From the NCBI GenBank assembly GCA_024278595.1, contig JAJRSW010000012.1:1-64000 (forward strand): 64,000 bases of DNA, written 5' to 3'. The stretch is from Fidelibacterota bacterium (GTDB lineage: Bacteria; Fidelibacterota; UBA8477; JABMPR01). A program made the translations under genes and the position numbers. The notes under the pieces are model-generated. The model saw only the letters and a program-made list of their open reading frames with translations. It made no database searches and was not told the DNA's origin. Each line of letters starts with the position of its first letter. Positions within the stretch are counted from its first letter, which is position 1. Below, one piece after another: positions 1-64,000 of this stretch.

Positions 1-226
1 TGGCTGGCAGACTGCCATCACTACAGCTTCATACTATTTGTTACCTCCTAATATGTGTAGCTCTGTTCCAGACTGGGGGCTAGCCTTTGTCTGGGCTGGA
101 TTGTCCAGCTTGAAAGCACCAGCTTTGCTTGGCGCACACCAATTTCAGCTCAAGATGCGCTGTGTAGAGTCAAAACATTTTGCTGTTTTACAAGCTTGAC
201 GCCCCTGCAGAAAGTCCCTCTCACAG

Positions 227-335
227 AGTGTTGTTATTTATGAGTTTAGATTTGCATGCTGTATGTGATTGTATTTATGCGACTTAGGGTACAATTAATG
301 ATTTCTCAGCTACTTTTTACGAGGTTGTCAAGCTT
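227..335 (+). repeat. Degenerate dispersed intergenic repeat, copy A
   Basis: This stretch aligns end to end with 32882-32988. Both start with AGTGTTGTTATTTAT and finish with ACTTTTT(A/G)CGAGGT(T/C)(G/A)TCAAGCTT. The middle is diverged, and I judge overall identity by eye at roughly two thirds. No open reading frame is conserved between the copies, so it looks like an old mobile or structured intergenic element rather than a gene. Confidence 0.55.
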
Positions 336-352
336 CAAATTTGAAGCATAGT

Positions 353-370
353 CCCGACAAGCCTGTCGGG
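353..370. repeat. Short perfect hairpin
   Basis: CCCGACA and TGTCGGG are perfect inverted arms around an AGCC loop. There is no adjacent T-run in either direction, so it is not a standard intrinsic terminator. Its role is unknown. Confidence 0.4.
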
Positions 371-563
371 ATGAAATTGTTAAGTGTGCCACATAGAGTT
401 CATCGAAGTGCAGTAAAACTGGAAAATGTGAAGCATATACCGCGCATTCTGAAGTGATATTGGTATAACATAACACTAGCTATTAAGCTAGTATTGTGGG
501 AAACACCCGTGCAAGACAGGGTCTGTTAAGGTGGGTGATCACAAGCCGTGAGTGAGCAAAGAA

Positions 564-1280
564 TCAATAGTCCATTTCAGGAACCGCCCAGGTTACTGCA
601 AACTCCACCCTACGATTTGTCTGGCGATCAGCGGCAGTTTCATTGGGGACCAGTGGTCGATGTTCTCCATAGGCAGTGGCGGCCAGGATATTGGGAGGTA
701 TTTCTAATTCCTCGATGAGGTAATTAACGACTGCTATGGCTCTCGATCCAGACAGTTCCCAATTTGAGGGATATTTAATCGAATTGATGGGAATATTGTC
801 CGTGTGTCCGGCAACTACGATCTCAGCTGCATGATCCTTGGTTGCCTCACCGATCAATTTTAAGATGGGGAATGCTTCCGGCTTCAATTCTGCTTCAGCT
901 GACTGAAATAATAGCTTACTCCCCATTTGGATCAACAGACCATTCTTGATGGATTCGACGGTGATATCTCCGTTATTGATCTCCTCAGTGATCTGTTCTT
1001 CAAACTCTTGAATGTTCTCATAGATCTCACTACGGATCAGCATATCATCATCACCACCCGGCGCCTCCTGCATCATTTGCATCTCGACCTTGTACTCTTC
1101 CAGCACCCCCAATGCTCCCTGGAGAGATTTTGAAGCCATGGCCCATTTACGTTCATCCATATTGGCATAGGAGATCATCAGGATGAAGAAAGTGAGCAAC
1201 AGGGTAACCATATCACCATAGGTGGTCATCCAAAATGGAGCGGTTGGCTCATCACTGGCTGCTTCGATCTTTTTCTTCAT
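564..1280 (-). CDS. motB: Flagellar motor stator protein MotB
   Basis: MotB pairs with MotA to form the ion-conducting stator and anchors it to peptidoglycan. The 238-residue product has one N-terminal membrane helix (about 17-38) starting TYGDMVTLLLTFF; Asp23 is in the position of the essential ion-binding aspartate. A linker leads to an OmpA-like peptidoglycan-binding domain (about 115-230) with GHTDN (158-162), NWELSGSRA (173-181) and NRRVEF near the end. The gene starts 6 bases after the motA stop and is the last gene of the flagellar operon. Whether protons or sodium drive it cannot be read from the sequence. Confidence 0.95.
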   Translation of the reverse strand: MKKKIEAASDEPTAPFWMTTYGDMVTLLLTFFILMISYANMDERKWAMASKSLQGALGVLEEYKVEMQMMQEAPGGDDDMLIRSEIYENIQEFEEQITEEINNGDITVESIKNGLLIQMGSKLLFQSAEAELKPEAFPILKLIGEATKDHAAEIVVAGHTDNIPINSIKYPSNWELSGSRAIAVVNYLIEELEIPPNILAATAYGEHRPLVPNETAADRQTNRRVEFAVTWAVPEMDY

Positions 1281-1286
1281 CAGAAC

Positions 1287-2057
1287 CTATTCCTCTTCCT
1301 CTGCGGGACGGCTCTTAGGTGCAATGAAATTAAGCAGTTTACGGTGAATATTTTTGGGATGCTCACCATATTGAATAGCCAGGACCCCCTCGATGATCAT
1401 TTCTTTGCGGACGATCTCTTCATCTGATCTGTTTTGCAGTTTTCCGGCCAGCGGCAAGAAGATAAGGTTGGCGATCAGCGCGCCGTAAAAAGTGGTGATC
1501 AGGGCCACCGCCATTCCGCCACCAATATTTGAGGGATCATCCAGATTCTGTAACATGGCGATCAGTCCGATGAGTGTCCCAATCATCCCAAATGCCGGTG
1601 AATACATCCCCAGAGATGAGAAAATTTGTTTGCCACGCTTATGACGTTCGATCAGATACTGCAATTCAGTTTCCAGAACACCTCGAATGGTTTCAGGTTC
1701 AGAGCCATCTACAGCCATTTCCAGACCGGCCCGCATAAAATCATCTTCGATATTTGCCAGTTCGCGATCAATGGCAAGAATACCCTCCCGCCGTGCTCGT
1801 TTAGCCAGTTCAACAAACAGTTCAATGAGCTCAGGTTCTTTTGCAGGTTCAACCTTAAAGGCATTGCCTGCCACCTTCATGGCACTGATGACCTCACCCA
1901 GTGGTGTATGGACCAATGTGGCCGCAATGGCACCACCAAATACGACGGCCATGGAGGGGAAATGAACAAATATGCCAGCACTTCCACTTCCTGAAAGGAT
2001 CGTGAAGATTACCAGCCCCATTCCAATGACGATTCCTAGTATTGTTGCCAGATCCAT
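1287..2057 (-). CDS. motA: Flagellar motor stator protein MotA
   Basis: This is the MotA/PomA stator subunit of 256 residues. Four hydrophobic segments are visible (about 4-22, 34-50, 150-172 and 180-205). Between helices 2 and 3 lies a charged cytoplasmic domain with the RARREGIL stretch that faces FliG in this family. Prolines in helices 3 and 4 (MYSPAFGMIG and IFLPLAGKL) match conserved proline positions. A Shine-Dalgarno-like AAAGGTG precedes the ATG. A gap of about 100 bases separates it from flgE, so it could have its own promoter, but no clear one is visible. Confidence 0.95.
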   Translation of the reverse strand: MDLATILGIVIGMGLVIFTILSGSGSAGIFVHFPSMAVVFGGAIAATLVHTPLGEVISAMKVAGNAFKVEPAKEPELIELFVELAKRARREGILAIDRELANIEDDFMRAGLEMAVDGSEPETIRGVLETELQYLIERHKRGKQIFSSLGMYSPAFGMIGTLIGLIAMLQNLDDPSNIGGGMAVALITTFYGALIANLIFLPLAGKLQNRSDEEIVRKEMIIEGVLAIQYGEHPKNIHRKLLNFIAPKSRPAEEEE

Positions 2058-2159
2058 CTAGCTTTCACCTTTCATGTTTTCGTAACAGGTGGAGGGTGGT
2101 CTCAGATCCATGCCGAAACCACCCTCATTACCATCAAGCCTTGTCAAATCAAGCTATTC

Positions 2160-3791
2160 TTAGAGACCTAACTTGGTTGATTCCTGGATCACCTGGTTCA
2201 GGGTAGAGAGCACACGGGACGATGCCTGGAATGCTCGCTGCGCTTCGATGATCTGGGAGAACTGCTCAGCGATGTCAACATTAGACAACTCCAGGTAGCC
2301 CTGTTCAATTGTCGATCCAAACTTATCAGCTTTACCAATATGCACTTCACCACTTTTAATGGTCTCAATGAAATTACTCCCACTGATCTTGGCCAGGGCA
2401 CTGGGGTTGGTAAATTCGGCTACAGCAATCTGAGCTAACTTTAAGCTCACACCATTGCTGAAACTCCCCATGATCGACCCATCTTCCTCTATTTCATAGC
2501 CGGTCAATTCACCAGTAGCACGCCCATCATGGTCACGAACAGAGAGCGTGGAAGTTGAATTGAACTGGCTGATTCCAGTGAATGCATCGGTACCACTCAC
2601 ATGCACCTGGAGCAGTACTTCTGCCCCACCGCTTTCCGGCATCATTTCAATTCGACTGTATCCATTATCGTAGATGAAGGAGGTTACTTGACCGGTATCA
2701 TTAAAATAGATAGATCCGGTTGTATTTTCTAAGTCGATGGTCTCGCCGCCTGATGGCGTTACAGTCCAGGTCCATTGTCCGGCATTTTGGGTCTTTACAA
2801 ATTCGAATACCAGATTGTGGCTTTCACCCAGCGTATCATAGATGACAGCTGATGTTGAGACGCGACCAGTAAAGCCCGCGTTTGTTTCTTCAAAATAAGG
2901 AATGGAAAGTGACCCTCCATTTGCCTCCTCGGCATACATGTTGATGGATGTTTCACTGTCTCCTGGAATCGTATCCTCAAGAACGATCTGTCCATCAACC
3001 AGTGATGCAATCGCAAAGGCACCCCATCCGGCTCCTTCTACCTCACTATTAATAACTGCGATGAGATCATCCAATGTGGTCCCATCATTGGCTGCACCGT
3101 ATGTGAAGGTGGTACTGATGGCATTGCCTTGATTGTCAGTACCTGACAGGACAATTTGATCTCCGTCCGCCAGGATCTCCCGGACACCAGTTACCTCGTC
3201 CTCATAGATCTCATCCAGGTCGTTCAATTCAGTTGTGCCAACTGCATTGTCATCACCATTGGAGGAGTAGGTGGTAAAGGGAAATCCAGCTGTCCAGACC
3301 TGAGCGATGGGATTCAGACCAGACGAAAGATTCCCTGATAACCAGAGATTCTGGGTGGCAAGTGCTTCGGCTTTCAGATTAGAATCCAGTGAGATATCCT
3401 CCAGATTGGCCAAGGTTTGGACCTCTTCTTCACCATTAATATTCGACATCCAACCTTGCACGGAATAGCCACTGCTATTAACCAAAGTACCTTCTTGATC
3501 AAAAAAGAAAGCACCGGCCCGGGTATAGTATCGATCATCTTCGTGGGTCTCAACTACAAAAAAACTCTCGCCACGAATGGCCAGATCGGTCTGAAAACCA
3601 GTGGCTTCCAGATCACCCTGTTTAAAGGGGGTGTATTCAACATCAATGACCTGGCCCAATGCTTCCAGGAAGGTCATGCGGCTGCTTTTGTAGCCGATGG
3701 TGTTGATATTAGCAATGTTACTTCCCAGGAGTTCCAATGTCCTCATCTGTCCTTGTAAACCTGCTAGTGCTGACGATAATGCTTCGTTCAT
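2160..3791 (-). CDS. flgE: Flagellar hook protein FlgE
   Basis: FlgE polymerises into the hook, the universal joint between rod and filament. The 543-residue product has the N-terminal rod/hook signature (GSNIANINTIGYKSS, about residues 23-37), followed by the FlgE-type SFFVV region near 77. The C-terminal axial-protein helix contains QIIEAQRAFQASSRVL. The central part is a larger insert of hook surface domains (about 140-400). AAAGGA lies just before the ATG. It follows flgD and the TIGR02530-type gene, the usual order for hook genes. Confidence 0.95.
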   Translation of the reverse strand: MNEALSSALAGLQGQMRTLELLGSNIANINTIGYKSSRMTFLEALGQVIDVEYTPFKQGDLEATGFQTDLAIRGESFFVVETHEDDRYYTRAGAFFFDQEGTLVNSSGYSVQGWMSNINGEEEVQTLANLEDISLDSNLKAEALATQNLWLSGNLSSGLNPIAQVWTAGFPFTTYSSNGDDNAVGTTELNDLDEIYEDEVTGVREILADGDQIVLSGTDNQGNAISTTFTYGAANDGTTLDDLIAVINSEVEGAGWGAFAIASLVDGQIVLEDTIPGDSETSINMYAEEANGGSLSIPYFEETNAGFTGRVSTSAVIYDTLGESHNLVFEFVKTQNAGQWTWTVTPSGGETIDLENTTGSIYFNDTGQVTSFIYDNGYSRIEMMPESGGAEVLLQVHVSGTDAFTGISQFNSTSTLSVRDHDGRATGELTGYEIEEDGSIMGSFSNGVSLKLAQIAVAEFTNPSALAKISGSNFIETIKSGEVHIGKADKFGSTIEQGYLELSNVDIAEQFSQIIEAQRAFQASSRVLSTLNQVIQESTKLGL

Positions 3792-3862
3792 TTGTTCCTT
3801 TCCCGACCCACGTCTGTCATTCGGTGGGTCTAGGGTTTCCCGTTAGGGTCCAACCCGATTTG

Positions 3863-4276
3863 TTAAACGATGGCTACACTGTCTATATTGGAGAATACAT
3901 TCCCCTGTGCAGCATCTCTATCCAATGCAGTGATCACCGTCTCATTTTTGACGCTCACTACATACGCCATCTCATCCACCAGGATCAGAGATGACTGTGC
4001 TCCTTTTGCGCGGGCCATTTCAAAACCATGATTCAAGCGCTCCAACTCGATCTGTGAGGGATGCATATCTCTCTGATCCATCCGTTTTACGGCATGAGCA
4101 CTGAATTTGAGTTTTGATTGTTCCGCGACTTTCTGATTCAGAATGTCATTGAAATTTGCCTGACCATTCTGAACCCTGCCGGATCGTTTTTGTTCCGGGA
4201 GCTCTTTAGGTCCCAGGAGCTGATCTGGCCTGAGTGGTAACCCAGCTTGTCTGGTCTGAAGTTCAGCTAATTTCAT
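3863..4276 (-). CDS. TIGR02530-type flagellar operon protein
   Basis: This 137-residue protein of unknown biochemical role matches a family often encoded between flgD and flgE. The recognisable part is the C-terminal half: KFSAHAVKRMDQRDM, a stretch ending in ARAKGAQSSLILVDEMAYVVSV, and a closing segment NVFSNIDSVAIV. The N-terminus is basic and low in complexity. It starts 3 bases after the flgD stop, so the two are translationally linked. A role in hook assembly is inferred from position only. The family name is from memory and should be confirmed by HMM. Confidence 0.75.
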   Translation of the reverse strand: MKLAELQTRQAGLPLRPDQLLGPKELPEQKRSGRVQNGQANFNDILNQKVAEQSKLKFSAHAVKRMDQRDMHPSQIELERLNHGFEMARAKGAQSSLILVDEMAYVVSVKNETVITALDRDAAQGNVFSNIDSVAIV

Positions 4277-4279
4277 AAA

Positions 4280-4975
4280 TCAGCCCTGATCTTCTGGTAC
4301 AAACTCACCTAGTTCCAGTACTGACGAGAAGGGGATCTCATTCCCGTTCACGATGAATATGGCACCGGCATTTGTGTACCTGACAGCTTCGATGACACCA
4401 ATCATGACTGTATCCGTGGCGATGTTATCACCAGCTATGTTGCTTGCCTCCACTGAGAACGTGTATTCTCCAGGTGGCAGGTCATTTCCATTGTTTCCAA
4501 TAGCATCCCAGGCGATGGTGTGATCACCTTTTGCAACAGATTGCATACTGATGGTATCAACAATAGTCCCGGCTACATCTCTGATGGTAATATCTACATC
4601 ATCTGCAAAACCACCTGTCTGGAAACTAATGGAAACTTCTGCTCCATACTCCAGGTCAATGGTATTGCCAATTGCTTTGACCTCTTTACCAATCATGGTT
4701 GCTGCCATCGTGTTATTGATAGTCTGTGACAACATCAGATTGGTCTCGATACCCTGAGTGGATGTCCGGTTCAGTTTTTGGAGTTCTTCCAATGAAGTGA
4801 ACTGGGCCAATTGGGACGCAAACTCTTGACTGCTTGCTGGTTCCATGGGATCCTGATGCCGCAATTGTGCGATCAATAGCAACAGAAAATCCTGCTGAGA
4901 AATATCGCCAACATCGTTGGTATTGGTAAACATCTGACTACCACCACCGGCTGTTAAACTTGCTATCTCAGTCAT
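4280..4975 (-). CDS. flgD: Hook-capping protein FlgD
   Basis: FlgD caps the growing hook and allows FlgE subunits to add. The product is 231 residues. The N-terminal FlgD motif DFLLLLIAQLRHQDPMEPA is clear (about 29-47), followed by QLAQFTSLEELQKLN. The C-terminal part is the usual Ig-like/tudor module, with a typical DLPPGEYTFSV stretch. A strong Shine-Dalgarno (GGAGG) lies 6-7 bases before the ATG. It sits between fliK and the TIGR02530-type gene. Confidence 0.95.
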   Translation of the reverse strand: MTEIASLTAGGGSQMFTNTNDVGDISQQDFLLLLIAQLRHQDPMEPASSQEFASQLAQFTSLEELQKLNRTSTQGIETNLMLSQTINNTMAATMIGKEVKAIGNTIDLEYGAEVSISFQTGGFADDVDITIRDVAGTIVDTISMQSVAKGDHTIAWDAIGNNGNDLPPGEYTFSVEASNIAGDNIATDTVMIGVIEAVRYTNAGAIFIVNGNEIPFSSVLELGEFVPEDQG

Positions 4976-4990
4976 GGCTTCCTCCTTTCT

Positions 4991-7150
4991 TTAGGCTATC
5001 ACTTCCATAGTGTTATAGCCATAGTTACGGTTTGTGGTTGACTCGTTATCATTACTCATTCCAGCTGCGGATGAGGATGATTCCTGGGTTTTTGAATGAG
5101 TGGCATTTTGCTCAGCGTCATTGGCTGATCCACTCTCTTTTTGATCACTCCGTACTTCAACATCCAGCCCGCTGAAATTGAAGCCACGCTGTCGCAGGTT
5201 GTCATCGATCTGGGGCATAAGTCGCAACAGTTCATTCCGCGAATTTTCATTATCAACAAAGACGATGATCTGCTCCTTATTTGATGCTGACTGAAATTCA
5301 ATGTCCAGCTGCCCCATTTGTCCGCCATCAACTACAAATTTGCTCAGCGTACCAGCTTTGCCAGCAGTCTGGCTTTCAGTGACCAGGCGGATCTTTTCAA
5401 CCATCTCTGAAGCAAAATTGCGGGCGAACAAAGCTGCACTGGTCTTGGTGAAGGAAATATTCGGGGGTTGATCAACAGTGAAACTGGCACCGGGGGTAAC
5501 CTGCATGGACATATTCCGGTGCAGATTATGAGTCGCGGGTTGATCCTGACTCCCAGTCATTGAATTTTGGGCTTTTTTCAGGATCTCTATTCTCTCCTGC
5601 AATTGTTGTTTCAGGAGATCTGCTGGATCCTCCGTCAGCGGTTCACCCAGCTTTTCAGGGATCGACCCAATCCCAGTGTGCGAGTCATTCCGTTCGGCCT
5701 GCTTGGCCCGGAAATGTTCTGTAAGTGAGCTATTGGGTGTAGATTTTATACTGCGGTTACCAGTTTGAGTGGATTCTCGCGTTTTAGCTGTTTTAGCTGG
5801 ATTTGGCTCGGCGAAGATCACCGCAGCACTGCTCTGTTCAACAATTTTACCCTCAGCGGGAGCCACCTCGCCATTGATCACGGTTTCCAGATCCTGTGAT
5901 TCAGCAACTACGGATCTGGTAATGGCGATAACTCGCTGATCATCCCCTTCACGGGGTTTCTGAGTGGGGGTATCTGGTTGTTTCACTTCCTGCGAAAACG
6001 CTTGTTTGCCAATAGTTGGTACCACGACCTTGCTTTTGGTCATCCGTATTACAGGAGATTGACGCGGTAGGTCCGGCTGCGGTGTAACTGGCACTTGCGC
6101 TGTTTTCTTAGCTGTTGCAAGCTCTTCCTGTTCTGGGGGTGTTTCAATATTTTGGATCGAATTTTCAGATCGTGCCACTTTTACCGGCGCAGTGGCAATC
6201 TCCAGTTTTTCTGTGCTGCTGGGTTTTGCCATAATTTTTCGACTATGGGGGACCTGGGCTGCTTGCTTTTTCTCAACAGACTTTTGTCCGGCTTCAGTAT
6301 CCAGCGCCACAACTGTTTGTTTGGCCGGCTTCATGTTCGGTTCTTCACCAGCTTCAACACGTGTTTTAGACGTCTCAAGGTTTGCTGGAACCGATTCCTT
6401 GTTACTGATTTTGGTATCAATGATCAGCTGTTTTACCTGGCCATTTACCGGTCTCTTTTCCGGTTCTTCAGTAGCAGGTCTGCTAGCTGCAGATACGGTC
6501 GCTGAAGCGGATGGTCTGCTGGCATTTTGGACTGCCTGTACTGCAGGGGGCTTTAGCTCACTGGTTTCAGTGCGCGCCCTAGCGCCCTGCTCAAGTTCCG
6601 GTTGTGGATTTTTAAGCTCATTCTGCTGCACATGCTTTGGAATCTGCGGTTCGACTTTTTCAGCGATTGGTCCACTTTTCAAGCCATCCGGGACTTGAGA
6701 TCTTGCGATCTGTTTTTGTTTCTGGCCGATTTGGGGTGATTCCTGCACGTGTTTGGGAGCCGATTCTTGCTTGGTTCCAGCCCTTATTTCGTCCTGATCG
6801 GAGCTAACAGATCCCTGGGTTCGCTGGTCCACCTGAGCAGGACGATTTTCACTCATCCGAGTTTTTTGAGGCTGGTTTGCCTGGCCCGGATCATGTTTCA
6901 TGTTTTTCGTATCCAGAATGGGTTTGGCTTTGAGCGGTAGTTTGTTGCCGTCTTTATCAGTGGCACGAGCATTCATAAAAATATTGAGTTGGCTTGCTTT
7001 GCCTGCCTCACCAGCAATCATTTCAGTACCAGGATCCGGCTTGAGTAGATCATCGTAGGGGAACTCACCATTGCCCTTTGTCTTTCCTGGAATAGTAACG
7101 TTGTCCTTGGGAGCAGGATTCAGTTCAACATTATGTATTTTATTGGTCAT
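4991..7150 (-). CDS. fliK: Flagellar hook-length control protein FliK
   Basis: FliK measures the hook and switches export from hook to filament substrates. It is about 719 residues, much longer than the roughly 400 of enteric FliK. The first 500 residues are a low-complexity P/Q/K/E/T-rich ruler-like region. The conserved C-terminal Flg_hook domain lies around 580-670 (GQLDIEF, IIVFVDNENSRNELLRLMP, then LRQRGFNFSGLDVEV). The first possible start is a GTG at 7159 overlapping the previous stop. I prefer the ATG at 7150, which has GGGGTG at a good distance. The C-terminal tail is rich in S/N/T. Confidence 0.9.
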   Translation of the reverse strand: MTNKIHNVELNPAPKDNVTIPGKTKGNGEFPYDDLLKPDPGTEMIAGEAGKASQLNIFMNARATDKDGNKLPLKAKPILDTKNMKHDPGQANQPQKTRMSENRPAQVDQRTQGSVSSDQDEIRAGTKQESAPKHVQESPQIGQKQKQIARSQVPDGLKSGPIAEKVEPQIPKHVQQNELKNPQPELEQGARARTETSELKPPAVQAVQNASRPSASATVSAASRPATEEPEKRPVNGQVKQLIIDTKISNKESVPANLETSKTRVEAGEEPNMKPAKQTVVALDTEAGQKSVEKKQAAQVPHSRKIMAKPSSTEKLEIATAPVKVARSENSIQNIETPPEQEELATAKKTAQVPVTPQPDLPRQSPVIRMTKSKVVVPTIGKQAFSQEVKQPDTPTQKPREGDDQRVIAITRSVVAESQDLETVINGEVAPAEGKIVEQSSAAVIFAEPNPAKTAKTRESTQTGNRSIKSTPNSSLTEHFRAKQAERNDSHTGIGSIPEKLGEPLTEDPADLLKQQLQERIEILKKAQNSMTGSQDQPATHNLHRNMSMQVTPGASFTVDQPPNISFTKTSAALFARNFASEMVEKIRLVTESQTAGKAGTLSKFVVDGGQMGQLDIEFQSASNKEQIIVFVDNENSRNELLRLMPQIDDNLRQRGFNFSGLDVEVRSDQKESGSANDAEQNATHSKTQESSSSAAGMSNDNESTTNRNYGYNTMEVIA

Positions 7151-7155
7151 GGTGA

Positions 7156-7704
7156 TCACCCCGCTAGTTTTTGAGTTATTTGGGCTGCCCGGACACCACT
7201 TAGTGCCTTGATCAGATTTTTTCTGGTACGGGTGCCCATATTCTTGTAAAGAGCCATTACCGTTGCATCATCAACATTGTCCAGAATAGGTTTGATCTCA
7301 GCGACTTTCATGGTCTCATAGGTTTTAGCAAGTTCTTTGATGGAAACGTTCTTATCCTGAAGTGTTCGTACGTTCTCAGTCAGAGATTCCAACTGGGTAA
7401 TCTGGTATTGGATTACTGTCTCTTTCAAGTCGATCTGATCATTTAGGCTATCCAGCGTAATTCTGGTAAAGAACAGGTCACTGGTTAGATCTTTGATCAC
7501 AATTTGGAGTGAATCTGCTTTGCTTAGCTTCGGTTTAGCCTCTGCTTCAGCAATTTGTGTCTGGCGTTTGTTCTCACTACCGATCCGAACTTGTTGGATC
7601 TCTTCCGGGTTGGGGGTCATATAACTCAACCCGAAAAAAGAGGCTCCGATCAGCACGATAAATAGAACTACCATGATCAGCGACCACATGAGGACCTGTT
7701 TCAT
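7156..7704 (-). CDS. MotE/YlxF-like flagellar protein with MgtE-N-type domain
   Basis: The 182-residue product has one N-terminal membrane helix (about 5-28), a coiled-coil stretch (about 65-125) and a C-terminal module with EIKPILDNVDDATVMALYKNMGTRTRKNLIKAL. That layout resembles the MgtE-N/FliG-middle-like fold of MotE or Bacillus YlxF. MotE-type proteins are periplasmic chaperones for MotB-containing stators in some bacteria. The position between fliJ and fliK matches YlxF. It overlaps fliJ by 4 bases. The exact function is inferred. Confidence 0.75.
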   Translation of the reverse strand: MKQVLMWSLIMVVLFIVLIGASFFGLSYMTPNPEEIQQVRIGSENKRQTQIAEAEAKPKLSKADSLQIVIKDLTSDLFFTRITLDSLNDQIDLKETVIQYQITQLESLTENVRTLQDKNVSIKELAKTYETMKVAEIKPILDNVDDATVMALYKNMGTRTRKNLIKALSGVRAAQITQKLAG

Positions 7705-8156
7705 GCAAGCCCCCCTTCCCGCGATGTACGAGCTGCAATTTCACTTTCAACTTTTACCTGATCCTGATTGATCTTTTTCCGGTATGCTTCATGGTGGTGT
7801 TCTTTGAGTTTTTCCATGACCATTTTATCCTTGGAGGCCTTGATATAGACCTGGCGTTGTTCGTCTGTTTTGACCTGGCTGGTGGCTACAGCCTCACCCT
7901 GTTGTTCGATCTTTTCTGTTAACTGATCGGCATAAGCGGTCCGGTTACTCAATTCCTGGATAGTTATGGAACCTCCGTCATCAGTTCTACGACTCCCTTG
8001 CACCAGGTCAGACTTCTCAGTTTGGACTTGAGAAAGTTTCTGCTGTTCCAGCTCAGTTTCTGCCTGTGCTTTTTGAAGATCCATGGCTTTGGTATCTTCC
8101 ACCATCTCACGAATATCCAAGACCTTCTGCAAAGAAAAATTAAATGCTTTGGTCAT
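7701..8156 (-). CDS. fliJ: Flagellar export chaperone FliJ
   Basis: FliJ is the coiled-coil stalk protein that works with the FliI ATPase and the export gate. The 151-residue product begins with the family-typical FNFSLQKVLDIRE and is helical and charged throughout, which fits one long antiparallel coiled coil. It overlaps fliI by 4 bases and the MotE-like gene by 4 bases, so its translation is coupled. Primary sequence is poorly conserved in this family; position directly after fliI is the main support. Confidence 0.88.
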   Translation of the reverse strand: MTKAFNFSLQKVLDIREMVEDTKAMDLQKAQAETELEQQKLSQVQTEKSDLVQGSRRTDDGGSITIQELSNRTAYADQLTEKIEQQGEAVATSQVKTDEQRQVYIKASKDKMVMEKLKEHHHEAYRKKINQDQVKVESEIAARTSREGGLA

Positions 8157-9481
8157 GATTCAGATACCCCTACCGTACTTTTCAGTTGTTCCAGTGTATC
8201 TTGAAATGGGGCTGCATCGAGCATGTCCTGTTTTAAAAATGCTTTTATGGCATCAATTTTTTCGATAGCTCGATCTACACTGGGATTGCTACCAGCAACG
8301 TAGGCGCCAATATTTATCAGGTCTTCAGAATCTCGATAATCAGCCAGCATTTCAAGCATGATCTGTGAGTCATTTAGCTGATCCGTTTTTACCACCTCGG
8401 TGCGAAGTCGACTGATGCTCTCATTCACATCAATTGCCGGATATTGACCGCGCGTTGCCAACCGTCTTGAAAGGACGATATGCCCATCCAGGATCGCCCG
8501 AGAAGCATCGCTGATAGGCTCATCCATATCATCTCCCTCCACCAGCACTGTATAGAGTCCAGTAATACTGCCATGAACATCTGTGCCAGCTCGTTCCAGC
8601 AAGCGGGGTAACAAGGCAAACACTGATGGTGTATAACCTTTGGTTGTTGGGGGTTCACCCACAGCCAAACCGATCTCCCGCTGCGCCATGGCCACGCGAC
8701 TCAATGAGTCCATGAGGAGCATAACATGACGTCCTTTATCGCGGAAGTATTCAGCGATGGCAGTTGCAATGAGGGCTCCTTTAACTCTCACCATAGCTGC
8801 CTGATCCGAGGTAGCCACGATCACCACGGAGCGTTTTAAACCTTCCGGTCCAAGATCTCTTTCGATGAATTCACGGACCTCACGGCCACGTTCACCGATG
8901 AGGGCGATGACATTCACTTCAGCTTCGGTATAGCGGGCAACCATGCCCAACAAAACACTCTTTCCCACACCAGAGCCGGAAAATATGCCCACCCGTTGGC
9001 CACGACCAATGGTCACCAGGCCGTCAATACTGCGAATGCCGGTGGGTAGAATATCCTGAATCCGTTTCCGGGAAAGTGGATTAGGTGGCGAATTATATAC
9101 TGGCTGACGCTTTTCCGCAAATATTGGTCCCTTGCCATCAATTGGATTTCCCAGTCCATCGATGACACGGCCCAGTAGTTCTGGTCCAACCTCCACCGAT
9201 AGCGGTGCGGGGCTACGTTCGACACGACTGCCAGGCGATATCCCTATGGTCTGATCCAGGGGCATCAGCAACACTTTATCACCTTTGAACCCGACGATCT
9301 CAGCCCGAATGAGTGCCCCTCGCTGGGGATGGATCTGACACAACTCACCCATGATAGCTCCCGGCAGAGAAGCTTCAATGACCAGTCCAACAACATTGGA
9401 CACCTTGCCATCCATGCGAAACATGGTGCTTGACTGCACGAGCTCAGCATAATCAGTAAATCTATCTAAGACCTGCTGCAT
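8153..9481 (-). CDS. fliI: Flagellum-specific export ATPase FliI
   Basis: FliI is the hexameric F1-beta-like ATPase of the flagellar type III export apparatus. The 442-residue product has the P-loop GIFSGSGVGKSVLLG (about 164-178), the conserved IALIGERGREVREF, a Walker B region ending in MLLMDSLSRVAMAQREIGLAVGEPP, and GSITGLYTVLVEGDDMDEPI. Length and motifs match FliI rather than ATP synthase. It overlaps fliH by 20 bases and fliJ by 4. Confidence 0.97.
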   Translation of the reverse strand: MQQVLDRFTDYAELVQSSTMFRMDGKVSNVVGLVIEASLPGAIMGELCQIHPQRGALIRAEIVGFKGDKVLLMPLDQTIGISPGSRVERSPAPLSVEVGPELLGRVIDGLGNPIDGKGPIFAEKRQPVYNSPPNPLSRKRIQDILPTGIRSIDGLVTIGRGQRVGIFSGSGVGKSVLLGMVARYTEAEVNVIALIGERGREVREFIERDLGPEGLKRSVVIVATSDQAAMVRVKGALIATAIAEYFRDKGRHVMLLMDSLSRVAMAQREIGLAVGEPPTTKGYTPSVFALLPRLLERAGTDVHGSITGLYTVLVEGDDMDEPISDASRAILDGHIVLSRRLATRGQYPAIDVNESISRLRTEVVKTDQLNDSQIMLEMLADYRDSEDLINIGAYVAGSNPSVDRAIEKIDAIKAFLKQDMLDAAPFQDTLEQLKSTVGVSES

Positions 9482-10178
9482 GGGACTCTCTCAATATTTT
9501 TTCCAGATTTTCCAATTGGGATTTAATGGTGCTATCGACTAAATAATCTTCGGTCTCCAATTTACATTCCCCGGGTTTTAGTTCAGGATTGGGAATGAAA
9601 CGTAAATTATTTTGGGGGGGAATATTCAGGGAACGCAGCACATCTTTACCAGTTATCCAATCCATTTGGTTCGCATTGACCTGCACCACCGCCTGTGTTT
9701 GAGTGGCAGTTTCGTTTAATACGTGTTGAACCTGGTTACGCAGGATTTCGTTTGAGTTCTCATCCAGGCTTAGTTCTCTATGGATCAATTTTTCTGAAAC
9801 ACCCAGGGCTAACTTCAAGACCGGAACTGAAAGTTGCACCAGTGTATCCTGAAACTCAGTATGCAGGGCGATCACATTTTCACTAAACTCAGATACTAAT
9901 TGGGATGATTGTTTACCGGCCTCAGCTTTGGCCAATCTTTGTCCTTCCTCATAACCTGCTTGATAGGCTTCTGTTCTAGCCTTTTGCAGTTCAGCTTCCA
10001 ACATTTTAATGTGGTCGGTGAAGGCTCTAATTTCTCGATCGCGGGATTCACCACCCAGATCCTCCCCCAGGATAGCGGCTATTTCATAATCCTGTTGCTC
10101 ATGGGTCATTTCGCCATCAGCGTGAGTGAAAAGCGTTTGCACACCTTTCAGGGGCCGTTTCAAGACCATCACATCCAT
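9462..10178 (-). CDS. fliH: Flagellar assembly protein FliH
   Basis: FliH is the peripheral-stalk-like partner and negative regulator of FliI. The 238-residue product has a charged N-terminal half with the helical stretch AEAYQAGYEEGQRLAKAEAG-like repeats of small residues, then a V-ATPase-E-like C-terminal domain (LKLALGVSEKLIHREL, then an NPELKPGECKLET segment). Its ATG overlaps the fliG stop as TAATG, and its end overlaps fliI by 20 bases. Confidence 0.88.
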   Translation of the reverse strand: MDVMVLKRPLKGVQTLFTHADGEMTHEQQDYEIAAILGEDLGGESRDREIRAFTDHIKMLEAELQKARTEAYQAGYEEGQRLAKAEAGKQSSQLVSEFSENVIALHTEFQDTLVQLSVPVLKLALGVSEKLIHRELSLDENSNEILRNQVQHVLNETATQTQAVVQVNANQMDWITGKDVLRSLNIPPQNNLRFIPNPELKPGECKLETEDYLVDSTIKSQLENLEKILRESHAAGLR

Positions 10179-11209
10179 TATTCGATGACCTCTTCCTCTT
10201 CGCCCCGGGAGATGGTGATCTCGCCATCTTCTTCGAGCTGACGGACAATATCCAAAATCTCTTTTTGGGCATTTTCCACATCACGCACCCGTACCGGCCC
10301 CAGATATTGAAGCTCATCCTTGAGCATATCTGCAGCTCTTTCTGACATATTCCGGAAGATCTTTTCCTTAAGATCTTCACTGGTCGCCTTCATGGCCAGC
10401 GCCATAGTATTGGAGTCAATATTCTTGACAATATTCTGGACCGCTGCATCAGGCAGACTGTTGATATCCTCAAACAAAAACATAAGGCTGGCGATCTCAT
10501 CAAAGAGGTCCGCATCACGTTCTTTAAATGAATCAAGGATATTTTTTTCGGCTGATCGACTGGCTGAGTTTAAAATTTCGGCCACCGCTTCTGCACCGCC
10601 CGTGGTACTAAGATCACCACCAAAAACGGTGCCGATCTGTTCCCTGAGTACATCCTCAATTTCCTCGATTAATTCAGGTGAGGTTTTTTCCATGGTGGCC
10701 AGGCGAAAGGCAATTTCACTTTGATTTTCCTGAGGAAGCTCAGATATGATATTTGCCGCCTGGGAGGCCTTTAGATTGGCCAGGATGAGCGCTGCAGTTT
10801 GGGGATGTTCGTTCTGTAAAAAATTGAGCAGTTGTTTGTCATCTACCGTCTGCAAGAGATAAAAAGCGCTGACTTCTGTGGTAGCCTCAACCCGTTTAAG
10901 GATCTCTTCAGCTCTTTTATGACCGTAGGCGGATTCCAAGACGCTCTTGGCATAATTAAGACCACCTTGTACAATAAAATCATTGGCCTGCATCAGTTGA
11001 TAGAATTCCTCAATGACAGCCGAGAGGATCTCTGCCGGGACATTTTGCAACAGTGCTATCTCCACTGAGACTTTCTCAATTTCTTTCTCAGCTAAATGCT
11101 TCATCACCGCTGCGGCATTGGTAACACCCATGGCGATCAAGATCAGACCTGCCTTTTGAATATTATGCAACTGCTGACCACTCTGAGAATTTTGTTGTTC
11201 CAGAGCCAT
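10178..11209 (-). CDS. fliG: Flagellar motor switch protein FliG
   Basis: FliG is the switch-complex rotor protein that takes torque from MotA. From the ATG at 11209 it is 343 residues. It has the EHPQTAALILANL motif (family EHPQ), the middle-domain ARM repeats and the C-terminal torque helix region ending around DSNTMALAMKATSEDLKEKIFRNMSERAA, ahead of an acidic tail. The open frame extends upstream to 11290, but that start would be a TTG inside fliF. The ATG sits one base after the fliF stop, which is the better start. Confidence 0.95.
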   Translation of the reverse strand: MALEQQNSQSGQQLHNIQKAGLILIAMGVTNAAAVMKHLAEKEIEKVSVEIALLQNVPAEILSAVIEEFYQLMQANDFIVQGGLNYAKSVLESAYGHKRAEEILKRVEATTEVSAFYLLQTVDDKQLLNFLQNEHPQTAALILANLKASQAANIISELPQENQSEIAFRLATMEKTSPELIEEIEDVLREQIGTVFGGDLSTTGGAEAVAEILNSASRSAEKNILDSFKERDADLFDEIASLMFLFEDINSLPDAAVQNIVKNIDSNTMALAMKATSEDLKEKIFRNMSERAADMLKDELQYLGPVRVRDVENAQKEILDIVRQLEEDGEITISRGEEEEVIE

Positions 11210-11210
11210 T

Positions 11211-12863
11211 TTACCTGGATCCTTGCATCGGTGCCATCCAAGTCCGGAGCAGCTTGGCTGTATCTTCAGGATTTTCCTTGGAATATTCAACCACTTCTGA
11301 GGTCATTTTATCTTTTGCTTTCAATTTCGCCTGCGCTTCTGGTGAGAGTTTCGCCATGAAGTCATCAGAGTCATAGTTAGCCACCGGTTCCTGGGCAGAA
11401 GGTGGACTCATCAGGGGATTTCCAACTTGCCCTTGCGGTAATCCCGGGGCCGCTGGCTGTCCCTGAAAGGCACCCTGTTCACTCACACTTTCACTGCCAC
11501 CGATCAAAACGGGTAATTGGATCTCGCTGCTGACTGAATTCAAAAGTCCCCTCACCACGAAGAAGGCCACTAACAGACCGACCACAATAAGCCCTTTGTT
11601 GATCAGGCCTGCTTGCATTTCATGACCGGCGATCGCTTCAAAATAGGCCTTATCATCTTCGATCATGCTCTTGTCAAATTGAATATTCTGAACCTCAACG
11701 ATATCTCCTCGATCCACACTATATCCAACAGCACTTTGTACCAGAGCCCTGATCTGAGTGATCTCCTGGTTGCTTCTGGGACGGTATTCACGAACGACTT
11801 TGCCATCGGCGCCCTCACTATCCCCATAGCTTCCATTTATCAGCACTGCCACGGTCTGGCGGATCACGACACCCGTATTGGCCACAAAATGCTCAACAGT
11901 CTTGTTCAATTCATAGTTGGTGACCACATTCTCATTTTCATTGCTAGTGTTGACATTATTCGTTGTATCAAGGTTTATTGAGGATTCTGTATGTCTTTCT
12001 TCACTGACCACAACCACATTTTCGGGATCGAATAGCTCCTGAGTTCTTTCAATTTTTTCAAAATTCATCTCAACTGAAACTTCTACCATGGCATTTTGGG
12101 GACCCACAATGCCTTCCAGGAGACGTTCGATCTTTGTTTCCAGCTTTCTTTCGATATTGTGTCGTAGATCCCACTGACTGCCGGAGGCCCCCATGACCAC
12201 TTCCTCCCCTTGCCCACTGGAGAGCAAGTTGCCCTCGGTATCTACCACCACAACTGCGTCTGAGTTCAAGCCTTCAACGCTATTGGCCACCAATGCGGCA
12301 ATTCCCTTGACCTGGCTTTTACTCATGAATCGACCGGGTAAAAGACTTAATACGATGGACGCAGATCCTTCTTCCCCTTTTTCAAATAGTTTGCCCTCTG
12401 GGATGACCAGATGGATCCGACTGTTCATAACGCCTGGGAACTGATTGATCGTTTTGGTCAATTCACCCTCAAGGGCCCGGCGCATATTCAATTGCTGCAT
12501 AAAACTGGTCATGCCCAGTTTTTGATCATCAAACAGATCATAACCTGAAATGATTTGTCCCACATACCCGGCATCGATAAATTTCAACCGGAGTTCTGAG
12601 GCATTTTCCTTGGGAACCAATATTGTTGTTCCGCCATCCTCTATTTCATACCTGATCTTACCTCCCTGGAGGTCTGCCACGATTTTACTGGCATTTCTGG
12701 AATCCAGATCAGAATATAGAATTACAAATTCGGGGCGATTAGCCCAGAGTACCAAGGAAATCGTAATAGATAGCAAAATAACGAATACTGTTGCTAATAC
12801 GGCCCGCTGCGCAGGGCTGTAGCGTCTGAAAATCGTACCCACCAGATCTAAGAATTGAGTCAT
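11211..12863 (-). CDS. fliF: Flagellar MS-ring protein FliF
   Basis: FliF forms the membrane MS ring on which the rod and switch complex build. The product is 550 residues with two membrane helices: about 20-40 near the N-terminus, and about 440-460 (LIVVGLLVAFFVVRGLL). The periplasmic ring-building motifs (ILYSDLDSRNASKIVADL, then EGELTKTINQFPGVMNSRIHLVIPE) are clear. The C-terminal FliG-binding tail ends in EYSKENPEDTAKLLRTWM. fliG follows directly. Confidence 0.97.
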   Translation of the reverse strand: MTQFLDLVGTIFRRYSPAQRAVLATVFVILLSITISLVLWANRPEFVILYSDLDSRNASKIVADLQGGKIRYEIEDGGTTILVPKENASELRLKFIDAGYVGQIISGYDLFDDQKLGMTSFMQQLNMRRALEGELTKTINQFPGVMNSRIHLVIPEGKLFEKGEEGSASIVLSLLPGRFMSKSQVKGIAALVANSVEGLNSDAVVVVDTEGNLLSSGQGEEVVMGASGSQWDLRHNIERKLETKIERLLEGIVGPQNAMVEVSVEMNFEKIERTQELFDPENVVVVSEERHTESSINLDTTNNVNTSNENENVVTNYELNKTVEHFVANTGVVIRQTVAVLINGSYGDSEGADGKVVREYRPRSNQEITQIRALVQSAVGYSVDRGDIVEVQNIQFDKSMIEDDKAYFEAIAGHEMQAGLINKGLIVVGLLVAFFVVRGLLNSVSSEIQLPVLIGGSESVSEQGAFQGQPAAPGLPQGQVGNPLMSPPSAQEPVANYDSDDFMAKLSPEAQAKLKAKDKMTSEVVEYSKENPEDTAKLLRTWMAPMQGSR

Positions 12864-12883
12864 TTCAGCTTACTCCCCAGTCC

Positions 12884-13204
12884 CTATACCTGCATCCGTG
12901 AGATCTCTTGGTACGAGTCCAACAGCTTGGTACGGATTTCGATCATTAATTGGAAGCTCAGTTTTGACTCTTCCATACTTATCATGGCCTGGGTTAGATT
13001 ATCCGAATTTCCCTGGACAACATCTGTGACCTGATGGGCCGCCGCTTTACTGTTACTGTTCACGACGTCAAGAAAATCGGTCATTGTATCACCAAATGAT
13101 TTTTGGGCACCGCTTGCGACTTTTCCCTTTTGCGATAGATCGGTGGCTTGCGAGCCAGGTTGAGTTCCTTGAATGGACTGAATAAGGTCATGAATCTGAG
13201 TCAT
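12884..13204 (-). CDS. fliE: Hook-basal body complex protein FliE
   Basis: FliE is the small adapter joining the MS ring to the rod. The 106-residue product ends with the conserved helix MISMEESKLSFQLMIEIRTKLLDSYQEI-type pattern, in which the family has a QMSMQ(K/A)ASLSFQ..VQVRNKL..AY.EIM motif. Before this is the typical FGDTMTDFLDVVN. It lies 20 bases upstream of fliF, in the standard flgB-flgC-fliE-fliF order. Confidence 0.93.
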   Translation of the reverse strand: MTQIHDLIQSIQGTQPGSQATDLSQKGKVASGAQKSFGDTMTDFLDVVNSNSKAAAHQVTDVVQGNSDNLTQAMISMEESKLSFQLMIEIRTKLLDSYQEISRMQV

Positions 13205-13212
13205 TTGAGCTC

Positions 13213-13512
13213 CTAACCCGCGACATCCAGAAGATGTCCTTTGTAAATTGGATTTATGTTGTTCTTGCCGTAAAAACTGGTATCATTTGGTCGTGTACTA
13301 CCAAATAAAACATGTAATGTGGCCATCTCAGGCAGGGACAGCACTGATTCACGTGGCGCTTGGACCTGAAGCTGTTCTTCTTTGTCGATCAAGGTCTGCA
13401 GAAAATTGGCATCTTCGTTGGCAGCTGCTTGTGTGCTGCGTGCTCCATTCTGTTGATAGAGTTTGTCTGCGTTGACTACGAGGGGATTAGCGCCCTGTAC
13501 TTTGAAATCCAT
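13213..13512 (-). CDS. Small unknown protein between flgC and fliE
   Basis: I do not recognise this 99-residue protein. It is soluble, with no signal or membrane segment. It starts MDFKVQGANPLVV, has an acidic/glutamine-rich middle and ends GKNNINPIYKGHLLDVAG, which could be a short export or interaction motif. It sits two bases after flgC and 8 bases before fliE in a tightly packed operon, so it is very likely expressed and linked to rod or basal-body assembly. Function is unknown; codon use looks like its neighbours. Confidence 0.7.
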   Translation of the reverse strand: MDFKVQGANPLVVNADKLYQQNGARSTQAAANEDANFLQTLIDKEEQLQVQAPRESVLSLPEMATLHVLFGSTRPNDTSFYGKNNINPIYKGHLLDVAG

Positions 13513-13514
13513 AC

Positions 13515-14012
13515 TTAGATCTGGAAGGTTCTTTTGGCCATGCTTTTTGCTGCATTCATTACTGTGATATTCGCTTCGTACGCCCGACTGGTAGCCATGA
13601 GGTCGACCATCTCCTCGATGACATTCACATTGGGCATCTTTACATATCCATTTTCATCTGCCCGTGGATGGGTCGGATCATGAATAATCTTCTCACCTTT
13701 AACATTAACAATATCATAAGTGTTCTCTGGTGTAGCAACCGGATCTCCTTTACTGGAAAAGGTGGACCCCGTCCCCAGATGCTTATTACTTGAACTGCGA
13801 AGCTTCAAGGACATCTCCTGGCCAAACTGATTTTTTCCAGAGCCAATGCTGTCTTTTATCAAAGTGACTTTTCTCTGATAGAGTTTACCGTTCTTATCTG
13901 GGAGTGCTTCTGCATTTGCGATGTTCTCGGAGATCACTTCCAGACGCTTCATCTGAGAGGAGATGCCACTATAAGTTTTTCTAAGTGCTGAAAATATTCC
14001 CTGAGTTTCCAT
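13515..14012 (-). CDS. flgC: Flagellar basal-body rod protein FlgC
   Basis: FlgC is a proximal-rod subunit. The 165-residue product has the rod signature LEVISENIANAEALPDKNGKLYQRK and the C-terminal VNVIEEMVDLMATSRAYEANITVMNAAKSM, typical of FlgC. The frame extends to a TTG at 14039 inside flgB. The ATG at 14012 lies 10 bases after the flgB stop and is preceded by AGGAACAGG, so I chose it. Confidence 0.95.
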   Translation of the reverse strand: METQGIFSALRKTYSGISSQMKRLEVISENIANAEALPDKNGKLYQRKVTLIKDSIGSGKNQFGQEMSLKLRSSSNKHLGTGSTFSSKGDPVATPENTYDIVNVKGEKIIHDPTHPRADENGYVKMPNVNVIEEMVDLMATSRAYEANITVMNAAKSMAKRTFQI

Positions 14013-14022
14013 TTTCCTGTTC

Positions 14023-14409
14023 CTATCTGTTTCGACCAACTATGGCAGTTGACAATCCCGAGTAATATCTGGATAAGGCTCTGGTGACCAGCTCATGTCT
14101 GATCTGGTTAGCACTCAGATCGGTCATCTCACGGGCGAGATCAACACTACCTTCAGGATTTTTTTCATTTCCCAGCGTGTTCTCGCCTTTCCAGTTGGAA
14201 TGCTTTATATGTTTATCGCGACTCGCTTTTATCCCGGAATTGTCTACTGCGGATTGCAGCTGGAATGAGAAGTCCGTATTCACCCGTTGGTAATTATCCG
14301 TGTTTGAATTGGCAACATTCTGGGCGATAGCCTGATGCTGTTCATCATAAACATGAGCCGCTTTTTTTAGCAGATTTCCATAACTGGTATTGAGTATTCT
14401 GATATCCAT
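14023..14409 (-). CDS. flgB: Flagellar basal-body rod protein FlgB
   Basis: FlgB is the first proximal-rod protein. The 128-residue product has IAQNVANSNTDNYQRVNTDF (rod-family NxANxxTxxYK equivalent, about residues 29-48) and the C-terminal MTDLSANQIRHELVTRALSRYYSGLSTAI helix. It is the first gene of the operon running to motB. No good Shine-Dalgarno is visible in front of the ATG. Confidence 0.93.
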   Translation of the reverse strand: MDIRILNTSYGNLLKKAAHVYDEQHQAIAQNVANSNTDNYQRVNTDFSFQLQSAVDNSGIKASRDKHIKHSNWKGENTLGNEKNPEGSVDLAREMTDLSANQIRHELVTRALSRYYSGLSTAIVGRNR

Positions 14410-14424
14410 TGGACAGCTAAATAT

Positions 14425-14439
14425 TCAATTGCTATGCCA
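14425..14439 (-). promoter_or_regulatory. Weak sigma-54-like element before flgB
   Basis: On the minus strand TGGCATA-GCAA-TTGA resembles the -24/-12 sigma-54 pattern, but the near-invariant GC at -12 is GA. The predicted transcript would start about 5 bases before the flgB ATG, leaving no room for a ribosome site. It is therefore weak, though a nearly identical arrangement occurs before fliS. Confidence 0.2.
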
Positions 14440-14653
14440 CCACTTTTACGCCACTCAAATAATAAGTACATTGCGGGTAGTGCGCTGCTTTTAACTGTTG
14501 TTATTATTCATTTTATAATAGTGGGACAGGAGTCAGCTGGCCAGATGGGTTCAGGTATTGAAGAGAATATGTGCTGCTAGAGCGGAAAATATTTCCAAGT
14601 GGTGGTTAAATTGTTCAGGTGAATTAGCACTGTCCAGAGCGCTGTTTGATTAT

Positions 14654-14683
14654 AAAAAAGTCCCGAACATGATCAGGACTTTT
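14654..14683. terminator. Intrinsic terminator, possibly bidirectional
   Basis: AAAAGTCC (14656-14663) and GGACTTTT (14676-14683) form a hairpin around a 12-base loop, flanked by A-runs and T-runs on both sides. It lies just past the 3-prime end of the NtrC-type gene and would end the signalling operon on the minus strand, insulating flgB. Confidence 0.7.
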
Positions 14684-14708
14684 AAAAATAAAAATGAACT
14701 GCGAACAC

Positions 14709-16079
14709 TTAATTCAACTTTAACATATCCTGACCCATTTCATCATATTGATGCAATTTATTGCGCAGTGTTCTCACACTGATCCCCAGCAGATCAGCAG
14801 CCTGTGTTCGATTATTCGTGGTTCGTTTTAAGGCATTGTGGATCATTTGCTTTTCCATCTCGGCAATGGTAGTGACGGCTTTGATGGAGCTTGCATCATC
14901 AGCTTTCAACACCTCTGCCTCCAGATTAAAATGCTCCATGGCGATCCGTTCTTCATCCCCTGAATACAATACCGCCCGCTCTATTATATTTTCAAGCTGA
15001 CGAACATTCCCAGGCCAATCTTCTCTGGAAATGGATTTAAGGGTCTCAGCCGATAACTCTTTATGCTCGAAACGGTACTTGATCTTAAACTTTGAAATAA
15101 AATGCTCAATCAGCAGTGGAATATCCGTATTCCTCATACGTAATGGCGGTACTATAATGGGAAATACATTTAGTCGATAGTACAGATCTGACCGGAAATT
15201 ACCGTCTCTGATCAACTTGTCCAGATCCTGGTTTGACGTGGCGATCACTCTGACATCCACATCCAATTCCTGGGTATTCCCCACCCTGGTAATGGTTCGG
15301 TTTTGCAGGACGCGTAACAGTTTAGCCTGCATGGTGACCGGGATCTCACTAATCTCATCCAACAGGAGCGTGCCTCCGTCAGCCTCTTCAAAAAGCCCTT
15401 TGTGCATTTTGATGGCGTTGGTGAAGGAGCCTTTCTCATGACCAAAAAGAGTACTCTCAAAGAGTGATTCAGGAATTGCCGAGCAGTTAATCTTTAAAAA
15501 AGGTTTATCCGACCGATCACTGCCATCATGAATGGATTGGGCAATAAGTTCCTTACCGGTACCGCTCTCGCCCTGAATGAATACTGAGGCGTCGCTGCGG
15601 GCTACTATACTAATCTGACTAAAAACCCGCTCCATTTCAGGACTTTGGCCGATCAATTTGGTGTACTGCCTGTCATCTGAGAGTTTGCGTTTGAGGGCTT
15701 TATTTTCAGCTTTTAAATCCTGGTATTCGAAATAGCGGTTAACCCGGGATTCGATCTGCGATATCGAGAAAGGCTTGGTCACAAAATCAAAAGCTCCCTT
15801 ATGCAGGGCATCAACTGCAGTTTCCACAGTTCCGTAGGCGGTAATGATCAAAAACCCCAGGTTCTCATGAACATTCCGGGCAGCAACCATAAATTCGATC
15901 CCGGTCATTCCAGGCATCATTAGATCGGATATAACAAGGTCAAACTGGTTCTCTGAAAGCAGATCCAGGGCAGATTTTCCATCTTTTGCAATTCGAACCT
16001 TAAAGCCCGAATTGGAAAGAGTCTCATTCAGGATCGTCCTGAGACTAAGATCATCATCAACTACGAGAATATTTTTCAT
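14709..16079 (-). CDS. NtrC-type sigma-54-dependent response regulator
   Basis: The 456-residue product is a three-domain activator: receiver (1-115, phospho-site Asp52 in SDLMMPG, Lys102), AAA+ ATPase (about 140-375) and Fis-type HTH at the end (about 425-450, RTQAADLLGISVRTLRNKL). Walker A is GESGTGKE (170-177) and Walker B LLLDE (238-242). The sigma-54 contact loop reads GSFTNA (217-222) instead of GAFTGA; the key F and T remain. As the last gene of the chemotaxis-like operon next to flgB, it is a likely FlrC/FlgR-type flagellar regulator, an inference from position. Confidence 0.93.
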   Translation of the reverse strand: MKNILVVDDDLSLRTILNETLSNSGFKVRIAKDGKSALDLLSENQFDLVISDLMMPGMTGIEFMVAARNVHENLGFLIITAYGTVETAVDALHKGAFDFVTKPFSISQIESRVNRYFEYQDLKAENKALKRKLSDDRQYTKLIGQSPEMERVFSQISIVARSDASVFIQGESGTGKELIAQSIHDGSDRSDKPFLKINCSAIPESLFESTLFGHEKGSFTNAIKMHKGLFEEADGGTLLLDEISEIPVTMQAKLLRVLQNRTITRVGNTQELDVDVRVIATSNQDLDKLIRDGNFRSDLYYRLNVFPIIVPPLRMRNTDIPLLIEHFISKFKIKYRFEHKELSAETLKSISREDWPGNVRQLENIIERAVLYSGDEERIAMEHFNLEAEVLKADDASSIKAVTTIAEMEKQMIHNALKRTTNNRTQAADLLGISVRTLRNKLHQYDEMGQDMLKLN

Positions 16080-16111
16080 GATTACCCTATCTTTTAATCG
16101 TCATGATTTGA

Positions 16112-16684
16112 TTATTGTTTTAAACGGCCTTGTTGTTCCAGGTAGATTTTATGCGCATGAGCATGATCAACTGCCTTGCTGACCTGGGTCTGAGCTTCAG
16201 GGTTTTTCTTGGAAGCCCCAGAGATAAGTTGTTTCTTTAATAGTGCTACTTCCTGCTCAAGCTCCATTATTTTCTTGAGTTGACTATCGTTGGTCTTCTT
16301 AAGATTATCATTCCTGATCGCTCTTTCAATGGAGGTAATGACCTGTTCCACTGAAAATGGTTTGATCAGATAATCATGAATATTTTGGCGTAATCCCTTG
16401 ATAGCACTGCTGATTCCCGGGTAACCAGTCATTAATATGCTGATGATCTCGGGATAAATTTCCTTTACCATGGAATTCAGCGTGATCCCATCCTGATCAG
16501 GCAGCTGGATATCCGACAACAGGCAATCGATCTTGATGGCCTTGGCAACTCGCAGCGCCTCTGAAACGGAGAAAGCAGTGTGAACTTCATATCCGTGTTC
16601 GCTTAATCCATATTTAAAAATATCGACAATGGTCTGATCATCATCAACAAGCAGGATGGTTAACGGGCTTTGTTCTTGTGTCAT
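16112..16684 (-). CDS. Receiver-domain response regulator
   Basis: The 190-residue product has an N-terminal CheY-like receiver (about 8-125: acidic DDDQ near 15-18, phospho-Asp in LLSDIQLPDQDG, Thr in LMTGYP, Lys in LIKPF). After it comes a C-terminal helical, coiled-coil-like tail of about 60 residues with no known output domain. It lies 11 bases after the GAF/GGDEF-like gene and 32 bases before the NtrC-type gene. It could be a phosphorelay intermediate for that activator. Confidence 0.85.
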   Translation of the reverse strand: MTQEQSPLTILLVDDDQTIVDIFKYGLSEHGYEVHTAFSVSEALRVAKAIKIDCLLSDIQLPDQDGITLNSMVKEIYPEIISILMTGYPGISSAIKGLRQNIHDYLIKPFSVEQVITSIERAIRNDNLKKTNDSQLKKIMELEQEVALLKKQLISGASKKNPEAQTQVSKAVDHAHAHKIYLEQQGRLKQ

Positions 16685-16695
16685 TGTAACATCAC

Positions 16696-17394
16696 CTACT
16701 GACTGGACTTCGTTTCACCTACAGCATTAAAAAGGTTTGAGCTCAACTTGGCAATGACCTTTTTTACCGAGTCAGCATCGAATGGATAGGTTAAAATAGA
16801 ATAGGCCATACTCAAGTATGTTTTTGAACTCATCCCGCCACTCTCAAGCTCGTTACGGACATTAGCCAGGTGATGATCTAGACCCACCGGGTTTCCTCCA
16901 CCAGCCAGGATGATCAAGGTATCATAGCCAGCCCAATAAATACGTTTATCCGGTCCGAGTTGCGCCGCGATCAGATTACGCCAGTCTTCTCTCAGTAAGG
17001 CAAGATCCAGATTCTGTTCAACGGATCCGGTTGCCACCAGGCGAGTCATAGCAAGGGTTACCGGACTTTCGGAGCTATCACTCAGGTTAAGCTCAGCATT
17101 GACCAGATCCTCGATCGCCCGGGTGGGATCCAGATCATTGAGTTCCAGAATACCTCCTGAATGGATCTTGCGGGACCCAATGATAGGTGCGATCTGGGTG
17201 GCCAAGATCTTCAAGAGGGTCAACTCATCATTAAAGGGATAGACATGGTCCTGGCTTTCAAGAATTACCAGATATCCTTCCAGGCTCCCCTGATACTTGA
17301 TGGGCATGAATATGATGCGCCGGCAATCCCAGGGTAGTTCAAGATTTTTGCCATCAATATTGAGCTGTACTCCTACATTCGTCAGCACGGTCAT
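16696..17394 (-). CDS. GAF-GGDEF-like downstream half of a frameshifted regulator
   Basis: This 232-residue frame starts in the middle of a GAF domain (LNIDGKNLELPWDCRRIIFMPI, then GSLEGYLVILES, about 10-75). A region from about 110 to 225 follows with the shape of a degenerate GGDEF domain; the RxGGDEF equivalent reads YWAGYDTLIIL, so diguanylate cyclase activity is unlikely. In its own frame it stays open upstream through 17466 and reads into the end of the receiver-GAF gene at 17457-18068. One base separates the two frames. No good ribosome site precedes the ATG at 17394. I read this as the second half of a single protein. Confidence 0.7.
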   Translation of the reverse strand: MTVLTNVGVQLNIDGKNLELPWDCRRIIFMPIKYQGSLEGYLVILESQDHVYPFNDELTLLKILATQIAPIIGSRKIHSGGILELNDLDPTRAIEDLVNAELNLSDSSESPVTLAMTRLVATGSVEQNLDLALLREDWRNLIAAQLGPDKRIYWAGYDTLIILAGGGNPVGLDHHLANVRNELESGGMSSKTYLSMAYSILTYPFDADSVKKVIAKLSSNLFNAVGETKSSQ

Positions 17395-17451
17395 ATCTTC
17401 AACTGACAGGATCTGATCATTAAAGGTCGAGTCAGGTTTAAAATTAAAAAT

Positions 17452-17468
17452 CTTTTTTAATTTTTTGG
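17452..17468 (-). other. Frameshift site: A_AAA_AAT followed by TAA and a second A-run
   Basis: On the minus strand the upstream gene reads CCA AAA AAT TAA. A -1 slip on the six-A run gives CCA AAA AAA TTA AAA AAG, which then stays open for 24 codons into the downstream frame. The resulting join restores a GAF domain. It may be programmed slippage, polymerase slippage, a real mutation or an assembly indel; the sequence alone cannot decide. Confidence 0.7.
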
Positions 17469-18068
17469 ATTAACACTCATGTAGACAGCTTTGAATTCCT
17501 GGCCACCTTTTTGGCTCTCACAAATTAATGCAGAATGGATGTGCATACTCTCAGCCATGGTATCAAACAGCATTTCGACTGCGTATTTTTTCTCCCGCAC
17601 CTGATATAGAATATTGCTGATATCATAGAGCATGGTGATCTGAGAAAGCATCCGTTTATTCTCAGTATGCAGAGATTCGTTTTCACGTTGCAGGGTGAGT
17701 TTATCCAGGGCATGGGTCAATATTTTATCAATTTCGTCGAGTTTGAACGGTTTTTTAATATAATCATAAACCCCCTGTTGAACAGCATCAATGGCTGAAT
17801 CAACCGAAGCATAACCGGTGAATATAACGATTTGAGTATCAACGTCCTGTTGCCGGATCTCCTTCACCAGTTCCATACCGTTTACATGTGGCATCATCAG
17901 ATCCGTAAACACTATATCAAAAGTAGTATGTTTTAACAGTTCAAGTGCCTCAACGGGATCATTCTTGCCAGTTACCTCATAGCCTTTCTCAGAAAGAAAA
18001 TTTATCAGGATGGTCACGATCATCTCTTCATCATCAACGATCAATATTGAGATCTTATCTTTTCCCAT
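17457..18068 (-). CDS. Receiver plus partial GAF response regulator (upstream half)
   Basis: The product has a CheY-like receiver (about 8-125: VDDEE near the start, phospho-Asp in VFTDLMMPHVNG, Thr in VIFTGYASV, Lys in IKKPFKL). A helix follows, then the opening strands of a GAF domain (YAVEMLFDTMAESMHIHSAL) that end abruptly at ...SVNPKN. The stop lies within A-runs on the minus strand. The missing GAF remainder is encoded immediately downstream in the -1 frame. The ATG at 18068 has AAAGGA at good spacing; another ATG at 18074 is too close to it. Confidence 0.8.
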   Translation of the reverse strand: MGKDKISILIVDDEEMIVTILINFLSEKGYEVTGKNDPVEALELLKHTTFDIVFTDLMMPHVNGMELVKEIRQQDVDTQIVIFTGYASVDSAIDAVQQGVYDYIKKPFKLDEIDKILTHALDKLTLQRENESLHTENKRMLSQITMLYDISNILYQVREKKYAVEMLFDTMAESMHIHSALICESQKGGQEFKAVYMSVNPKN

Positions 18069-18083
18069 ACTCATTCCTTTGCC

Positions 18084-19487
18084 CTACTTTAAGGGCTCCA
18101 CAAGCATTTCATTACCCTGGCGAAAAATACTTATTCCACCTTTTATACTTGTGCTAAAATATTTTTTGTGTCCGATGGTGACTGTCACCTTAGGATGTAA
18201 TTGACTTCTGATCTTCACGGCCTGTTCAGGTGATTGACCAAGGGTATCATCGGCGAGTTCATCACACTCCTGTCGCATTAGCTCTACTTGAATTTCTGCT
18301 GCAGAGATATCCTCGCGTAGTTTTGCAATTTCCTGCTCACGTTCCTCGGAAATTGTATCCAGCCTCTGGCGCAATAGTTCAAGAAACTCTAATCGTTTTT
18401 TTAGTGAGTCCAAATATTGATATTCCTCTGCTAAACGAATCTTCCCCTGCCAGAGTTTGGACTGCTCTCCACTCATATCACTCTTCGTGAGTACCATTTC
18501 AGTGAGAATGTTCAGATCTGATCCGGCCACCAGAAGATCGATCCCTTTCTCGGCAACGGCTTTCCCGCCCCTCAATAATCCCTCATTTTCTGTTAAATGT
18601 ATTTCGCCCCCAGAGGTGATGTTTGAATTGATGGCGGAATGCCTGATGACCACATTATTTTTCACACTGGCCGTAGCGTCTTGCATAAAGCCGCATACTA
18701 AATTATCCCCCGCAAGTATCCGGGCACGGTCTCGACCTAGAATACCATTATCAATTACAATGCTGCCATTTTTGGAATAAATCTCAGCAGCCTCAACGGT
18801 CCCCTTAATAAATATTGAATCAGTGGCTTCTACGCGAAATCCTGACCGTACATCACCATCGATCATCACCGTACCCTGATATTTCACATTACCCGTGCTG
18901 AAATCTACATCACCGTTAATATGAAATACGTTATCGACCACAATCTTGTCACCCTTGAGGATGGCTACGCCATCGATGGCAGCATACAGGGTCAGACCAT
19001 CTTCAGAGAGAATCGTATTCTTACCAGCTGGAAGGACCAGTGGCTCATAATTCGAGGGTCCCTCGATCACCTGCCCCTTAACGGTAGTGGCTGGTTTACC
19101 AGACATTCCGGGAACCAGAGATACGAGTTGATCTCCTTTTTTTACCGCTTCAAATTGATTCAATCTCTTAAAATCTGCTTTTCCATCCACACTTATCTTG
19201 GGACGATATTTAGCGGAAATATCTACTTTCCAGATCAGTTCATCTGGTTTTGGGTCACTGCCGACCAGGCCTTCAGCGATAGGCAGTTCGTGCACCTTTT
19301 TTCTATCCGCTACCAGCCTTTTCAGCAAACCGGTATTAATTCCCACGCCAATGCCGGCTTCCTTCAGGGCTGATTCGATAACTGTCTGGCTTGGAAACTC
19401 ATCGACGTGAGCACTGATGGATAGTAGAGCTGTCATCTCATCGGATGAGATGTGGATGGTTATTCTATCTGTTCTAAATACAGTCAT
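18084..19487 (-). CDS. DUF342/FapA family protein
   Basis: This is a FapA (DUF342) protein of about 467 residues. It has an N-terminal alpha/beta region, then a middle VSGKPATTVKGQVI-like FapA signature (here GMSGKPATTVKGQ). A long right-handed beta-helix of hexad repeats follows (about 190-330, for example NVKYQGTVMIDGDVRSGFRVEATDSIFIKG), and a C-terminal coiled coil (about 360-420). The family is linked to polar growth, flagellar number or surface signalling in other bacteria; the biochemical role is unsettled. The frame extends to a GTG at 19547 inside the upstream gene. The ATG at 19487 avoids a 44-base overlap, but neither start has a good Shine-Dalgarno. Confidence 0.85.
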   Translation of the reverse strand: MTVFRTDRITIHISSDEMTALLSISAHVDEFPSQTVIESALKEAGIGVGINTGLLKRLVADRKKVHELPIAEGLVGSDPKPDELIWKVDISAKYRPKISVDGKADFKRLNQFEAVKKGDQLVSLVPGMSGKPATTVKGQVIEGPSNYEPLVLPAGKNTILSEDGLTLYAAIDGVAILKGDKIVVDNVFHINGDVDFSTGNVKYQGTVMIDGDVRSGFRVEATDSIFIKGTVEAAEIYSKNGSIVIDNGILGRDRARILAGDNLVCGFMQDATASVKNNVVIRHSAINSNITSGGEIHLTENEGLLRGGKAVAEKGIDLLVAGSDLNILTEMVLTKSDMSGEQSKLWQGKIRLAEEYQYLDSLKKRLEFLELLRQRLDTISEEREQEIAKLREDISAAEIQVELMRQECDELADDTLGQSPEQAVKIRSQLHPKVTVTIGHKKYFSTSIKGGISIFRQGNEMLVEPLK

Positions 19488-19503
19488 TTTATTAATTTCG
19501 ATA

Positions 19504-19767
19504 TCACTTATCTGAGTACTGGAACCTGAGTTCAGCAGTTTTTCCACAGATGCATTTATGGATCACACCCACGATCAGATCGCCCTCATAGATCGGCTGG
19601 AAGAAATCAACACCATCTTCCGAATCTTCGTCCATTGGATCAAGGTGCAGGGTTCCCTGTATATTATTGCGGGCTTTCTTGATCACACCACCCTTCTGAC
19701 GAATTTTCCGTTTCGCAAATTGATCCTTTCTTTCATCCAATTCTAAGAAATCATGTTCATCTATCAT
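19504..19767 (-). CDS. Small unknown protein of the chemotaxis operon
   Basis: I do not recognise this 87-residue acidic protein. It has a basic patch (KRKIRQKGGVIKKARNN, about 19-35), an acidic middle (DPMDEDSEDGVDFF) and ends with a CxC motif (HKCICGKTAELRF). It is tightly packed between cheZ (19 bases) and fapA, so it is probably a real operon member. A metal-binding or FapA-partner role would be guesswork. Confidence 0.65.
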   Translation of the reverse strand: MIDEHDFLELDERKDQFAKRKIRQKGGVIKKARNNIQGTLHLDPMDEDSEDGVDFFQPIYEGDLIVGVIHKCICGKTAELRFQYSDK

Positions 19768-19786
19768 GTAAAATCCTTTTCATTAT

Positions 19787-20413
19787 TTAGCTGAACAGGG
19801 AATCAATATCATCCTGGGAAATGGGCGTGTGATGAATTTCATCCTTGGTCTGTTCTTCAAATTCTTCCCGCACCGATCTTTTACGCTCCTGATCAAGATT
19901 TTCTTCGAAAACATCATAAACTTGTCTGCCCACCGAGTTAGAACCCCTGGCTTCCTCGAGCGAAGAAAAAAGATTACTGAATTTTTTATAGATGGCCCGG
20001 AGGATTCTGTTGGCATGCATAAGCTTTTGCGAGGTAATATCCTGAAACTGCAGCGCATTCACGATCTTATCAACTTCAGTTTGCATATATTTAGTGCTGT
20101 CTATCTGTATTTCCTTGTCCATACCGATTAACCCTTGTAGGGAAGTAGCTAAATTGTCTAAAGAATCCAGGATCGCAACCGTTGCTGATTCGGTAGCGCG
20201 GGTCACATCATCAATGCGATCGGAAGCGGTTGGAAGCTTGTGGGCACTGTCCTGCAACGAATTATTGATTTCGGTCATCGGGGGCATGATCCCCTTTATA
20301 AATGAATCCAGATCATCCAAAAACGGGATCACCTCATCGCTATACTTCAAAAAATCCTGCATAGCATTAATTTTAAGCAGGACTTCATCCACTTGTGAAT
20401 TCTTTTCCAGCAT
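19787..20413 (-). CDS. cheZ: CheZ-like CheY-P phosphatase
   Basis: CheZ removes phosphate from CheY. The 208-residue helical product contains the phosphatase signature LQFQDITSQKL (121-131); Asp125 and Gln129 align with Asp143 and Gln147 of Escherichia coli CheZ. The C-terminus ends PISQDDIDSLFS, a CheY-binding-type peptide that looks strikingly like the N-terminal CheY-binding motif of FliM. It lies 16 bases after cheY. Confidence 0.88.
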   Translation of the reverse strand: MLEKNSQVDEVLLKINAMQDFLKYSDEVIPFLDDLDSFIKGIMPPMTEINNSLQDSAHKLPTASDRIDDVTRATESATVAILDSLDNLATSLQGLIGMDKEIQIDSTKYMQTEVDKIVNALQFQDITSQKLMHANRILRAIYKKFSNLFSSLEEARGSNSVGRQVYDVFEENLDQERKRSVREEFEEQTKDEIHHTPISQDDIDSLFS

Positions 20414-20429
20414 AATTAGCTTCGATAAC

Positions 20430-20801
20430 TCATTTCAAGATGCCTTTGATCTTTTGCTTTAATACTTCAGGAGAAAATGGTTTAACCATGTACCCGTCTG
20501 CTCCAATTCTAACGGCTGCAACCACATCCTCTTGCATACCCCGGGTGGTCACAACCAGAATTGGAGTGTCTTTATACCTGGGGTTTTCCCTGAGTTTGAT
20601 GACCAACTTTTCACCATTCATCTCCGGCATGTTCCAATCTGTGATGATCAAATCGACGTCGGTATCCTTCAATTTATTCAGCGCATCGACACCGTTTTCA
20701 GCAGCAACAAGATCACTAAAGCCGATCTTTATGAGTGAGTTAGCAATAATTCGCCGCATGGTTGGCGAATCATCCACAAATAATACCTTCATATCACTCA
20801 T
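20430..20801 (-). CDS. cheY: Chemotaxis response regulator CheY
   Basis: CheY, when phosphorylated by CheA, binds the flagellar switch. This single receiver of about 123 residues has VDDSPTMRRI at the start, the phospho-site in DLIITDWNMPEMNG, Thr-Thr at VVTTRG, and Lys in MVKPFS. Possible starts are GTG 20807, ATG 20801 and ATG 20792. All overlap or abut the cheA stop at 20794, and 20801 is my choice with low certainty between the two ATGs. Confidence 0.95.
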   Translation of the reverse strand: MSDMKVLFVDDSPTMRRIIANSLIKIGFSDLVAAENGVDALNKLKDTDVDLIITDWNMPEMNGEKLVIKLRENPRYKDTPILVVTTRGMQEDVVAAVRIGADGYMVKPFSPEVLKQKIKGILK

Positions 20802-22200
20802 GAACACCCACTTTCATACTGTCAGTCAACGTGTTCCGCCTCAGGGGAAATTTGATAATAAATACGGAACCGATATTAATCTCGGATTCTATTTCAACCA
20901 GCCCACCTAATTCTGAAACATTGGTATTTACAATGTCCATCCCAACCCCACGCCCTGAGACATCGGTGATCTTTTCTGTCGTACTGAACCCGGGTCGGAA
21001 TATGAGATCGATTATTTCCTGAGGTTTCATGTTTGAGGCTTCATGGGAGCTGACAATACCTTTCTCAATACTTTTTGCAAGGATTTTTGCTGGATCGATC
21101 CCGGCACCATCATCTTTGATCAGGATCACGATCTGAGCACCCTCTTGATAAGCATCCAGACTAATAATACCCCGCGGTGATTTACCTTTCGATCTCCGAC
21201 TCTCAGTGGTTTCGATCCCATGGACGATGGCATTTCTCAGCAAATGGATCATGGGATCACCAATGGCTTTTATCACTGAGTGATCCAACTCAGTATCTTC
21301 GCCTGAGATTACCAACTCGATCGCTTTATCCATTTCCCTGGCCATATCTCGCACGATCCGCGGAAATTTCCTGAAAACAGTGGCAATGGGCACCAGACGC
21401 AGTTGCAGCACACTGTCCTGGATCGCTGTGGCCATGGGACCGAGCGAGGTGTTCAGCAAGCCCAGTTCAATAGCTGTCGGGTGCTCTGGAAGATCATTAG
21501 CAAGTCTTTGACTCAGTTGCAGCAGACGATCTTTCTCGAGGACCAGCTCATCAGCCAGGTTCATAAGCTTATCGAGTCGCTGGACTTCGACCCGAATGGT
21601 AGGAACCAGGCGCTTCTGTTCTGTTATTCTACTTGGTTTTTTTCCAGCCACACCCAGCTGTGATCTGCTCTCTGAGTGTGTAATGTCCATGACAAATTGA
21701 TCAATCAGATCTTCGGGGAAGCCTGCAGCGAATTGGGGTATGGAGAGCTTGGGTTTTACCTGAGCTGAGGTAGCTTCACTCGAGTCCAGCATGGGACGGG
21801 ATGTAGATTGTAACAGGTCAGCAATAGCATTTTTTAGAGGGGACGTATTGTATGCACCTTCAACCCGATTCCCCACATCACCCACGAACATCTTAAACCA
21901 GTCTACAGATTCCCACAGGACATCAATGATCTTTTGGTCAGGTGTCATTTCAGCATTACGAATTTTATTGAGAAGATCCTCTGAAGCATGTGCCAGGCCA
22001 GTACATTCATCAAATGAGAGAAAGCCGCTGATACCCTTGATCGTATGAAATGAACGAAAAATGCGATTGACCAGTTCGTCACTGATCTGTGTCCGCATCA
22101 GCGCAAGGTCCTGGTACAATTGTTCGATGAGCTCATTGGTCTCAATGACATATTCATCCAGAATCTCGGTCATATCTCCTAATTCACCATACATTCCCAT
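20794..22200 (-). CDS. cheA: CheA-type histidine kinase lacking the CheW-like domain
   Basis: The 468-residue product is a chemotaxis kinase. It has an N-terminal HPt domain (about 8-110, phospho-His52 in FRSFHTIKGISGF), a linker, a dimerisation region (about 205-265, RVEVQRLDKLMNLADELVLEKDRL) and a HATPase domain (about 270-455, HLLRNAIVHGIE, DDGAGIDP, GRGVGMDIV). It stops right after the catalytic domain (FPLRRN...), so the C-terminal P5 domain that binds CheW and receptors is absent. A clear CheY-docking P2 domain is also not visible. No cheW or receptor gene lies nearby. Confidence 0.93.
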   Translation of the reverse strand: MGMYGELGDMTEILDEYVIETNELIEQLYQDLALMRTQISDELVNRIFRSFHTIKGISGFLSFDECTGLAHASEDLLNKIRNAEMTPDQKIIDVLWESVDWFKMFVGDVGNRVEGAYNTSPLKNAIADLLQSTSRPMLDSSEATSAQVKPKLSIPQFAAGFPEDLIDQFVMDITHSESRSQLGVAGKKPSRITEQKRLVPTIRVEVQRLDKLMNLADELVLEKDRLLQLSQRLANDLPEHPTAIELGLLNTSLGPMATAIQDSVLQLRLVPIATVFRKFPRIVRDMAREMDKAIELVISGEDTELDHSVIKAIGDPMIHLLRNAIVHGIETTESRRSKGKSPRGIISLDAYQEGAQIVILIKDDGAGIDPAKILAKSIEKGIVSSHEASNMKPQEIIDLIFRPGFSTTEKITDVSGRGVGMDIVNTNVSELGGLVEIESEINIGSVFIIKFPLRRNTLTDSMKVGVHE

Positions 22201-22314
22201 ACGAACTGATCCGTTTCCTTATAAACCTTCAATATTTTCAAATATTGATTTGATGACTATGTTCCGGTGACTCACTGGTGCTCCCTTTGATGTGCCTGCT
22301 AGGTTCATTCTTGC

Positions 22315-23247
22315 TCACATATTCAGTAATTTTACCATTTCTCGAACAGCACCCCAATGCTCGTCCAGATCAAGCAAAAAGTCATTAAAATTTGTGTTCT
22401 GGGCTCTGACCGATCGAAGCTGGATCATTTCCCATGCTTCAGGAATGTCATCTCCTGTCCTTAGTTGCCGATACCCAAAATTCAAGCGAATATTATTGGC
22501 AATATAGTTTGCCAGTTGGACTAACGAGCCAGCTAAACGTAACTCCCCATCTTCGATGTTTGCCAGATTGTGGTGATGCCCAGTGACTATTTGAACGTGC
22601 TGACTCAGCCCCCACCTTTCGGCAATCCAACGTCCGGTCTGCTGGTGGGTCACACCAAAGATACGCGCTTCAGACTGGATCATGGAGATGCTCTCGGACA
22701 TACTCAGTTTAAAGGCTTCTTCGAATTTGGCGGGTTCCAGACGGAAGAGGACCAATTGTCCAATATCGTGGAGTAGGCCCAGCGAATAGGGGCTCTCCTC
22801 AAAGTGGGTCCCCAACTCCTCATCCAACAGTTCTGTGATATGTCCAACAGCTATACTATGCTCCCAAAATTGCTTCCAATCAAGCGAAGTTTCAGTGCCT
22901 GATTGGGTCATTGATTTTAAAATTGAAAATCCGAGTACGATTCCTGCTAATTCACGCATTCCAATAATCACCACCGCCTGACGCAGTGAATTCACCTTGG
23001 TGGACATACCGTAATATGCTGAATTAGCAACTTTCAGGATCTTTAATGCCAGGGATGGGTCCTGTTCAATTATTGGGACCGTCTGGATCACAGATAGTTT
23101 GTCCTCGCGCATAATATTCTGAATTTCCAGAGCAATGGTGGGCAAGGTCGGGAGACCGACCAGGGATCGGATCCGGTCCTGATAGAATTTAACTTTATCT
23201 TCCATGTGGACCGGACTCTGTTTTGCGCCAGAGCGAACTATTTCCAT
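22315..23247 (-). CDS. HDOD domain signalling protein
   Basis: The 310-residue product is a HDOD protein. After a short N-terminus comes the typical LVGLPTLPTIALEIQNIM, then VPIIEQDPSLALKILKVANSAYYG and AVVIIGMRELAGIVLG. HDOD proteins are metal-independent HD-like signalling scaffolds, common near chemotaxis and flagellar genes. Here it precedes cheA by about 114 bases. The start may instead be the ATG at 23205 (MEDKVKFY). Confidence 0.9.
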   Translation of the reverse strand: MEIVRSGAKQSPVHMEDKVKFYQDRIRSLVGLPTLPTIALEIQNIMREDKLSVIQTVPIIEQDPSLALKILKVANSAYYGMSTKVNSLRQAVVIIGMRELAGIVLGFSILKSMTQSGTETSLDWKQFWEHSIAVGHITELLDEELGTHFEESPYSLGLLHDIGQLVLFRLEPAKFEEAFKLSMSESISMIQSEARIFGVTHQQTGRWIAERWGLSQHVQIVTGHHHNLANIEDGELRLAGSLVQLANYIANNIRLNFGYRQLRTGDDIPEAWEMIQLRSVRAQNTNFNDFLLDLDEHWGAVREMVKLLNM

Positions 23248-23324
23248 GGTTGAAGATCATTTGCAATTTTTCACACGGATCCCGGTGCGCCCACTTTTGA
23301 CCATATTTGGAGTGTTCACCATGA

Positions 23325-24155
23325 TCATTCAGCTGGTTCGTTCCAGGCAGAGTTATCTGCCAAAGCAGAATTGACCAACTCAGCCGTAATTTTACTAACC
23401 CCGGCAACGGCGGATTCTTTTAGGCTGAGCGACCCCATATGGTTTATCTCCCGTGGCAGGCCTCGAGATGCCTGCCAGATAAAGGCAACCGCATCTTCAG
23501 TAAACGGGAAACTTTTCATAAACCCAGCGACCTGGAGACGGTGCAATAAATAATATTTCGTTTCTTTTTCATTAAAAGCTTTCAAGGTAATGGAATAGCG
23601 GATCTTTTCCACAAAAGTGGTATAAGCACTGTGTTTTAAACGATGTGCGAATTCTGGTCGACCAAAGAGGAGGATCGAGACTATATTTTGATCTTCCCCA
23701 TGAATATTCGCAAGCAGGTCCAGGTCATCCAGGAGTGTTTTTGACTGGATAGTCTGAGCTGCATCAATAATGATAACCGGTTGTATTCCCTGGTCAAATA
23801 GTTCTGCCAATCCTGTGGTGATCTGGGTTACAACCTGCGTTGGGGGGGATGGTAACTTGCCATCAAAAAGTGTGGTACAGATCTCTCTCAGAAATGTGGT
23901 AGCGGACAGGTGTGGGTCACGGATCAAGCAGATCTTGTAGGGCTGATCCACCAAGGAGTCGATGAGGAGCTGTGCAAGCATCGTCTTTCCCGAACCGGAC
24001 TCTCCAACTACCAAACCCACTTCCCGCTGTTCTATGGCGATCTTCGCCCATTCGAGAGCAGTAGCGTGGTTCTGGCTGGCATAATAAAAAGCTGGATCCG
24101 GAGTTAACTCAAAAGGTTCCTGGTTCAATCCATATTGTTCAAAACACAAATTCAT
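23325..24155 (-). CDS. ExeA/GspA-like AAA ATPase
   Basis: The 276-residue product is a single AAA ATPase domain of the ExeA/GspA type. It begins with the family-typical YGLNQEPFELTPDPAFYYASQNHATALE (about 8-35), followed by Walker A VVGESGSGKT (about 48-57), Walker B VIIIDAAQ (about 125-132) and an arginine-containing RGLPREIN sensor region. The peptidoglycan-binding domain found in full ExeA is missing. It is the first gene of the chemotaxis operon; its task there is unknown. Confidence 0.85.
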   Translation of the reverse strand: MNLCFEQYGLNQEPFELTPDPAFYYASQNHATALEWAKIAIEQREVGLVVGESGSGKTMLAQLLIDSLVDQPYKICLIRDPHLSATTFLREICTTLFDGKLPSPPTQVVTQITTGLAELFDQGIQPVIIIDAAQTIQSKTLLDDLDLLANIHGEDQNIVSILLFGRPEFAHRLKHSAYTTFVEKIRYSITLKAFNEKETKYYLLHRLQVAGFMKSFPFTEDAVAFIWQASRGLPREINHMGSLSLKESAVAGVSKITAELVNSALADNSAWNEPAE

Positions 24156-24639
24156 ATTATGAACAGCTCCAGATCGGGACCCAAACTGTTGCTGTCTGGA
24201 TAGCTGGCTCTCACTTCATGGACGGCGGACCACACTCTGGTGGTCTGGATACGGTAATTCCGCAATTCCGGTTTTCCTCCTCTGGAGTCGCTTCATGCGA
24301 TCAATGCATTTTCGCAGAAATCATGCCACCATTTTTTACTAAATAACAAGCCCCCCTTTAGATGCGTTACTAGCTGTTTTATCTACTCTTATATATCCTT
24401 TCTATTCCTTTGAAAGAATTGCGATCATGATTACCGGTAATATTTACCCTGTAAGCATGGAAAAATTTTCCCGGTCTCCTGAACCATGTTTTCGGTTAGC
24501 AATCAGGCACTCTGAGAGCATCAGTGCGACTTTATCATTCCTTGGGGAAGTCTGAAAATCCATAGTATCACAATAATTACTGTATAATTTCAAGCCTTAG
24601 AACTTTCGACCTCAATAGCTACTTGGAAAGAAAACTTTT
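24156..24639. other. Divergent intergenic regulatory region
   Basis: About 480 bases without a gene separate the minus-strand chemotaxis operon from the plus-strand hybrid kinase. It holds a good sigma-54 promoter candidate on the minus strand (24313-24328). I see no clear terminator, repeat or plus-strand promoter. Confidence 0.5.
24313..24328 (-). promoter_or_regulatory. Sigma-54 promoter candidate for the chemotaxis operon
   Basis: On the minus strand TGGCATG-ATTT-CTGCG keeps the diagnostic GG and GC with exactly 10 bases between them. The predicted start lies near 24302, giving a leader of about 145 bases to the ExeA-like gene. The operon it would drive ends with an NtrC-type activator, which fits sigma-54 control. 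Confidence 0.5.
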
Positions 24640-26532
24640 ATGGCTCCCACAGCAGCAACCTTTGAATCCTTCTTTTTTGATTATCCAGATGGGGTAATTC
24701 TCAGAGATCGGGATGGTACCATTCTTGAGATTAACAAGGCTGCCACTGATCTATTAAATTTCTCGAGAAACGATCTGATCGGTCAAAAAGATGTCCAGAT
24801 CATTGATTTTGCCCGGATCGATCCTGCAATTGTAGATATGATGATCAGAAGTGTGTTCAAGGGTGAGACGTATACGGCGGATCTGTTCGCCAAACAGAAA
24901 GATGGTACCAGTATACCCATTCAATTACTCATGAATCGGATTCATTATCAGGGTGAACATGTCATCGCGTATACCATCCAAGATATTACCATGCGATTTG
25001 AAGTAGACATTGCCATGCGCGAGAGTGAAGAAAGATATCGGAGCCTGGTCGATCTCTCCCCCTTTGCCATATTCATCGTTTCTGGTGAAAAGATAGCTTA
25101 TCTAAATCCGGCGGCAGTTGACTTGCTCAGAGGCGAAAATCAATATGATATCATTGGTCAGCCCATGTCCTCTTTTGTACTGCCTGAAGAGCATTCCAGC
25201 TTGATCCGGTGTCTGGAAGAACGTGAATTGAAGGGTCAGCGTGATCTAAAGCATACTCATTTTTTAGATATCAATAAGAATGTAGTTAATGTTGAGGCCA
25301 TCTGCCTCCCCATCGTTTTTAAATCAGTTCCATCGACCCAGATCATCGGCCTGGATATCACCGAGCGACGCTTGCTGGAAGAAGAACTCCGGCAATCACA
25401 AAAGCTTGAGGCCATTGGTTTACTGGCCGGTGGTGTGGCTCATGATTTCAATAATATTCTCACCGGGATCATTGGGTACGCAGGTCTGGGTCTGGGTGTC
25501 TTGGATCGGGATCATGCAGCTTACAATTTTTTTCAACATATCGAGGTCAAATCCCAGGAAGCCGCCAAACTGGTGTACCAATTACTGGCATTCAGTCGCA
25601 AAGATATTTTATCATTCACCAAACTGGATCTAAATGATATTATTGTCAGCTCAGCAGATTTTCTGGGTAGAGTTCTCCCAGAAGATATTGACTACAACAC
25701 ATCACCTTGTAAAAATGAATGTACGATAAATGCCGACCCTGTGGCACTGCAGCAGATATTGACCAATCTGTGTGTAAATGCTCGCGATGCCATGCCAGGG
25801 GGTGGTAGCGTGACAATTATTACCGAGATTGTCCAGCTTGAGGAAAACAGGATCACTTCCTCCTTTGACTTTACGCCAGGCAGTTTTGTGAAATTAAGCG
25901 TCAGGGATCTGGGCATGGGGATGAGTGATAACACCCTCAAACACATGTACGATCCTTTCTTTACCACTAAAGGGATCGGTGAAGGAAGTGGGCTTGGACT
26001 TTCAATGGTCTATGGTCTGGTCAAACAGCATGGTGGCTTAATTCATTGCGAGAGCAAACTTGGAGAGGGCACAACTTTTGATATCTATTTCCCTTATTTA
26101 GATGCTCATCAATCAATTTCCAGTATCACTAAAATAGGTCAAAATCTCATCCGGGGCCGTGAAAATATTTTGCTGGTTGAAGATGATATAGATGTTCTCA
26201 CTATTTTACAGGGTATTCTGGAATCGTCTGGTTATACAGTAAAAATGGCGAAAAATGGGAAAGTCGCCATGGATATTATCATGGATAACAGTTACCCCAT
26301 CGATCTGGTTATCACTGACCTGATCATGCCTGAAATGAGTGGCACAGAGCTTTATAAACGTGTAGAACATCTGCCACACTGCCCTAAGTTCCTATATATT
26401 AGTGGTTATGCTCGTGATGCTGAGATCAAGGGGCTAAAATTGAGTCCGGATATTGAGTTTATGAAAAAACCCTTCACTGCCACAGAATTGAATCGAAGGG
26501 TAAGAAAGGTTATCGATAGGGTCAAGGAGTAG
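24640..26532 (+). CDS. Hybrid sensor histidine kinase (PAS-PAS-HisKA-HATPase-REC)
   Basis: The 630-residue product has no membrane segment, so it senses in the cytoplasm. Domains in order are: PAS (about 5-120), PAS (about 125-245), HisKA with phospho-His268 in LLAGGVAHDFNN, HATPase (about 375-490, TNLCVNARDAMPGGG and GEGSGLGLSMVYGL), and a C-terminal receiver (about 508-630, LLVEDDIDV, VITDLIMPEMSG, MKKPF). It reads divergently from the chemotaxis operon. Its output partner is not obvious; the nearby receiver proteins or the NtrC-type regulator are candidates. Confidence 0.94.
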   Translation: MAPTAATFESFFFDYPDGVILRDRDGTILEINKAATDLLNFSRNDLIGQKDVQIIDFARIDPAIVDMMIRSVFKGETYTADLFAKQKDGTSIPIQLLMNRIHYQGEHVIAYTIQDITMRFEVDIAMRESEERYRSLVDLSPFAIFIVSGEKIAYLNPAAVDLLRGENQYDIIGQPMSSFVLPEEHSSLIRCLEERELKGQRDLKHTHFLDINKNVVNVEAICLPIVFKSVPSTQIIGLDITERRLLEEELRQSQKLEAIGLLAGGVAHDFNNILTGIIGYAGLGLGVLDRDHAAYNFFQHIEVKSQEAAKLVYQLLAFSRKDILSFTKLDLNDIIVSSADFLGRVLPEDIDYNTSPCKNECTINADPVALQQILTNLCVNARDAMPGGGSVTIITEIVQLEENRITSSFDFTPGSFVKLSVRDLGMGMSDNTLKHMYDPFFTTKGIGEGSGLGLSMVYGLVKQHGGLIHCESKLGEGTTFDIYFPYLDAHQSISSITKIGQNLIRGRENILLVEDDIDVLTILQGILESSGYTVKMAKNGKVAMDIIMDNSYPIDLVITDLIMPEMSGTELYKRVEHLPHCPKFLYISGYARDAEIKGLKLSPDIEFMKKPFTATELNRRVRKVIDRVKE

Positions 26533-26563
26533 AGGGAGGCGTACTCAGGTACCTGTTGGTTTT

Positions 26564-27034
26564 TTATAGATCCTTTATGATCTTATCCGCAATTACATCG
26601 ATGACACCTGGTGAATCATACTGATTGTTACGAATATTGCTAAGGACCTCCTGCATACGCGTGGGAGATAGACCAGAACTATGTCCCAGCGATTCAGCAG
26701 CGATCTTGCCAGCCACACTTGAGACAACCTGAGGTGAAGAATAAAAATCAGCTTCAATTTTTGTTTCAATTTCCTGGCGTTCTTCAGGACTAAGGGTCTC
26801 TGTAGTTGGTATTTCGGCTGAATAACGCAAAATTTCAGCATCACGCTGAAGCAAACTTCTCGCAGAATCAGATACATTTACCTGATCTTGAGGAACTTTC
26901 CGGGTCTTCGGTTCGGTTGCGGTAGGTGCACGGGCACCAAGATCATTTGATCTTTTGACCTGCTTCTGTTTTTCATTACGCTCTGCGCGTTGAAATTCAG
27001 TAGGAAGATTTCCAATATTCTTAATTGGGGGCAT
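26564..27034 (-). CDS. flgM: FlgM-like anti-sigma-28 factor with a duplicated module
   Basis: The product is about 156 residues. The N-terminal half is basic and probably disordered; QVNVSDSARSLLQ resembles the region before the sigma-binding helices of FlgM. The C-terminal half holds two copies of the same unit: PEERQEIETKIEADFYSSPQ followed by VAGKI, and PTRMQEVLSNIRNNQYDSPG followed by IADKI. The second matches the FlgM end. I infer an anti-sigma-28 factor. The ATG at 27034 has AAGGAG 7 bases upstream; the longer frame to 27061 overlaps the previous gene. Confidence 0.65.
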   Translation of the reverse strand: MPPIKNIGNLPTEFQRAERNEKQKQVKRSNDLGARAPTATEPKTRKVPQDQVNVSDSARSLLQRDAEILRYSAEIPTTETLSPEERQEIETKIEADFYSSPQVVSSVAGKIAAESLGHSSGLSPTRMQEVLSNIRNNQYDSPGVIDVIADKIIKDL

Positions 27035-27044
27035 GATCAGCTCC

Positions 27045-27476
27045 TTAGACACTCCTGGCATCTATGATCGTTGGTTGCTGTATCTCTTTCATTGCATTCG
27101 TGGCCTCACCCCGATTATCGGCGATCTTTCCCATTTCTTTAACGGCATTCATCTTGCGCACGTGAAGAATATCCAATAGCTTGGCATCTGTTACAACAAG
27201 TGATTTCGCAATACTGCATAATTGCTTCACAATTTTAGATTTTTTCATTTCCTGCTCATCCATCTGGAGTGCATTTTTCTTTTTTTCGAGCTGTCGCAGC
27301 CGATCGATCCACAGATCACGGGCATCCAATAATTCTAAAATAGACTTGAGTGAAATGGTATCCGATTCATCCATTATTTCCTGGGTCTTGGCCATAATTT
27401 CATGAAAACAAACCAATTCCTGCTCCAGGAGTATTTGGGCAGAGTGAGGCATCACATAATCTGTGGGAGTCATCAT
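27045..27476 (-). CDS. FliT/FlgN-like flagellar export chaperone
   Basis: The 143-residue product is almost entirely helical and charged, with heptad-like leucines (LKSILELLDARDLWIDRLRQLEKKKNAL, quoted in part: LKSILELLDARDLWIDRLR). This fits small export chaperones of the FliT/FlgN class, which are weakly conserved. It follows fliS-fliD-flaG and overlaps flaG by 4 bases, the position where fliT often occurs. Naming rests mainly on context. Confidence 0.6.
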   Translation of the reverse strand: MMTPTDYVMPHSAQILLEQELVCFHEIMAKTQEIMDESDTISLKSILELLDARDLWIDRLRQLEKKKNALQMDEQEMKKSKIVKQLCSIAKSLVVTDAKLLDILHVRKMNAVKEMGKIADNRGEATNAMKEIQQPTIIDARSV

Positions 27477-27841
27477 ATACTCCTCTCAAAGATCAGACCA
27501 GACACTTCTCTTAATTTGGACATGAGATTTAACATCTCTTCCCGGGGAATTTGTCGAATCTCTTCACCTGTTTTATCATCGGTGACTCTTATCACCGGAT
27601 AGGGTGTACGATCATCGAAAGAAAATGAGACCTTGGTTCCTAATTTTTGAACCACTTCGGTAACATGTTCGGTAAGTTTAGCAAAATCGACTGCATTAAC
27701 ATCCAGTATAGCTGCATCTTGTGTATTTTCAGAGCTGTTATCTGCCTCATTCACTTCCTTTGCAGTAGTGACTTGTGAAACAGGTTCAACAACCGCTGTT
27801 GATACTACTTTTTTTGTGAGTTCTACGACTACAGCTTCCAT
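27473..27841 (-). CDS. flaG: Flagellar protein FlaG
   Basis: The 122-residue product has the FlaG signature in its second half: KVSFSFDDRTPYPVIRVTD followed by TGEEIRQIPREEMLNL. The N-terminal 60 residues are acidic and variable. FlaG proteins affect filament length and sit next to fliD, as here (12 bases apart). Confidence 0.92.
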   Translation of the reverse strand: MEAVVVELTKKVVSTAVVEPVSQVTTAKEVNEADNSSENTQDAAILDVNAVDFAKLTEHVTEVVQKLGTKVSFSFDDRTPYPVIRVTDDKTGEEIRQIPREEMLNLMSKLREVSGLIFERSI

Positions 27842-27853
27842 GATATTCCTCCT

Positions 27854-29329
27854 TTACCTAGAAAAGGATCCTAGAAAACTTTGTTGACTTTGTAATTTAT
27901 ACATCATCTCCTGTAGACTTGTAAACTCTTGTCTTAATTGGTCCTCACGACGATAGAGTATATCATCCATCAATGATATACGATCCGATAGGTTCATTAA
28001 TTGGTCTTCGATGTTATTCTGACTGCTGGTGATAGATCCACCAGTTTTAACATAATTTTCCAGATAACCATCCAGTTGAGTTGCCAGGCCATCTGCTGAA
28101 TTGAAAAGATCTGCCACATAATTCGAATTCGTTTCGATGGCTGTGGTGAATTTATCCATATCAGCGATGGATAACATGCCCTGGGAATCAGCTTCAATTC
28201 CAACGGTAAATAAACGGGAATAATCGGAATTACTGACACCACTGACTTGATTCATGGTAAAATTCCGTAGATCGTAGACAATGGCACGGTAGGTGAAATC
28301 ATCAGCTAACATACCCCGCTTAAATGTATCGGGATCCATCTGGGTCTTCTCACGCAAGTAGGTCATTGCTTCATTATAGGCATCGATAAAACCATTAACC
28401 TCCGTTTTGACACCTTCGGTATCAGCGACAACCGTAATGGTCTGGGTGGTGACGGAAGTATCCATCATTTTTATGGTCACTCCAGTCAGCGCATCCGTCA
28501 CAGTGTTGCTGTCGCGATAGAAATCCAGACCGTTAATGTTAAATTTTGAATTCAACATACTGGTTGTTGTGCTGGTACCTACAACAGTAATATAACCACC
28601 TGACGTACCACTACTTTGAACATTGTCAGTAACACCCAGTGCGGATAAAAGGTTATCAGCTGAATCGGTAAAATCCATGCGATAGGTATATCCAGATGAT
28701 TCACTTCTCAGAACCAGCCGTGATTTACCAGACTCTTCGGTCACCACTGAGGCTCTGACCTGTTCTTCAGAACCAATAGTTTCACCAGCAACAGCCGTAT
28801 ACATCGCACTATTTATGGCATCTGCGATCTGATACAAGGCTTCATCGTTACTCAAAGCCAGATTGGCGGCTGTCACTGTTACAGAAATACTCACTCGATT
28901 GTTCGGATCCAGATCTGTAGGAGAACCTACATCGATTGAAAACGTTTGATCTGTGAGAAAACCACTAAAACTGGTATCTGTATCGGTATACTGCTGTGAA
29001 ACACGGGTGTCTGAGATTGCCAGGCGATCAATGGTGAGAGCATGATTACCTAATGCGGCAGTTGCACCAGCAGTGGCAGATAGAATATCACTGTCACTGG
29101 TTGAAGCAGAGCGAGCCGCAAATTGATCAGTTATGGGATCAGACAAGCGTTCGGCCTTCGATTGGAGCGCCGATAATTTACTATCCAGATCCGATAGGAT
29201 ACTTTTTCGCTCATACAATTTGTCCTGTTGATCCAATAGAGCGTTCTTTGGACGAGATTCGAAATTCATGTACTGCTCGACCAAGTATTCGATGGAATTT
29301 TGTGAACTGAAAAGTGAATTAATATCCAT
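27854..29329 (-). CDS. fliD: Flagellar filament cap protein FliD
   Basis: FliD (HAP2) caps the filament tip and folds arriving flagellin. The 491-residue product has an N-terminal coiled coil (LLDQQDKLYERKSILSDLDS), a central cap-protein region ending in a typical DALTGVTIKM motif (about 280), then TEVNGFIDAYNEAMTYL. The C-terminal coiled coil includes LMNLSDRISLMDDILYRRED, the FliD_C pattern. It starts 8 bases after fliS. Confidence 0.93.
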   Translation of the reverse strand: MDINSLFSSQNSIEYLVEQYMNFESRPKNALLDQQDKLYERKSILSDLDSKLSALQSKAERLSDPITDQFAARSASTSDSDILSATAGATAALGNHALTIDRLAISDTRVSQQYTDTDTSFSGFLTDQTFSIDVGSPTDLDPNNRVSISVTVTAANLALSNDEALYQIADAINSAMYTAVAGETIGSEEQVRASVVTEESGKSRLVLRSESSGYTYRMDFTDSADNLLSALGVTDNVQSSGTSGGYITVVGTSTTTSMLNSKFNINGLDFYRDSNTVTDALTGVTIKMMDTSVTTQTITVVADTEGVKTEVNGFIDAYNEAMTYLREKTQMDPDTFKRGMLADDFTYRAIVYDLRNFTMNQVSGVSNSDYSRLFTVGIEADSQGMLSIADMDKFTTAIETNSNYVADLFNSADGLATQLDGYLENYVKTGGSITSSQNNIEDQLMNLSDRISLMDDILYRREDQLRQEFTSLQEMMYKLQSQQSFLGSFSR

Positions 29330-29337
29330 GATCCAAC

Positions 29338-29664
29338 CTATCTGATGCTCATGGCCTGTGTCCAGGTCTTACGCAAATCCATAAGATGGACTCGTGCTGT
29401 ATCAAAGTCCCGTCTATGGATATGATCCATGATCTCTGAATATACCCTATAAAACGTTGACGATATGTCTCCTGCTTCAAAGTTCAAGGAATTGATCAAT
29501 TCCTGAACCGCTTCCAATGCTCTGCAATGGTCCTCTTGAGCACAAGCCCTAACTGCTGCCTCATAAATGTATGAGACCAGTTCTTCCGGGCTTGCCGTCA
29601 TGATCTTCTGGACCAGGTAGGGATTGGTTTGAGCGTTTGGGGTCATACTATGGTTTGCCAACAT
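29338..29664 (-). CDS. fliS: Flagellin export chaperone FliS
   Basis: FliS binds flagellin before export. The 108-residue helical product has NPYLVQKIMTASPEELVSYI followed by YEAAVRAC, matching the family TASPxxLixMLYdgAixx pattern. The gene heads the fliS-fliD-flaG-chaperone-flgM set. GGAG lies 9 bases upstream of the ATG. Confidence 0.9.
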   Translation of the reverse strand: MLANHSMTPNAQTNPYLVQKIMTASPEELVSYIYEAAVRACAQEDHCRALEAVQELINSLNFEAGDISSTFYRVYSEIMDHIHRRDFDTARVHLMDLRKTWTQAMSIR

Positions 29665-29685
29665 TTTGTCATCTCCGGTAAATTG

Positions 29686-29700
29686 TCAAGTTCCATGCCA
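29686..29700 (-). promoter_or_regulatory. Weak sigma-54-like element before fliS
   Basis: On the minus strand TGGCATG-GAAC-TTGA resembles a -24/-12 element but has GA in place of GC at -12. The predicted start would fall on the ribosome site of fliS. The same pattern and the same flaw occur before flgB. Confidence 0.2.
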
Positions 29701-29720
29701 CAATCCAGAGCTTGGTCTGA

Positions 29721-29788
29721 CTTGTGACTAAACCTCTTTTAAACGCTGCTATCATTGAGATGGCGGTATCAAAGAGGTTTAAGACAAG
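29721..29788. repeat. Long interrupted inverted repeat upstream of fliS
   Basis: AAACCTCTTT (29730-29739) and AAAGAGGTTT (29771-29780) are perfect arms. They extend outward to CTTGT/ACAAG with a small mismatch, giving about 18-base arms around a 31-base centre. It lies between the flagellin terminator and fliS. It might be an operator, a structured leader or a tiny mobile element. Confidence 0.55.
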
Positions 29789-29810
29789 GTTTACATAGTC
29801 AAAAATAATG

Positions 29811-29843
29811 CAGCTGGATGGGAAAGCCTTTCCCATCCAGCTG
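29811..29843 (-). terminator. Intrinsic terminator of the downstream flagellin gene
   Basis: Perfect 16-base arms (CAGCTGGATGGGAAAG and its complement) are separated by a single base. On the minus strand the hairpin is followed by GCATTATTTTTGA. It lies 16 bases past the flagellin stop, as expected for a highly expressed gene. Confidence 0.85.
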
Positions 29844-29858
29844 TCATAGTTTCCTTCC

Positions 29859-30680
29859 TTAACGGAAGAGAGAGAGTACTACTTGTGGTGCAGCATTTGC
29901 CTGGGCAAAGGATGAGATAGCAGTCTGCTGAAGAATCTGCAGCTTCATCACTTCCATTTGTTCCTTGGCAAAATCAGCATCTTCCACCGATGAGCGGATA
30001 GCTTCGGTATTGGTTGAAGCAACCGACAGGGTCTGTTCCTTGGAAGCCAAGCGAACCTTATACTCACCAACGTCCTGGATCTTACTAGCAAGCGTATCGA
30101 TCGCAGTTGAAACAGTCGTAATGGCAGTACTGGCACCATTGGCCGTTGACAGATTGATTGCATTAATACTTAATGCAGCAGAATCTGAATCACCCAGTGC
30201 GATAGCCAATTGATCTGAGCCACCCTCACCAGTGTGGAATGAACCGGAATAGGTACCATCGATGAGACTACTGCCATTAAAGGTGGTCTCGGAGACAATA
30301 TCCTCGATCTCAGCTACCAGTGCGGATACTTGATCATTGATTGCAGTACGTTGGGTACTGGACAGTGAGTAATCAGCTGCCTGGGTTGCTTTTTCTTTGA
30401 CGGTCTGGAGAATATCCATGATATTCTGATAACCACCTTCAGCAACATTCAGTACGTTTTTAGCTTGACTTACATTTTGCAATGCAACATCCAAACCACG
30501 TTTTCTGGTCTCCAGGCTGCGAGCTAACTGATAACCGGCTGGATCATCTGCAGCTGAGTTGATCTTTTTGCCTGTTGCCAGACGCATTTGATGCGTTGCC
30601 ATTTTATCACTGATATTCGCCAGTGAATTCATGTTCTGCATCGCTTGAATGTTCGAGTAAATCCTCATTAGTTCACTCAT
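29859..30680 (-). CDS. fliC: Flagellin (copy 1)
   Basis: This is a filament subunit of 273 residues, short for flagellins, with little variable central domain. The N-terminal D0/D1 helix (LATGKKINSAADDPAGYQLA, about 33-52) and the C-terminal helix (SSVEDADFAKEQMEVMKLQI followed by LQQTAISSFAQAN) are canonical. It ends in VVLSLFR. It is highly similar to the flagellin at 31644-32465. Its leader has AAGGAGG and an upstream hairpin with an AAGGAA loop. Confidence 0.97.
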   Translation of the reverse strand: MSELMRIYSNIQAMQNMNSLANISDKMATHQMRLATGKKINSAADDPAGYQLARSLETRKRGLDVALQNVSQAKNVLNVAEGGYQNIMDILQTVKEKATQAADYSLSSTQRTAINDQVSALVAEIEDIVSETTFNGSSLIDGTYSGSFHTGEGGSDQLAIALGDSDSAALSINAINLSTANGASTAITTVSTAIDTLASKIQDVGEYKVRLASKEQTLSVASTNTEAIRSSVEDADFAKEQMEVMKLQILQQTAISSFAQANAAPQVVLSLFR

Positions 30681-30702
30681 TTGAAACCTCCTTGTTTAGG
30701 AA

Positions 30703-30718
30703 TGGGCTTCCTTGCCCA
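30703..30718 (-). promoter_or_regulatory. Flagellin-1 leader hairpin with AAGGAA loop
   Basis: On the minus strand TGGGC-AAGGAA-GCCCA forms a 5-bp stem, ending 22 bases before the ATG. The loop carries a GGA motif, and a second GGA lies in the Shine-Dalgarno AAGGAGG. This is the layout of a CsrA-binding leader. The flagellin-2 leader has the same hairpin at the same distance with three compensating base-pair changes. Confidence 0.6.
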
Positions 30719-30796
30719 CGTTGACGGTGATTGTGTTACGGTTTCAGGCTCCGTCACTTCCTCATATAAAACCGTGTTCAAAAAACCTTCACCCCG

Positions 30797-30822
30797 AATA
30801 TCGCCTAAGCGGGCTAATCATT
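30797..30822 (-). promoter_or_regulatory. Weak sigma-28-like promoter before flagellin 1
   Basis: On the minus strand TAATGATT-N10-GGCGATAT matches 6 of 8 positions in each sigma-28 box, but the spacer is one base short. The implied leader is about 110 bases, similar to that of flagellin 2. Confidence 0.35.
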
Positions 30823-31140
30823 AGTTATTAGAGGATAACTGGTGGTGTCAGCGATTCAGGTGAAAAATATTTATTACTATTAATGAGGATTAGATCAATA
30901 ATGATAGTCAACAGTATGAATACACACTATTCACCGCTTTATCATAGATTTTGCTACTGATAAATAAAATACGATAATATTCAGGAAGGCTCTTAAGCCA
31001 GCTTCCATACCACCCAGCGATAATGATAGACACTGGGGCTGACTGGGATATTGATCTGATGGATATTCTCCAAATGGAAAAGACTTATCCTGCAGGAGGT
31101 CAGGGTGATGAAGGGCAGAGTTGCGGGGTTCTCAGAGCTA

Positions 31141-31252
31141 TTATTAATCCGGCGGATAATAAGTGTGTCTCCCTGAGCTCGTCGAAGGGTCTACACAGGC
31201 GGTTTACATGAAATCCAGCTTTAAACATTAATGTCCGCCAGTTTAATATACC
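31141..31252 (-). repeat. MITE-like dispersed repeat, copy 1
   Basis: 31157-31249 matches 58504-58596 on the opposite strand with only two mismatches in 93 bases. This copy appears to have related inverted ends: ATTAATCCGGCGGATAATAAG on one side and, on the other strand, TATTAAACTGGCGGACATTA. The centre contains CCTGAGCTCGTCGAAGG. No reading frame of note is present, so it looks like a non-autonomous element or a structured intergenic repeat. Confidence 0.75.
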
Positions 31253-31332
31253 ATTTCTTTGTGAGGAGGTTTAAAGTGTTGAACACACGACAGGACTCAG
31301 AGGGAATCAAACTGGGGTTGTTGGACCGGGAC

Positions 31333-31360
31333 AAAAAAACCCCCAAGTCTCCTTGAGGGT
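31333..31360 (-). terminator. Intrinsic terminator of the small HTH gene
   Basis: On the minus strand ACCCTCAAG-GAGA-CTTGGGGGT folds with one G-U wobble and is followed by seven T residues. It lies 25 bases past the stop of the excisionase-type gene. Confidence 0.85.
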
Positions 31361-31384
31361 CTTATGATGACAAGAGCAGTCTAG

Positions 31385-31579
31385 CTAGTGATTGATCTCC
31401 TTTAGTTTCTCAGTCAGTATTTCATCAAACATTCGATCCAGGTGATCTTTCTTAACCTTCCATTGACCTCCTAACTTCAGGCCGGGAATCTTTCCCTGCT
31501 GTACCAGGCGGTAAACGGTCTGCTCCTTGATTTTCAAATAACCAGCTACATCTTTGATAGTCATAAAGCCGTTTGACAT
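31385..31579 (-). CDS. Excisionase-type helix-turn-helix protein
   Basis: This 64-residue DNA-binding protein is of the excisionase/MerR-like HTH_17 class: FMTIKDVAGYLKIKEQTVYR followed by LVQQGKIPGLKLGGQWKVKK. That is the whole winged-helix core; no other domain is present. It lies 64 bases downstream of flagellin 2, with a very good AAGGAGG, and has its own terminator. No integrase is nearby, so a phage excisionase role is unlikely. A role in flagellin or motility control is possible but unproven. Confidence 0.85.
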   Translation of the reverse strand: MSNGFMTIKDVAGYLKIKEQTVYRLVQQGKIPGLKLGGQWKVKKDHLDRMFDEILTEKLKEINH

Positions 31580-31609
31580 TTGTGCCTCCTTTCACAGATC
31601 AGAATACAA

Positions 31610-31629
31610 GGGAGATTGGTTGACCTCCC
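31610..31629 (-). terminator. Weak hairpin after flagellin 2 (possible attenuator)
   Basis: On the minus strand GGGAGGT-CAACCA-ATCTCCC forms a 7-bp stem with one wobble, 14 bases past the flagellin-2 stop. It is followed only by TTGTATT. It could terminate most transcripts while letting some read into the small HTH gene. Confidence 0.45.
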
Positions 31630-31643
31630 CTATTAGGTACTAT

Positions 31644-32465
31644 TTATCTGAAAAGTGAGAGAACGACCTGGGGTGCCGAGTTGGCTTGGACTAAGGATGA
31701 AACCGCAGTCTGTTGCAGGATCTGCAACTTCATCACTTCCATCTGTTCCTTGGCAAAATCAGCATCTTCGATCACACTCCTGGTAGCTTCAGCATTCGTC
31801 ACTGCCACTGAGAGGGTCCGTTCCTTTGAGGCCAACCGAACCTTATACTCACCAACGTCCTGGATCTTACCAGCCAAGTTATCGATAGCCGAGCTGGCAG
31901 TGGCAATTGCACCGCTGGCACCGTTGGCAGTGGATAGATTAAGGGAATTAATACTCAAAGCAGATGAATCACTATTCTGTAAAGTGATGGTCAACTGATC
32001 GGAGGCACCTTCACCTGTGTGGAATGCACCCGCATACCCACCATCAATCAGACTATCACCGTTAAATGTGGTCTCCTCCACGATCTCTTCGATTTCCTCA
32101 ATCAAAGCGGCTACTTGATCATTGATGGAAGTACGCTGAGTAGTTGAAAGTGAATAGTCAGCAGCTTGGGTAGCTTTCTCTTTGATGGTCTGGAGAATAT
32201 CCATGATATTCTGATATCCGCCTTCAGCTACATTCATGACATTTTTAGCCTGACTCACATTTTGAAGCGCAGCATCCAGCCCCCGACGCCTGGTCTCCAA
32301 GCTTCTTGCTAACTGATATCCAGCAGGATCCTCAGCTGCAGAATTGATCTTTTTACCGGTTGCCAAACGAAGTTGATGCATACCGATCTTTTCATTGATT
32401 TGACTCAATGAATTCATTGCCTGCATGGCTTGTACGTTTGCGTGAATTCTCATCAGGTCACTCAT
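31644..32465 (-). CDS. fliC: Flagellin (copy 2)
   Basis: This second 273-residue flagellin is nearly the same length and sequence as the copy at 29859-30680, differing mainly in the middle (residues about 140-200). It has LATGKKINSAAEDPAGYQLA near the N-terminus and EDADFAKEQMEVMKLQILQQ near the C-terminus. It has the better promoter (sigma-28, 32598-32624) and the CsrA-like leader hairpin. The pair probably arose by tandem duplication, with the HTH gene between them. Confidence 0.97.
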   Translation of the reverse strand: MSDLMRIHANVQAMQAMNSLSQINEKIGMHQLRLATGKKINSAAEDPAGYQLARSLETRRRGLDAALQNVSQAKNVMNVAEGGYQNIMDILQTIKEKATQAADYSLSTTQRTSINDQVAALIEEIEEIVEETTFNGDSLIDGGYAGAFHTGEGASDQLTITLQNSDSSALSINSLNLSTANGASGAIATASSAIDNLAGKIQDVGEYKVRLASKERTLSVAVTNAEATRSVIEDADFAKEQMEVMKLQILQQTAVSSLVQANSAPQVVLSLFR

Positions 32466-32487
32466 TTTGAACCTCCTTGTTTAAACA

Positions 32488-32503
32488 ATGACTTCCTTGT
32501 CAT
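32488..32503 (-). promoter_or_regulatory. Flagellin-2 leader hairpin with AAGGAA loop
   Basis: On the minus strand ATGAC-AAGGAA-GTCAT forms a 5-bp stem ending 22 bases before the ATG. Loop and spacing equal those of flagellin 1 (TGGGC/GCCCA stem), while three stem pairs have changed together. The downstream Shine-Dalgarno is AAGGAGG. Confidence 0.6.
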
Positions 32504-32597
32504 CTTTCACGATCTTTATTCTCTCTCGTTAGACTGTGATCGTTGTCAGTCTGGTTGGTGCTTGGTAAATTTCAATAAACTTCAACACTCAACCATA

Positions 32598-32624
32598 CTA
32601 TCGGGGATGGATGCACATTCTTTA
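32598..32624 (-). promoter_or_regulatory. Sigma-28 (FliA) promoter of flagellin 2
   Basis: On the minus strand TAAAGAAT-N11-CCCGATAG matches the TAAAGTTT-N11-GCCGATAA consensus at 6 of 8 positions in each box with exact spacing. The predicted start is near 32590, giving a leader of about 125 bases. Confidence 0.7.
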
Positions 32625-32787
32625 ATACTTTTCAATAATGATTAATATATTCTGATGATATTTAGTAAATATCGATAATATTTAACTAGAATTAATGCTT
32701 TATAAAATCTGTATGCTACTGAATATATTACTGTTACGCCAGCCTAGCAGTCAACCCTATATTGACGCAACCAAGCCTCGCCTAGCA

Positions 32788-32836
32788 TATTACTCCGGCG
32801 AACATTAGTCGCAGACTAAAGGTTATTATTTTGGGA
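32788..32836 (+). repeat. 49-base dispersed repeat, copy 1
   Basis: This stretch (TATTACTCCGGCGAACATTA onwards, ending TATTTTGGGA) matches 48815-48863 on the opposite strand with five mismatches. Its first 25 bases also resemble the end of the element at 58504. It lies directly upstream of the degenerate repeat at 32882. Confidence 0.65.
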
Positions 32837-32881
32837 GGCGAGGCCGCAGAGCGTTGCATTGAGCTCGCCGAAATGGCGCAT

Positions 32882-32988
32882 AGTGTTGTTATTTATTACT
32901 TTACGTGTATTTGTCGTAAGCAGTTGTATTTAATGTTATAGGCATACTATGTGATTTTCTAAATACTTTTTGCGAGGTCATCAAGCTT
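32882..32988 (+). repeat. Degenerate dispersed intergenic repeat, copy B
   Basis: It aligns along its full length with 227-335: same beginning AGTGTTGTTATTTAT, same end ACTTTTTGCGAGGT..TCAAGCTT. Together with the 49-base unit just before it, it may be one larger composite element of about 200 bases. Confidence 0.55.
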
Positions 32989-33121
32989 GACTGGACACTA
33001 GTATTTTTACCCATCCTGGATCAAGCTAATATCACAATTGAATATTCATCTGAACAATTGAGTGACTATATTAAACCGGTAATTTATTGATTTTCAGTAC
33101 TGAAGCTGATAGGATTTCTGA

Positions 33122-33688
33122 ATGAAAATACTGGTAGTTGACGATATAAAATACAACGGCATCCTGGTTGTTATGGAACTCAGACACCTGGGACATGAGG
33201 TTATTTTTGTACTCTCTGGTATCGAAGCTCTGCGAGAGATAGCCACACCTCGATCCAATTTTGATCTGGTAGTGACCGATTTAATGATGCCCAATATGGA
33301 CGGTATCGATCTGTTTAAAAACACTAATAATCTACCTCAGTTTAAGGACAATGCCCTTAATACACTGCCCCCATTCATCCTGCTTACCGCCTCAACAGAT
33401 GTGAATCGACTGGTCGAAGCCAAGCTGATTGGTTTTTCCGACATCCTGTTAAAACCACTGGATAAACTGCGCCTGGGGGCAGCTCTGGACAACATCGTCA
33501 GTCAACAGGTGACCTTTGAGCGCACCCTGGGACAAACCCTGGAGTCAATCAAAGAAATGGTTTCCCAGATCAAATCCAGGCAGGATCTTGATTCGGCAAA
33601 AACCACCGCTGGATACCTGCAGGTTATTGTCAGCGATCTATATGCCTTTGTTGAAGCGGAAGACCCCGATGACACTTTTGAAGCTTAA
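33122..33688 (+). CDS. Receiver-domain response regulator
   Basis: The 188-residue product has a receiver (about 1-125: VDDIKYNGIL, phospho-site in LVVTDLMMPNMDG, Thr in FILLTAST, Lys in ILLKPLDKL). A helical C-terminal part of about 60 residues follows with no known output domain. It is followed 13 bases later by a DUF4442-like gene. It could receive phosphate from one of the two hybrid kinases in the window, but nothing proves this. Confidence 0.88.
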   Translation: MKILVVDDIKYNGILVVMELRHLGHEVIFVLSGIEALREIATPRSNFDLVVTDLMMPNMDGIDLFKNTNNLPQFKDNALNTLPPFILLTASTDVNRLVEAKLIGFSDILLKPLDKLRLGAALDNIVSQQVTFERTLGQTLESIKEMVSQIKSRQDLDSAKTTAGYLQVIVSDLYAFVEAEDPDDTFEA

Positions 33689-33701
33689 TGGAACATGATC
33701 T

Positions 33702-34193
33702 ATGACGATTAGCTGGAAAAAAACCTGGGCTGTATGGTATTTTGGCTTTACAAAAATTCCATTGATCCTGTACGTTCGTCCCAAGGTCCAGATCCTCAAT
33801 AGCGAGCAATGTATTATTCATATCCCGCTCAAACGCCGCACCCGGAATCATCTTAACAGTTTATATTTCGGGTCACTGGCTATCGGTGCGGACCTGGCCA
33901 GCGGCTTGTTGGCCATGGAGTTGATCGCAACCAGCAACCGGCGCATCAGCTTGGTATTTAAAGATCTACAGGCAGATTTTCTAAAACGGGTGGACGCAGA
34001 TGCATGCTTTACCTGCCAGGATGGCGCAAAGGTCAGCTCACTGATCCAGAAGGTATTGGAAACCGGTGAACGACACCATGAGACTCTGAAAGTCCTGGTC
34101 ACTGCCCCGGAAAAGTATGGAGCAGAGGTTCTGGCTGAGTTTTCTCTGACTCTTTCGTTAAAAGTTAAAGAGGAGCCTGGTTTACCGGCCTAA
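33702..34193 (+). CDS. DUF4442-type hotdog-fold thioesterase-like protein
   Basis: The 163-residue product resembles DUF4442/PaaI-like hotdog proteins: W-rich N-terminus, then IPLKRRTRNHLNSLYFGSLA followed by IGADLASGLLAM, where the NH.....A....A pattern is typical. The second half has the alternating beta strands of the fold (RISLVFKDLQADFLKRV). It probably acts on acyl-CoA or acyl-carrier substrates, but the active site cannot be assigned from sequence. It overlaps the S41 protease gene tail to tail by 4 bases. Confidence 0.7.
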   Translation: MTISWKKTWAVWYFGFTKIPLILYVRPKVQILNSEQCIIHIPLKRRTRNHLNSLYFGSLAIGADLASGLLAMELIATSNRRISLVFKDLQADFLKRVDADACFTCQDGAKVSSLIQKVLETGERHHETLKVLVTAPEKYGAEVLAEFSLTLSLKVKEEPGLPA

Positions 34194-35842
34194 TTGTCCT
34201 TTTGGGCGAGTATCGCGCTCAACTCGTTTGCTGAGGCTAACAATTCTATGGCTTTGATCACCACTGGGTCATGCTTCAATGAAGCTGCCACGCGGGCACC
34301 ATTCCCACCAACAACGTTAGCGATCTCTGTTTCCAATCCATTAAGAATCTGGAGTCTGATCGCCTGGACCTCCTCCTGCTGTTGTACGAACTCCAAAGCT
34401 TCCATTTCGGTCTTTAACCTTTGAAGCTCAGGATATATGGAGCTGCTTGAGTCAATCAGATCATCAGTCCTAGCGATCCAGCGCTGTAGATCACTGGGTG
34501 GAAACGTACCATGACCTTCCATCCAAACATAGAAACTATCTACCTGACTGTCAGCCAGGTGGTGGGGTAAAGTAAGACCAGGGTTATGCTCCCCATATTC
34601 CAGGGCATATTTAAAGAAAAGTCGCTTTCTCCAAAGATTTCGTTCCAGACTACTCATGTTCAGATCCTTGACCTCCAGATCCGGGCTTACACCTCCTCCA
34701 GATGCAAAACGTCGATGATTGCCTGAAAAATAATCCTGGTCACCGTTGGGTAGCAGGTCTTCATAAATAATGTCAGCTGCGATCTCCCGTTTTTGAATCA
34801 ATCGTCCACTGGGCAAATAGTATTTTGCAGTAGTCAGTTTCAGCCTGGTTTCAGGTGTGAGACGGGTGACTGTCTGGACCAGACCCTTTCCAAAGGTCGA
34901 TTCGCCGATGACCACTGCACGATCATAATCTTGCAGGATGCCAGAAAGTATCTCAGAGGCAGATGCAGAGCCCCCATCCACCAGGACGGCCAGGGGAAGA
35001 TTTTCATCCACAATAGGATTGCGCCGGGCATGGTATTTTTTATTTGCTTGGCGAACCCGACCACGTGTTTCCAGCAGGAGATCGCCTTTTTCGATAAAAA
35101 GGTCCGCACTCATGAGGGCGGCACTGAGCAATCCGCCTGGATTTCCACGTAGATCGATGATAAGAGCATTCAAATGGGTCTTACTCAGCTTGCGAATGGC
35201 CTGCTCCAGATCTTCTGCTGAGAATTTTGAGAAGTTGGATAGTTTCACATAACCCGTCCGTCCCTCCAGGAGACCTGAATAACCCACATCAGGAACTTTG
35301 ATCAATTCACGTTCCAATTCAAAGGTCAGGAGGTCGTGCTCACCTGCACGCTTGATCAGTAGTCGCAGTAAGGATCCTTTTTTCCCGCGGACCATTCGTG
35401 CGGCTTGATCCAGATCCAGCTTTTTGGTCCAGACCGAGTCGATCTTGACGATCCGATCGCCAGCATGAATTCCCTGGCGGTAAGCCGGAGTTCCGTCCAT
35501 GGGTGCTATAACGATCAGGGTATCATTCATTCGGCCGAGATGCATCCCAACGCCACCATATTCGCCAGTGGTGATGGCATCCAGACGATAGGAGTTATTG
35601 TCGTTAATATGCTGAGAATAGGGATCCAGTTCACGGAGCATGCCTGAGATGGCAGCCTGGGAAAGTTTCTCCGGGTCGATCTCAGCTACATACCGATCCA
35701 GGATAGTTTGATAGACCTTTTTGATCACCGCCTCACCCTCCACCCGCTCAGCCTTTGATTGAGTGAATAGGGTAGCGGACCACACCGTGAGCAAACCAAG
35801 GGCCAGGAGAGGGAGTGCGCTGCTTCTGAATTTCACAATCAA
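34190..35842 (-). CDS. C-terminal processing protease, S41 family
   Basis: The 550-residue product is a periplasmic CtpA/Prc-type protease. It has an N-terminal signal or anchor helix (about 8-27), a helical region with the family DPYSQ-type motif (DPYSQHIN, about 73-80), a PDZ domain (about 92-175) and the S41 core. The catalytic Ser294 lies in GGSASASEIL and the general-base Lys319 in STFGKGLVQT, 25 residues apart as in Tsp. The C-terminal 150 residues are an extra helical domain. It overlaps tmk by 4 bases. Confidence 0.93.
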   Translation of the reverse strand: MIVKFRSSALPLLALGLLTVWSATLFTQSKAERVEGEAVIKKVYQTILDRYVAEIDPEKLSQAAISGMLRELDPYSQHINDNNSYRLDAITTGEYGGVGMHLGRMNDTLIVIAPMDGTPAYRQGIHAGDRIVKIDSVWTKKLDLDQAARMVRGKKGSLLRLLIKRAGEHDLLTFELERELIKVPDVGYSGLLEGRTGYVKLSNFSKFSAEDLEQAIRKLSKTHLNALIIDLRGNPGGLLSAALMSADLFIEKGDLLLETRGRVRQANKKYHARRNPIVDENLPLAVLVDGGSASASEILSGILQDYDRAVVIGESTFGKGLVQTVTRLTPETRLKLTTAKYYLPSGRLIQKREIAADIIYEDLLPNGDQDYFSGNHRRFASGGGVSPDLEVKDLNMSSLERNLWRKRLFFKYALEYGEHNPGLTLPHHLADSQVDSFYVWMEGHGTFPPSDLQRWIARTDDLIDSSSSIYPELQRLKTEMEALEFVQQQEEVQAIRLQILNGLETEIANVVGGNGARVAASLKHDPVVIKAIELLASANELSAILAQKDN

Positions 35843-36468
35843 TTAGCCAGTATATGATTGACCCGTGAAAGGATCTGCTGCTTTAAAGCCTCAATTGTAT
35901 CCCGCCCGTCCAACACCAAAAACCGATGAGCCTCTTCGCTGGCCAGCTTTAGATAACCGTCTCGAGTACGTTGCTTAAATTCTACGTTTTCTGCTTCCAA
36001 ACGATCTAATTCACGTTGATCCATCCGATCTTCAGCAGTTTTCAGGGGGGTGTCTACCAGGATGGTCAGGTCTGGCCCTACTGATCCAATAGCGACCTCA
36101 GCTACTTTCAGGATACTCGTCAGATCCAGATCTCTGCCATAGCCTTGATAAGCGATCGTGCTGTCAACAAACCGATCAAGCAAAACGATCTCACCTCGAT
36201 CCAGAGCCGGGCCTACCTTTTCAGTGATCAGTTGACTTCGACTGGAAAAATAGAGCAGCATTTCAGTAATATGGCTCATTTCAACATTATCTTTGTCAAG
36301 CAGGATATCCCTGATTTTTTCAGATATCCTGGTGCCACCCGGTTCTCTAAAAAGGTGGACCGCATACCCCCTATCCAGCAGATCATGGTATAACATCTTG
36401 CATTGAGTGGATTTTCCAGACCCATCAATACCCTCAAAGCTGATGAAAAGTGGTCGGGGTGATCTCAT
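35839..36468 (-). CDS. tmk: Thymidylate kinase
   Basis: Tmk phosphorylates dTMP to dTDP. The 209-residue product has the P-loop FEGIDGSGKSTQ (about 11-22), the REPGGT motif (about 41-46), the DR-type motif VLLDRFVDSTIAYQGYGRDL, and a LID region with ERMDQR-like residues (AEDRMDQRELDRLE). It is packed between the protease gene and a membrane-protein gene with 4-base overlaps on both sides. Confidence 0.96.
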   Translation of the reverse strand: MRSPRPLFISFEGIDGSGKSTQCKMLYHDLLDRGYAVHLFREPGGTRISEKIRDILLDKDNVEMSHITEMLLYFSSRSQLITEKVGPALDRGEIVLLDRFVDSTIAYQGYGRDLDLTSILKVAEVAIGSVGPDLTILVDTPLKTAEDRMDQRELDRLEAENVEFKQRTRDGYLKLASEEAHRFLVLDGRDTIEALKQQILSRVNHILAN

Positions 36469-37091
36469 TTTTTCGTTTTAGCCATCTGGATCAAGATCCA
36501 TATATAATCATAGAAAGACAAAGCTGCCATTAACCAGGGAAGCAGCACAACAAACAGATAGGCTCTTTCCCCGGGCCAGGCGCCCAAAAGGGTAAACAAG
36601 AATATTATACCCATTCGATCCCATCTCAGGAAATACAGTCTGGGAATATGAATGGCCATGAGATCGTATTTCATCTGGAGATTGGTCAATAGATATAATC
36701 CAGATATCCCAATTAAAGCAGCTGCACCCGTCCACCAGTGCCCCTGAAAAGCCATGTGTAAAGCCAGAGCAAATACCAGGGGTAATTCTTCGATAAAATG
36801 TTTGAAGCGATTGGCAGGGACGGATCGATCCACAAATAAATGTAAATTCAACTGATCAAGGAAAAGCCAGAGGGCAACCAGGATGGCGGTTGAAAAATAA
36901 GCTCCAAAAAGCAGGGTGAGCATTCCCAACCCCTCGACACCGTAGCGTAACCTGGCCATCCAGGCGGCATCAATCTCACTATTCTTGAGTTGAGTGATGG
37001 CATAGTTGAGCAGTTTCTTTAGCAATTTCTGGGCAAAGCGTGGATAATTAAAATCATCCCGGGCATATTCAAATGCTTTGTCGGTTGTCAT
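36465..37091 (-). CDS. Unknown integral membrane protein
   Basis: I do not recognise this 208-residue protein. It has about five hydrophobic segments (roughly 52-75, 98-115, 117-135, 155-172 and 178-200) and an N-terminal cytoplasmic-looking region with charged residues. No CDP-alcohol transferase, rhomboid or transporter signature is visible. It overlaps tmk and rsmI by 4 bases each, so it is coexpressed with two housekeeping genes. Confidence 0.75.
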   Translation of the reverse strand: MTTDKAFEYARDDFNYPRFAQKLLKKLLNYAITQLKNSEIDAAWMARLRYGVEGLGMLTLLFGAYFSTAILVALWLFLDQLNLHLFVDRSVPANRFKHFIEELPLVFALALHMAFQGHWWTGAAALIGISGLYLLTNLQMKYDLMAIHIPRLYFLRWDRMGIIFLFTLLGAWPGERAYLFVVLLPWLMAALSFYDYIWILIQMAKTKK

Positions 37092-37765
37092 CCTGGTTTC
37101 CCTCCGATCATAATAACTACTTCACCTTTTATGCTGCGTGTGTCTAACTGTTCCCTGATCTCTGAAACCGAGCCTCGAATAAATTCTTCGAATTTCTTGG
37201 TGATCTCCCGCCCGATTACCACCGGTCGCTCTCCCATGTACTCGCTGATATCCCTGAGGGTCCGGCCGACCCGATGAGGAGATTCATACAATATCAGGGT
37301 CCGGGGGTCTTCGGCCAGTATTTTCATGCGGGTCTGTCGTCCTTTTTTACGGGGCAGGAACCCCTCAAATGTAAATCGATCAGATGGCAATCCGGCAGCT
37401 ACCAATGCTGCCAGCATAGCTGATGGACCTGGGATCGGCACCACTTCCAGTCCTTGCCGGACTGCCGCCCGAACCAGATAAAACCCCGGGTCACTGATGA
37501 GCGGGGTTCCAGCATCCGAGATCAAAGCCAGATCATCACCATGCTCCAGTTTACGCAATAGACCGGGAGTGGCCTGTTCCTTGTTATGATCATGGTAAGA
37601 CAACATGGGGGTCTTGATCTCATAGTGTTTTAACAACACACCGGAAACCCGGGTATCCTCAGCGGCAATCAGATCTACCTTTTTTAAAGTATCCACAGCC
37701 CGAAAGGTAAAATCAGCAAGATTACCAATAGGTGTAGAGACAATATATAGTTTTCCAGCAGGCAT
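37088..37765 (-). CDS. rsmI: 16S rRNA (cytidine1402-2'-O)-methyltransferase RsmI
   Basis: RsmI methylates C1402 of 16S rRNA in the ribosomal P site. The 225-residue product has the tetrapyrrole-methylase-fold signature: LYIVSTPIGNLADFTFRA (about 6-23), then AAEDTRVSGVLLKHY, SYHDHN, and ISDAGTPLISDPGF, all diagnostic for the family. It is somewhat shorter than the Escherichia coli enzyme, lacking its C-terminal extension. Confidence 0.95.
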   Translation of the reverse strand: MPAGKLYIVSTPIGNLADFTFRAVDTLKKVDLIAAEDTRVSGVLLKHYEIKTPMLSYHDHNKEQATPGLLRKLEHGDDLALISDAGTPLISDPGFYLVRAAVRQGLEVVPIPGPSAMLAALVAAGLPSDRFTFEGFLPRKKGRQTRMKILAEDPRTLILYESPHRVGRTLRDISEYMGERPVVIGREITKKFEEFIRGSVSEIREQLDTRSIKGEVVIMIGGKPG

Positions 37766-37873
37766 TTATTCAATTTAACTGCCACGAAGACACGAAGTCA
37801 CAAAGTTTCACTAAATCTTTGAAGAGCTATTTATTCGGGATCTTTCGGGTCTTCCTGATTTTGGGGCAATAAT

Positions 37874-39409
37874 TTAAAGATCGAAGGAAATGCCTTGAGC
37901 CAGGGGTAAATCCTTGCTCCAATTAATGGTATTGGTTTGTCGTCGCATGTAAGCCTTCCAGGCATCAGAACCTGATTCTCGCCCGCCACCAGTCTCTTTC
38001 TCGCCGCCAAAGGCCCCACCGATCTCAGCACCTGAGGTTCCAATATTCACATTGGCAATCCCACAATCAGAACCGACATGGGATAGGAATTGCTCTGCAT
38101 GCTGCATATTCATGGTAAAGATAGCTGAAGAGAGTCCCTGGGGTACTGCATTATGAATATCGATGGCTTCATCAATGGTCTTAAACGGAATTATGTACAG
38201 GATGGGAGCAAAGGTCTCTCTCTGGATGATATCCCAGTGATTTTCACCAATAACAATGGTGGGCTCCACGAAATAGCCGGATTTTTCCTTGAGGGCTTTC
38301 CCACCGGCGACAATTTTGCCACCCACTTGTTTGATCTCGCTGATAGCCTGTTCATAGACCTCAACTGCCCCGGCATCTACCAGAGGTCCCATGAGGGTAT
38401 CTTCTTTCAATGGGTCACCGATCCGGACTTGACCATAGGCTTTCACCAGTCGCTGGACAAAGCTGTCCATGATATTTTCCTGAATGATGATCCGGCGCGT
38501 AGAGGTACAACGTTGTCCGGCAGTCCCCACGGCCCCGAAAACGGTGGCAGGGATGGCCATATCCAGATTGGCAGTGTCATCAATGATAATAGCATTATTG
38601 CCACCAAGCTCCAGGATGGTACTTCCAAAACGTTTGGCGACTACTTCACCAACGTGGCGCCCCATGGGTGTGGAACCAGTAAAGGAGACCATTGGAATCC
38701 GCTTGTCATTTATCAGGCGTTCACCAATGACCGATCCGCGACCAATCACCAGATTAAAGATTCCCTTATAGCCATTTTCTTCCAGAACCTGATTGCAGAT
38801 ATTTTGCACGGCAATACCACACAGGGGGGCTGTTGAGGAGGGCTTCCAGATGGTGGTGTCACCGGCAATAGCAGCCAGAAAGGAGTTCCAGGCCCAGACA
38901 GCCACCGGAAAATTAAAGGCCGAGATCACACCCACCACTCCCAGCGGATGGTATTGATCATACATGCGGTGTTGGAAACGTTCGGAGTGCATGGTGCTAC
39001 CATAGAGCATCCTGGATTGACCGACGGCAAAATCGGCGATATCGATCATCTCCTGGACCTCACCGTCGCCTTCCTGTTTGATCTTACCCATCTCCAAGGC
39101 CACCAGACTTCCCAGGGCATCCTTTTTCTCACGCAGTGCCACGCCCATTTTGCGGACTAATTCACCGCGAATGGGAGCGGGCACCTGACGCCATTCCTTG
39201 AAAGCTTCGTCAGCTGCAGCAACGACCTGTTCATAAGCTGCTTCAGTACACTGATACACATTTGCGATCACTTCGCCGGTTGCCGGATTGCGAGATTTTA
39301 AAACGTCTGATCCCGTGGTTGCCAACCATTCACCGGCACCTATACTGGCACCTGCATTAAATTCTTCAACACCTAATTCTTTTAAAAAGTCCACATTATC
39401 CTCACTCAT
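37874..39409 (-). CDS. Alpha-aminoadipic semialdehyde dehydrogenase (ALDH7-like)
   Basis: This is an aldehyde dehydrogenase of about 511 residues, closest by eye to the ALDH7/antiquitin type that oxidises alpha-aminoadipate semialdehyde to aminoadipate. The catalytic Cys lies in [12 protein letters not shown], the base Glu in [12 protein letters not shown], and NAD binding is at [12 protein letters not shown]. The N-terminus [13 protein letters not shown] fits ALDH7. The frame extends to an ATG at 39487 overlapping the upstream gene; the ATG at 39409 fits the family start better. It completes a lysine catabolic set with the two genes upstream. Confidence 0.88.
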
Positions 39410-39470
39410 ATTAATATTAAATATTTTGGATTCCTGTTTCGAGATTATTGCTGTTCCACAATTATAAGTC

Positions 39471-40787
39471 TCAAATCCGATTGACATATTCTTTAAATTT
39501 AATTCCCAGGGTCTTCAGCTCGGCCAGAACGGGCTCGTAGATCATGGGATCAACTGGAATTCGCACGCCGCTTAGATCGATCTGGTCCTGGAGGATCAGT
39601 TTTGAGACGATGGCCAGGGGTAATGAAACCGTGCGAGACATAGAGCTGTCTCCCCCTGGAATCCCGTAGTCAACCAGAGTGGAAGTAATCTTTTCATCAT
39701 GATCCGGAAAGCTGGCTCTGAACCGGTGCTGGAGAGCAATCATATCACGCTCTCCCTCAGCATAAGCCATTTTTTCACTCATGATCCTGGCCAACAGATC
39801 AATGGCGGTTGCGTCCTCACAGTCAAACAGACCCTGATCAAATAGTCCCAACCATTCCAAAGCCTGGATAGTATTCGAACTTTCAGCTATTCCCAGTTTT
39901 TCGGCTATCTGACTCCGGATATGATCAGGATCAAAATCATTCAGATCTGCCAGAATCTCGGCATAACTGGTCATCCCCTGCTCAATATCAACATCTTCCA
40001 GAAGATTTAATGCCTCAAAGGCCAGGATGTATTCATGCCAACCGGGATAGCGCAAAGTTCCTCTCAACAGCAATTCTATATGCCCAAAACCATAGCTATC
40101 TTCATATGAAATCGAGTCACGGTTGGGATAGGCTTCAAATTCACGACCATCGATGGTCATGGTTGTGGTTGAATGAAAGAGCTCTTCCGCACTGACCTTT
40201 TTGATAGACCCGTTCTCGATGTACTGCGCTGAGCTTTTGCCAGCCAGCAGGACGCCTTTGGGGCTCCAGGAAAATTTATAACCAAACGGATTATCGTTTG
40301 CTTCTGGAGCTGGTAAACCACCACATACTGAAACAAATTCGATGATCTTCCCCCCGCGTTCTCGAATATCATGAATGATCTGCATAGCAGACATATGATC
40401 GATTCCCGGGTCAAGTCCCATCTCGCACAGAAACAACAGGCCCTTCGCCCGGGCAGCCTCATCCAGCGTTCGCATTTCATCTGAAACGTAGGATGCATTG
40501 ACCATGTGCTTTCCAGCTGCAAGACAATGTTGGGCAACAATACCATGCAGGACATAAGGCAACAATGACACCACCAGGTCTGATTCACCGATCAATTTCC
40601 CCAGGTGTGCCGTATCATTCACATCCAGGGCAGCAGCAGTTCCCCTGGGGTGCTTGTTGATGGCTTTAAGTGCATTTCCCTTCAGGAGATCTGCCACAGT
40701 GAGTTTGAAGTCAGTATTTTTGAACAGATAGTCAATTATGGGCTGTGATACAAGGCCAGCCCCCAGGATCAAAACGTGTTTAGTCAT
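39471..40787 (-). CDS. Saccharopine dehydrogenase (glutamate-forming type)
   Basis: The 438-residue product has an N-terminal Rossmann domain ([17 protein letters not shown]), then [20 protein letters not shown] and the saccharopine-dehydrogenase stretch [20 protein letters not shown]. The centre has [18 protein letters not shown], as in the SDH half of the animal bifunctional enzyme. It probably splits saccharopine to glutamate and aminoadipate semialdehyde. It lies 9 bases after the LKR-type gene. Confidence 0.9.
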
Positions 40788-40796
40788 GAGATTGTG

Positions 40797-42095
40797 TTAT
40801 ACTTTCAGAAATTGTTCCAGGTATTTATAATCAGGTGCCAGTTGACCACCATGGGCGATCACTGCTTTTTTTACTTCAGGTGGCAGATCCAAATCCGCAA
40901 ATGATTTTGAATAATCGCAGGCACCCAGGGCTAACACAAACGGTAGTAAGGCAGCGCCAAATGCTTCCGAAGCCTCTCGGGGCAACTCAGTTGGTAAATT
41001 ATCAACTGCCATGAGCAGGACACCTTTTCCATGGAAACCCATTTTCTTTTCACCAGTTTCCGGATCATACACATAGACTGGATCAGGACTCAGGGTAGCC
41101 CCCGAATTGAATTGGATCGCCCCGTCGATGTCGCAGGTGATATCACCCACAACCATCAATGAAGGTGAGTTTTCATAGTGGGCTTTGATCTCATCCAATG
41201 TGATCAACCTGGGGTAAGGTGTATCCCAGTAGATACAACTCACCAGGATATGCATCTTATTGAGATATTGATTAAACTTTGAGCGGTATTTCTCGGGATG
41301 CTCAAAATAGTCCTGAAGCACAAAATTATTTGCCGGATCAAGGGGCTCGAACATATCGACTTCTTTGAATACAACCTTCACGATCTTCCCTGAATAGCTG
41401 GCCAGATCGGTAGTAAGTAAATCAGCAGCAGGTAGTTCCACCGAGGGGAGAATATCGAGAATCTCCTGGGCGCCTTTCGAAACGTTGCCATACCCTGTGA
41501 TCCCGACCACGATAGCGGGCTTATTGACCAACCATTTTGCAATCTCTGACCCAATGGCTTGAAAAGCGGTCCTGATCTCGGCCAGATCCTGATAATCCTG
41601 GGCCTGTTTGATCTTGAGAAAGGGGCTCTCGATCCCCAGAATTTTCTGACGTTCTCCAAATGACCACAGAGAATTAACCATGCCAGCCAGCCCGGCGTGT
41701 CGTCCAAAAAATACCAGACGGCGATCTTGATCATCACTGATCAATTCATAGTCCAACAAGGTCGCTCCCACAGCCAGAATATGCTGCAGCATGGGCATGT
41801 TATAGTCCTGCCCTTTGATGGTATGGGAAAAATAGAGATAGGACTGGTTGGCATGAATATCTTTAATCGCTATCTCCTTGACGGCCATGACCAGATTGGC
41901 GGCACTGAGATCAGCGGACATCTGGATTCCCAGGGAATGAAACTCATGGTCCTGAAATTTGCGTTGTGCGGAGGGTTGGACAGTGATGGATAGTTGGGGG
42001 TTCTCATTTTGTAATTGCTGAATCTGGATCGGTGTCAGCGGGATGCGTGCCTCCCCCGGTTTGTGCTCAGCTATGATTCCAATTTTAGCAGTCAT
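40797..42095 (-). CDS. Lysine-ketoglutarate reductase-like enzyme (saccharopine-forming)
   Basis: The 432-residue product matches the lysine-ketoglutarate reductase half of AASS/LKR-SDH, a member of the alanine dehydrogenase superfamily. The N-terminal EHKPGEARIPLTP and YLYFSHTIKGQDYNMPML are typical; the central Rossmann motif is VVGITGYGNVSKGAQEIL. It ends with a region resembling LPTELPREASEAFGAALLP, diagnostic for LKR. It is the first gene of the operon, so lysine plus 2-oxoglutarate enters here. Confidence 0.9.
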   Translation of the reverse strand: MTAKIGIIAEHKPGEARIPLTPIQIQQLQNENPQLSITVQPSAQRKFQDHEFHSLGIQMSADLSAANLVMAVKEIAIKDIHANQSYLYFSHTIKGQDYNMPMLQHILAVGATLLDYELISDDQDRRLVFFGRHAGLAGMVNSLWSFGERQKILGIESPFLKIKQAQDYQDLAEIRTAFQAIGSEIAKWLVNKPAIVVGITGYGNVSKGAQEILDILPSVELPAADLLTTDLASYSGKIVKVVFKEVDMFEPLDPANNFVLQDYFEHPEKYRSKFNQYLNKMHILVSCIYWDTPYPRLITLDEIKAHYENSPSLMVVGDITCDIDGAIQFNSGATLSPDPVYVYDPETGEKKMGFHGKGVLLMAVDNLPTELPREASEAFGAALLPFVLALGACDYSKSFADLDLPPEVKKAVIAHGGQLAPDYKYLEQFLKV

Positions 42096-42391
42096 CAGTG
42101 CGAATTTCCTATCGTTAACAATGCAGGCCCAAATGAGCCACGCAATATAGTTTGGGGGATTTATTTCTCAAGCTTAATGCGTTCAAGTTCCCCTTATTTA
42201 ATAAGCAGTTTTAGTATTTTTCGTTATCCACGATATGGATCAGCATAACAGTGGGTGCTGTTTCCAGAGGTATGTGATGGTTTGGCAACTACGGTGCCTA
42301 TAGCTTATTAAGGGAATGGATCAACTCCATGGATTCCACCCCACAGGGGTTGCCTCTCCAGAGTAATCAGTGAAGATTGTTAAGGTTCCGG
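42096..42391. other. Intergenic region upstream of the lysine operon
   Basis: About 300 bases separate the lysine operon start from the end of the large hybrid kinase gene, both on the minus strand. I see no gene, no clear terminator for the kinase and no recognisable riboswitch or operator. Confidence 0.4.
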
Positions 42392-45244
42392 CTACACAGA
42401 GCTGTTGCCCAATAATTTCTGCAATTTATTTTGAAGTTCCTTCAGTGTGTAGGGCTTCTTAAGAAAGCCTGCCAAACCCTGACCCACGAATTTTTGCGTC
42501 GCATCCTGCTCATTATAACCACTACACAAGATCACTTTTACCGCTTCATCAAGCTTATGTAATTCTCTAAAAGTTTCATGACCGTCCATGATAGGCATGG
42601 TCAGATCCAGGAGCACACAGACCACATCACCAGCATGTTCCTGATAGAGTTCAAGCCCTTTCAGACCATTTTCAGCCGCGTAAACCTGATACCCATATTT
42701 TTCCAGCATGAGTTTACCCACCACTCTCACAGATTCTTCATCATCTATGATCAGGATCGTGCCGCTACCTTTAAAGGGTTGATCTGTAGCATGTCCTGCA
42801 CCCTTGTTTGGATGCATCGTAGCAGCATCCATGCTTACTGGGAATAATACTTTGAAAGTTGTTCCCTGGTCAACCTCAGTGTAGATCTTGATCGTTCCCA
42901 GGTGCCCCCGGACAATACCAAGGACGGCTGCCATCCCCAGTCCCCGGCCAGTAAATTTCGTTGTAAAGAAGGGATCGAAGATCTTGGAAAGGGTGTCCTG
43001 ATCCATCCCACAACCTGTGTCAGAGACCTCCAGGTAAACATATTGACCCTCTGGAAGTAATTTATCTCCGGAGATTCGCAGCGCTTCAATTCCTCCATCA
43101 AGGTAGATCCGATCACAATCCAGGACCCCTGCAGATAGTGAGATCATGCCATTCTGATCCCCGATGGCATCGGAGGCATTGGTGATCAAATTCATGATGA
43201 CCTGACGGATCTGAGTTGCATCTCCCTCAATCCCAGGCAGATTTTGGGCGATGTTATACTTTAGAATAGCTTTTTTTGCCGTGGAGACCTCCAGGATATG
43301 GGACATTTCTCGAAGTAATGCACCCAGGTCCAGCGTTTCTACCACAAAGCGCCCTTTCCCGGAGTAAGCCAACATTTGCTTCGCCAGGTCTGCCGCTCGT
43401 CGGGAAGCTTTTTCGATCTCCAAAATATTATTACGGGCTGGCGACATGGGAGCTAGTTCCGTAAGTGCCAAATCAGCATTACCCAGGATTGACATGAGTA
43501 GATTATTAAAATCATGGGCGATCCCACCAGCTAGAACTCCCAGGCTTTCCAGCTTCTGGGCGTGTTGCATCTGACGTTCCAGCGATTTTCTGGCTTCTTC
43601 AGCTTCGAGACGTTCGGTAATATCATGAACAATGATGGATAGGACCATTCGCCCCTCCAGAACCAGAGTACTCTGATATATCTCAACATCACGTAACTCC
43701 CCACTGGCCAAGCGGTGTTTAAATATGAAGTAGTTCTGGTCATTCGCTTTAGCTCGCGCCATTCGGTCCTTAATTTCAGCAACTGGCAGGACATTGATCT
43801 TACTGATATGCATGCCCACCAGATGTTCGATACTGTAGCCATAAAACTTGCCTGCCGCTTGATTTGCAAATATGATATGACCAGATTCTGGATCCAGCAT
43901 CATGATTATGGCCTGGTTTTTTTGAAAAAAGGCACGATAACGCGCTTCACTCTCTTTGAGAGCAACCGTAGCCAGGTGCTTGGCAGTAATATCAATTCCC
44001 ACACTGAGGAGTCCAGCTATGTCGCCCCCTGAATTGCACAGAATGCTGTTATTCCAGTGAATCAAGCGCAGCCCACCTGCTTTGGTGAGGATGGGGTTTT
44101 CATGCTCAGACGCACTAGGCAAATTCTTCAACGCATCCATAAAGACTTGAGGGATACTTTCCTGCTCATCTTCAGGAATGAACAGATCGAACCAATTCTC
44201 ACCAATTACCGCTGCCCGTTGGTAACCAGTAAGCTGTTCAGCATAGTCATTAAATGAGGTAATATTGGCATTGACATCCAGAGTAATGATCAATGTGTTG
44301 GCGGTTGTAAGCAGGTTTTCCAGGTACTCCTTGGCGACCTTGAGCTCAGATTCTACCCGCTTGCTCTTACTGATATCTTTTATGGAAACCATTCCATGGC
44401 TTCCAACTGTTCGTTTCCCGGGTAGATCTTCCAGACCCAGGGTGATACTGATCAGCACTTCCAACTTTTCTCCCGTGAGGGTCTGAACTTCACCTTCGGA
44501 GCTGTATTCCCGAAGATCCTTGGTAAGCACAATGATCTCCTCTTTCAAAACCTGGTAGGTCCTTTCGGTAAAGGTTTTGTGCAGGTTCTGAATGAGATCT
44601 GCTTTAGAAGTGGCTTTGAACATTTTAACACTGGCTTTATTCACATCCAACACCACCAGCTTTTGACCGATCGTGCGGACTTCATCAGGATGTTCATCCA
44701 GGTATTTTCGAAAATCAGTGACACCTGATTTTTTGAGTTGCTCCAGGTGATCGATGATGGGGCCAAAATCCTCTTCCCATAGTGATATGGGAGATTCCTC
44801 GAATAGTTGGCGGAAATTACGCTCACTCAAACTCTGCTTTGTCTCCAGTTCTAATTTTCTCGAACGGTGTAGTCGCAAGGCGGCCTTGACTGAGGCAAGC
44901 AGTTGGGATTCAGCACATCCTTTTGGGATGTACCCATAACAATCCAGGTCTTCAATTTCCAGTAATGCTTCAAGAGCCAGGTCGGCACTGATTATCAAGA
45001 GTGGTACATCATACCTGGCGAGAGCAGTGCCAGCCATTCCAAAAATCCGAACATTATCCTGATCATTAATTTCTACCAGAATAAGATCAATGGCGACATC
45101 AGCTTTCAGCAGAGATTTGATTTCAGCTATTTTTGAGACTGATGTTACACCATAATTATGTTTTTGCAGCGTTTTTGTTTCAGCTTGAGCAGATCGAGTT
45201 GCAGCCTCAATGATTAGGATTGATTGCGTTGATTTTTTCTGCAT
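42392..45244 (-). CDS. Multi-PAS hybrid sensor histidine kinase
   Basis: The 950-residue cytoplasmic product has an N-terminal receiver-like domain (about 8-125), several PAS domains (about 135-555, for example ITSFNDYAEQLTGYQRAAVI and GHIIFANQAAGKFYGYSIEH), HisKA with phospho-His577 in LAGGIAHDFNN, HATPase (about 690-810, MNLITNASDAIGDQNG, GRGLGMAAVLG) and a C-terminal receiver with phospho-Asp880 (LLDLTMPIMDG). The N-terminal receiver has lost its acidic pocket: IIEAA and LVEIND replace the DD and phospho-Asp motifs. The gene stands alone, so its target is unknown. Confidence 0.93.
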   Translation of the reverse strand: MQKKSTQSILIIEAATRSAQAETKTLQKHNYGVTSVSKIAEIKSLLKADVAIDLILVEINDQDNVRIFGMAGTALARYDVPLLIISADLALEALLEIEDLDCYGYIPKGCAESQLLASVKAALRLHRSRKLELETKQSLSERNFRQLFEESPISLWEEDFGPIIDHLEQLKKSGVTDFRKYLDEHPDEVRTIGQKLVVLDVNKASVKMFKATSKADLIQNLHKTFTERTYQVLKEEIIVLTKDLREYSSEGEVQTLTGEKLEVLISITLGLEDLPGKRTVGSHGMVSIKDISKSKRVESELKVAKEYLENLLTTANTLIITLDVNANITSFNDYAEQLTGYQRAAVIGENWFDLFIPEDEQESIPQVFMDALKNLPSASEHENPILTKAGGLRLIHWNNSILCNSGGDIAGLLSVGIDITAKHLATVALKESEARYRAFFQKNQAIIMMLDPESGHIIFANQAAGKFYGYSIEHLVGMHISKINVLPVAEIKDRMARAKANDQNYFIFKHRLASGELRDVEIYQSTLVLEGRMVLSIIVHDITERLEAEEARKSLERQMQHAQKLESLGVLAGGIAHDFNNLLMSILGNADLALTELAPMSPARNNILEIEKASRRAADLAKQMLAYSGKGRFVVETLDLGALLREMSHILEVSTAKKAILKYNIAQNLPGIEGDATQIRQVIMNLITNASDAIGDQNGMISLSAGVLDCDRIYLDGGIEALRISGDKLLPEGQYVYLEVSDTGCGMDQDTLSKIFDPFFTTKFTGRGLGMAAVLGIVRGHLGTIKIYTEVDQGTTFKVLFPVSMDAATMHPNKGAGHATDQPFKGSGTILIIDDEESVRVVGKLMLEKYGYQVYAAENGLKGLELYQEHAGDVVCVLLDLTMPIMDGHETFRELHKLDEAVKVILCSGYNEQDATQKFVGQGLAGFLKKPYTLKELQNKLQKLLGNSSV

Positions 45245-45402
45245 GGATCATCTCCCCACGATGATTTCTCTCTTTCACTCTATATGAGTATCGTCCCAGG
45301 AACAGAATTCATAAGAAAACTAATCCAGCCTGAAGATGGTCATCCTCATGACACTCAAAACCCGGCAGACTCAATTTAACAGGTAGGTCAGAATCTGATA
45401 CA

Positions 45403-46005
45403 CTACCTGGGATGGTTGATCCGGATCCAATTACGGGTCATTTGTGCCAACCAATCATCCTCCAGAACTGAATTCGGGTATTTCCCGGCCAGCAACCGCT
45501 GTCGGCAGGCTTCAAACAGGATCACTGCTGTTGCAACTGAAACATTGAGACTCTCTACCATCCCAAACATGGGGATCAAGATATTTTTATCTGCCAGCTT
45601 TGTCATCTCGGTTGAGACACCGCGATTCTCATTACCCAGAATAATAGCAGACGGCAGGGTCCAATCAATATCATGGATGGGCACCGCATCGGCACTGAGC
45701 TGGGTGGAATAAATTTTAAAGCCCCGCTCTCTCAGATCACGGGCGACTTTTCCAGCATCAGAATATTTATGTTGTTTGACCCATTTTGCACCAGATGCCG
45801 TCACTTTGGGGTGTAATTTTGGGAAATTCTCGCGGGTGTAAAGCAACTGCACGGCATCGATCCCCACGGCATCAGCGGATCGAAATATTGCGCCTACATT
45901 GTGCTCATCATGAATGTTTTCAATCACCAGGGTCAGATCAAGCTGCCGATTCCTGACCACCTGTTGGATGGTGGACAGACGTTTCTCTGTCACCATGGTA
46001 GTCAT
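45403..46005 (-). CDS. trmH: TrmH-family RNA 2'-O-methyltransferase
   Basis: The product is about 200 residues, a SPOUT (SpoU) methyltransferase with the knot motifs NVGAIFRSADAVG (motif 1), IILGNENRGVS (motif 2) and MFGMVESLNVSVATAVILFE (motif 3). Overall length and the N-terminal LTLVIENIHDEHN fit TrmH, which methylates G18 of tRNA. The frame extends to a TTG at 46026; I chose the ATG at 46005 (a further ATG lies at 45996). It is the last gene of a small housekeeping group. Confidence 0.88.
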   Translation of the reverse strand: MTTMVTEKRLSTIQQVVRNRQLDLTLVIENIHDEHNVGAIFRSADAVGIDAVQLLYTRENFPKLHPKVTASGAKWVKQHKYSDAGKVARDLRERGFKIYSTQLSADAVPIHDIDWTLPSAIILGNENRGVSTEMTKLADKNILIPMFGMVESLNVSVATAVILFEACRQRLLAGKYPNSVLEDDWLAQMTRNWIRINHPR

Positions 46006-46033
46006 TTGATCCGGAGTTTTGATCAACTGAGGA

Positions 46034-46351
46034 TCATTTTAATTTTACAGCGGTACCAAAAGCCATGACTTCCGCAGTACCCTGCATGATCATTGCCGTG
46101 GAAAAACGCACACAAACGATGGCATCGGCACCCAGATCGGCGGCTTTTTGCTGCATCCGTTCAATGGCCTGATTGCGGGCGTGTGCCATCATTTCGGTAT
46201 ACTCAGGGACTTCGCCTCCCACAATGGTCCGTAATCCTGCCACAATGTCCCGCCCAATATTGCGAGCCCGGATCGTGCTGCCAGTAGCAACACCAAGATG
46301 TTCTATGATCTCTTTCCCGGCCACATGCTCTGTGGTATACCATGCTACCAT
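46034..46351 (-). CDS. UPF0145/YbjQ-family protein
   Basis: The 105-residue product matches the UPF0145 (YbjQ, heavy-metal-binding-like) family: IIEHLGVATGSTIRARNIGR, then EMMAHARNQAIERM and GADAIVCVRFSTAMIM. The family forms pentameric rings; the function is unclear. A strong AGGAGGGAG lies inside the end of the upstream small gene, whose stop overlaps this start by 7 bases. Confidence 0.9.
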   Translation of the reverse strand: MVAWYTTEHVAGKEIIEHLGVATGSTIRARNIGRDIVAGLRTIVGGEVPEYTEMMAHARNQAIERMQQKAADLGADAIVCVRFSTAMIMQGTAEVMAFGTAVKLK

Positions 46352-46449
46352 TTCTCCCTCCTGAAGGTTTCTTTGTCTTTCAGCTCATTTTTCTGGATTA
46401 GAACATAGATGATTCCAATAACCAGAGCTAGAATCAGTATTATTTTCAT
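46345..46449 (-). CDS. 34-residue single-helix membrane protein
   Basis: A small frame of 34 codons has an ATG at 46449 with AAGGGAG just upstream. It encodes a hydrophobic helix (IILILALVIGIIYVLI, residues 3-18) and a basic, charged tail ending RREKW. It overlaps the UPF0145 start by 7 bases and follows the DUF971 gene by 32 bases, so it looks like a real operon member. No family is recognised. Confidence 0.6.
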   Translation of the reverse strand: MKIILILALVIGIIYVLIQKNELKDKETFRREKW

Positions 46450-46481
46450 ACTCTCCCTTTCAGTTGAACAGTTCCAAACAA

Positions 46482-46808
46482 TCAGGTCGTGTTGGCTCCA
46501 TCGCTGTCTGACTCTTTCCCTAATTCCCGCAGGAGGGTCAGAGTATATATTCCGGCATCGTGACGATCTGCCCAGGCAAACTGGATGGCATAGTGACCGA
46601 CCCATTTAAAAGATTGCAATTCATAGGTCGTGTCAGATTTTAACACTGGGATACCAAAGGTCTTATTCCCAAACAGGTCACTCTCGCCTGAACAATTGGC
46701 GCAGGGACACGCATCCCGGAGCTTATGAAAGTCGATGAGAGATTCAACCCCATCGTCCCAGCGGATTGCCAAGCCGACCGGTAATTTTATAATTTCTGAT
46801 ATTTTCAT
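46482..46808 (-). CDS. DUF971 family protein
   Basis: The 108-residue product has the DUF971 pattern also found at the N-terminus of gamma-butyrobetaine hydroxylase: LAIRWDDGVESLIDFHKLRD, then ACPCANCSGE and the central YAIQFAWADRHDAGIYTLT. The CxC..C cluster may bind metal. DUF971 proteins often sit near iron-sulfur carrier genes, but here it accompanies UPF0145. Confidence 0.9.
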   Translation of the reverse strand: MKISEIIKLPVGLAIRWDDGVESLIDFHKLRDACPCANCSGESDLFGNKTFGIPVLKSDTTYELQSFKWVGHYAIQFAWADRHDAGIYTLTLLRELGKESDSDGANTT

Positions 46809-47021
46809 TTGAGTTGATCCTTTCAGGGAAAAATATAACCCCTCAGATGGAATGTTTATAGCTCATAATCCTTGAACAACATCGTTCCTTTACCTGGCGA
46901 GTATAAGGGGGCTAGCTTCAAGCTGTTCTGTTATTGCAAACCGTTTATCGCCTGGATATATGATGGCCACCTGTTTTAGTTTCAGATCATGGAGTGCGTG
47001 ACGGATGGAGGGCGTTATGTC

Positions 47022-47070
47022 GAGTAGGCCTGTCGCCATCATAGACAGCCTGATGGCGCCAGGCCTACTC
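47022..47070. repeat. Long near-perfect hairpin
   Basis: Twenty-base arms (starting GAGTAGGCCTGTCGCCATCA) pair with one mismatch around a 9-base loop (TAGACAGCC). Past a single mismatch the pairing continues with four more pairs. No T-run follows, so it is not a typical terminator. It may be a small palindromic repeat or a structured RNA. Confidence 0.6.
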
Positions 47071-47100
47071 TACATTAATCATGAGACCTTGAACAAAGCT

Positions 47101-47128
47101 AAAAAAGCCCCGGTAAAAACCGAGGCTC
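47101..47128 (-). terminator. Intrinsic terminator of the MFS transporter gene
   Basis: On the minus strand GCCTCGGT-TTTT-ACCGGGGC folds with one G-U wobble and is followed directly by six T residues. It lies about 25 bases past the transporter stop. Confidence 0.85.
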
Positions 47129-47151
47129 GTTTGAGTTATTTGGGTTGTGCG

Positions 47152-48492
47152 CTATTCGCTGTGTTCCTCAATATAGGCAGCTTCACGCTTCCCTTCTTCC
47201 TCATCCACAAATTTGAAGAGCACGGCACCAATGACAAACAGCAACACGATGGAGCCAATGCCCCAGCGAGAGGCGATCTGACCAATGGCTTCCATCTGTT
47301 CCGGCGTATTCGCCAGTGGACCCAATGTACCCTTGATGGTCAACCCCACCACACCAATGAGCAAGGGTCCCAGGATGGCTGCAAATTTACCCAGCATATT
47401 GTAAAACCCGTAGAACTCACCCTCCTGGCCCTTGGGGATCAAGCGTGAGTAATAGGAGCGGCTCAGGGCCTGAATACCACCCTGGACCAACCCGATGGCA
47501 ATTGCCAGGGCATAAAATTCAATTGGTTTGGTCATCAAGACACCGTAGAAAGTGATAATGATATAGGCAAAAATACCGAGATAGATGGCTTTGCGGACAC
47601 CCCATTTTTCACCTAAACGACCAAATACGATAGCTGCCGGGAATCCTACAAATTGAGTGATCAGCAAGGCAATGATGAGAGAATTTGAATCAAATCCAAT
47701 GGACATACCATAATCAACGGCCATTCTGATGATGGTATCAACCCCATCGATATAAAACCAGTAAGCGGCTAAAAATAAAGAGACGGTTTTTAAATGTTTG
47801 ATCTTTTTCCAGGTATCCAGATACTGTTTAAAACCAGCTTTTATCAAAGCCAGGCTCCCCATGCCATGGGTAGCTTTTTTTTCTTCCACCCAGAATATGG
47901 TGATTAGGGTAAACCCACCCCACCACAGGGCGACCGAAATAAATGAATAGCGTACCGCTTCACCGGGACCCGATAAACCAAAAGTTTCCGGCATGAGCGT
48001 CATGGCCACATTCAGTGCGAAAAGTAACCCGCCACCTAAATAACCCATACCAAATCCAAGACCTGAAACACGATCTATCTCATGCTCACGAGCCACACTG
48101 GGTAATAAGGCATCATAAAAAATATTGGCACCTGAAAAACCAATGATACCCATGACATAAACGAAGATAGCCATGGCCCAATCACCCTGCTCTACCAGGA
48201 AGAGACCAGCAGTCATCAAGGCACCCATATAGGCAAAGAAGATCAAGAATTTCTTCTTGGCTGAGCCTTTATCAGCAATAGCGCCCAGGATTGGAGCCAT
48301 CAGCGCGACGATGAGACTGGCTAACGAATTGGCAACACCAAGTTGGGCCGTACTGACATTCACATCGGCGCCGGCGCTCCAATAATCCTTGAAAAAGATG
48401 GGGAAGAATCCAGCCATAACAGTTGTCGCAAAGGCCGAATTGGCCCAATCGTACATGGCCCAGCCCCAGATTTGTTTTTTCTTATTATCCAT
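47152..48492 (-). CDS. UMF1/Atg22-type MFS transporter
   Basis: This is a 446-residue membrane protein with about 12 hydrophobic segments. It begins with the family hallmark WAMYDWANSAFATTVMAGFF (about 11-30), typical of UMF1/Atg22-like MFS permeases, and has LIKAGFKQYLDTWKK in the central loop. Yeast Atg22 exports amino acids from the vacuole; the bacterial substrates are not settled. Its own terminator follows, so it is a single-gene unit. Confidence 0.9.
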   Translation of the reverse strand: MDNKKKQIWGWAMYDWANSAFATTVMAGFFPIFFKDYWSAGADVNVSTAQLGVANSLASLIVALMAPILGAIADKGSAKKKFLIFFAYMGALMTAGLFLVEQGDWAMAIFVYVMGIIGFSGANIFYDALLPSVAREHEIDRVSGLGFGMGYLGGGLLFALNVAMTLMPETFGLSGPGEAVRYSFISVALWWGGFTLITIFWVEEKKATHGMGSLALIKAGFKQYLDTWKKIKHLKTVSLFLAAYWFYIDGVDTIIRMAVDYGMSIGFDSNSLIIALLITQFVGFPAAIVFGRLGEKWGVRKAIYLGIFAYIIITFYGVLMTKPIEFYALAIAIGLVQGGIQALSRSYYSRLIPKGQEGEFYGFYNMLGKFAAILGPLLIGVVGLTIKGTLGPLANTPEQMEAIGQIASRWGIGSIVLLFVIGAVLFKFVDEEEGKREAAYIEEHSE

Positions 48493-49016
48493 GAGTTATC
48501 CTCCGTCTGTAATAGTTCGAGCTCACACTGCTGAAAATATTGAACAAATTTTACATCTGAATTGAGTTGACTTCAGGGGCAATATAGGCGAAGCGCTTGA
48601 TAAGTGAAGGGATTTCTTAGTTGGGGAGGGGCATCAAATTCATTGGGAAAAATGTTTAGACCACAGATTCACCCAGATTTTAACAGCTTAAGTTTTATAA
48701 AAGATCGGGGTTTGCTATTAAACCGACGACAGATTAGTGGTACGGAACGGACATTGAGGCTCTCGAAATGGAAGTGGCTATAACGAATAGATACAATGAC
48801 TTCGAGCCTCAACATCCCAAAATAATATTCTTTAGTATGCGACTAATGTTTACCGGAGTAATACCTACCCGATGAGACATAGGCAAGCGCATGAAAATTT
48901 AGATTCAAACACCTGCTTTTGCTCCATGCTAATCTGCCTGCCAGGTGTATTTAGCAGAGGGTAGAGGGTTGTGCATCCGTAGCTGAAAGATCAAAGTCCT
49001 CCTAACACGTCAGGGA
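48493..49016. other. Intergenic region with dispersed repeat
   Basis: About 520 bases without a gene between the MFS transporter start and the end of the symporter gene. It contains the second copy of the 49-base repeat (48815-48863, minus orientation), and just to its left GAGGCT/AGCCTC arms (about 48760 and 48810). The rest is AT-rich and featureless to my eye. Confidence 0.5.
48815..48863 (-). repeat. 49-base dispersed repeat, copy 2
   Basis: It is the reverse complement of 32788-32836 with five mismatches over 49 bases. The identity stops at both ends, so this is a bounded unit. It starts TATTACTCCGGTAAACATTA on the minus strand. Confidence 0.65.
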
Positions 49017-50978
49017 CTATACCGTGATCTTGGAGATTGTGAATTTCCACATCCAGGCGAAACCGGCAATGGCCAGGAACAACAGACTGAACCCTAGGCC
49101 CCAATTGCCAAAGATCATGTTTCCCAGGGCAAAGGTGGTCCCCCAGATCATGGCTACACCAGCGATCCAGTTTCCCAGAAAACCCTTTGAGACCGGCTGC
49201 AGGGTGTGCTTGATCTGACCTTCGATAGGTGACCACCATCCGCCTGGTTGGACTCTCTGGTAAAAACTGACCAAGGTCGCTTCACTTTCCGGTTTGGTCA
49301 GGAAAGTGACGGTCAGCCAGGCGATGATAGATACAGGGACGATGATCAATAACTTCAGGTGAAATTGCAAAGTGATGCCGAAAAATATTGGATCCGGTCC
49401 AAATAGTTCATACTGCAGACCGGCGGCCGTGGTCTGGTAGTAGGCGACAACTTCAAACATGACCGCCATTAACAAGGACGTGGTTAAAGCGGTTATCTCG
49501 GTCCAGGCATTGATCCGCCACCAGAACCAGCGTAAGATCAAGACTAAGCCGATCCCGGCCCCCATGGCAGCAATAAACTTCCAGGCTTTCTCAATACTTT
49601 GCATCTGCATGGCGGTGTAGGCAGCCAATAACATCAATACCACTGTGGCTATTTTGGAGATGACCACATAGTGGCGTTGAGCGGTATCCTGGTCCTTGAA
49701 GGCTGACTCTGGCTTAAAAAAGCGCTTGTACACATCGTTGATGATGTAGGAGGCCGACCAATTCAAATGGGTATCAATGGTTGACATGAATGCGGCCAAA
49801 AATGAGACCACCAGAATGCCGCGCATCCCGCTGCCCAACAAAGCATTCATGACCAAAGGATAACCCGCTTTACTTCCCAATTCATGGGTGGAGAGATCCG
49901 TGAACATAACGATCGAGGCCAGAGCTACCACGATCCAAGGCCAGACCCGTAACGCATAGTGAGCAGTATTATACCACAGGGTTGCCAGGAGTGCGTGGCG
50001 TTCATCTTTGGCCGAGCCCATCCGCTGAATGATATATCCACCACCATCTGTATTGTGAATTGACCACCATAGGATGGTCATGTAGACCAGAAATTGGGAG
50101 AATGGTGATTCCCAAAAAGCCACTGTAAAGAATCCTGCATCCGGGATGGGTGGGATAAAGCTCAGGGTGTTCTCCGTGACGATGGGGGTGACCGCCAATT
50201 GCTGCTGCATGCTTTTGAGAGTCGCGCCTAGTTCAACTGATCGCAATGAATCGGTGGCCATAGCTAATTGTTGTGTGACCTGCTGGATCCCGATCTCAAT
50301 GGCGGCGTGCTCGCCAGTAAAACTACGCAGTTTTTCCAGTAGAACATCCATTCCGCCCACATGATTGACCGCAATGATGGCCAGGGCGATGGAACCGACC
50401 ATGGCGATGACAAATTGAACCATATCGGTGACCACCACACCCCAGAAACCTGAAAGCAATGAGTAGGATAAAGCAATCACCACACAGATCCAGACAGCCG
50501 CCCATTTATCCACATCCAACATTACTGCAGCGATGGAGGCCATGGCATTGATCACCCAACCCATAACAATAAAATTGTAGAGGATGGCAAAGACACCCGC
50601 TTTAAACAATCTCAGACCGGCTGCTGGCTTTCCTGAATAGCGGACTTCGATGAGTTCATTATCGGTGAGGACCTCAGCTCGGCGCCAAAGGCGGGAGAAC
50701 AGGAAAACACCTAACAAGCCCGCTAATAATTGATTCCACCAGAACCAGTTTTGCCAGATCCCGGGACCGCGAACAAATTCGGTCACCGCCAAAGGTGTGT
50801 CAGCAGCGAAAGTTGTGGCCACCATGGAAGTTCCGACCACCCACCAGGGCAAGGTTCGACCCGCCATAAAATACTCGCTGGTTGAAGTAGCTGCACGCTT
50901 ATAGAAATATAGACCAACCCCCATGGAGAAAGTGATATACGCCCCAATTATGAACCAATCAAGTACAGACAGAGCCAT
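49017..50978 (-). CDS. Sodium:solute symporter family transporter
   Basis: The 653-residue product is a member of the SSS/SGLT family with about 13-14 membrane helices. The N-terminus has the family pattern FMAGRTLPWWVVGTSMVATT (about 36-55), followed by the sodium-site region and the central WSIHNTDGGGYIIQRMGSAK. A hydrophilic insert lies at about 210-260. It is the last gene of the amino-sugar locus, so uptake of a murein- or chitin-derived sugar is likely but unproven. It starts 63 bases after the AmpG-like gene. Confidence 0.9.
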   Translation of the reverse strand: MALSVLDWFIIGAYITFSMGVGLYFYKRAATSTSEYFMAGRTLPWWVVGTSMVATTFAADTPLAVTEFVRGPGIWQNWFWWNQLLAGLLGVFLFSRLWRRAEVLTDNELIEVRYSGKPAAGLRLFKAGVFAILYNFIVMGWVINAMASIAAVMLDVDKWAAVWICVVIALSYSLLSGFWGVVVTDMVQFVIAMVGSIALAIIAVNHVGGMDVLLEKLRSFTGEHAAIEIGIQQVTQQLAMATDSLRSVELGATLKSMQQQLAVTPIVTENTLSFIPPIPDAGFFTVAFWESPFSQFLVYMTILWWSIHNTDGGGYIIQRMGSAKDERHALLATLWYNTAHYALRVWPWIVVALASIVMFTDLSTHELGSKAGYPLVMNALLGSGMRGILVVSFLAAFMSTIDTHLNWSASYIINDVYKRFFKPESAFKDQDTAQRHYVVISKIATVVLMLLAAYTAMQMQSIEKAWKFIAAMGAGIGLVLILRWFWWRINAWTEITALTTSLLMAVMFEVVAYYQTTAAGLQYELFGPDPIFFGITLQFHLKLLIIVPVSIIAWLTVTFLTKPESEATLVSFYQRVQPGGWWSPIEGQIKHTLQPVSKGFLGNWIAGVAMIWGTTFALGNMIFGNWGLGFSLLFLAIAGFAWMWKFTISKITV

Positions 50979-51041
50979 GGCTTACCTCTCTAAATAATAA
51001 CATTTTCCAGTCCGGGGATTGGATCTCAGCTCGGTTATCAG

Positions 51042-52844
51042 TTATTTTTCTTTCGATTTCTTCCCGAACTCAGGGTCAATTTTTAAGAACCTGAGCATAA
51101 TTAAGCCTGGGATGGTTGCCACCAGAACCCAGATGAAGAACATCTGGTAGCCAATGGTTTCCTGGAGCCAACCACTGAACATGCCCGGTATCATCATTCC
51201 CAGCGCCATGAATCCGGTATTGATCGCATAGTGAGCTGTCTTATGATCTCCTTCGGCAACTGTGATCATGTATAGCATATAGGCAGTAAAGCCAAAGCCA
51301 TAGCCAAATTGTTCCACACCAACCATGGCAGCGATCATGGTAAAATTCTCTGGTTGAGCATAGGATAGAAAGACATAAACCACATCTGGTAGTTTCATGG
51401 CCAGAGCCATCCACAGGATCCAATATTTCAGACCATTGCGCGAGGCTACCAGACCACCGAGTATCCCACCCAGGGTCAACATGATGGCGCCCAGAGTTCC
51501 GTAGATAAATCCATATTGCTGGGTGGTTAAAGCCAGCCCTCCCGCTTCAACACTATCCAGCATGAACAGTGGTGCCACCTTCACCAGTTGAGCCTCCCCA
51601 AAGCGATAGATCAGGATAAAGGTGATGGCCAATCCGATTTTTTCTTTGGTAAAGTAGGCCTTAAAGGTCAGAAAATAGTCATTGAAGAAAACCGCCGCAC
51701 TCTCTACATCCGTCCCCTTATCGTCTGCAGGTTTGGGTAGAAAGAAGTAATGATAGATGAAGAAGAAGACAAACATCCCGGCCAGGAGGGTGAATGACAG
51801 GGTCCAGGCCAGCGAAATATTTCCAGAGCGCGCCCGGAAGGTAGCGCTGGCAGCATCCTTCATATAGGGGTGGAGTTGGATCAAAGCCAGATAGGGGACA
51901 TTCCAATCATCCGGGTGGAAAACCAGTCGGGTTTCGGTGAGCAGTTTAATACTCTTATCCCCGGATTCGTGACCAAATGAAACCACGATCTCTTCTCTGC
52001 CTTCAGGTCGTTTGGATAAACCGATATATGCCAAGGCAGTTATGCCTACCGGATCACCTGGTTCAGGTGCCTGATAGTCGACAAAGGCCAGGTTGGCCAG
52101 GTCAGAGGTATCGCTTAGCTCAAGGCGATGTGTGTTCCAGTAATTCACCATGGTCAGCAATGAATCATAGCTGGTAACCGTCTGGGTACCCAGCTCGACT
52201 TCAATGGCAGAGGGCTGAATATGCAACTGCAGGTCATCTCCCCACTCTTCAAAGCGTAAGAGATCCGGGTTGATCTGATGTTCAATATGATGTTTGGGGG
52301 AAGCTTCTACCTGCAGGTCCAGATCGGCTAGTCCAGTGTTGCTTTCGATCATGCCGGCAAATATGATAAGACCACCCTGACCGGCAATAATGGCCAATCG
52401 ATAAAAAGTGCTCCGAATGCCCACCCACCAGGCTTGATCATGTTGTGATAGTCCGATCATATAAAAGCCATCGGCGGCAATATCATGGGTGGCTGAGCTA
52501 AAGGCCAATAACCAGAAGAAACCCAGAGTTAGCTGGAAAAATCCGGGCATGGGGATGGTTAAGACCACGCCACCCAGACCGGCTCCGATGAGCAGCTGCA
52601 TGGTGATGATCCAGAACCGTTTGGTTCTTAATATCTCAACAATGGGGCTCCACAGGGGTTTTAATACCCAGGGCAGATAAAGCCAACTGGTATAGAGGGC
52701 GATCTCAGTATTGGATATTCCCATGCGTTTATAAAAAACAACAGCGATCAGCATGACAACGGTATAGGGCAAGCCTTCTGCAAAATACAGACTGGGGATC
52801 CATAACCAGGGTGAGCGACGTTTGCTTGCTTTGGACTGAGACAT
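51042..52844 (-). CDS. ampG: AmpG-like muropeptide permease with a large inserted domain
   Basis: The 600-residue MFS product has the AmpG hallmark WIPSLYFAEGLPYTVVMLIA (about 15-34), LYTSWLYLPWVLKPLWSPIV (about 50-69) and SSATHDIAADGFYMIGL (about 116-132). AmpG imports GlcNAc-anhydroMurNAc-peptides. Unlike classic AmpG (about 490 residues), it carries a soluble insertion of about 170 residues (about 168-340) between two membrane helices. It stands between the two NamZ-type genes plus GH18 and the symporter, fitting a role in cell-wall sugar uptake. Confidence 0.85.
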   Translation of the reverse strand: MSQSKASKRRSPWLWIPSLYFAEGLPYTVVMLIAVVFYKRMGISNTEIALYTSWLYLPWVLKPLWSPIVEILRTKRFWIITMQLLIGAGLGGVVLTIPMPGFFQLTLGFFWLLAFSSATHDIAADGFYMIGLSQHDQAWWVGIRSTFYRLAIIAGQGGLIIFAGMIESNTGLADLDLQVEASPKHHIEHQINPDLLRFEEWGDDLQLHIQPSAIEVELGTQTVTSYDSLLTMVNYWNTHRLELSDTSDLANLAFVDYQAPEPGDPVGITALAYIGLSKRPEGREEIVVSFGHESGDKSIKLLTETRLVFHPDDWNVPYLALIQLHPYMKDAASATFRARSGNISLAWTLSFTLLAGMFVFFFIYHYFFLPKPADDKGTDVESAAVFFNDYFLTFKAYFTKEKIGLAITFILIYRFGEAQLVKVAPLFMLDSVEAGGLALTTQQYGFIYGTLGAIMLTLGGILGGLVASRNGLKYWILWMALAMKLPDVVYVFLSYAQPENFTMIAAMVGVEQFGYGFGFTAYMLYMITVAEGDHKTAHYAINTGFMALGMMIPGMFSGWLQETIGYQMFFIWVLVATIPGLIMLRFLKIDPEFGKKSKEK

Positions 52845-52980
52845 TGCTGCTTCCTTATACTCTTTGATTGTTTTAGTCAGACACCCAACTAAAAGTCCGG
52901 TGTGAACGAGAAATAATATTCCAATTCCCGGCTAATTCTCAATAACCACCACTTCAAAGGGGTGAACATAGATTAAATTT

Positions 52981-54297
52981 TTATTCTGATTTATAAATAA
53001 GATATTTTTCACGTAAACGAAGATATTCCTGTAATTCATCAGCATAACTGGCAATGATCGCATCAGCTGATTTACCAGCATCCACCAGCTCACGTAATCC
53101 GGAGCCCCCCCAGAGACGGTCGGGTCCTTTGGCATATCTCCAGCCAAAGTCATCGGGATAATTTTTCTTTGTAATGACCAGTAGATGAATTAAAAAGTCA
53201 ACTGCTTTGAAAGTGTTGGGATCGGTGACCACCACATTGACCCCCTGTACTTTTTCATCCTTAAAGATGGGATTCATAGCCACACCAGGCATATCGACCG
53301 GTGTATAAGTAACAGGTTCAACGGTAAACCCTGCCAAACCAGTAGCCAGTAATTCACGAGCCATAAAGGCACCATCCATGTAAGGTGCCCCGATATATTC
53401 GAAGGGATGTATGGTCCCCCGCCCTTCTGAAATACGCACACCCTCCAGAAGACAGAGTCCCGGATAGGTCAATGTTTCGTTGGTATTGCGCATGTTGGGG
53501 GAAGGTGGCAGCCAGGTAAGATCGGTTTGAGACCAAACCCGGTCAGCGGTCCATCCTTCACATTCTACAACATGCAATTCAACGGAGCCAAGGCCGGGGA
53601 TCATATTTTCACCAATGACCATCCGGGCCAACTCACCAATGGTCAATCCATATTGGATGGGAATCTTATAGCGACCGACAAAACTTTCAAACCCATCGTC
53701 AAGCACATTCCCCCCAACGTTTCGTCCAATGGGATTGGGTCGATCCAGGATCATCACGGGAAGATCATGTTTTGCCCCGGCTTCCAGGACATAACCCATG
53801 GTGGATATATAGGTGTAGAACCGGGCACCTACATCCTGGATATCAAATATCAGAAGGTCTATACCGGCCAACATTGCTTCGCTTGGTTCACGATCAGCAC
53901 CGTATAAGCTGTAGATAGGAACCCCTGTAGCTGAATCAATACCCCCTGGAATAGCATCACCGGCTTGAGCTTTACCCCTAAACCCGTGTTCTGGTGCAAA
54001 AATGGCTGTCAGGGTCACACCCTTAACTTGATTTATCAGATCAACCAGATGCTGACCCTGCTTATTCACAGCAGTATGATTGGTGATCACGCCCACATGT
54101 TTTCCCAACAGGGGTTCAAAATTCATTTTTTGTAACACATCCAGACCGGTCAAGACTTTTTGGGACTCCTGTGGCGGTTGACTCATCCCATACTGCTCCT
54201 GTTGCTGCGCATGCGGCCCAGGATGCGGGTCCGGTGAAGTTGTACAGGTCCAGATCAAGAGGGGTAACAAAATGTGGGGTAGATATTTGAGTGTCAT
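52981..54297 (-). CDS. NamZ/DUF1343-type exo-beta-N-acetylmuramidase (copy 1)
   Basis: The 438-residue product is a DUF1343 (GH171, NamZ-type) protein, which removes MurNAc from the non-reducing end of peptidoglycan fragments. It begins with a lipoprotein-like signal (hydrophobic about 8-16, Cys18). It has FAPEHGFRGKAQAGD, IFDIQDVGARFYTYISTMGY, and VMILDRPNPIGRNVGGNVLD, all hallmark motifs. It lies 9 bases after the GH18 gene. Export to the periplasm or outer membrane is likely. Confidence 0.9.
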   Translation of the reverse strand: MTLKYLPHILLPLLIWTCTTSPDPHPGPHAQQQEQYGMSQPPQESQKVLTGLDVLQKMNFEPLLGKHVGVITNHTAVNKQGQHLVDLINQVKGVTLTAIFAPEHGFRGKAQAGDAIPGGIDSATGVPIYSLYGADREPSEAMLAGIDLLIFDIQDVGARFYTYISTMGYVLEAGAKHDLPVMILDRPNPIGRNVGGNVLDDGFESFVGRYKIPIQYGLTIGELARMVIGENMIPGLGSVELHVVECEGWTADRVWSQTDLTWLPPSPNMRNTNETLTYPGLCLLEGVRISEGRGTIHPFEYIGAPYMDGAFMARELLATGLAGFTVEPVTYTPVDMPGVAMNPIFKDEKVQGVNVVVTDPNTFKAVDFLIHLLVITKKNYPDDFGWRYAKGPDRLWGGSGLRELVDAGKSADAIIASYADELQEYLRLREKYLIYKSE

Positions 54298-54306
54298 AGT
54301 GAGTCT

Positions 54307-56766
54307 CTATTTAAGATAGGTAATATTCTGGGTATGGATCTCATTTCCGTTGCTCACCTGGAGCATGTAGATGCCAGAGCTAAGATTTTTTTTATCCATT
54401 GCGTGAAAATTGAGCAGATTGTCTCCCCGGTGCACCGGTCGTTGGAAGTTTTGGACAAGTTGCCCCTTGAGATTAAAGAGCTTGATACTTAAATCCGCTG
54501 ATCCGGGGCTCTTTACAGAAAAGGAAAATGAGCCGTTGAAGGGGTTAGGGAAAACTGTTGAGATCTGGAAATCCTCCGGCATCCGGGCTAGCGGATCGAT
54601 AGCCACCGAAATTTCCAGGAAATCAAGCACACGTCCCATTATAATGTTGCGGGTAGCCTCAGGGTAGATGGCTTCAAAGCCAATACTAAGATAAACAAGC
54701 CCCCCCAGGGCGGTACTCTCTCCAAAATTTCCCATGTATTGGATCCCAGCTCCACCTAATTCAGCATAATCACTGCCTTCAAAGCGCAGATTATTCACTG
54801 ACCCCCCATAGGGTTTGATCCCATCCGGATAATCCACATCATAGCTCCCATGCTGACCATTGTCAAAAGTCACTCCGGATAATCCATTGAAGATCCCATT
54901 CGCAGGACCATAGGTGGCGTAACTCTGGGCATCATCCACGATATAATCCGCTTTAAAATAATTACGGTAAAAGTTATAATCACTATTGCTGCCATTGGCT
55001 TCCAGATCATAGCCTATCTCAGAGCCAGAGATGAATATCCGGCCACCCTGCTCCAGATAATCCATGATCCGGGATTGTTCTCCCGGCGAGAATGATACGG
55101 TGGCAGTTGCCTCTTCACCACTGATCCAATCCACGATAGTATAGTCCGCCAGGTCGATGGCACCTGCTTCCACTGCATCATTTCCGGATGCATCAAAGGT
55201 TCTGCCATTGGCGAAAATAGCTGAGCCATGCTCGATGATGTAATCAAGTTCATTAACGGTGCCTGTGGTCCGTTCAAAGCCCTGTACGATGAGGATACTT
55301 GATCCGGCCGTACTGTTCACGACAACTGCCAGAACTTCAGAAAAGCCGCTGCTCCCAAAGGTATTGGTATTCCTGACCTTCATATAGATCAGTTGCCCAT
55401 CCTCCAGGTCATTCAGGGTGAAATTGGGTGAACTGGAGCTGGATGCCAGGCTGAAGTTGACACCATCCGTGCTGACATGGGCTTCATACAGATCGGTATA
55501 GGCAGAGAGCGCACAAAGAATGGCTACAGATCCATCGCCCACATTACGAACCGTGAAATACGCTGAACCGATGGGAGCCGCTGTTGCACCAAAAGCATCA
55601 CTCAAACCACCCCAGATCTCCGCTCGGCCACCATCATAACCCAGCGCCCAAATACCAATGCCCTTCAGATCCATTTCCTTGGCATAGGAGTATTTGGCGG
55701 CCAGGCTGAGACTGTCGTCATACCAGACCTGACGGGGTCCGCCACTGTTGTAGTTGTACCAGGCCGATGGTGCAGCGGCATTGTAATGCTTACCATAGGA
55801 CTGAGCATTCGCTTCGGCTGATGAGTACACAATTGAGGAAGCGTTGCCAGTGGTGGCAGCCCCCATATCAGTACTGACAACCGGCCAATTATTACCATAC
55901 CAGGGTAAACCCAGAATTAGCTGAGATGCATCTCCGCCGGTTTTGGTAAGATAGTCCGATATGGTCCTGCGGATATACCAGCTGGACAAACCGCTGTTAA
56001 GAGGTGATAGTGGTCCTGCGTGTGAGCTGCCACTCCAATAATAGCCGTAGGCCATGATCATCAAGCCATCGGAATTATCTGATAGATAGTCATAGTCATA
56101 TGAATCCCACCAATCTACAGAAGGCATGGCGATACTGACCTCAGAACCGGGGATTTGATCGTGGAAGGCCACGGTTAGATCGTGAATAAAAATATTGAAG
56201 TTATTCCGTGCCGAGGTGGGCACGAACTCAAAATCTATGTTCACACCATCGGCATTTCCTTCAACAACGGCAGCAATGAGATTATTAATGGCAGATTGAC
56301 GATAGCCGGCATTGCCCAGTAGGGTTCCGATAGCGTTATTGTCAAAAAGTGTGACCGTTACAATGACCTTGACCCCCTGGCTATGGGCCAGATCCACCAG
56401 CCCAGTAATGGGCCAACCATGGTCATTGGTGATGTTGCCACCCGCGGCCATGGACAGACCAAACCAGGCGATATGGCTAAGCATGTTATATTCATAATTC
56501 TGCCAGGCAGTACCGTTCCAGTAGGGATGATATCCAAAGACCACATGGCTGGTTTCCCGAAGTCCGTCTCGTTCCATCAAATCACGGGGGGTTCCGGTAA
56601 ATCCGCCTTGTTGGTCAATTTGGAGCTGACCGTATTGAATGGATTGCAGATCATGGGGTTTGGGTGGTTCGGGTTGTCCAAAGGCGAGCGTAAGACCCAC
56701 GCTGATCATTAGACCGACAGCAATTATTCTGCTGACTTGCGGCATGCTAGGAATGGTATATTTCAT
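54307..56766 (-). CDS. Secreted GH18 glycosidase with Por (type IX) sorting domain
   Basis: The product is about 819 residues. It has a signal peptide (about 10-30 from the ATG at 56766), a GH18 catalytic domain (about 75-410; the DxxDxDxE motif reads DGVNIDFEF, with Asn replacing the second Asp), an Fn3-like region (about 410-490), a domain of unknown type (about 490-730) and a C-terminal sorting domain (PNPFNGSFSFSVKSPG, then GIYMLQV). The frame extends to a TTG at 56790; the ATG at 56766 has GGAG upstream. It probably degrades chitin-like or murein glycans outside the cell. Confidence 0.9.
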   Translation of the reverse strand: MKYTIPSMPQVSRIIAVGLMISVGLTLAFGQPEPPKPHDLQSIQYGQLQIDQQGGFTGTPRDLMERDGLRETSHVVFGYHPYWNGTAWQNYEYNMLSHIAWFGLSMAAGGNITNDHGWPITGLVDLAHSQGVKVIVTVTLFDNNAIGTLLGNAGYRQSAINNLIAAVVEGNADGVNIDFEFVPTSARNNFNIFIHDLTVAFHDQIPGSEVSIAMPSVDWWDSYDYDYLSDNSDGLMIMAYGYYWSGSSHAGPLSPLNSGLSSWYIRRTISDYLTKTGGDASQLILGLPWYGNNWPVVSTDMGAATTGNASSIVYSSAEANAQSYGKHYNAAAPSAWYNYNSGGPRQVWYDDSLSLAAKYSYAKEMDLKGIGIWALGYDGGRAEIWGGLSDAFGATAAPIGSAYFTVRNVGDGSVAILCALSAYTDLYEAHVSTDGVNFSLASSSSSPNFTLNDLEDGQLIYMKVRNTNTFGSSGFSEVLAVVVNSTAGSSILIVQGFERTTGTVNELDYIIEHGSAIFANGRTFDASGNDAVEAGAIDLADYTIVDWISGEEATATVSFSPGEQSRIMDYLEQGGRIFISGSEIGYDLEANGSNSDYNFYRNYFKADYIVDDAQSYATYGPANGIFNGLSGVTFDNGQHGSYDVDYPDGIKPYGGSVNNLRFEGSDYAELGGAGIQYMGNFGESTALGGLVYLSIGFEAIYPEATRNIIMGRVLDFLEISVAIDPLARMPEDFQISTVFPNPFNGSFSFSVKSPGSADLSIKLFNLKGQLVQNFQRPVHRGDNLLNFHAMDKKNLSSGIYMLQVSNGNEIHTQNITYLK

Positions 56767-56793
56767 GGTGTTTGTGCTCCAATTGGTCAACGA

Positions 56794-58113
56794 TCAATCA
56801 TACAGTAAATACTTTTTCCTCAACTCACCAAACTTGATCAACTCCTCCTGCCAGGCCTGTTCCATCTCATAGGGATCTTTGCCAGCCTGAATATCGATGC
56901 GAATCTGATCAGAGCCCATGACCTGGTCAAACATATCCCAACGGTTCGCATTGGCGAACAGATCCACTTCGGGGTACAGTTCCTGGTGAACGGATAGCAG
57001 GAGTAACCCGGTCAGGTAGGGTGCAAACAGATCACGGTCTGTCACATGGAGTTGGACGCCACCACAAATTTGTCCCTGATACCTCCCATAATATGGTTTG
57101 AAAAATGTCGGTCTAAATATGACGCCCTCACCAGTTTGCTGAGCCAGAGTTTCGGCATACTCATTGGGATCGGTGATCCAGGGGCCACCAGCGACCTCAA
57201 AGGGCGTTGTAGTTCCAACTCCCTCCGAAAGCATACCCAGTTCCCCATAGGTGCCTGTGGCGATCATGGGGAGAATGGTAGCGGCATCAGGTACGTGGGG
57301 TGAGGTCGGCACCCAGGGTAGACCGGTATCATCAAAGTACATATCACGGGTCCAGCCTTCCATTGGCACGACTTCCAGATCACAGCCAATACCGAATTCA
57401 GTATTGAAGAGCAAGGCAAGTTCGCCGCTGGTCATGCCGTGCCGATATGGTATGGGATAGAGGCCGACAAAGCTGGAGAATTGAGGATCAAGCAGATTGC
57501 CTTCAAGTTTCAGGCCGTTGATGGGATTGGGACGATCCAGCACAATAACCTTCTTGCCGGATTCTGCGGCTGCCTGCATGAGATAGGCCATGGAATAGAT
57601 ATAAGTATAAGAGCGCACACCAATATCTTGAATATCAAACAGAACAACATCCAGATCACTGATCATTTCGGCGATCTCAGGTGGCTTTTTACGATAGGTG
57701 GATCGGGATATTATGCCAGAGCCGGCATCGGTCTCATCCCCTACTTTATCACCGGCATTCTCAGCCCCAAATAAACCATGCTCTGGAGATAGAAGCAGCT
57801 GCAGGTCGATCTTTTCGGGTAGCAGGCTAGCCCCATGGATCAATTCCCGATTGACACAGGTTTGATTGGCTAATAGTCCATATTTTAAACGCTCAAACCC
57901 GTGTTCTCGGTTAAGAAATACTTCCAGGCCGCTGCGCACCACTGGCTGGGGTTTTATTTCGCTTACCATTGGCGTTGATGGTAGTGTTTTTGGGGAGGGT
58001 GTTTCATCAGGTATCCCCGGACGGGACTGCTGAGCGCAGGAGATCATGATCAGGGTTGCAAGTACCATAATTATAGAAAGATGACTTCGATGATTAATAT
58101 TTCGATCAAACAT
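56794..58113 (-). CDS. NamZ/DUF1343-type exo-beta-N-acetylmuramidase (copy 2)
   Basis: The 439-residue product is a second DUF1343 protein, clearly paralogous to copy 1 but distant. It starts with a signal containing a plausible lipobox (LIMISC, Cys26). Its motifs include LLLSPEHGLFGAENAGDKVG, LFDIQDIGVRSYTYIYSMAY, and VLDRPNPINGLKLEGNLLD. It is the first gene of the set, with the GH18 gene following 27 bases later. Confidence 0.9.
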   Translation of the reverse strand: MFDRNINHRSHLSIIMVLATLIMISCAQQSRPGIPDETPSPKTLPSTPMVSEIKPQPVVRSGLEVFLNREHGFERLKYGLLANQTCVNRELIHGASLLPEKIDLQLLLSPEHGLFGAENAGDKVGDETDAGSGIISRSTYRKKPPEIAEMISDLDVVLFDIQDIGVRSYTYIYSMAYLMQAAAESGKKVIVLDRPNPINGLKLEGNLLDPQFSSFVGLYPIPYRHGMTSGELALLFNTEFGIGCDLEVVPMEGWTRDMYFDDTGLPWVPTSPHVPDAATILPMIATGTYGELGMLSEGVGTTTPFEVAGGPWITDPNEYAETLAQQTGEGVIFRPTFFKPYYGRYQGQICGGVQLHVTDRDLFAPYLTGLLLLSVHQELYPEVDLFANANRWDMFDQVMGSDQIRIDIQAGKDPYEMEQAWQEELIKFGELRKKYLLYD

Positions 58114-58503
58114 AATATCTTGCTCCGGATTGTTGGTTCAAACTAGGTTTGTTAATACGCTTAACCAACACTATTTCACTCTTCAGATCCTGTGTTTCCA
58201 CATAAGTTTGAGTCGATTGAACCTACAGCAAAGCTGACACATTCGTAAATCGAACCAACTTGTTTTTTACCATTTTCAGGACTAAAGTAGATCTTAAATC
58301 CAAAATATTTTCCAACAATTTTCTGTAGTTGCTATTCGGGTCATAATTCAATAATTTGGCCACCATAAACAGTCCCCGTAAATTCCATATCAGCTACTAA
58401 TATTGCATAGAATTTTGCATCTCTGTCATCTAGTGTCACGTTAAGCATGATTTGTCGCAACCAAGTCTGGTTATTCCCGCTAATTGCGTTAAATATTGTA
58501 AGC

Positions 58504-58596
58504 ATATTAACCTGGCGGACATTAATGTTTAAAGCTGGATTTCATTTAAACCGCCTGTGTAGACCCTTCGACGAGCTCAGGGAGACACACTTATTA
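58504..58596 (+). repeat. MITE-like dispersed repeat, copy 2
   Basis: It is the reverse complement of 31157-31249 with two mismatches in 93 bases. Its left end (ATATTAACCTGGCGGACATTA) also resembles the start of the 49-base repeat at 32788. The right end lacks the inverted end seen in copy 1, so this copy may be truncated. Confidence 0.75.
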
Positions 58597-58704
58597 GTTG
58601 AGCTTTGTCAGTCAGTAAAAAGCTTGTGATGGCTCCTCCAACAAATACTACATCCTCAAGCAGTGGTCCCCATTGTTTTGCGACCCGTCTAACCTGCATT
58701 ATTC

Positions 58705-58856
58705 ATGAATTATTGCCACGAATACACTAAGCCACGAAGATTATTAAAGTTATGAACAAGGTCATTTTAAACAGAATTATTTGCATCTGTGAGGGATAAT
58801 TTTTGCTAAGCATATATTTTTTAAACCTTCGTGACTTCGTGACTTCGTGACTATGA
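58705..58856. repeat. CCACGAAG / CTTCGTGA repeat cluster
   Basis: The left part has GCCACGAA and GCCACGAAG (58714-58739); the right part has three tandem CTTCGTGA units (about 58827-58851), which are complementary. Both flanks carry ATGAATTATT. A related GCCACGAAGACACGAAGTCAC occurs at about 37782. This is probably a member of a dispersed repeat family. Confidence 0.45.
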
Positions 58857-58889
58857 ATTATTCAGGTAAGAATCCTGATATTTACAGAT

Positions 58890-59408
58890 TCAACCATGAA
58901 TGCTTTCAAACAATCTTAGTTCGATCTCCTTGGTAGCAGCTTTCCGTTCTCTTGCACGCCCTCCTCTTATGGCGTCAACTAATGCCAAAAGCTCATATAG
59001 CGCTGAATCTGATTTCGCAGCCTCTGGAACTGATTTGAAAAGAGGCGAAAATTCATACCCCCTGTGACTGCCATCTGCTGTTGGCCAAACTGGCTGCTCT
59101 ACATTTTCATTAAACATGCTATTTAGAGGAGGTGCTGCAATGCTTGTTGGCATTCCCCTTGTCATACCCCCCAGATCAGGTGGAAATGAATACCTAATAC
59201 CATGTTCCAGAAACTCAAAGAGGGCTTGTTTAATTGGAGCCTTTTGATCTTGATTAAATAATTGTGATTTCGTTGCTCGTTTAATCCCACCGTGAACTTC
59301 CGATGGGCTCATAACTAATTCATAAGCGAGCATATTGTAAGACCAGTTTCTTGGTCCAATGCTTATTAGCTTTAATAATATTACAATATCTTGTGGTTTC
59401 AGTATCAT
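58890..59408 (-). CDS. Accessory winged-HTH-like regulator
   Basis: The 172-residue product starts with a helical DNA-binding-like domain (WSYNMLAYELVMSPSEVHGG, about 22-41). A conserved-looking middle follows with YSFPPDLGGMTRGMPTSIAA and a PLFKSVPEAAKSDSALYELL segment, then a helical end containing GGRARERKAA. I recall similar stand-alone proteins in accessory regions but cannot name the function. A perfect palindrome lies 10 bases upstream of the ATG. No partner gene is visible on either side. Confidence 0.7.
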   Translation of the reverse strand: MILKPQDIVILLKLISIGPRNWSYNMLAYELVMSPSEVHGGIKRATKSQLFNQDQKAPIKQALFEFLEHGIRYSFPPDLGGMTRGMPTSIAAPPLNSMFNENVEQPVWPTADGSHRGYEFSPLFKSVPEAAKSDSALYELLALVDAIRGGRARERKAATKEIELRLFESIHG

Positions 59409-59990
59409 ACTATATTCTATTCGCGAATCGCGAATTATGCAAACATTATTTTGGATATCTATTCTGACAAATCGTAGTTGTATATCTGACCAATACCAGG
59501 GAGTAGATTTGAAAGCCAGTCAAAAAATTATTGATTTCGTAGTCCGGCGAAGCAAGCCGGGTACCATTCACAATAATTCGTTATTCAGTAATGGTTTCAG
59601 CAGATGGAAAAATGCGTGTATACAGAAAATGATATACACATGAAGTGAATATTTTCGTTTTCGGAAAAAACACGGGGTTACAACTATTTAATAATCCTAA
59701 CCAGGGTATCGAACGTTTTCTTACTTGTAGCAGATTTGGCTGAGCCTCCGCCCTACCGGGCTGCGCTCGCCTTCCTACGATACTTTGCCGCCGGCAAAGC
59801 ATCTTCGGATGAACCGGCGACACCCGGCTTATGAAGTCTAGCTCGAGAATTACATCTTGTTTATTTACAGCATTTTATAACTATTGTTGAAAATGCGTAT
59901 GGGCAGATACGTATACGCCTAATCGAATACTGAGGATTTCTTTTATAAACAAACATTTTGTTTTTTTCAAACATTCGTTATATTCAATAA
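59409..59990. other. Intergenic region with operator and repeats
   Basis: About 580 bases between divergent genes. It holds the palindrome at 59419-59435, a GC-rich hairpin (CCGGC/GCCGG, about 59541-59561) and a strong palindrome CTTTGCCG-C-CGGCAAAG (about 59782-59798) within a GC-rich patch unlike the surrounding AT-rich DNA. The last 100 bases are AT-rich and should carry the promoter of the acyl-CoA synthetase. Confidence 0.5.
59419..59435. promoter_or_regulatory. Palindromic operator candidate before the HTH gene
   Basis: ATTCGCGA and TCGCGAAT are perfect arms around one base, centred at 59427. The site ends 10 bases upstream of the ATG of the HTH gene. Self-repression by that protein is a natural guess. 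Confidence 0.5.
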
Positions 59991-61697
59991 GTGAATAATG
60001 ATCACACAATAGGGGATCAAACCTCGGCTCAATTGTTCCTGCAATCTGCGGATCGTTGGGCCAATAAGATTCGGTGGCAAGTACCTACCGAAAACGGCTG
60101 GAAATCTATTTCCTGGGATACCTATCTTAAAAAAGTCTCTTCTATTACTGCTTACCTGCATCAAGCCGGCTATAGCTATCCAGATAAAATTGGAATATTG
60201 GCACCCAACTCGCTGGAATGGATTTACACAGCCATGGGTGTCATGATCTCCACGGCGATTTTGGTTCCTATTTATTCCGGCAATACAATTGACCAATCAA
60301 TGTATATGATCAATCACTCTGATATGCAGGTGTTAATCCTCGAATCATCCAAACAATTACAAACCCTCATGACCGTCGGCCTGGAATCCTCAGATGTTCG
60401 TTTGGTCATCCTGCTTAATGACGAGCGCGTAAGCCTTGATACATCGATCACCATTAAATGGTATGAGGAGATTTCTTCCGCGGGTGGTGAAATCATGGAA
60501 AAACGACCGGGATTAATCGAAGAATTGGCTCTGCGCCCGCTAATGGACAACATTGCTTACATGGTATATACTTCTGGGACAACTGGAACGCCCAAAGGTG
60601 TACCCCTCTCCCATGGGAATTTAGCAGTATCCACGCAGGATTGGATCTCAGTAAATGGTCATCTCATTCCTGAGGATGTTATCGATATTCATTGGCTGCC
60701 AAATGCCCACATCTACGGGTGGGGATCCATTGGCCTGGGAAATCTCTTTGGTTTTGAAAGTTATCTGGCATCCCCTGTCAATGTTCTAGATTTACTGCCC
60801 ACACTGAAGCCTAATATCTTATTGAGCGTACCAGCATATTATGAAAAGCTTTACCTGAAAGCTCAAGACAGCAGCACTGACCCAAAAATACAACTAGAAA
60901 ACCTGAAAGATCTGACCGGAGGAAACCTGGGTTTCATGTTGTCCGGTGGCGCCGGGTTAAAAACTGAAATCAAAGAATTCTTTCTGGAAAGTGGGATGTG
61001 GATCACAGAAGGATATGGTCTCAGTGAATGCAGTCCTACCTTGACTATGAATCAGCGACACGACTACCGTTTTGATTCAGTAGGCAAACCCTTCCCATCT
61101 GTACAAATACGTCTCGCCCCGGACGGAGAAATTCAGGCAAAAGGAGGAAATGTCTTTTGTGGTTACTACAAAGACCCAGAGGCCACCAAGGCCTGTTTCA
61201 CCGATGATGGATGGTTTCAAACGGGTGATATCGGAACCTGGCTGACCGGCGGATTTCTTAAAATTATAGACCGGAAAGATGATATTATCATTACCAGCGG
61301 TGGGAAAAATATCGCCCCCCAGTGGATTGAGAAAATGTTTGGGGATCATCCCCAGATAGAACACGTTCTGGTTTATGGTAATGCCATGAAATATGTCGTC
61401 GCTCTGATCACCTTGAATGAAATCAATCTTCGAAAATGGTGCCAAACCCTGGACTTGGATTCCACCGATTGGAGTAGTCTCATCCAGCAACCAGTTGTAT
61501 TCAAACTTGTCCAGGAGGCTGTGGACAGGGTCAACGATTCATTGGCTTCGTATGAGACCATCAAATATTTCCATATAAGCGCAGAACATTTTACGACCCA
61601 GAATAATTTATTGACAGCTGCTCTGAAACCTCGGCGCAAAGCAGCCATCATGAGGTTCCAGACCCAACTGGATGATCTTTACAAGGTGCAGGCATAA
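59991..61697 (+). CDS. AMP-dependent long-chain acyl-CoA synthetase
   Basis: The 568-residue product is an ANL-family ligase. The adenylate motif is MVYTSGTTGTPKGVPLSHGN (about 190-209), followed by GYGLSECSPT, and the hinge/ATP region FQTGDIGTW with IIDRKDDIIITSGGKNIAPQ. The C-terminal RKAA replaces the usual PRTKTGKI-type lysine region, so the second-half reaction deserves checking. The frame opens with GTG at 59991 and no clear Shine-Dalgarno is seen. It leads a plus-strand lipid operon. Confidence 0.9.
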   Translation: MNNDHTIGDQTSAQLFLQSADRWANKIRWQVPTENGWKSISWDTYLKKVSSITAYLHQAGYSYPDKIGILAPNSLEWIYTAMGVMISTAILVPIYSGNTIDQSMYMINHSDMQVLILESSKQLQTLMTVGLESSDVRLVILLNDERVSLDTSITIKWYEEISSAGGEIMEKRPGLIEELALRPLMDNIAYMVYTSGTTGTPKGVPLSHGNLAVSTQDWISVNGHLIPEDVIDIHWLPNAHIYGWGSIGLGNLFGFESYLASPVNVLDLLPTLKPNILLSVPAYYEKLYLKAQDSSTDPKIQLENLKDLTGGNLGFMLSGGAGLKTEIKEFFLESGMWITEGYGLSECSPTLTMNQRHDYRFDSVGKPFPSVQIRLAPDGEIQAKGGNVFCGYYKDPEATKACFTDDGWFQTGDIGTWLTGGFLKIIDRKDDIIITSGGKNIAPQWIEKMFGDHPQIEHVLVYGNAMKYVVALITLNEINLRKWCQTLDLDSTDWSSLIQQPVVFKLVQEAVDRVNDSLASYETIKYFHISAEHFTTQNNLLTAALKPRRKAAIMRFQTQLDDLYKVQA

Positions 61698-61726
61698 TAC
61701 GAGTATGAAAACATTGAGCTGAAATT

Positions 61727-62182
61727 ATGACAAGTGAATTACCTATTTCAAATGATCAACTCCTGAATGATTTTGGCGATGCGTATGCCGCCTTTGGTCA
61801 ACCCCGCATCAGGGGTCGTATCGTCGGTCTGCTACTTGCCAGCCCTGAACCACTCTCCTTGGATGGTATCGTCGAAGCCCTGGAATCAAGCAAGGGCCCG
61901 GTGAGCGTTGAAACCCGTCAATTAAAGGAATTTGGATTGATTCGCAGTTTGAAAAGACCGCGGGATCGGAAGGTTTATTTCGAAATCTCAGAACACCCCA
62001 TCTCTCTCACGGCCCGGAGAAATCTCATGCTCATTAAGGAAAATCAGAAAATCTCCAAGACTTATCTCGAGACGAAAGATTTGGACCCTATCGTCAAAAG
62101 ACGCTTTCAGCGTATGCTGGAATTTCATACTCGTCTACATGATCTGTTCAAAGAATTTATGGATGAATGGGAAGGGGAATAA
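61727..62182 (+). CDS. GbsR/MarR-type transcriptional regulator
   Basis: The 151-residue product matches the GbsR group of MarR-like regulators: DFGDAYAAFGQPRIRGRIVG (about 12-31), LDGIVEALESSKGPVSVETR (recognition region), and LIRSLKRPRDRKVYFEI (wing). It has a long C-terminal dimerisation helix. It lies inside the lipid operon and overlaps the next gene as TAATG, so it probably controls its own operon. Confidence 0.88.
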   Translation: MTSELPISNDQLLNDFGDAYAAFGQPRIRGRIVGLLLASPEPLSLDGIVEALESSKGPVSVETRQLKEFGLIRSLKRPRDRKVYFEISEHPISLTARRNLMLIKENQKISKTYLETKDLDPIVKRRFQRMLEFHTRLHDLFKEFMDEWEGE

Positions 62183-63123
62183 TGCGATTTCGAATCATTT
62201 TCATCCTTCTGACAGGGATGCTGCTCATCAAATGTGATTCTGATTCCAAATCTAACACCAACGCAAAAGTGGAAGGGTTGACATTTAATCAGATGAAATA
62301 TCCGTATACCGAAAAATCATTTAAATTCAGGGGCCATAACATCGTGTATGTCGATTCAGGGATTGGTCAACCTTTGATCTTCCTCCATGGGCAAGCCTCC
62401 GATTTGCTGAACTTTGATCCGGTCTACCCCCTATTTGTAAAGAACCACAGGGTCATTGCACTTGACTATCCCGGTTTTGGGAAATCAGATAAACCGGGAA
62501 CCTCTTTTTCCGAGGAATTTCTAGTGAGTCTGCTGGACTCTCTTTATGAGACAACTGGCGTTGAATCCGCCACCCTCATCGGTCACAGTTATGGCGGGTA
62601 TGTTGGCATGCTGTATGGAGCTGCTCGTCCCGAACGAGTGAAATCCATGGTTCTCATAAGTCCAGCAGGTATTCAAAAATTCAATTCCTTTATAAGTACT
62701 GCCATGCGGAAGGCATTCACTGTTGAATCAATTCTCAAAACGACCACCAAGAAAGCGCTGAAAAACTATCGCAATACCAGTGTTAACTGGAGTCCGGCAA
62801 TGGAGATCTATGCAATGCGGAGGGTGGCTCTCTTAACAGAGGGCGGTGAAGAATATCGACGTTATGCCCATGCAATGGTACAGGCGATGGAATTGATGTT
62901 GAATACAGGGGTTGGGGATAGAATCGGGATGCAAAATTTACCCACACTCCTGATTTGGGGTATGGATGATCCCCTGATTCCTTTGAAGGTTTCAAATGAA
63001 GCTCTGCAACTCATCCCCAGTGCGACACTCAAAACCATCAACGATTGTGGTCATTTCCCCATGCTGGAACACCCCCAGGAATTTCAACAAATTATTGAAG
63101 TTTTTCTTAAGGATGGAACATGA
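62182..63123 (+). CDS. Alpha/beta-hydrolase, exported
   Basis: The 313-residue product has a hydrophobic N-terminal signal (about 3-14, then Cys18, though KC is not a classic lipobox). It is followed by an alpha/beta-hydrolase domain: oxyanion region FLHGQASD, nucleophile Ser in LIGHSYGGYVG, acid in LLIWGMDDPLIP, and His in INDCGHFPMLEHP. It is of the epoxide-hydrolase/haloalkane-dehalogenase-like group; the substrate is unknown. AAGGGG lies before the ATG at 62182; an upstream frame start at 62167 lies inside the regulator. Confidence 0.88.
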   Translation: MRFRIIFILLTGMLLIKCDSDSKSNTNAKVEGLTFNQMKYPYTEKSFKFRGHNIVYVDSGIGQPLIFLHGQASDLLNFDPVYPLFVKNHRVIALDYPGFGKSDKPGTSFSEEFLVSLLDSLYETTGVESATLIGHSYGGYVGMLYGAARPERVKSMVLISPAGIQKFNSFISTAMRKAFTVESILKTTTKKALKNYRNTSVNWSPAMEIYAMRRVALLTEGGEEYRRYAHAMVQAMELMLNTGVGDRIGMQNLPTLLIWGMDDPLIPLKVSNEALQLIPSATLKTINDCGHFPMLEHPQEFQQIIEVFLKDGT

Positions 63124-64000
63124 TACGTCATGCCCGCATAATTGGGACGGGTCATTATGCCCCTGAACGAGTGATGAAGAATGCCGAATTTTCAGCAATC
63201 CTGAATGAAGACATTGAAGATTTTGTTGGTGGGAAACTCAATATTTTCGAACGTCGGATCATGGCCGATGATGAAAGTCCAGCAACAATGGCCGTTCTTG
63301 CTGCACAGACTGCATTAGAAAGTGCCGGATGCCAGCCAGAGGAATTGGATCTCTTGATAGTTGCTACGGATACACCTGAGACCATTTCACCAGCCACCTG
63401 CTCCAAAGTACAATATCTACTGGGTGCGCTAAATGCAGGGACTTTCGATGTTAATTGTGCCTGTGCTGCCTTTGTAACCGGGGTTGACATTGCAGCCAAA
63501 TACATCAACAGTGATACACAGTATAAGCATATTTTGGTTGTGGCCACATACGGGATGACCCGCTTCTTGGATTTTCATGATCGCTATACTGCCACTATTT
63601 TTGCAGATGGCGCTGGTGCTGTCATAATTCAGGCTCAGGATGAACCAGGTTTTCTGGCATCAAAGCTTTTCGCCGATGGAAACTATCATGATTACATGGG
63701 TATTTACGCCGGTGGTGCTTTGAACCCAATTACTCAGGACCGCATCGATCGCGGTGAACATCAGGTTCGATTCGTAAAGAAATTTCCCGATGATACAAAC
63801 TCAACCCGTTGGCCCATCCTAATCCGGGATATTCTTTCACGCATTAATAAAAATGTCTCTGATATTGATTTCGTAATTTTCACTCAGATCAATATTGGTA
63901 CGATTCGCGTGGTTATGGATGAATTGAGACTCCCCTGGGAGAAGACCCATACGATTATGGATCACTATGGGTACACAGGCGCTGCCTGCATACCGATGGC
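63120..64000 (+). CDS. KAS-III (FabH-like) ketosynthase, partial at window end
   Basis: The gene starts with ATG overlapping the hydrolase stop (ATGA) and runs open past the window edge (293 codons visible). It has the thiolase fold of FabH: N-terminal IIGTGHYAPERV, then LLIVATDTPETISPATCSKV, and the nucleophile Cys in FDVNCACAAFVTGVDIA. The catalytic His motif HQAN is TQIN here, and the later GNTSAAS reads GYTGAAC. The Cys is thus kept while His and Asn are replaced, so it may not do ordinary chain-starting condensation. Confidence 0.85.
   Translation, partial: MIRHARIIGTGHYAPERVMKNAEFSAILNEDIEDFVGGKLNIFERRIMADDESPATMAVLAAQTALESAGCQPEELDLLIVATDTPETISPATCSKVQYLLGALNAGTFDVNCACAAFVTGVDIAAKYINSDTQYKHILVVATYGMTRFLDFHDRYTATIFADGAGAVIIQAQDEPGFLASKLFADGNYHDYMGIYAGGALNPITQDRIDRGEHQVRFVKKFPDDTNSTRWPILIRDILSRINKNVSDIDFVIFTQINIGTIRVVMDELRLPWEKTHTIMDHYGYTGAACIPM

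Follow-up and report, generated by a model that had tools for sequence, protein, structure and literature searches.

Response regulators with an N-terminal receiver and a C-terminal GGDEF-fold domain are represented by PleD, WspR, and DgcR. The protein described here has both of these domains in common with them, but it differs in carrying a GAF domain between the two and in having a degenerate GGDEF motif. Its gene is split between two reading frames at a run of adenines, and it can be compared with two kinds of broken genes already described. The first is tssM of Citrobacter rodentium, which is likewise broken right after an A-run; in that case, however, the run is an A11 tract and slippage was shown experimentally (PMC4256274), whereas here two A6 runs are parted by TT and the tract is unconserved. 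The second is represented by the singleton frameshift genes of the GeneTack survey, in which two adjacent ORFs match one protein elsewhere and the break is unconserved; frameshift singletons confirmed by homology are expected to be mainly sequencing errors (PMC3711429). From these the present gene differs in nothing important; the A-run in which its break happens to lie can be read as a slippery heptamer.

The window, i.e., the whole stretch of 64,000 nucleotides analyzed, comes from a metagenome-assembled genome of Candidatus Neomarinimicrobiota (3.26 Mb, 124 contigs, 94% complete), where the regulator gene is single-copy. The upstream fragment (17457-18074, minus strand; 205 aa) encodes the receiver, a coiled coil, and the first part of the GAF domain, and terminates with CCA AAA AAT TAA; in the orthologue, the same region continues in one frame. 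From 17470 to 17452, the minus strand reads ATCC, six A's (positions 17461-17466), TT, a second set of six A's, and G. The -1 frame stays open for 256 codons from 17466 as far as 16696 (minus strand), with no further stops, and encodes what remains of the GAF domain, followed by a degenerate GGDEF-fold domain; 24 codons precede its first ATG (17394), and the ORF starting from that ATG covers 16696-17394. The reading of the minus strand therefore agrees with what the earlier note had described, that is, the terminal codons, the six A's, and a -1 slip opening 24 codons that lead into the downstream frame. The frame split is genuine in the sequence as given. An all-A/T inverted repeat (17433-17462, arms AAAATTAAAAA and TTTTTAATTTT) also spans the junction and is probably a chance product of Lys, Phe, and Asn codons.

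The two ORFs are one gene, coding for a receiver, a GAF, and a degenerate GGDEF-fold domain. A single regulator of this type had been proposed from the sequence alone, and the proposal was borne out by the receiver match in the upstream ORF (PF00072, 6e-30), by weak GAF matches, by a GGDEF fold retrieved with Foldseek, and by the unbroken orthologues. The downstream ORF alone gave no Pfam match. In the intact orthologue, Pfam retrieved a weak GAF_2/GAF match at residues 215-299, which, together with the alignment of this orthologue, places the split inside the GAF domain, as had been suggested. Overall, GAF_2/GAF was matched, with weak E-values, in six out of eight aligned sequences (orthologues, distant homologues, and window fragments), and the Pfam GGDEF domain in only one of the eight, marginally (0.0083). 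A profile of the downstream half did not match any PDB sequence, the relation with GGDEF being visible only by fold comparison: the predicted structure of the C-terminal domain (model pTM 0.76) was aligned by Foldseek to the GGDEF domain of T. maritima with a best E-value of 3.7e-6 and a TM-score of about 0.7, and the full-length orthologue model resembled PleD, WspR, and DgcR. The catalytic GG(D/E)EF motif is absent, AGYDT or AGIDT being found there in the window protein and its nearest relatives; in the window protein, the motif position (judged by eye) is occupied by AGYDT. Since the motif is degenerate, diguanylate cyclase activity is not expected.

Among the 19 genomes of the genus that were compared, five harbor the regulator gene, namely the window genome and four others. 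In each of these four, the orthologue occupies a single ORF, 466-480 codons long when counted from stop to stop and free of internal stops, and is 45-69% identical over the downstream ORF; the more distant homologues read out from the phylum are likewise uninterrupted, at 450-485 codons. Neither the slippery site nor the break is conserved in any orthologue, and an A-run is present in none of the four from the same genus; the junction codons of one of them (L003) are GCC AAA AGT ATG AAA AAT, without a slippery run. Moreover, the shifted reading of the window protein aligns gaplessly to the same-genus orthologues across the junction, and the window sequence would therefore be one base short. 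We infer this missing base rather than see it directly. According to these data, we assign a probability of about 0.93 to the reading of the locus as one receiver-GAF-degenerate-GGDEF response regulator gene whose frame is broken by one base missing from the A-run. The earlier note had left the choice between programmed recoding and an indel; the unbroken relatives and the gapless alignment speak for the indel, and the lack of an A-run in the same-genus orthologues speaks against programmed recoding. An unbroken frame in close relatives had been named beforehand as the observation that would count against recoding, and the frame proved to be unbroken in every orthologue checked.

A programmed -1 ribosomal frameshift at A_AAA_AAT, with a short receiver and a longer fusion protein as its products, is suggested by the junction itself: the heptamer (17466-17460) is in phase and fits the X_XXY_YYZ pattern, as the earlier note had pointed out, the stop follows directly, and the -1 frame is open. 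Furthermore, most heptamers of this form are frameshift-prone in E. coli when a stimulator is supplied (55 out of 64 with those of IS911, 61 with the IS3 pseudoknot; PMC4066793). In the same survey, however, A-type motifs were efficient when AAG was their last codon, and AAU falls in the weaker class of heterogeneous A-site codons (PMC4066793). As for stimulators, inspection by eye did not reveal any evident SD-like element upstream, and folding of the RNA 3' of the site did not yield a convincing one downstream (z -1.27, with 16 out of 200 shuffles as good); the sole helix at the site consists entirely of A-U pairs and includes the slip site itself. The motif is also common by chance: the 54 other ORFs of the window (54.5 kb of coding sequence) harbor 70 heptamers that fit the general pattern in phase, and A_AAA_AAT itself occurs in phase six times among these intact genes. 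The heptamer at the junction is not notable. Of 13 A7+ runs in minus-strand genes of the window, eight would be left with a slippery heptamer in phase if one base were lost, which indicates that such a heptamer is a side effect of an indel within a run of this kind. Together with the absence of both the site and the split from the orthologues, these data make programmed frameshifting very improbable. They also call for caution, since one A lost from an A-run usually leaves a slippery heptamer, and its presence by itself does not speak for programmed frameshifting.

The same tract might restore the frame in some of the transcripts through slippage of the RNA polymerase, for which the A11 tract of tssM represents a precedent; the tract concerned is AAAAAATTAAAAAAG, and it is covered by the A-U inverted repeat mentioned above. 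Nevertheless, its six A's are interrupted by TT and are well under the length of roughly nine at which selection against A/T runs becomes evident in many genomes (PMC1088944), the tract is unconserved among relatives, and longer uninterrupted runs (A7+) are tolerated in the sense strand at 14 places within intact genes of the window. Transcriptional slippage is hence as improbable as its ribosomal counterpart.

A third possibility is that the gene has been split during evolution into two independently translated proteins, a receiver stub and a GAF/GGDEF protein, as the ATG at 17394 and the constraint acting on the downstream ORF might suggest. The values of dN/dS against the nearest relative are 0.13 for the GAF part and 0.11 for the C-terminal domain, the level found between two intact relatives (0.13 for the C-terminal domain, L003-L004); many other dS values were saturated and unusable. 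The downstream half thus evolves under ordinary purifying selection, and the equal level indicates no decay. However, the gene is cut within the GAF domain, no clear Shine-Dalgarno site precedes 17394, and the 24 codons that would be left untranslated score as coding and align gaplessly to the coding sequence of the relatives. A split into two proteins is therefore extremely improbable.

The lack of decay, together with the lack of further stops, implies that the break is recent, or exists in the sequence record only, or is compensated; a recent or record-only break is favored, since it is limited to one genome. A conceivable reading is a recoding confined to this species, in which slippage of the ribosome or of the RNA polymerase at the A6 tract would produce both a short receiver and a full-length receiver-GAF-GGDEF-like regulator of flagellar genes. 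With the nearest relative, the downstream protein shares only about 66-69% identity, which limits the comparison and leaves some room for a recent, species-only recoding, yet we consider it improbable. The search for copies from the same species did not retrieve any among viral contigs, and among genome contigs only other species were found.

The missing base would probably be due to a sequencing or assembly error; a real and very recent mutation, or a strain variant, is a possible cause of lower probability, and recoding of any kind is unlikely. A defect affecting homopolymers throughout the assembly was rejected: its spectrum of A/T-run lengths is normal compared with that of the relatives, and A7 runs are common and lie within intact genes, which indicates no systematic homopolymer error. 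About 35 window genes were also compared with the contigs of four relatives, and no other gene was broken likewise, the other multi-frame flags being due to receiver paralogues or to an antisense ORF. In addition, a 382 kb sample of this genome was scanned for same-strand pairs of ORFs of at least 150 aa in which over 20 bases separate the upstream stop from the downstream start. The scan retrieved only one other pair (L059:7093-9980, minus strand), without a homopolymer; its ORFs are of 773 and 193 aa, 38 bases separate the stop of the first from the start of the second, and the bridge is mildly coding-like, scoring 8.6 versus 18.6 at the present junction. With only one other pair in 382 kb, the present break is an isolated event, and breakage at homopolymers is not a general trait of the assembly.

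If the base is missing because of an error, the organism would make the ordinary protein at its full length of about 459 aa. A mutation would leave a product of 205 aa, in which the receiver is followed by only part of the GAF domain; translation of the downstream part would then probably be inefficient, because its first ATG is not preceded by a clear Shine-Dalgarno site. In the annotation, the two ORFs should be joined into a single regulator and flagged as probably frameshifted, and the matter has little importance otherwise.

The regulator is located in a flagellar and chemotaxis cluster, whose gene order is fapA, split regulator, receiver gene, NtrC-type sigma-54 activator, flgB, flgC, fliE, and fliF. 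On one side, it is flanked by the gene for a FapA-like flagellar assembly protein (18084-19547, minus strand), a conserved neighbor, and on the other by that for a response regulator of 190 aa (16112-16684, minus strand), in an order kept in all four same-genus relatives; the sigma-54 activator (14709-16079, minus strand) lies upstream of flgB, flgC, fliE, and fliF, and this order, too, is kept. Compared for fapA, the regulator, the receiver gene, the sigma-54 activator, flgB, flgC, and fliF, the arrangement matches in the four relatives that have this stretch. Position and domains suggest that the regulator likely controls flagellar genes.

The same window harbors a gene for a CheA-like kinase (20794-22200, minus strand; 468 aa) with Hpt, dimerization, and HATPase domains and without the C-terminal CheW/P5 domain; in a relative (G016), CheA is 718 aa long and has the CheW domain. 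Neither a CheW domain nor a chemoreceptor (MCP) signaling domain was found in the whole 94%-complete genome, although it does carry cheY and flagellar genes, along with a weak CheZ-like match. This may reflect either a receptor-free chemotaxis-type circuit or the presence of the receptors within the missing 6% of the genome. In the nearest relative (G001; contig C16, L026:4712-4812), no cheA lies between the HDOD gene and cheY, and CheA-like genes are found on other contigs (C103 and C116), alongside CheW and MCP genes.
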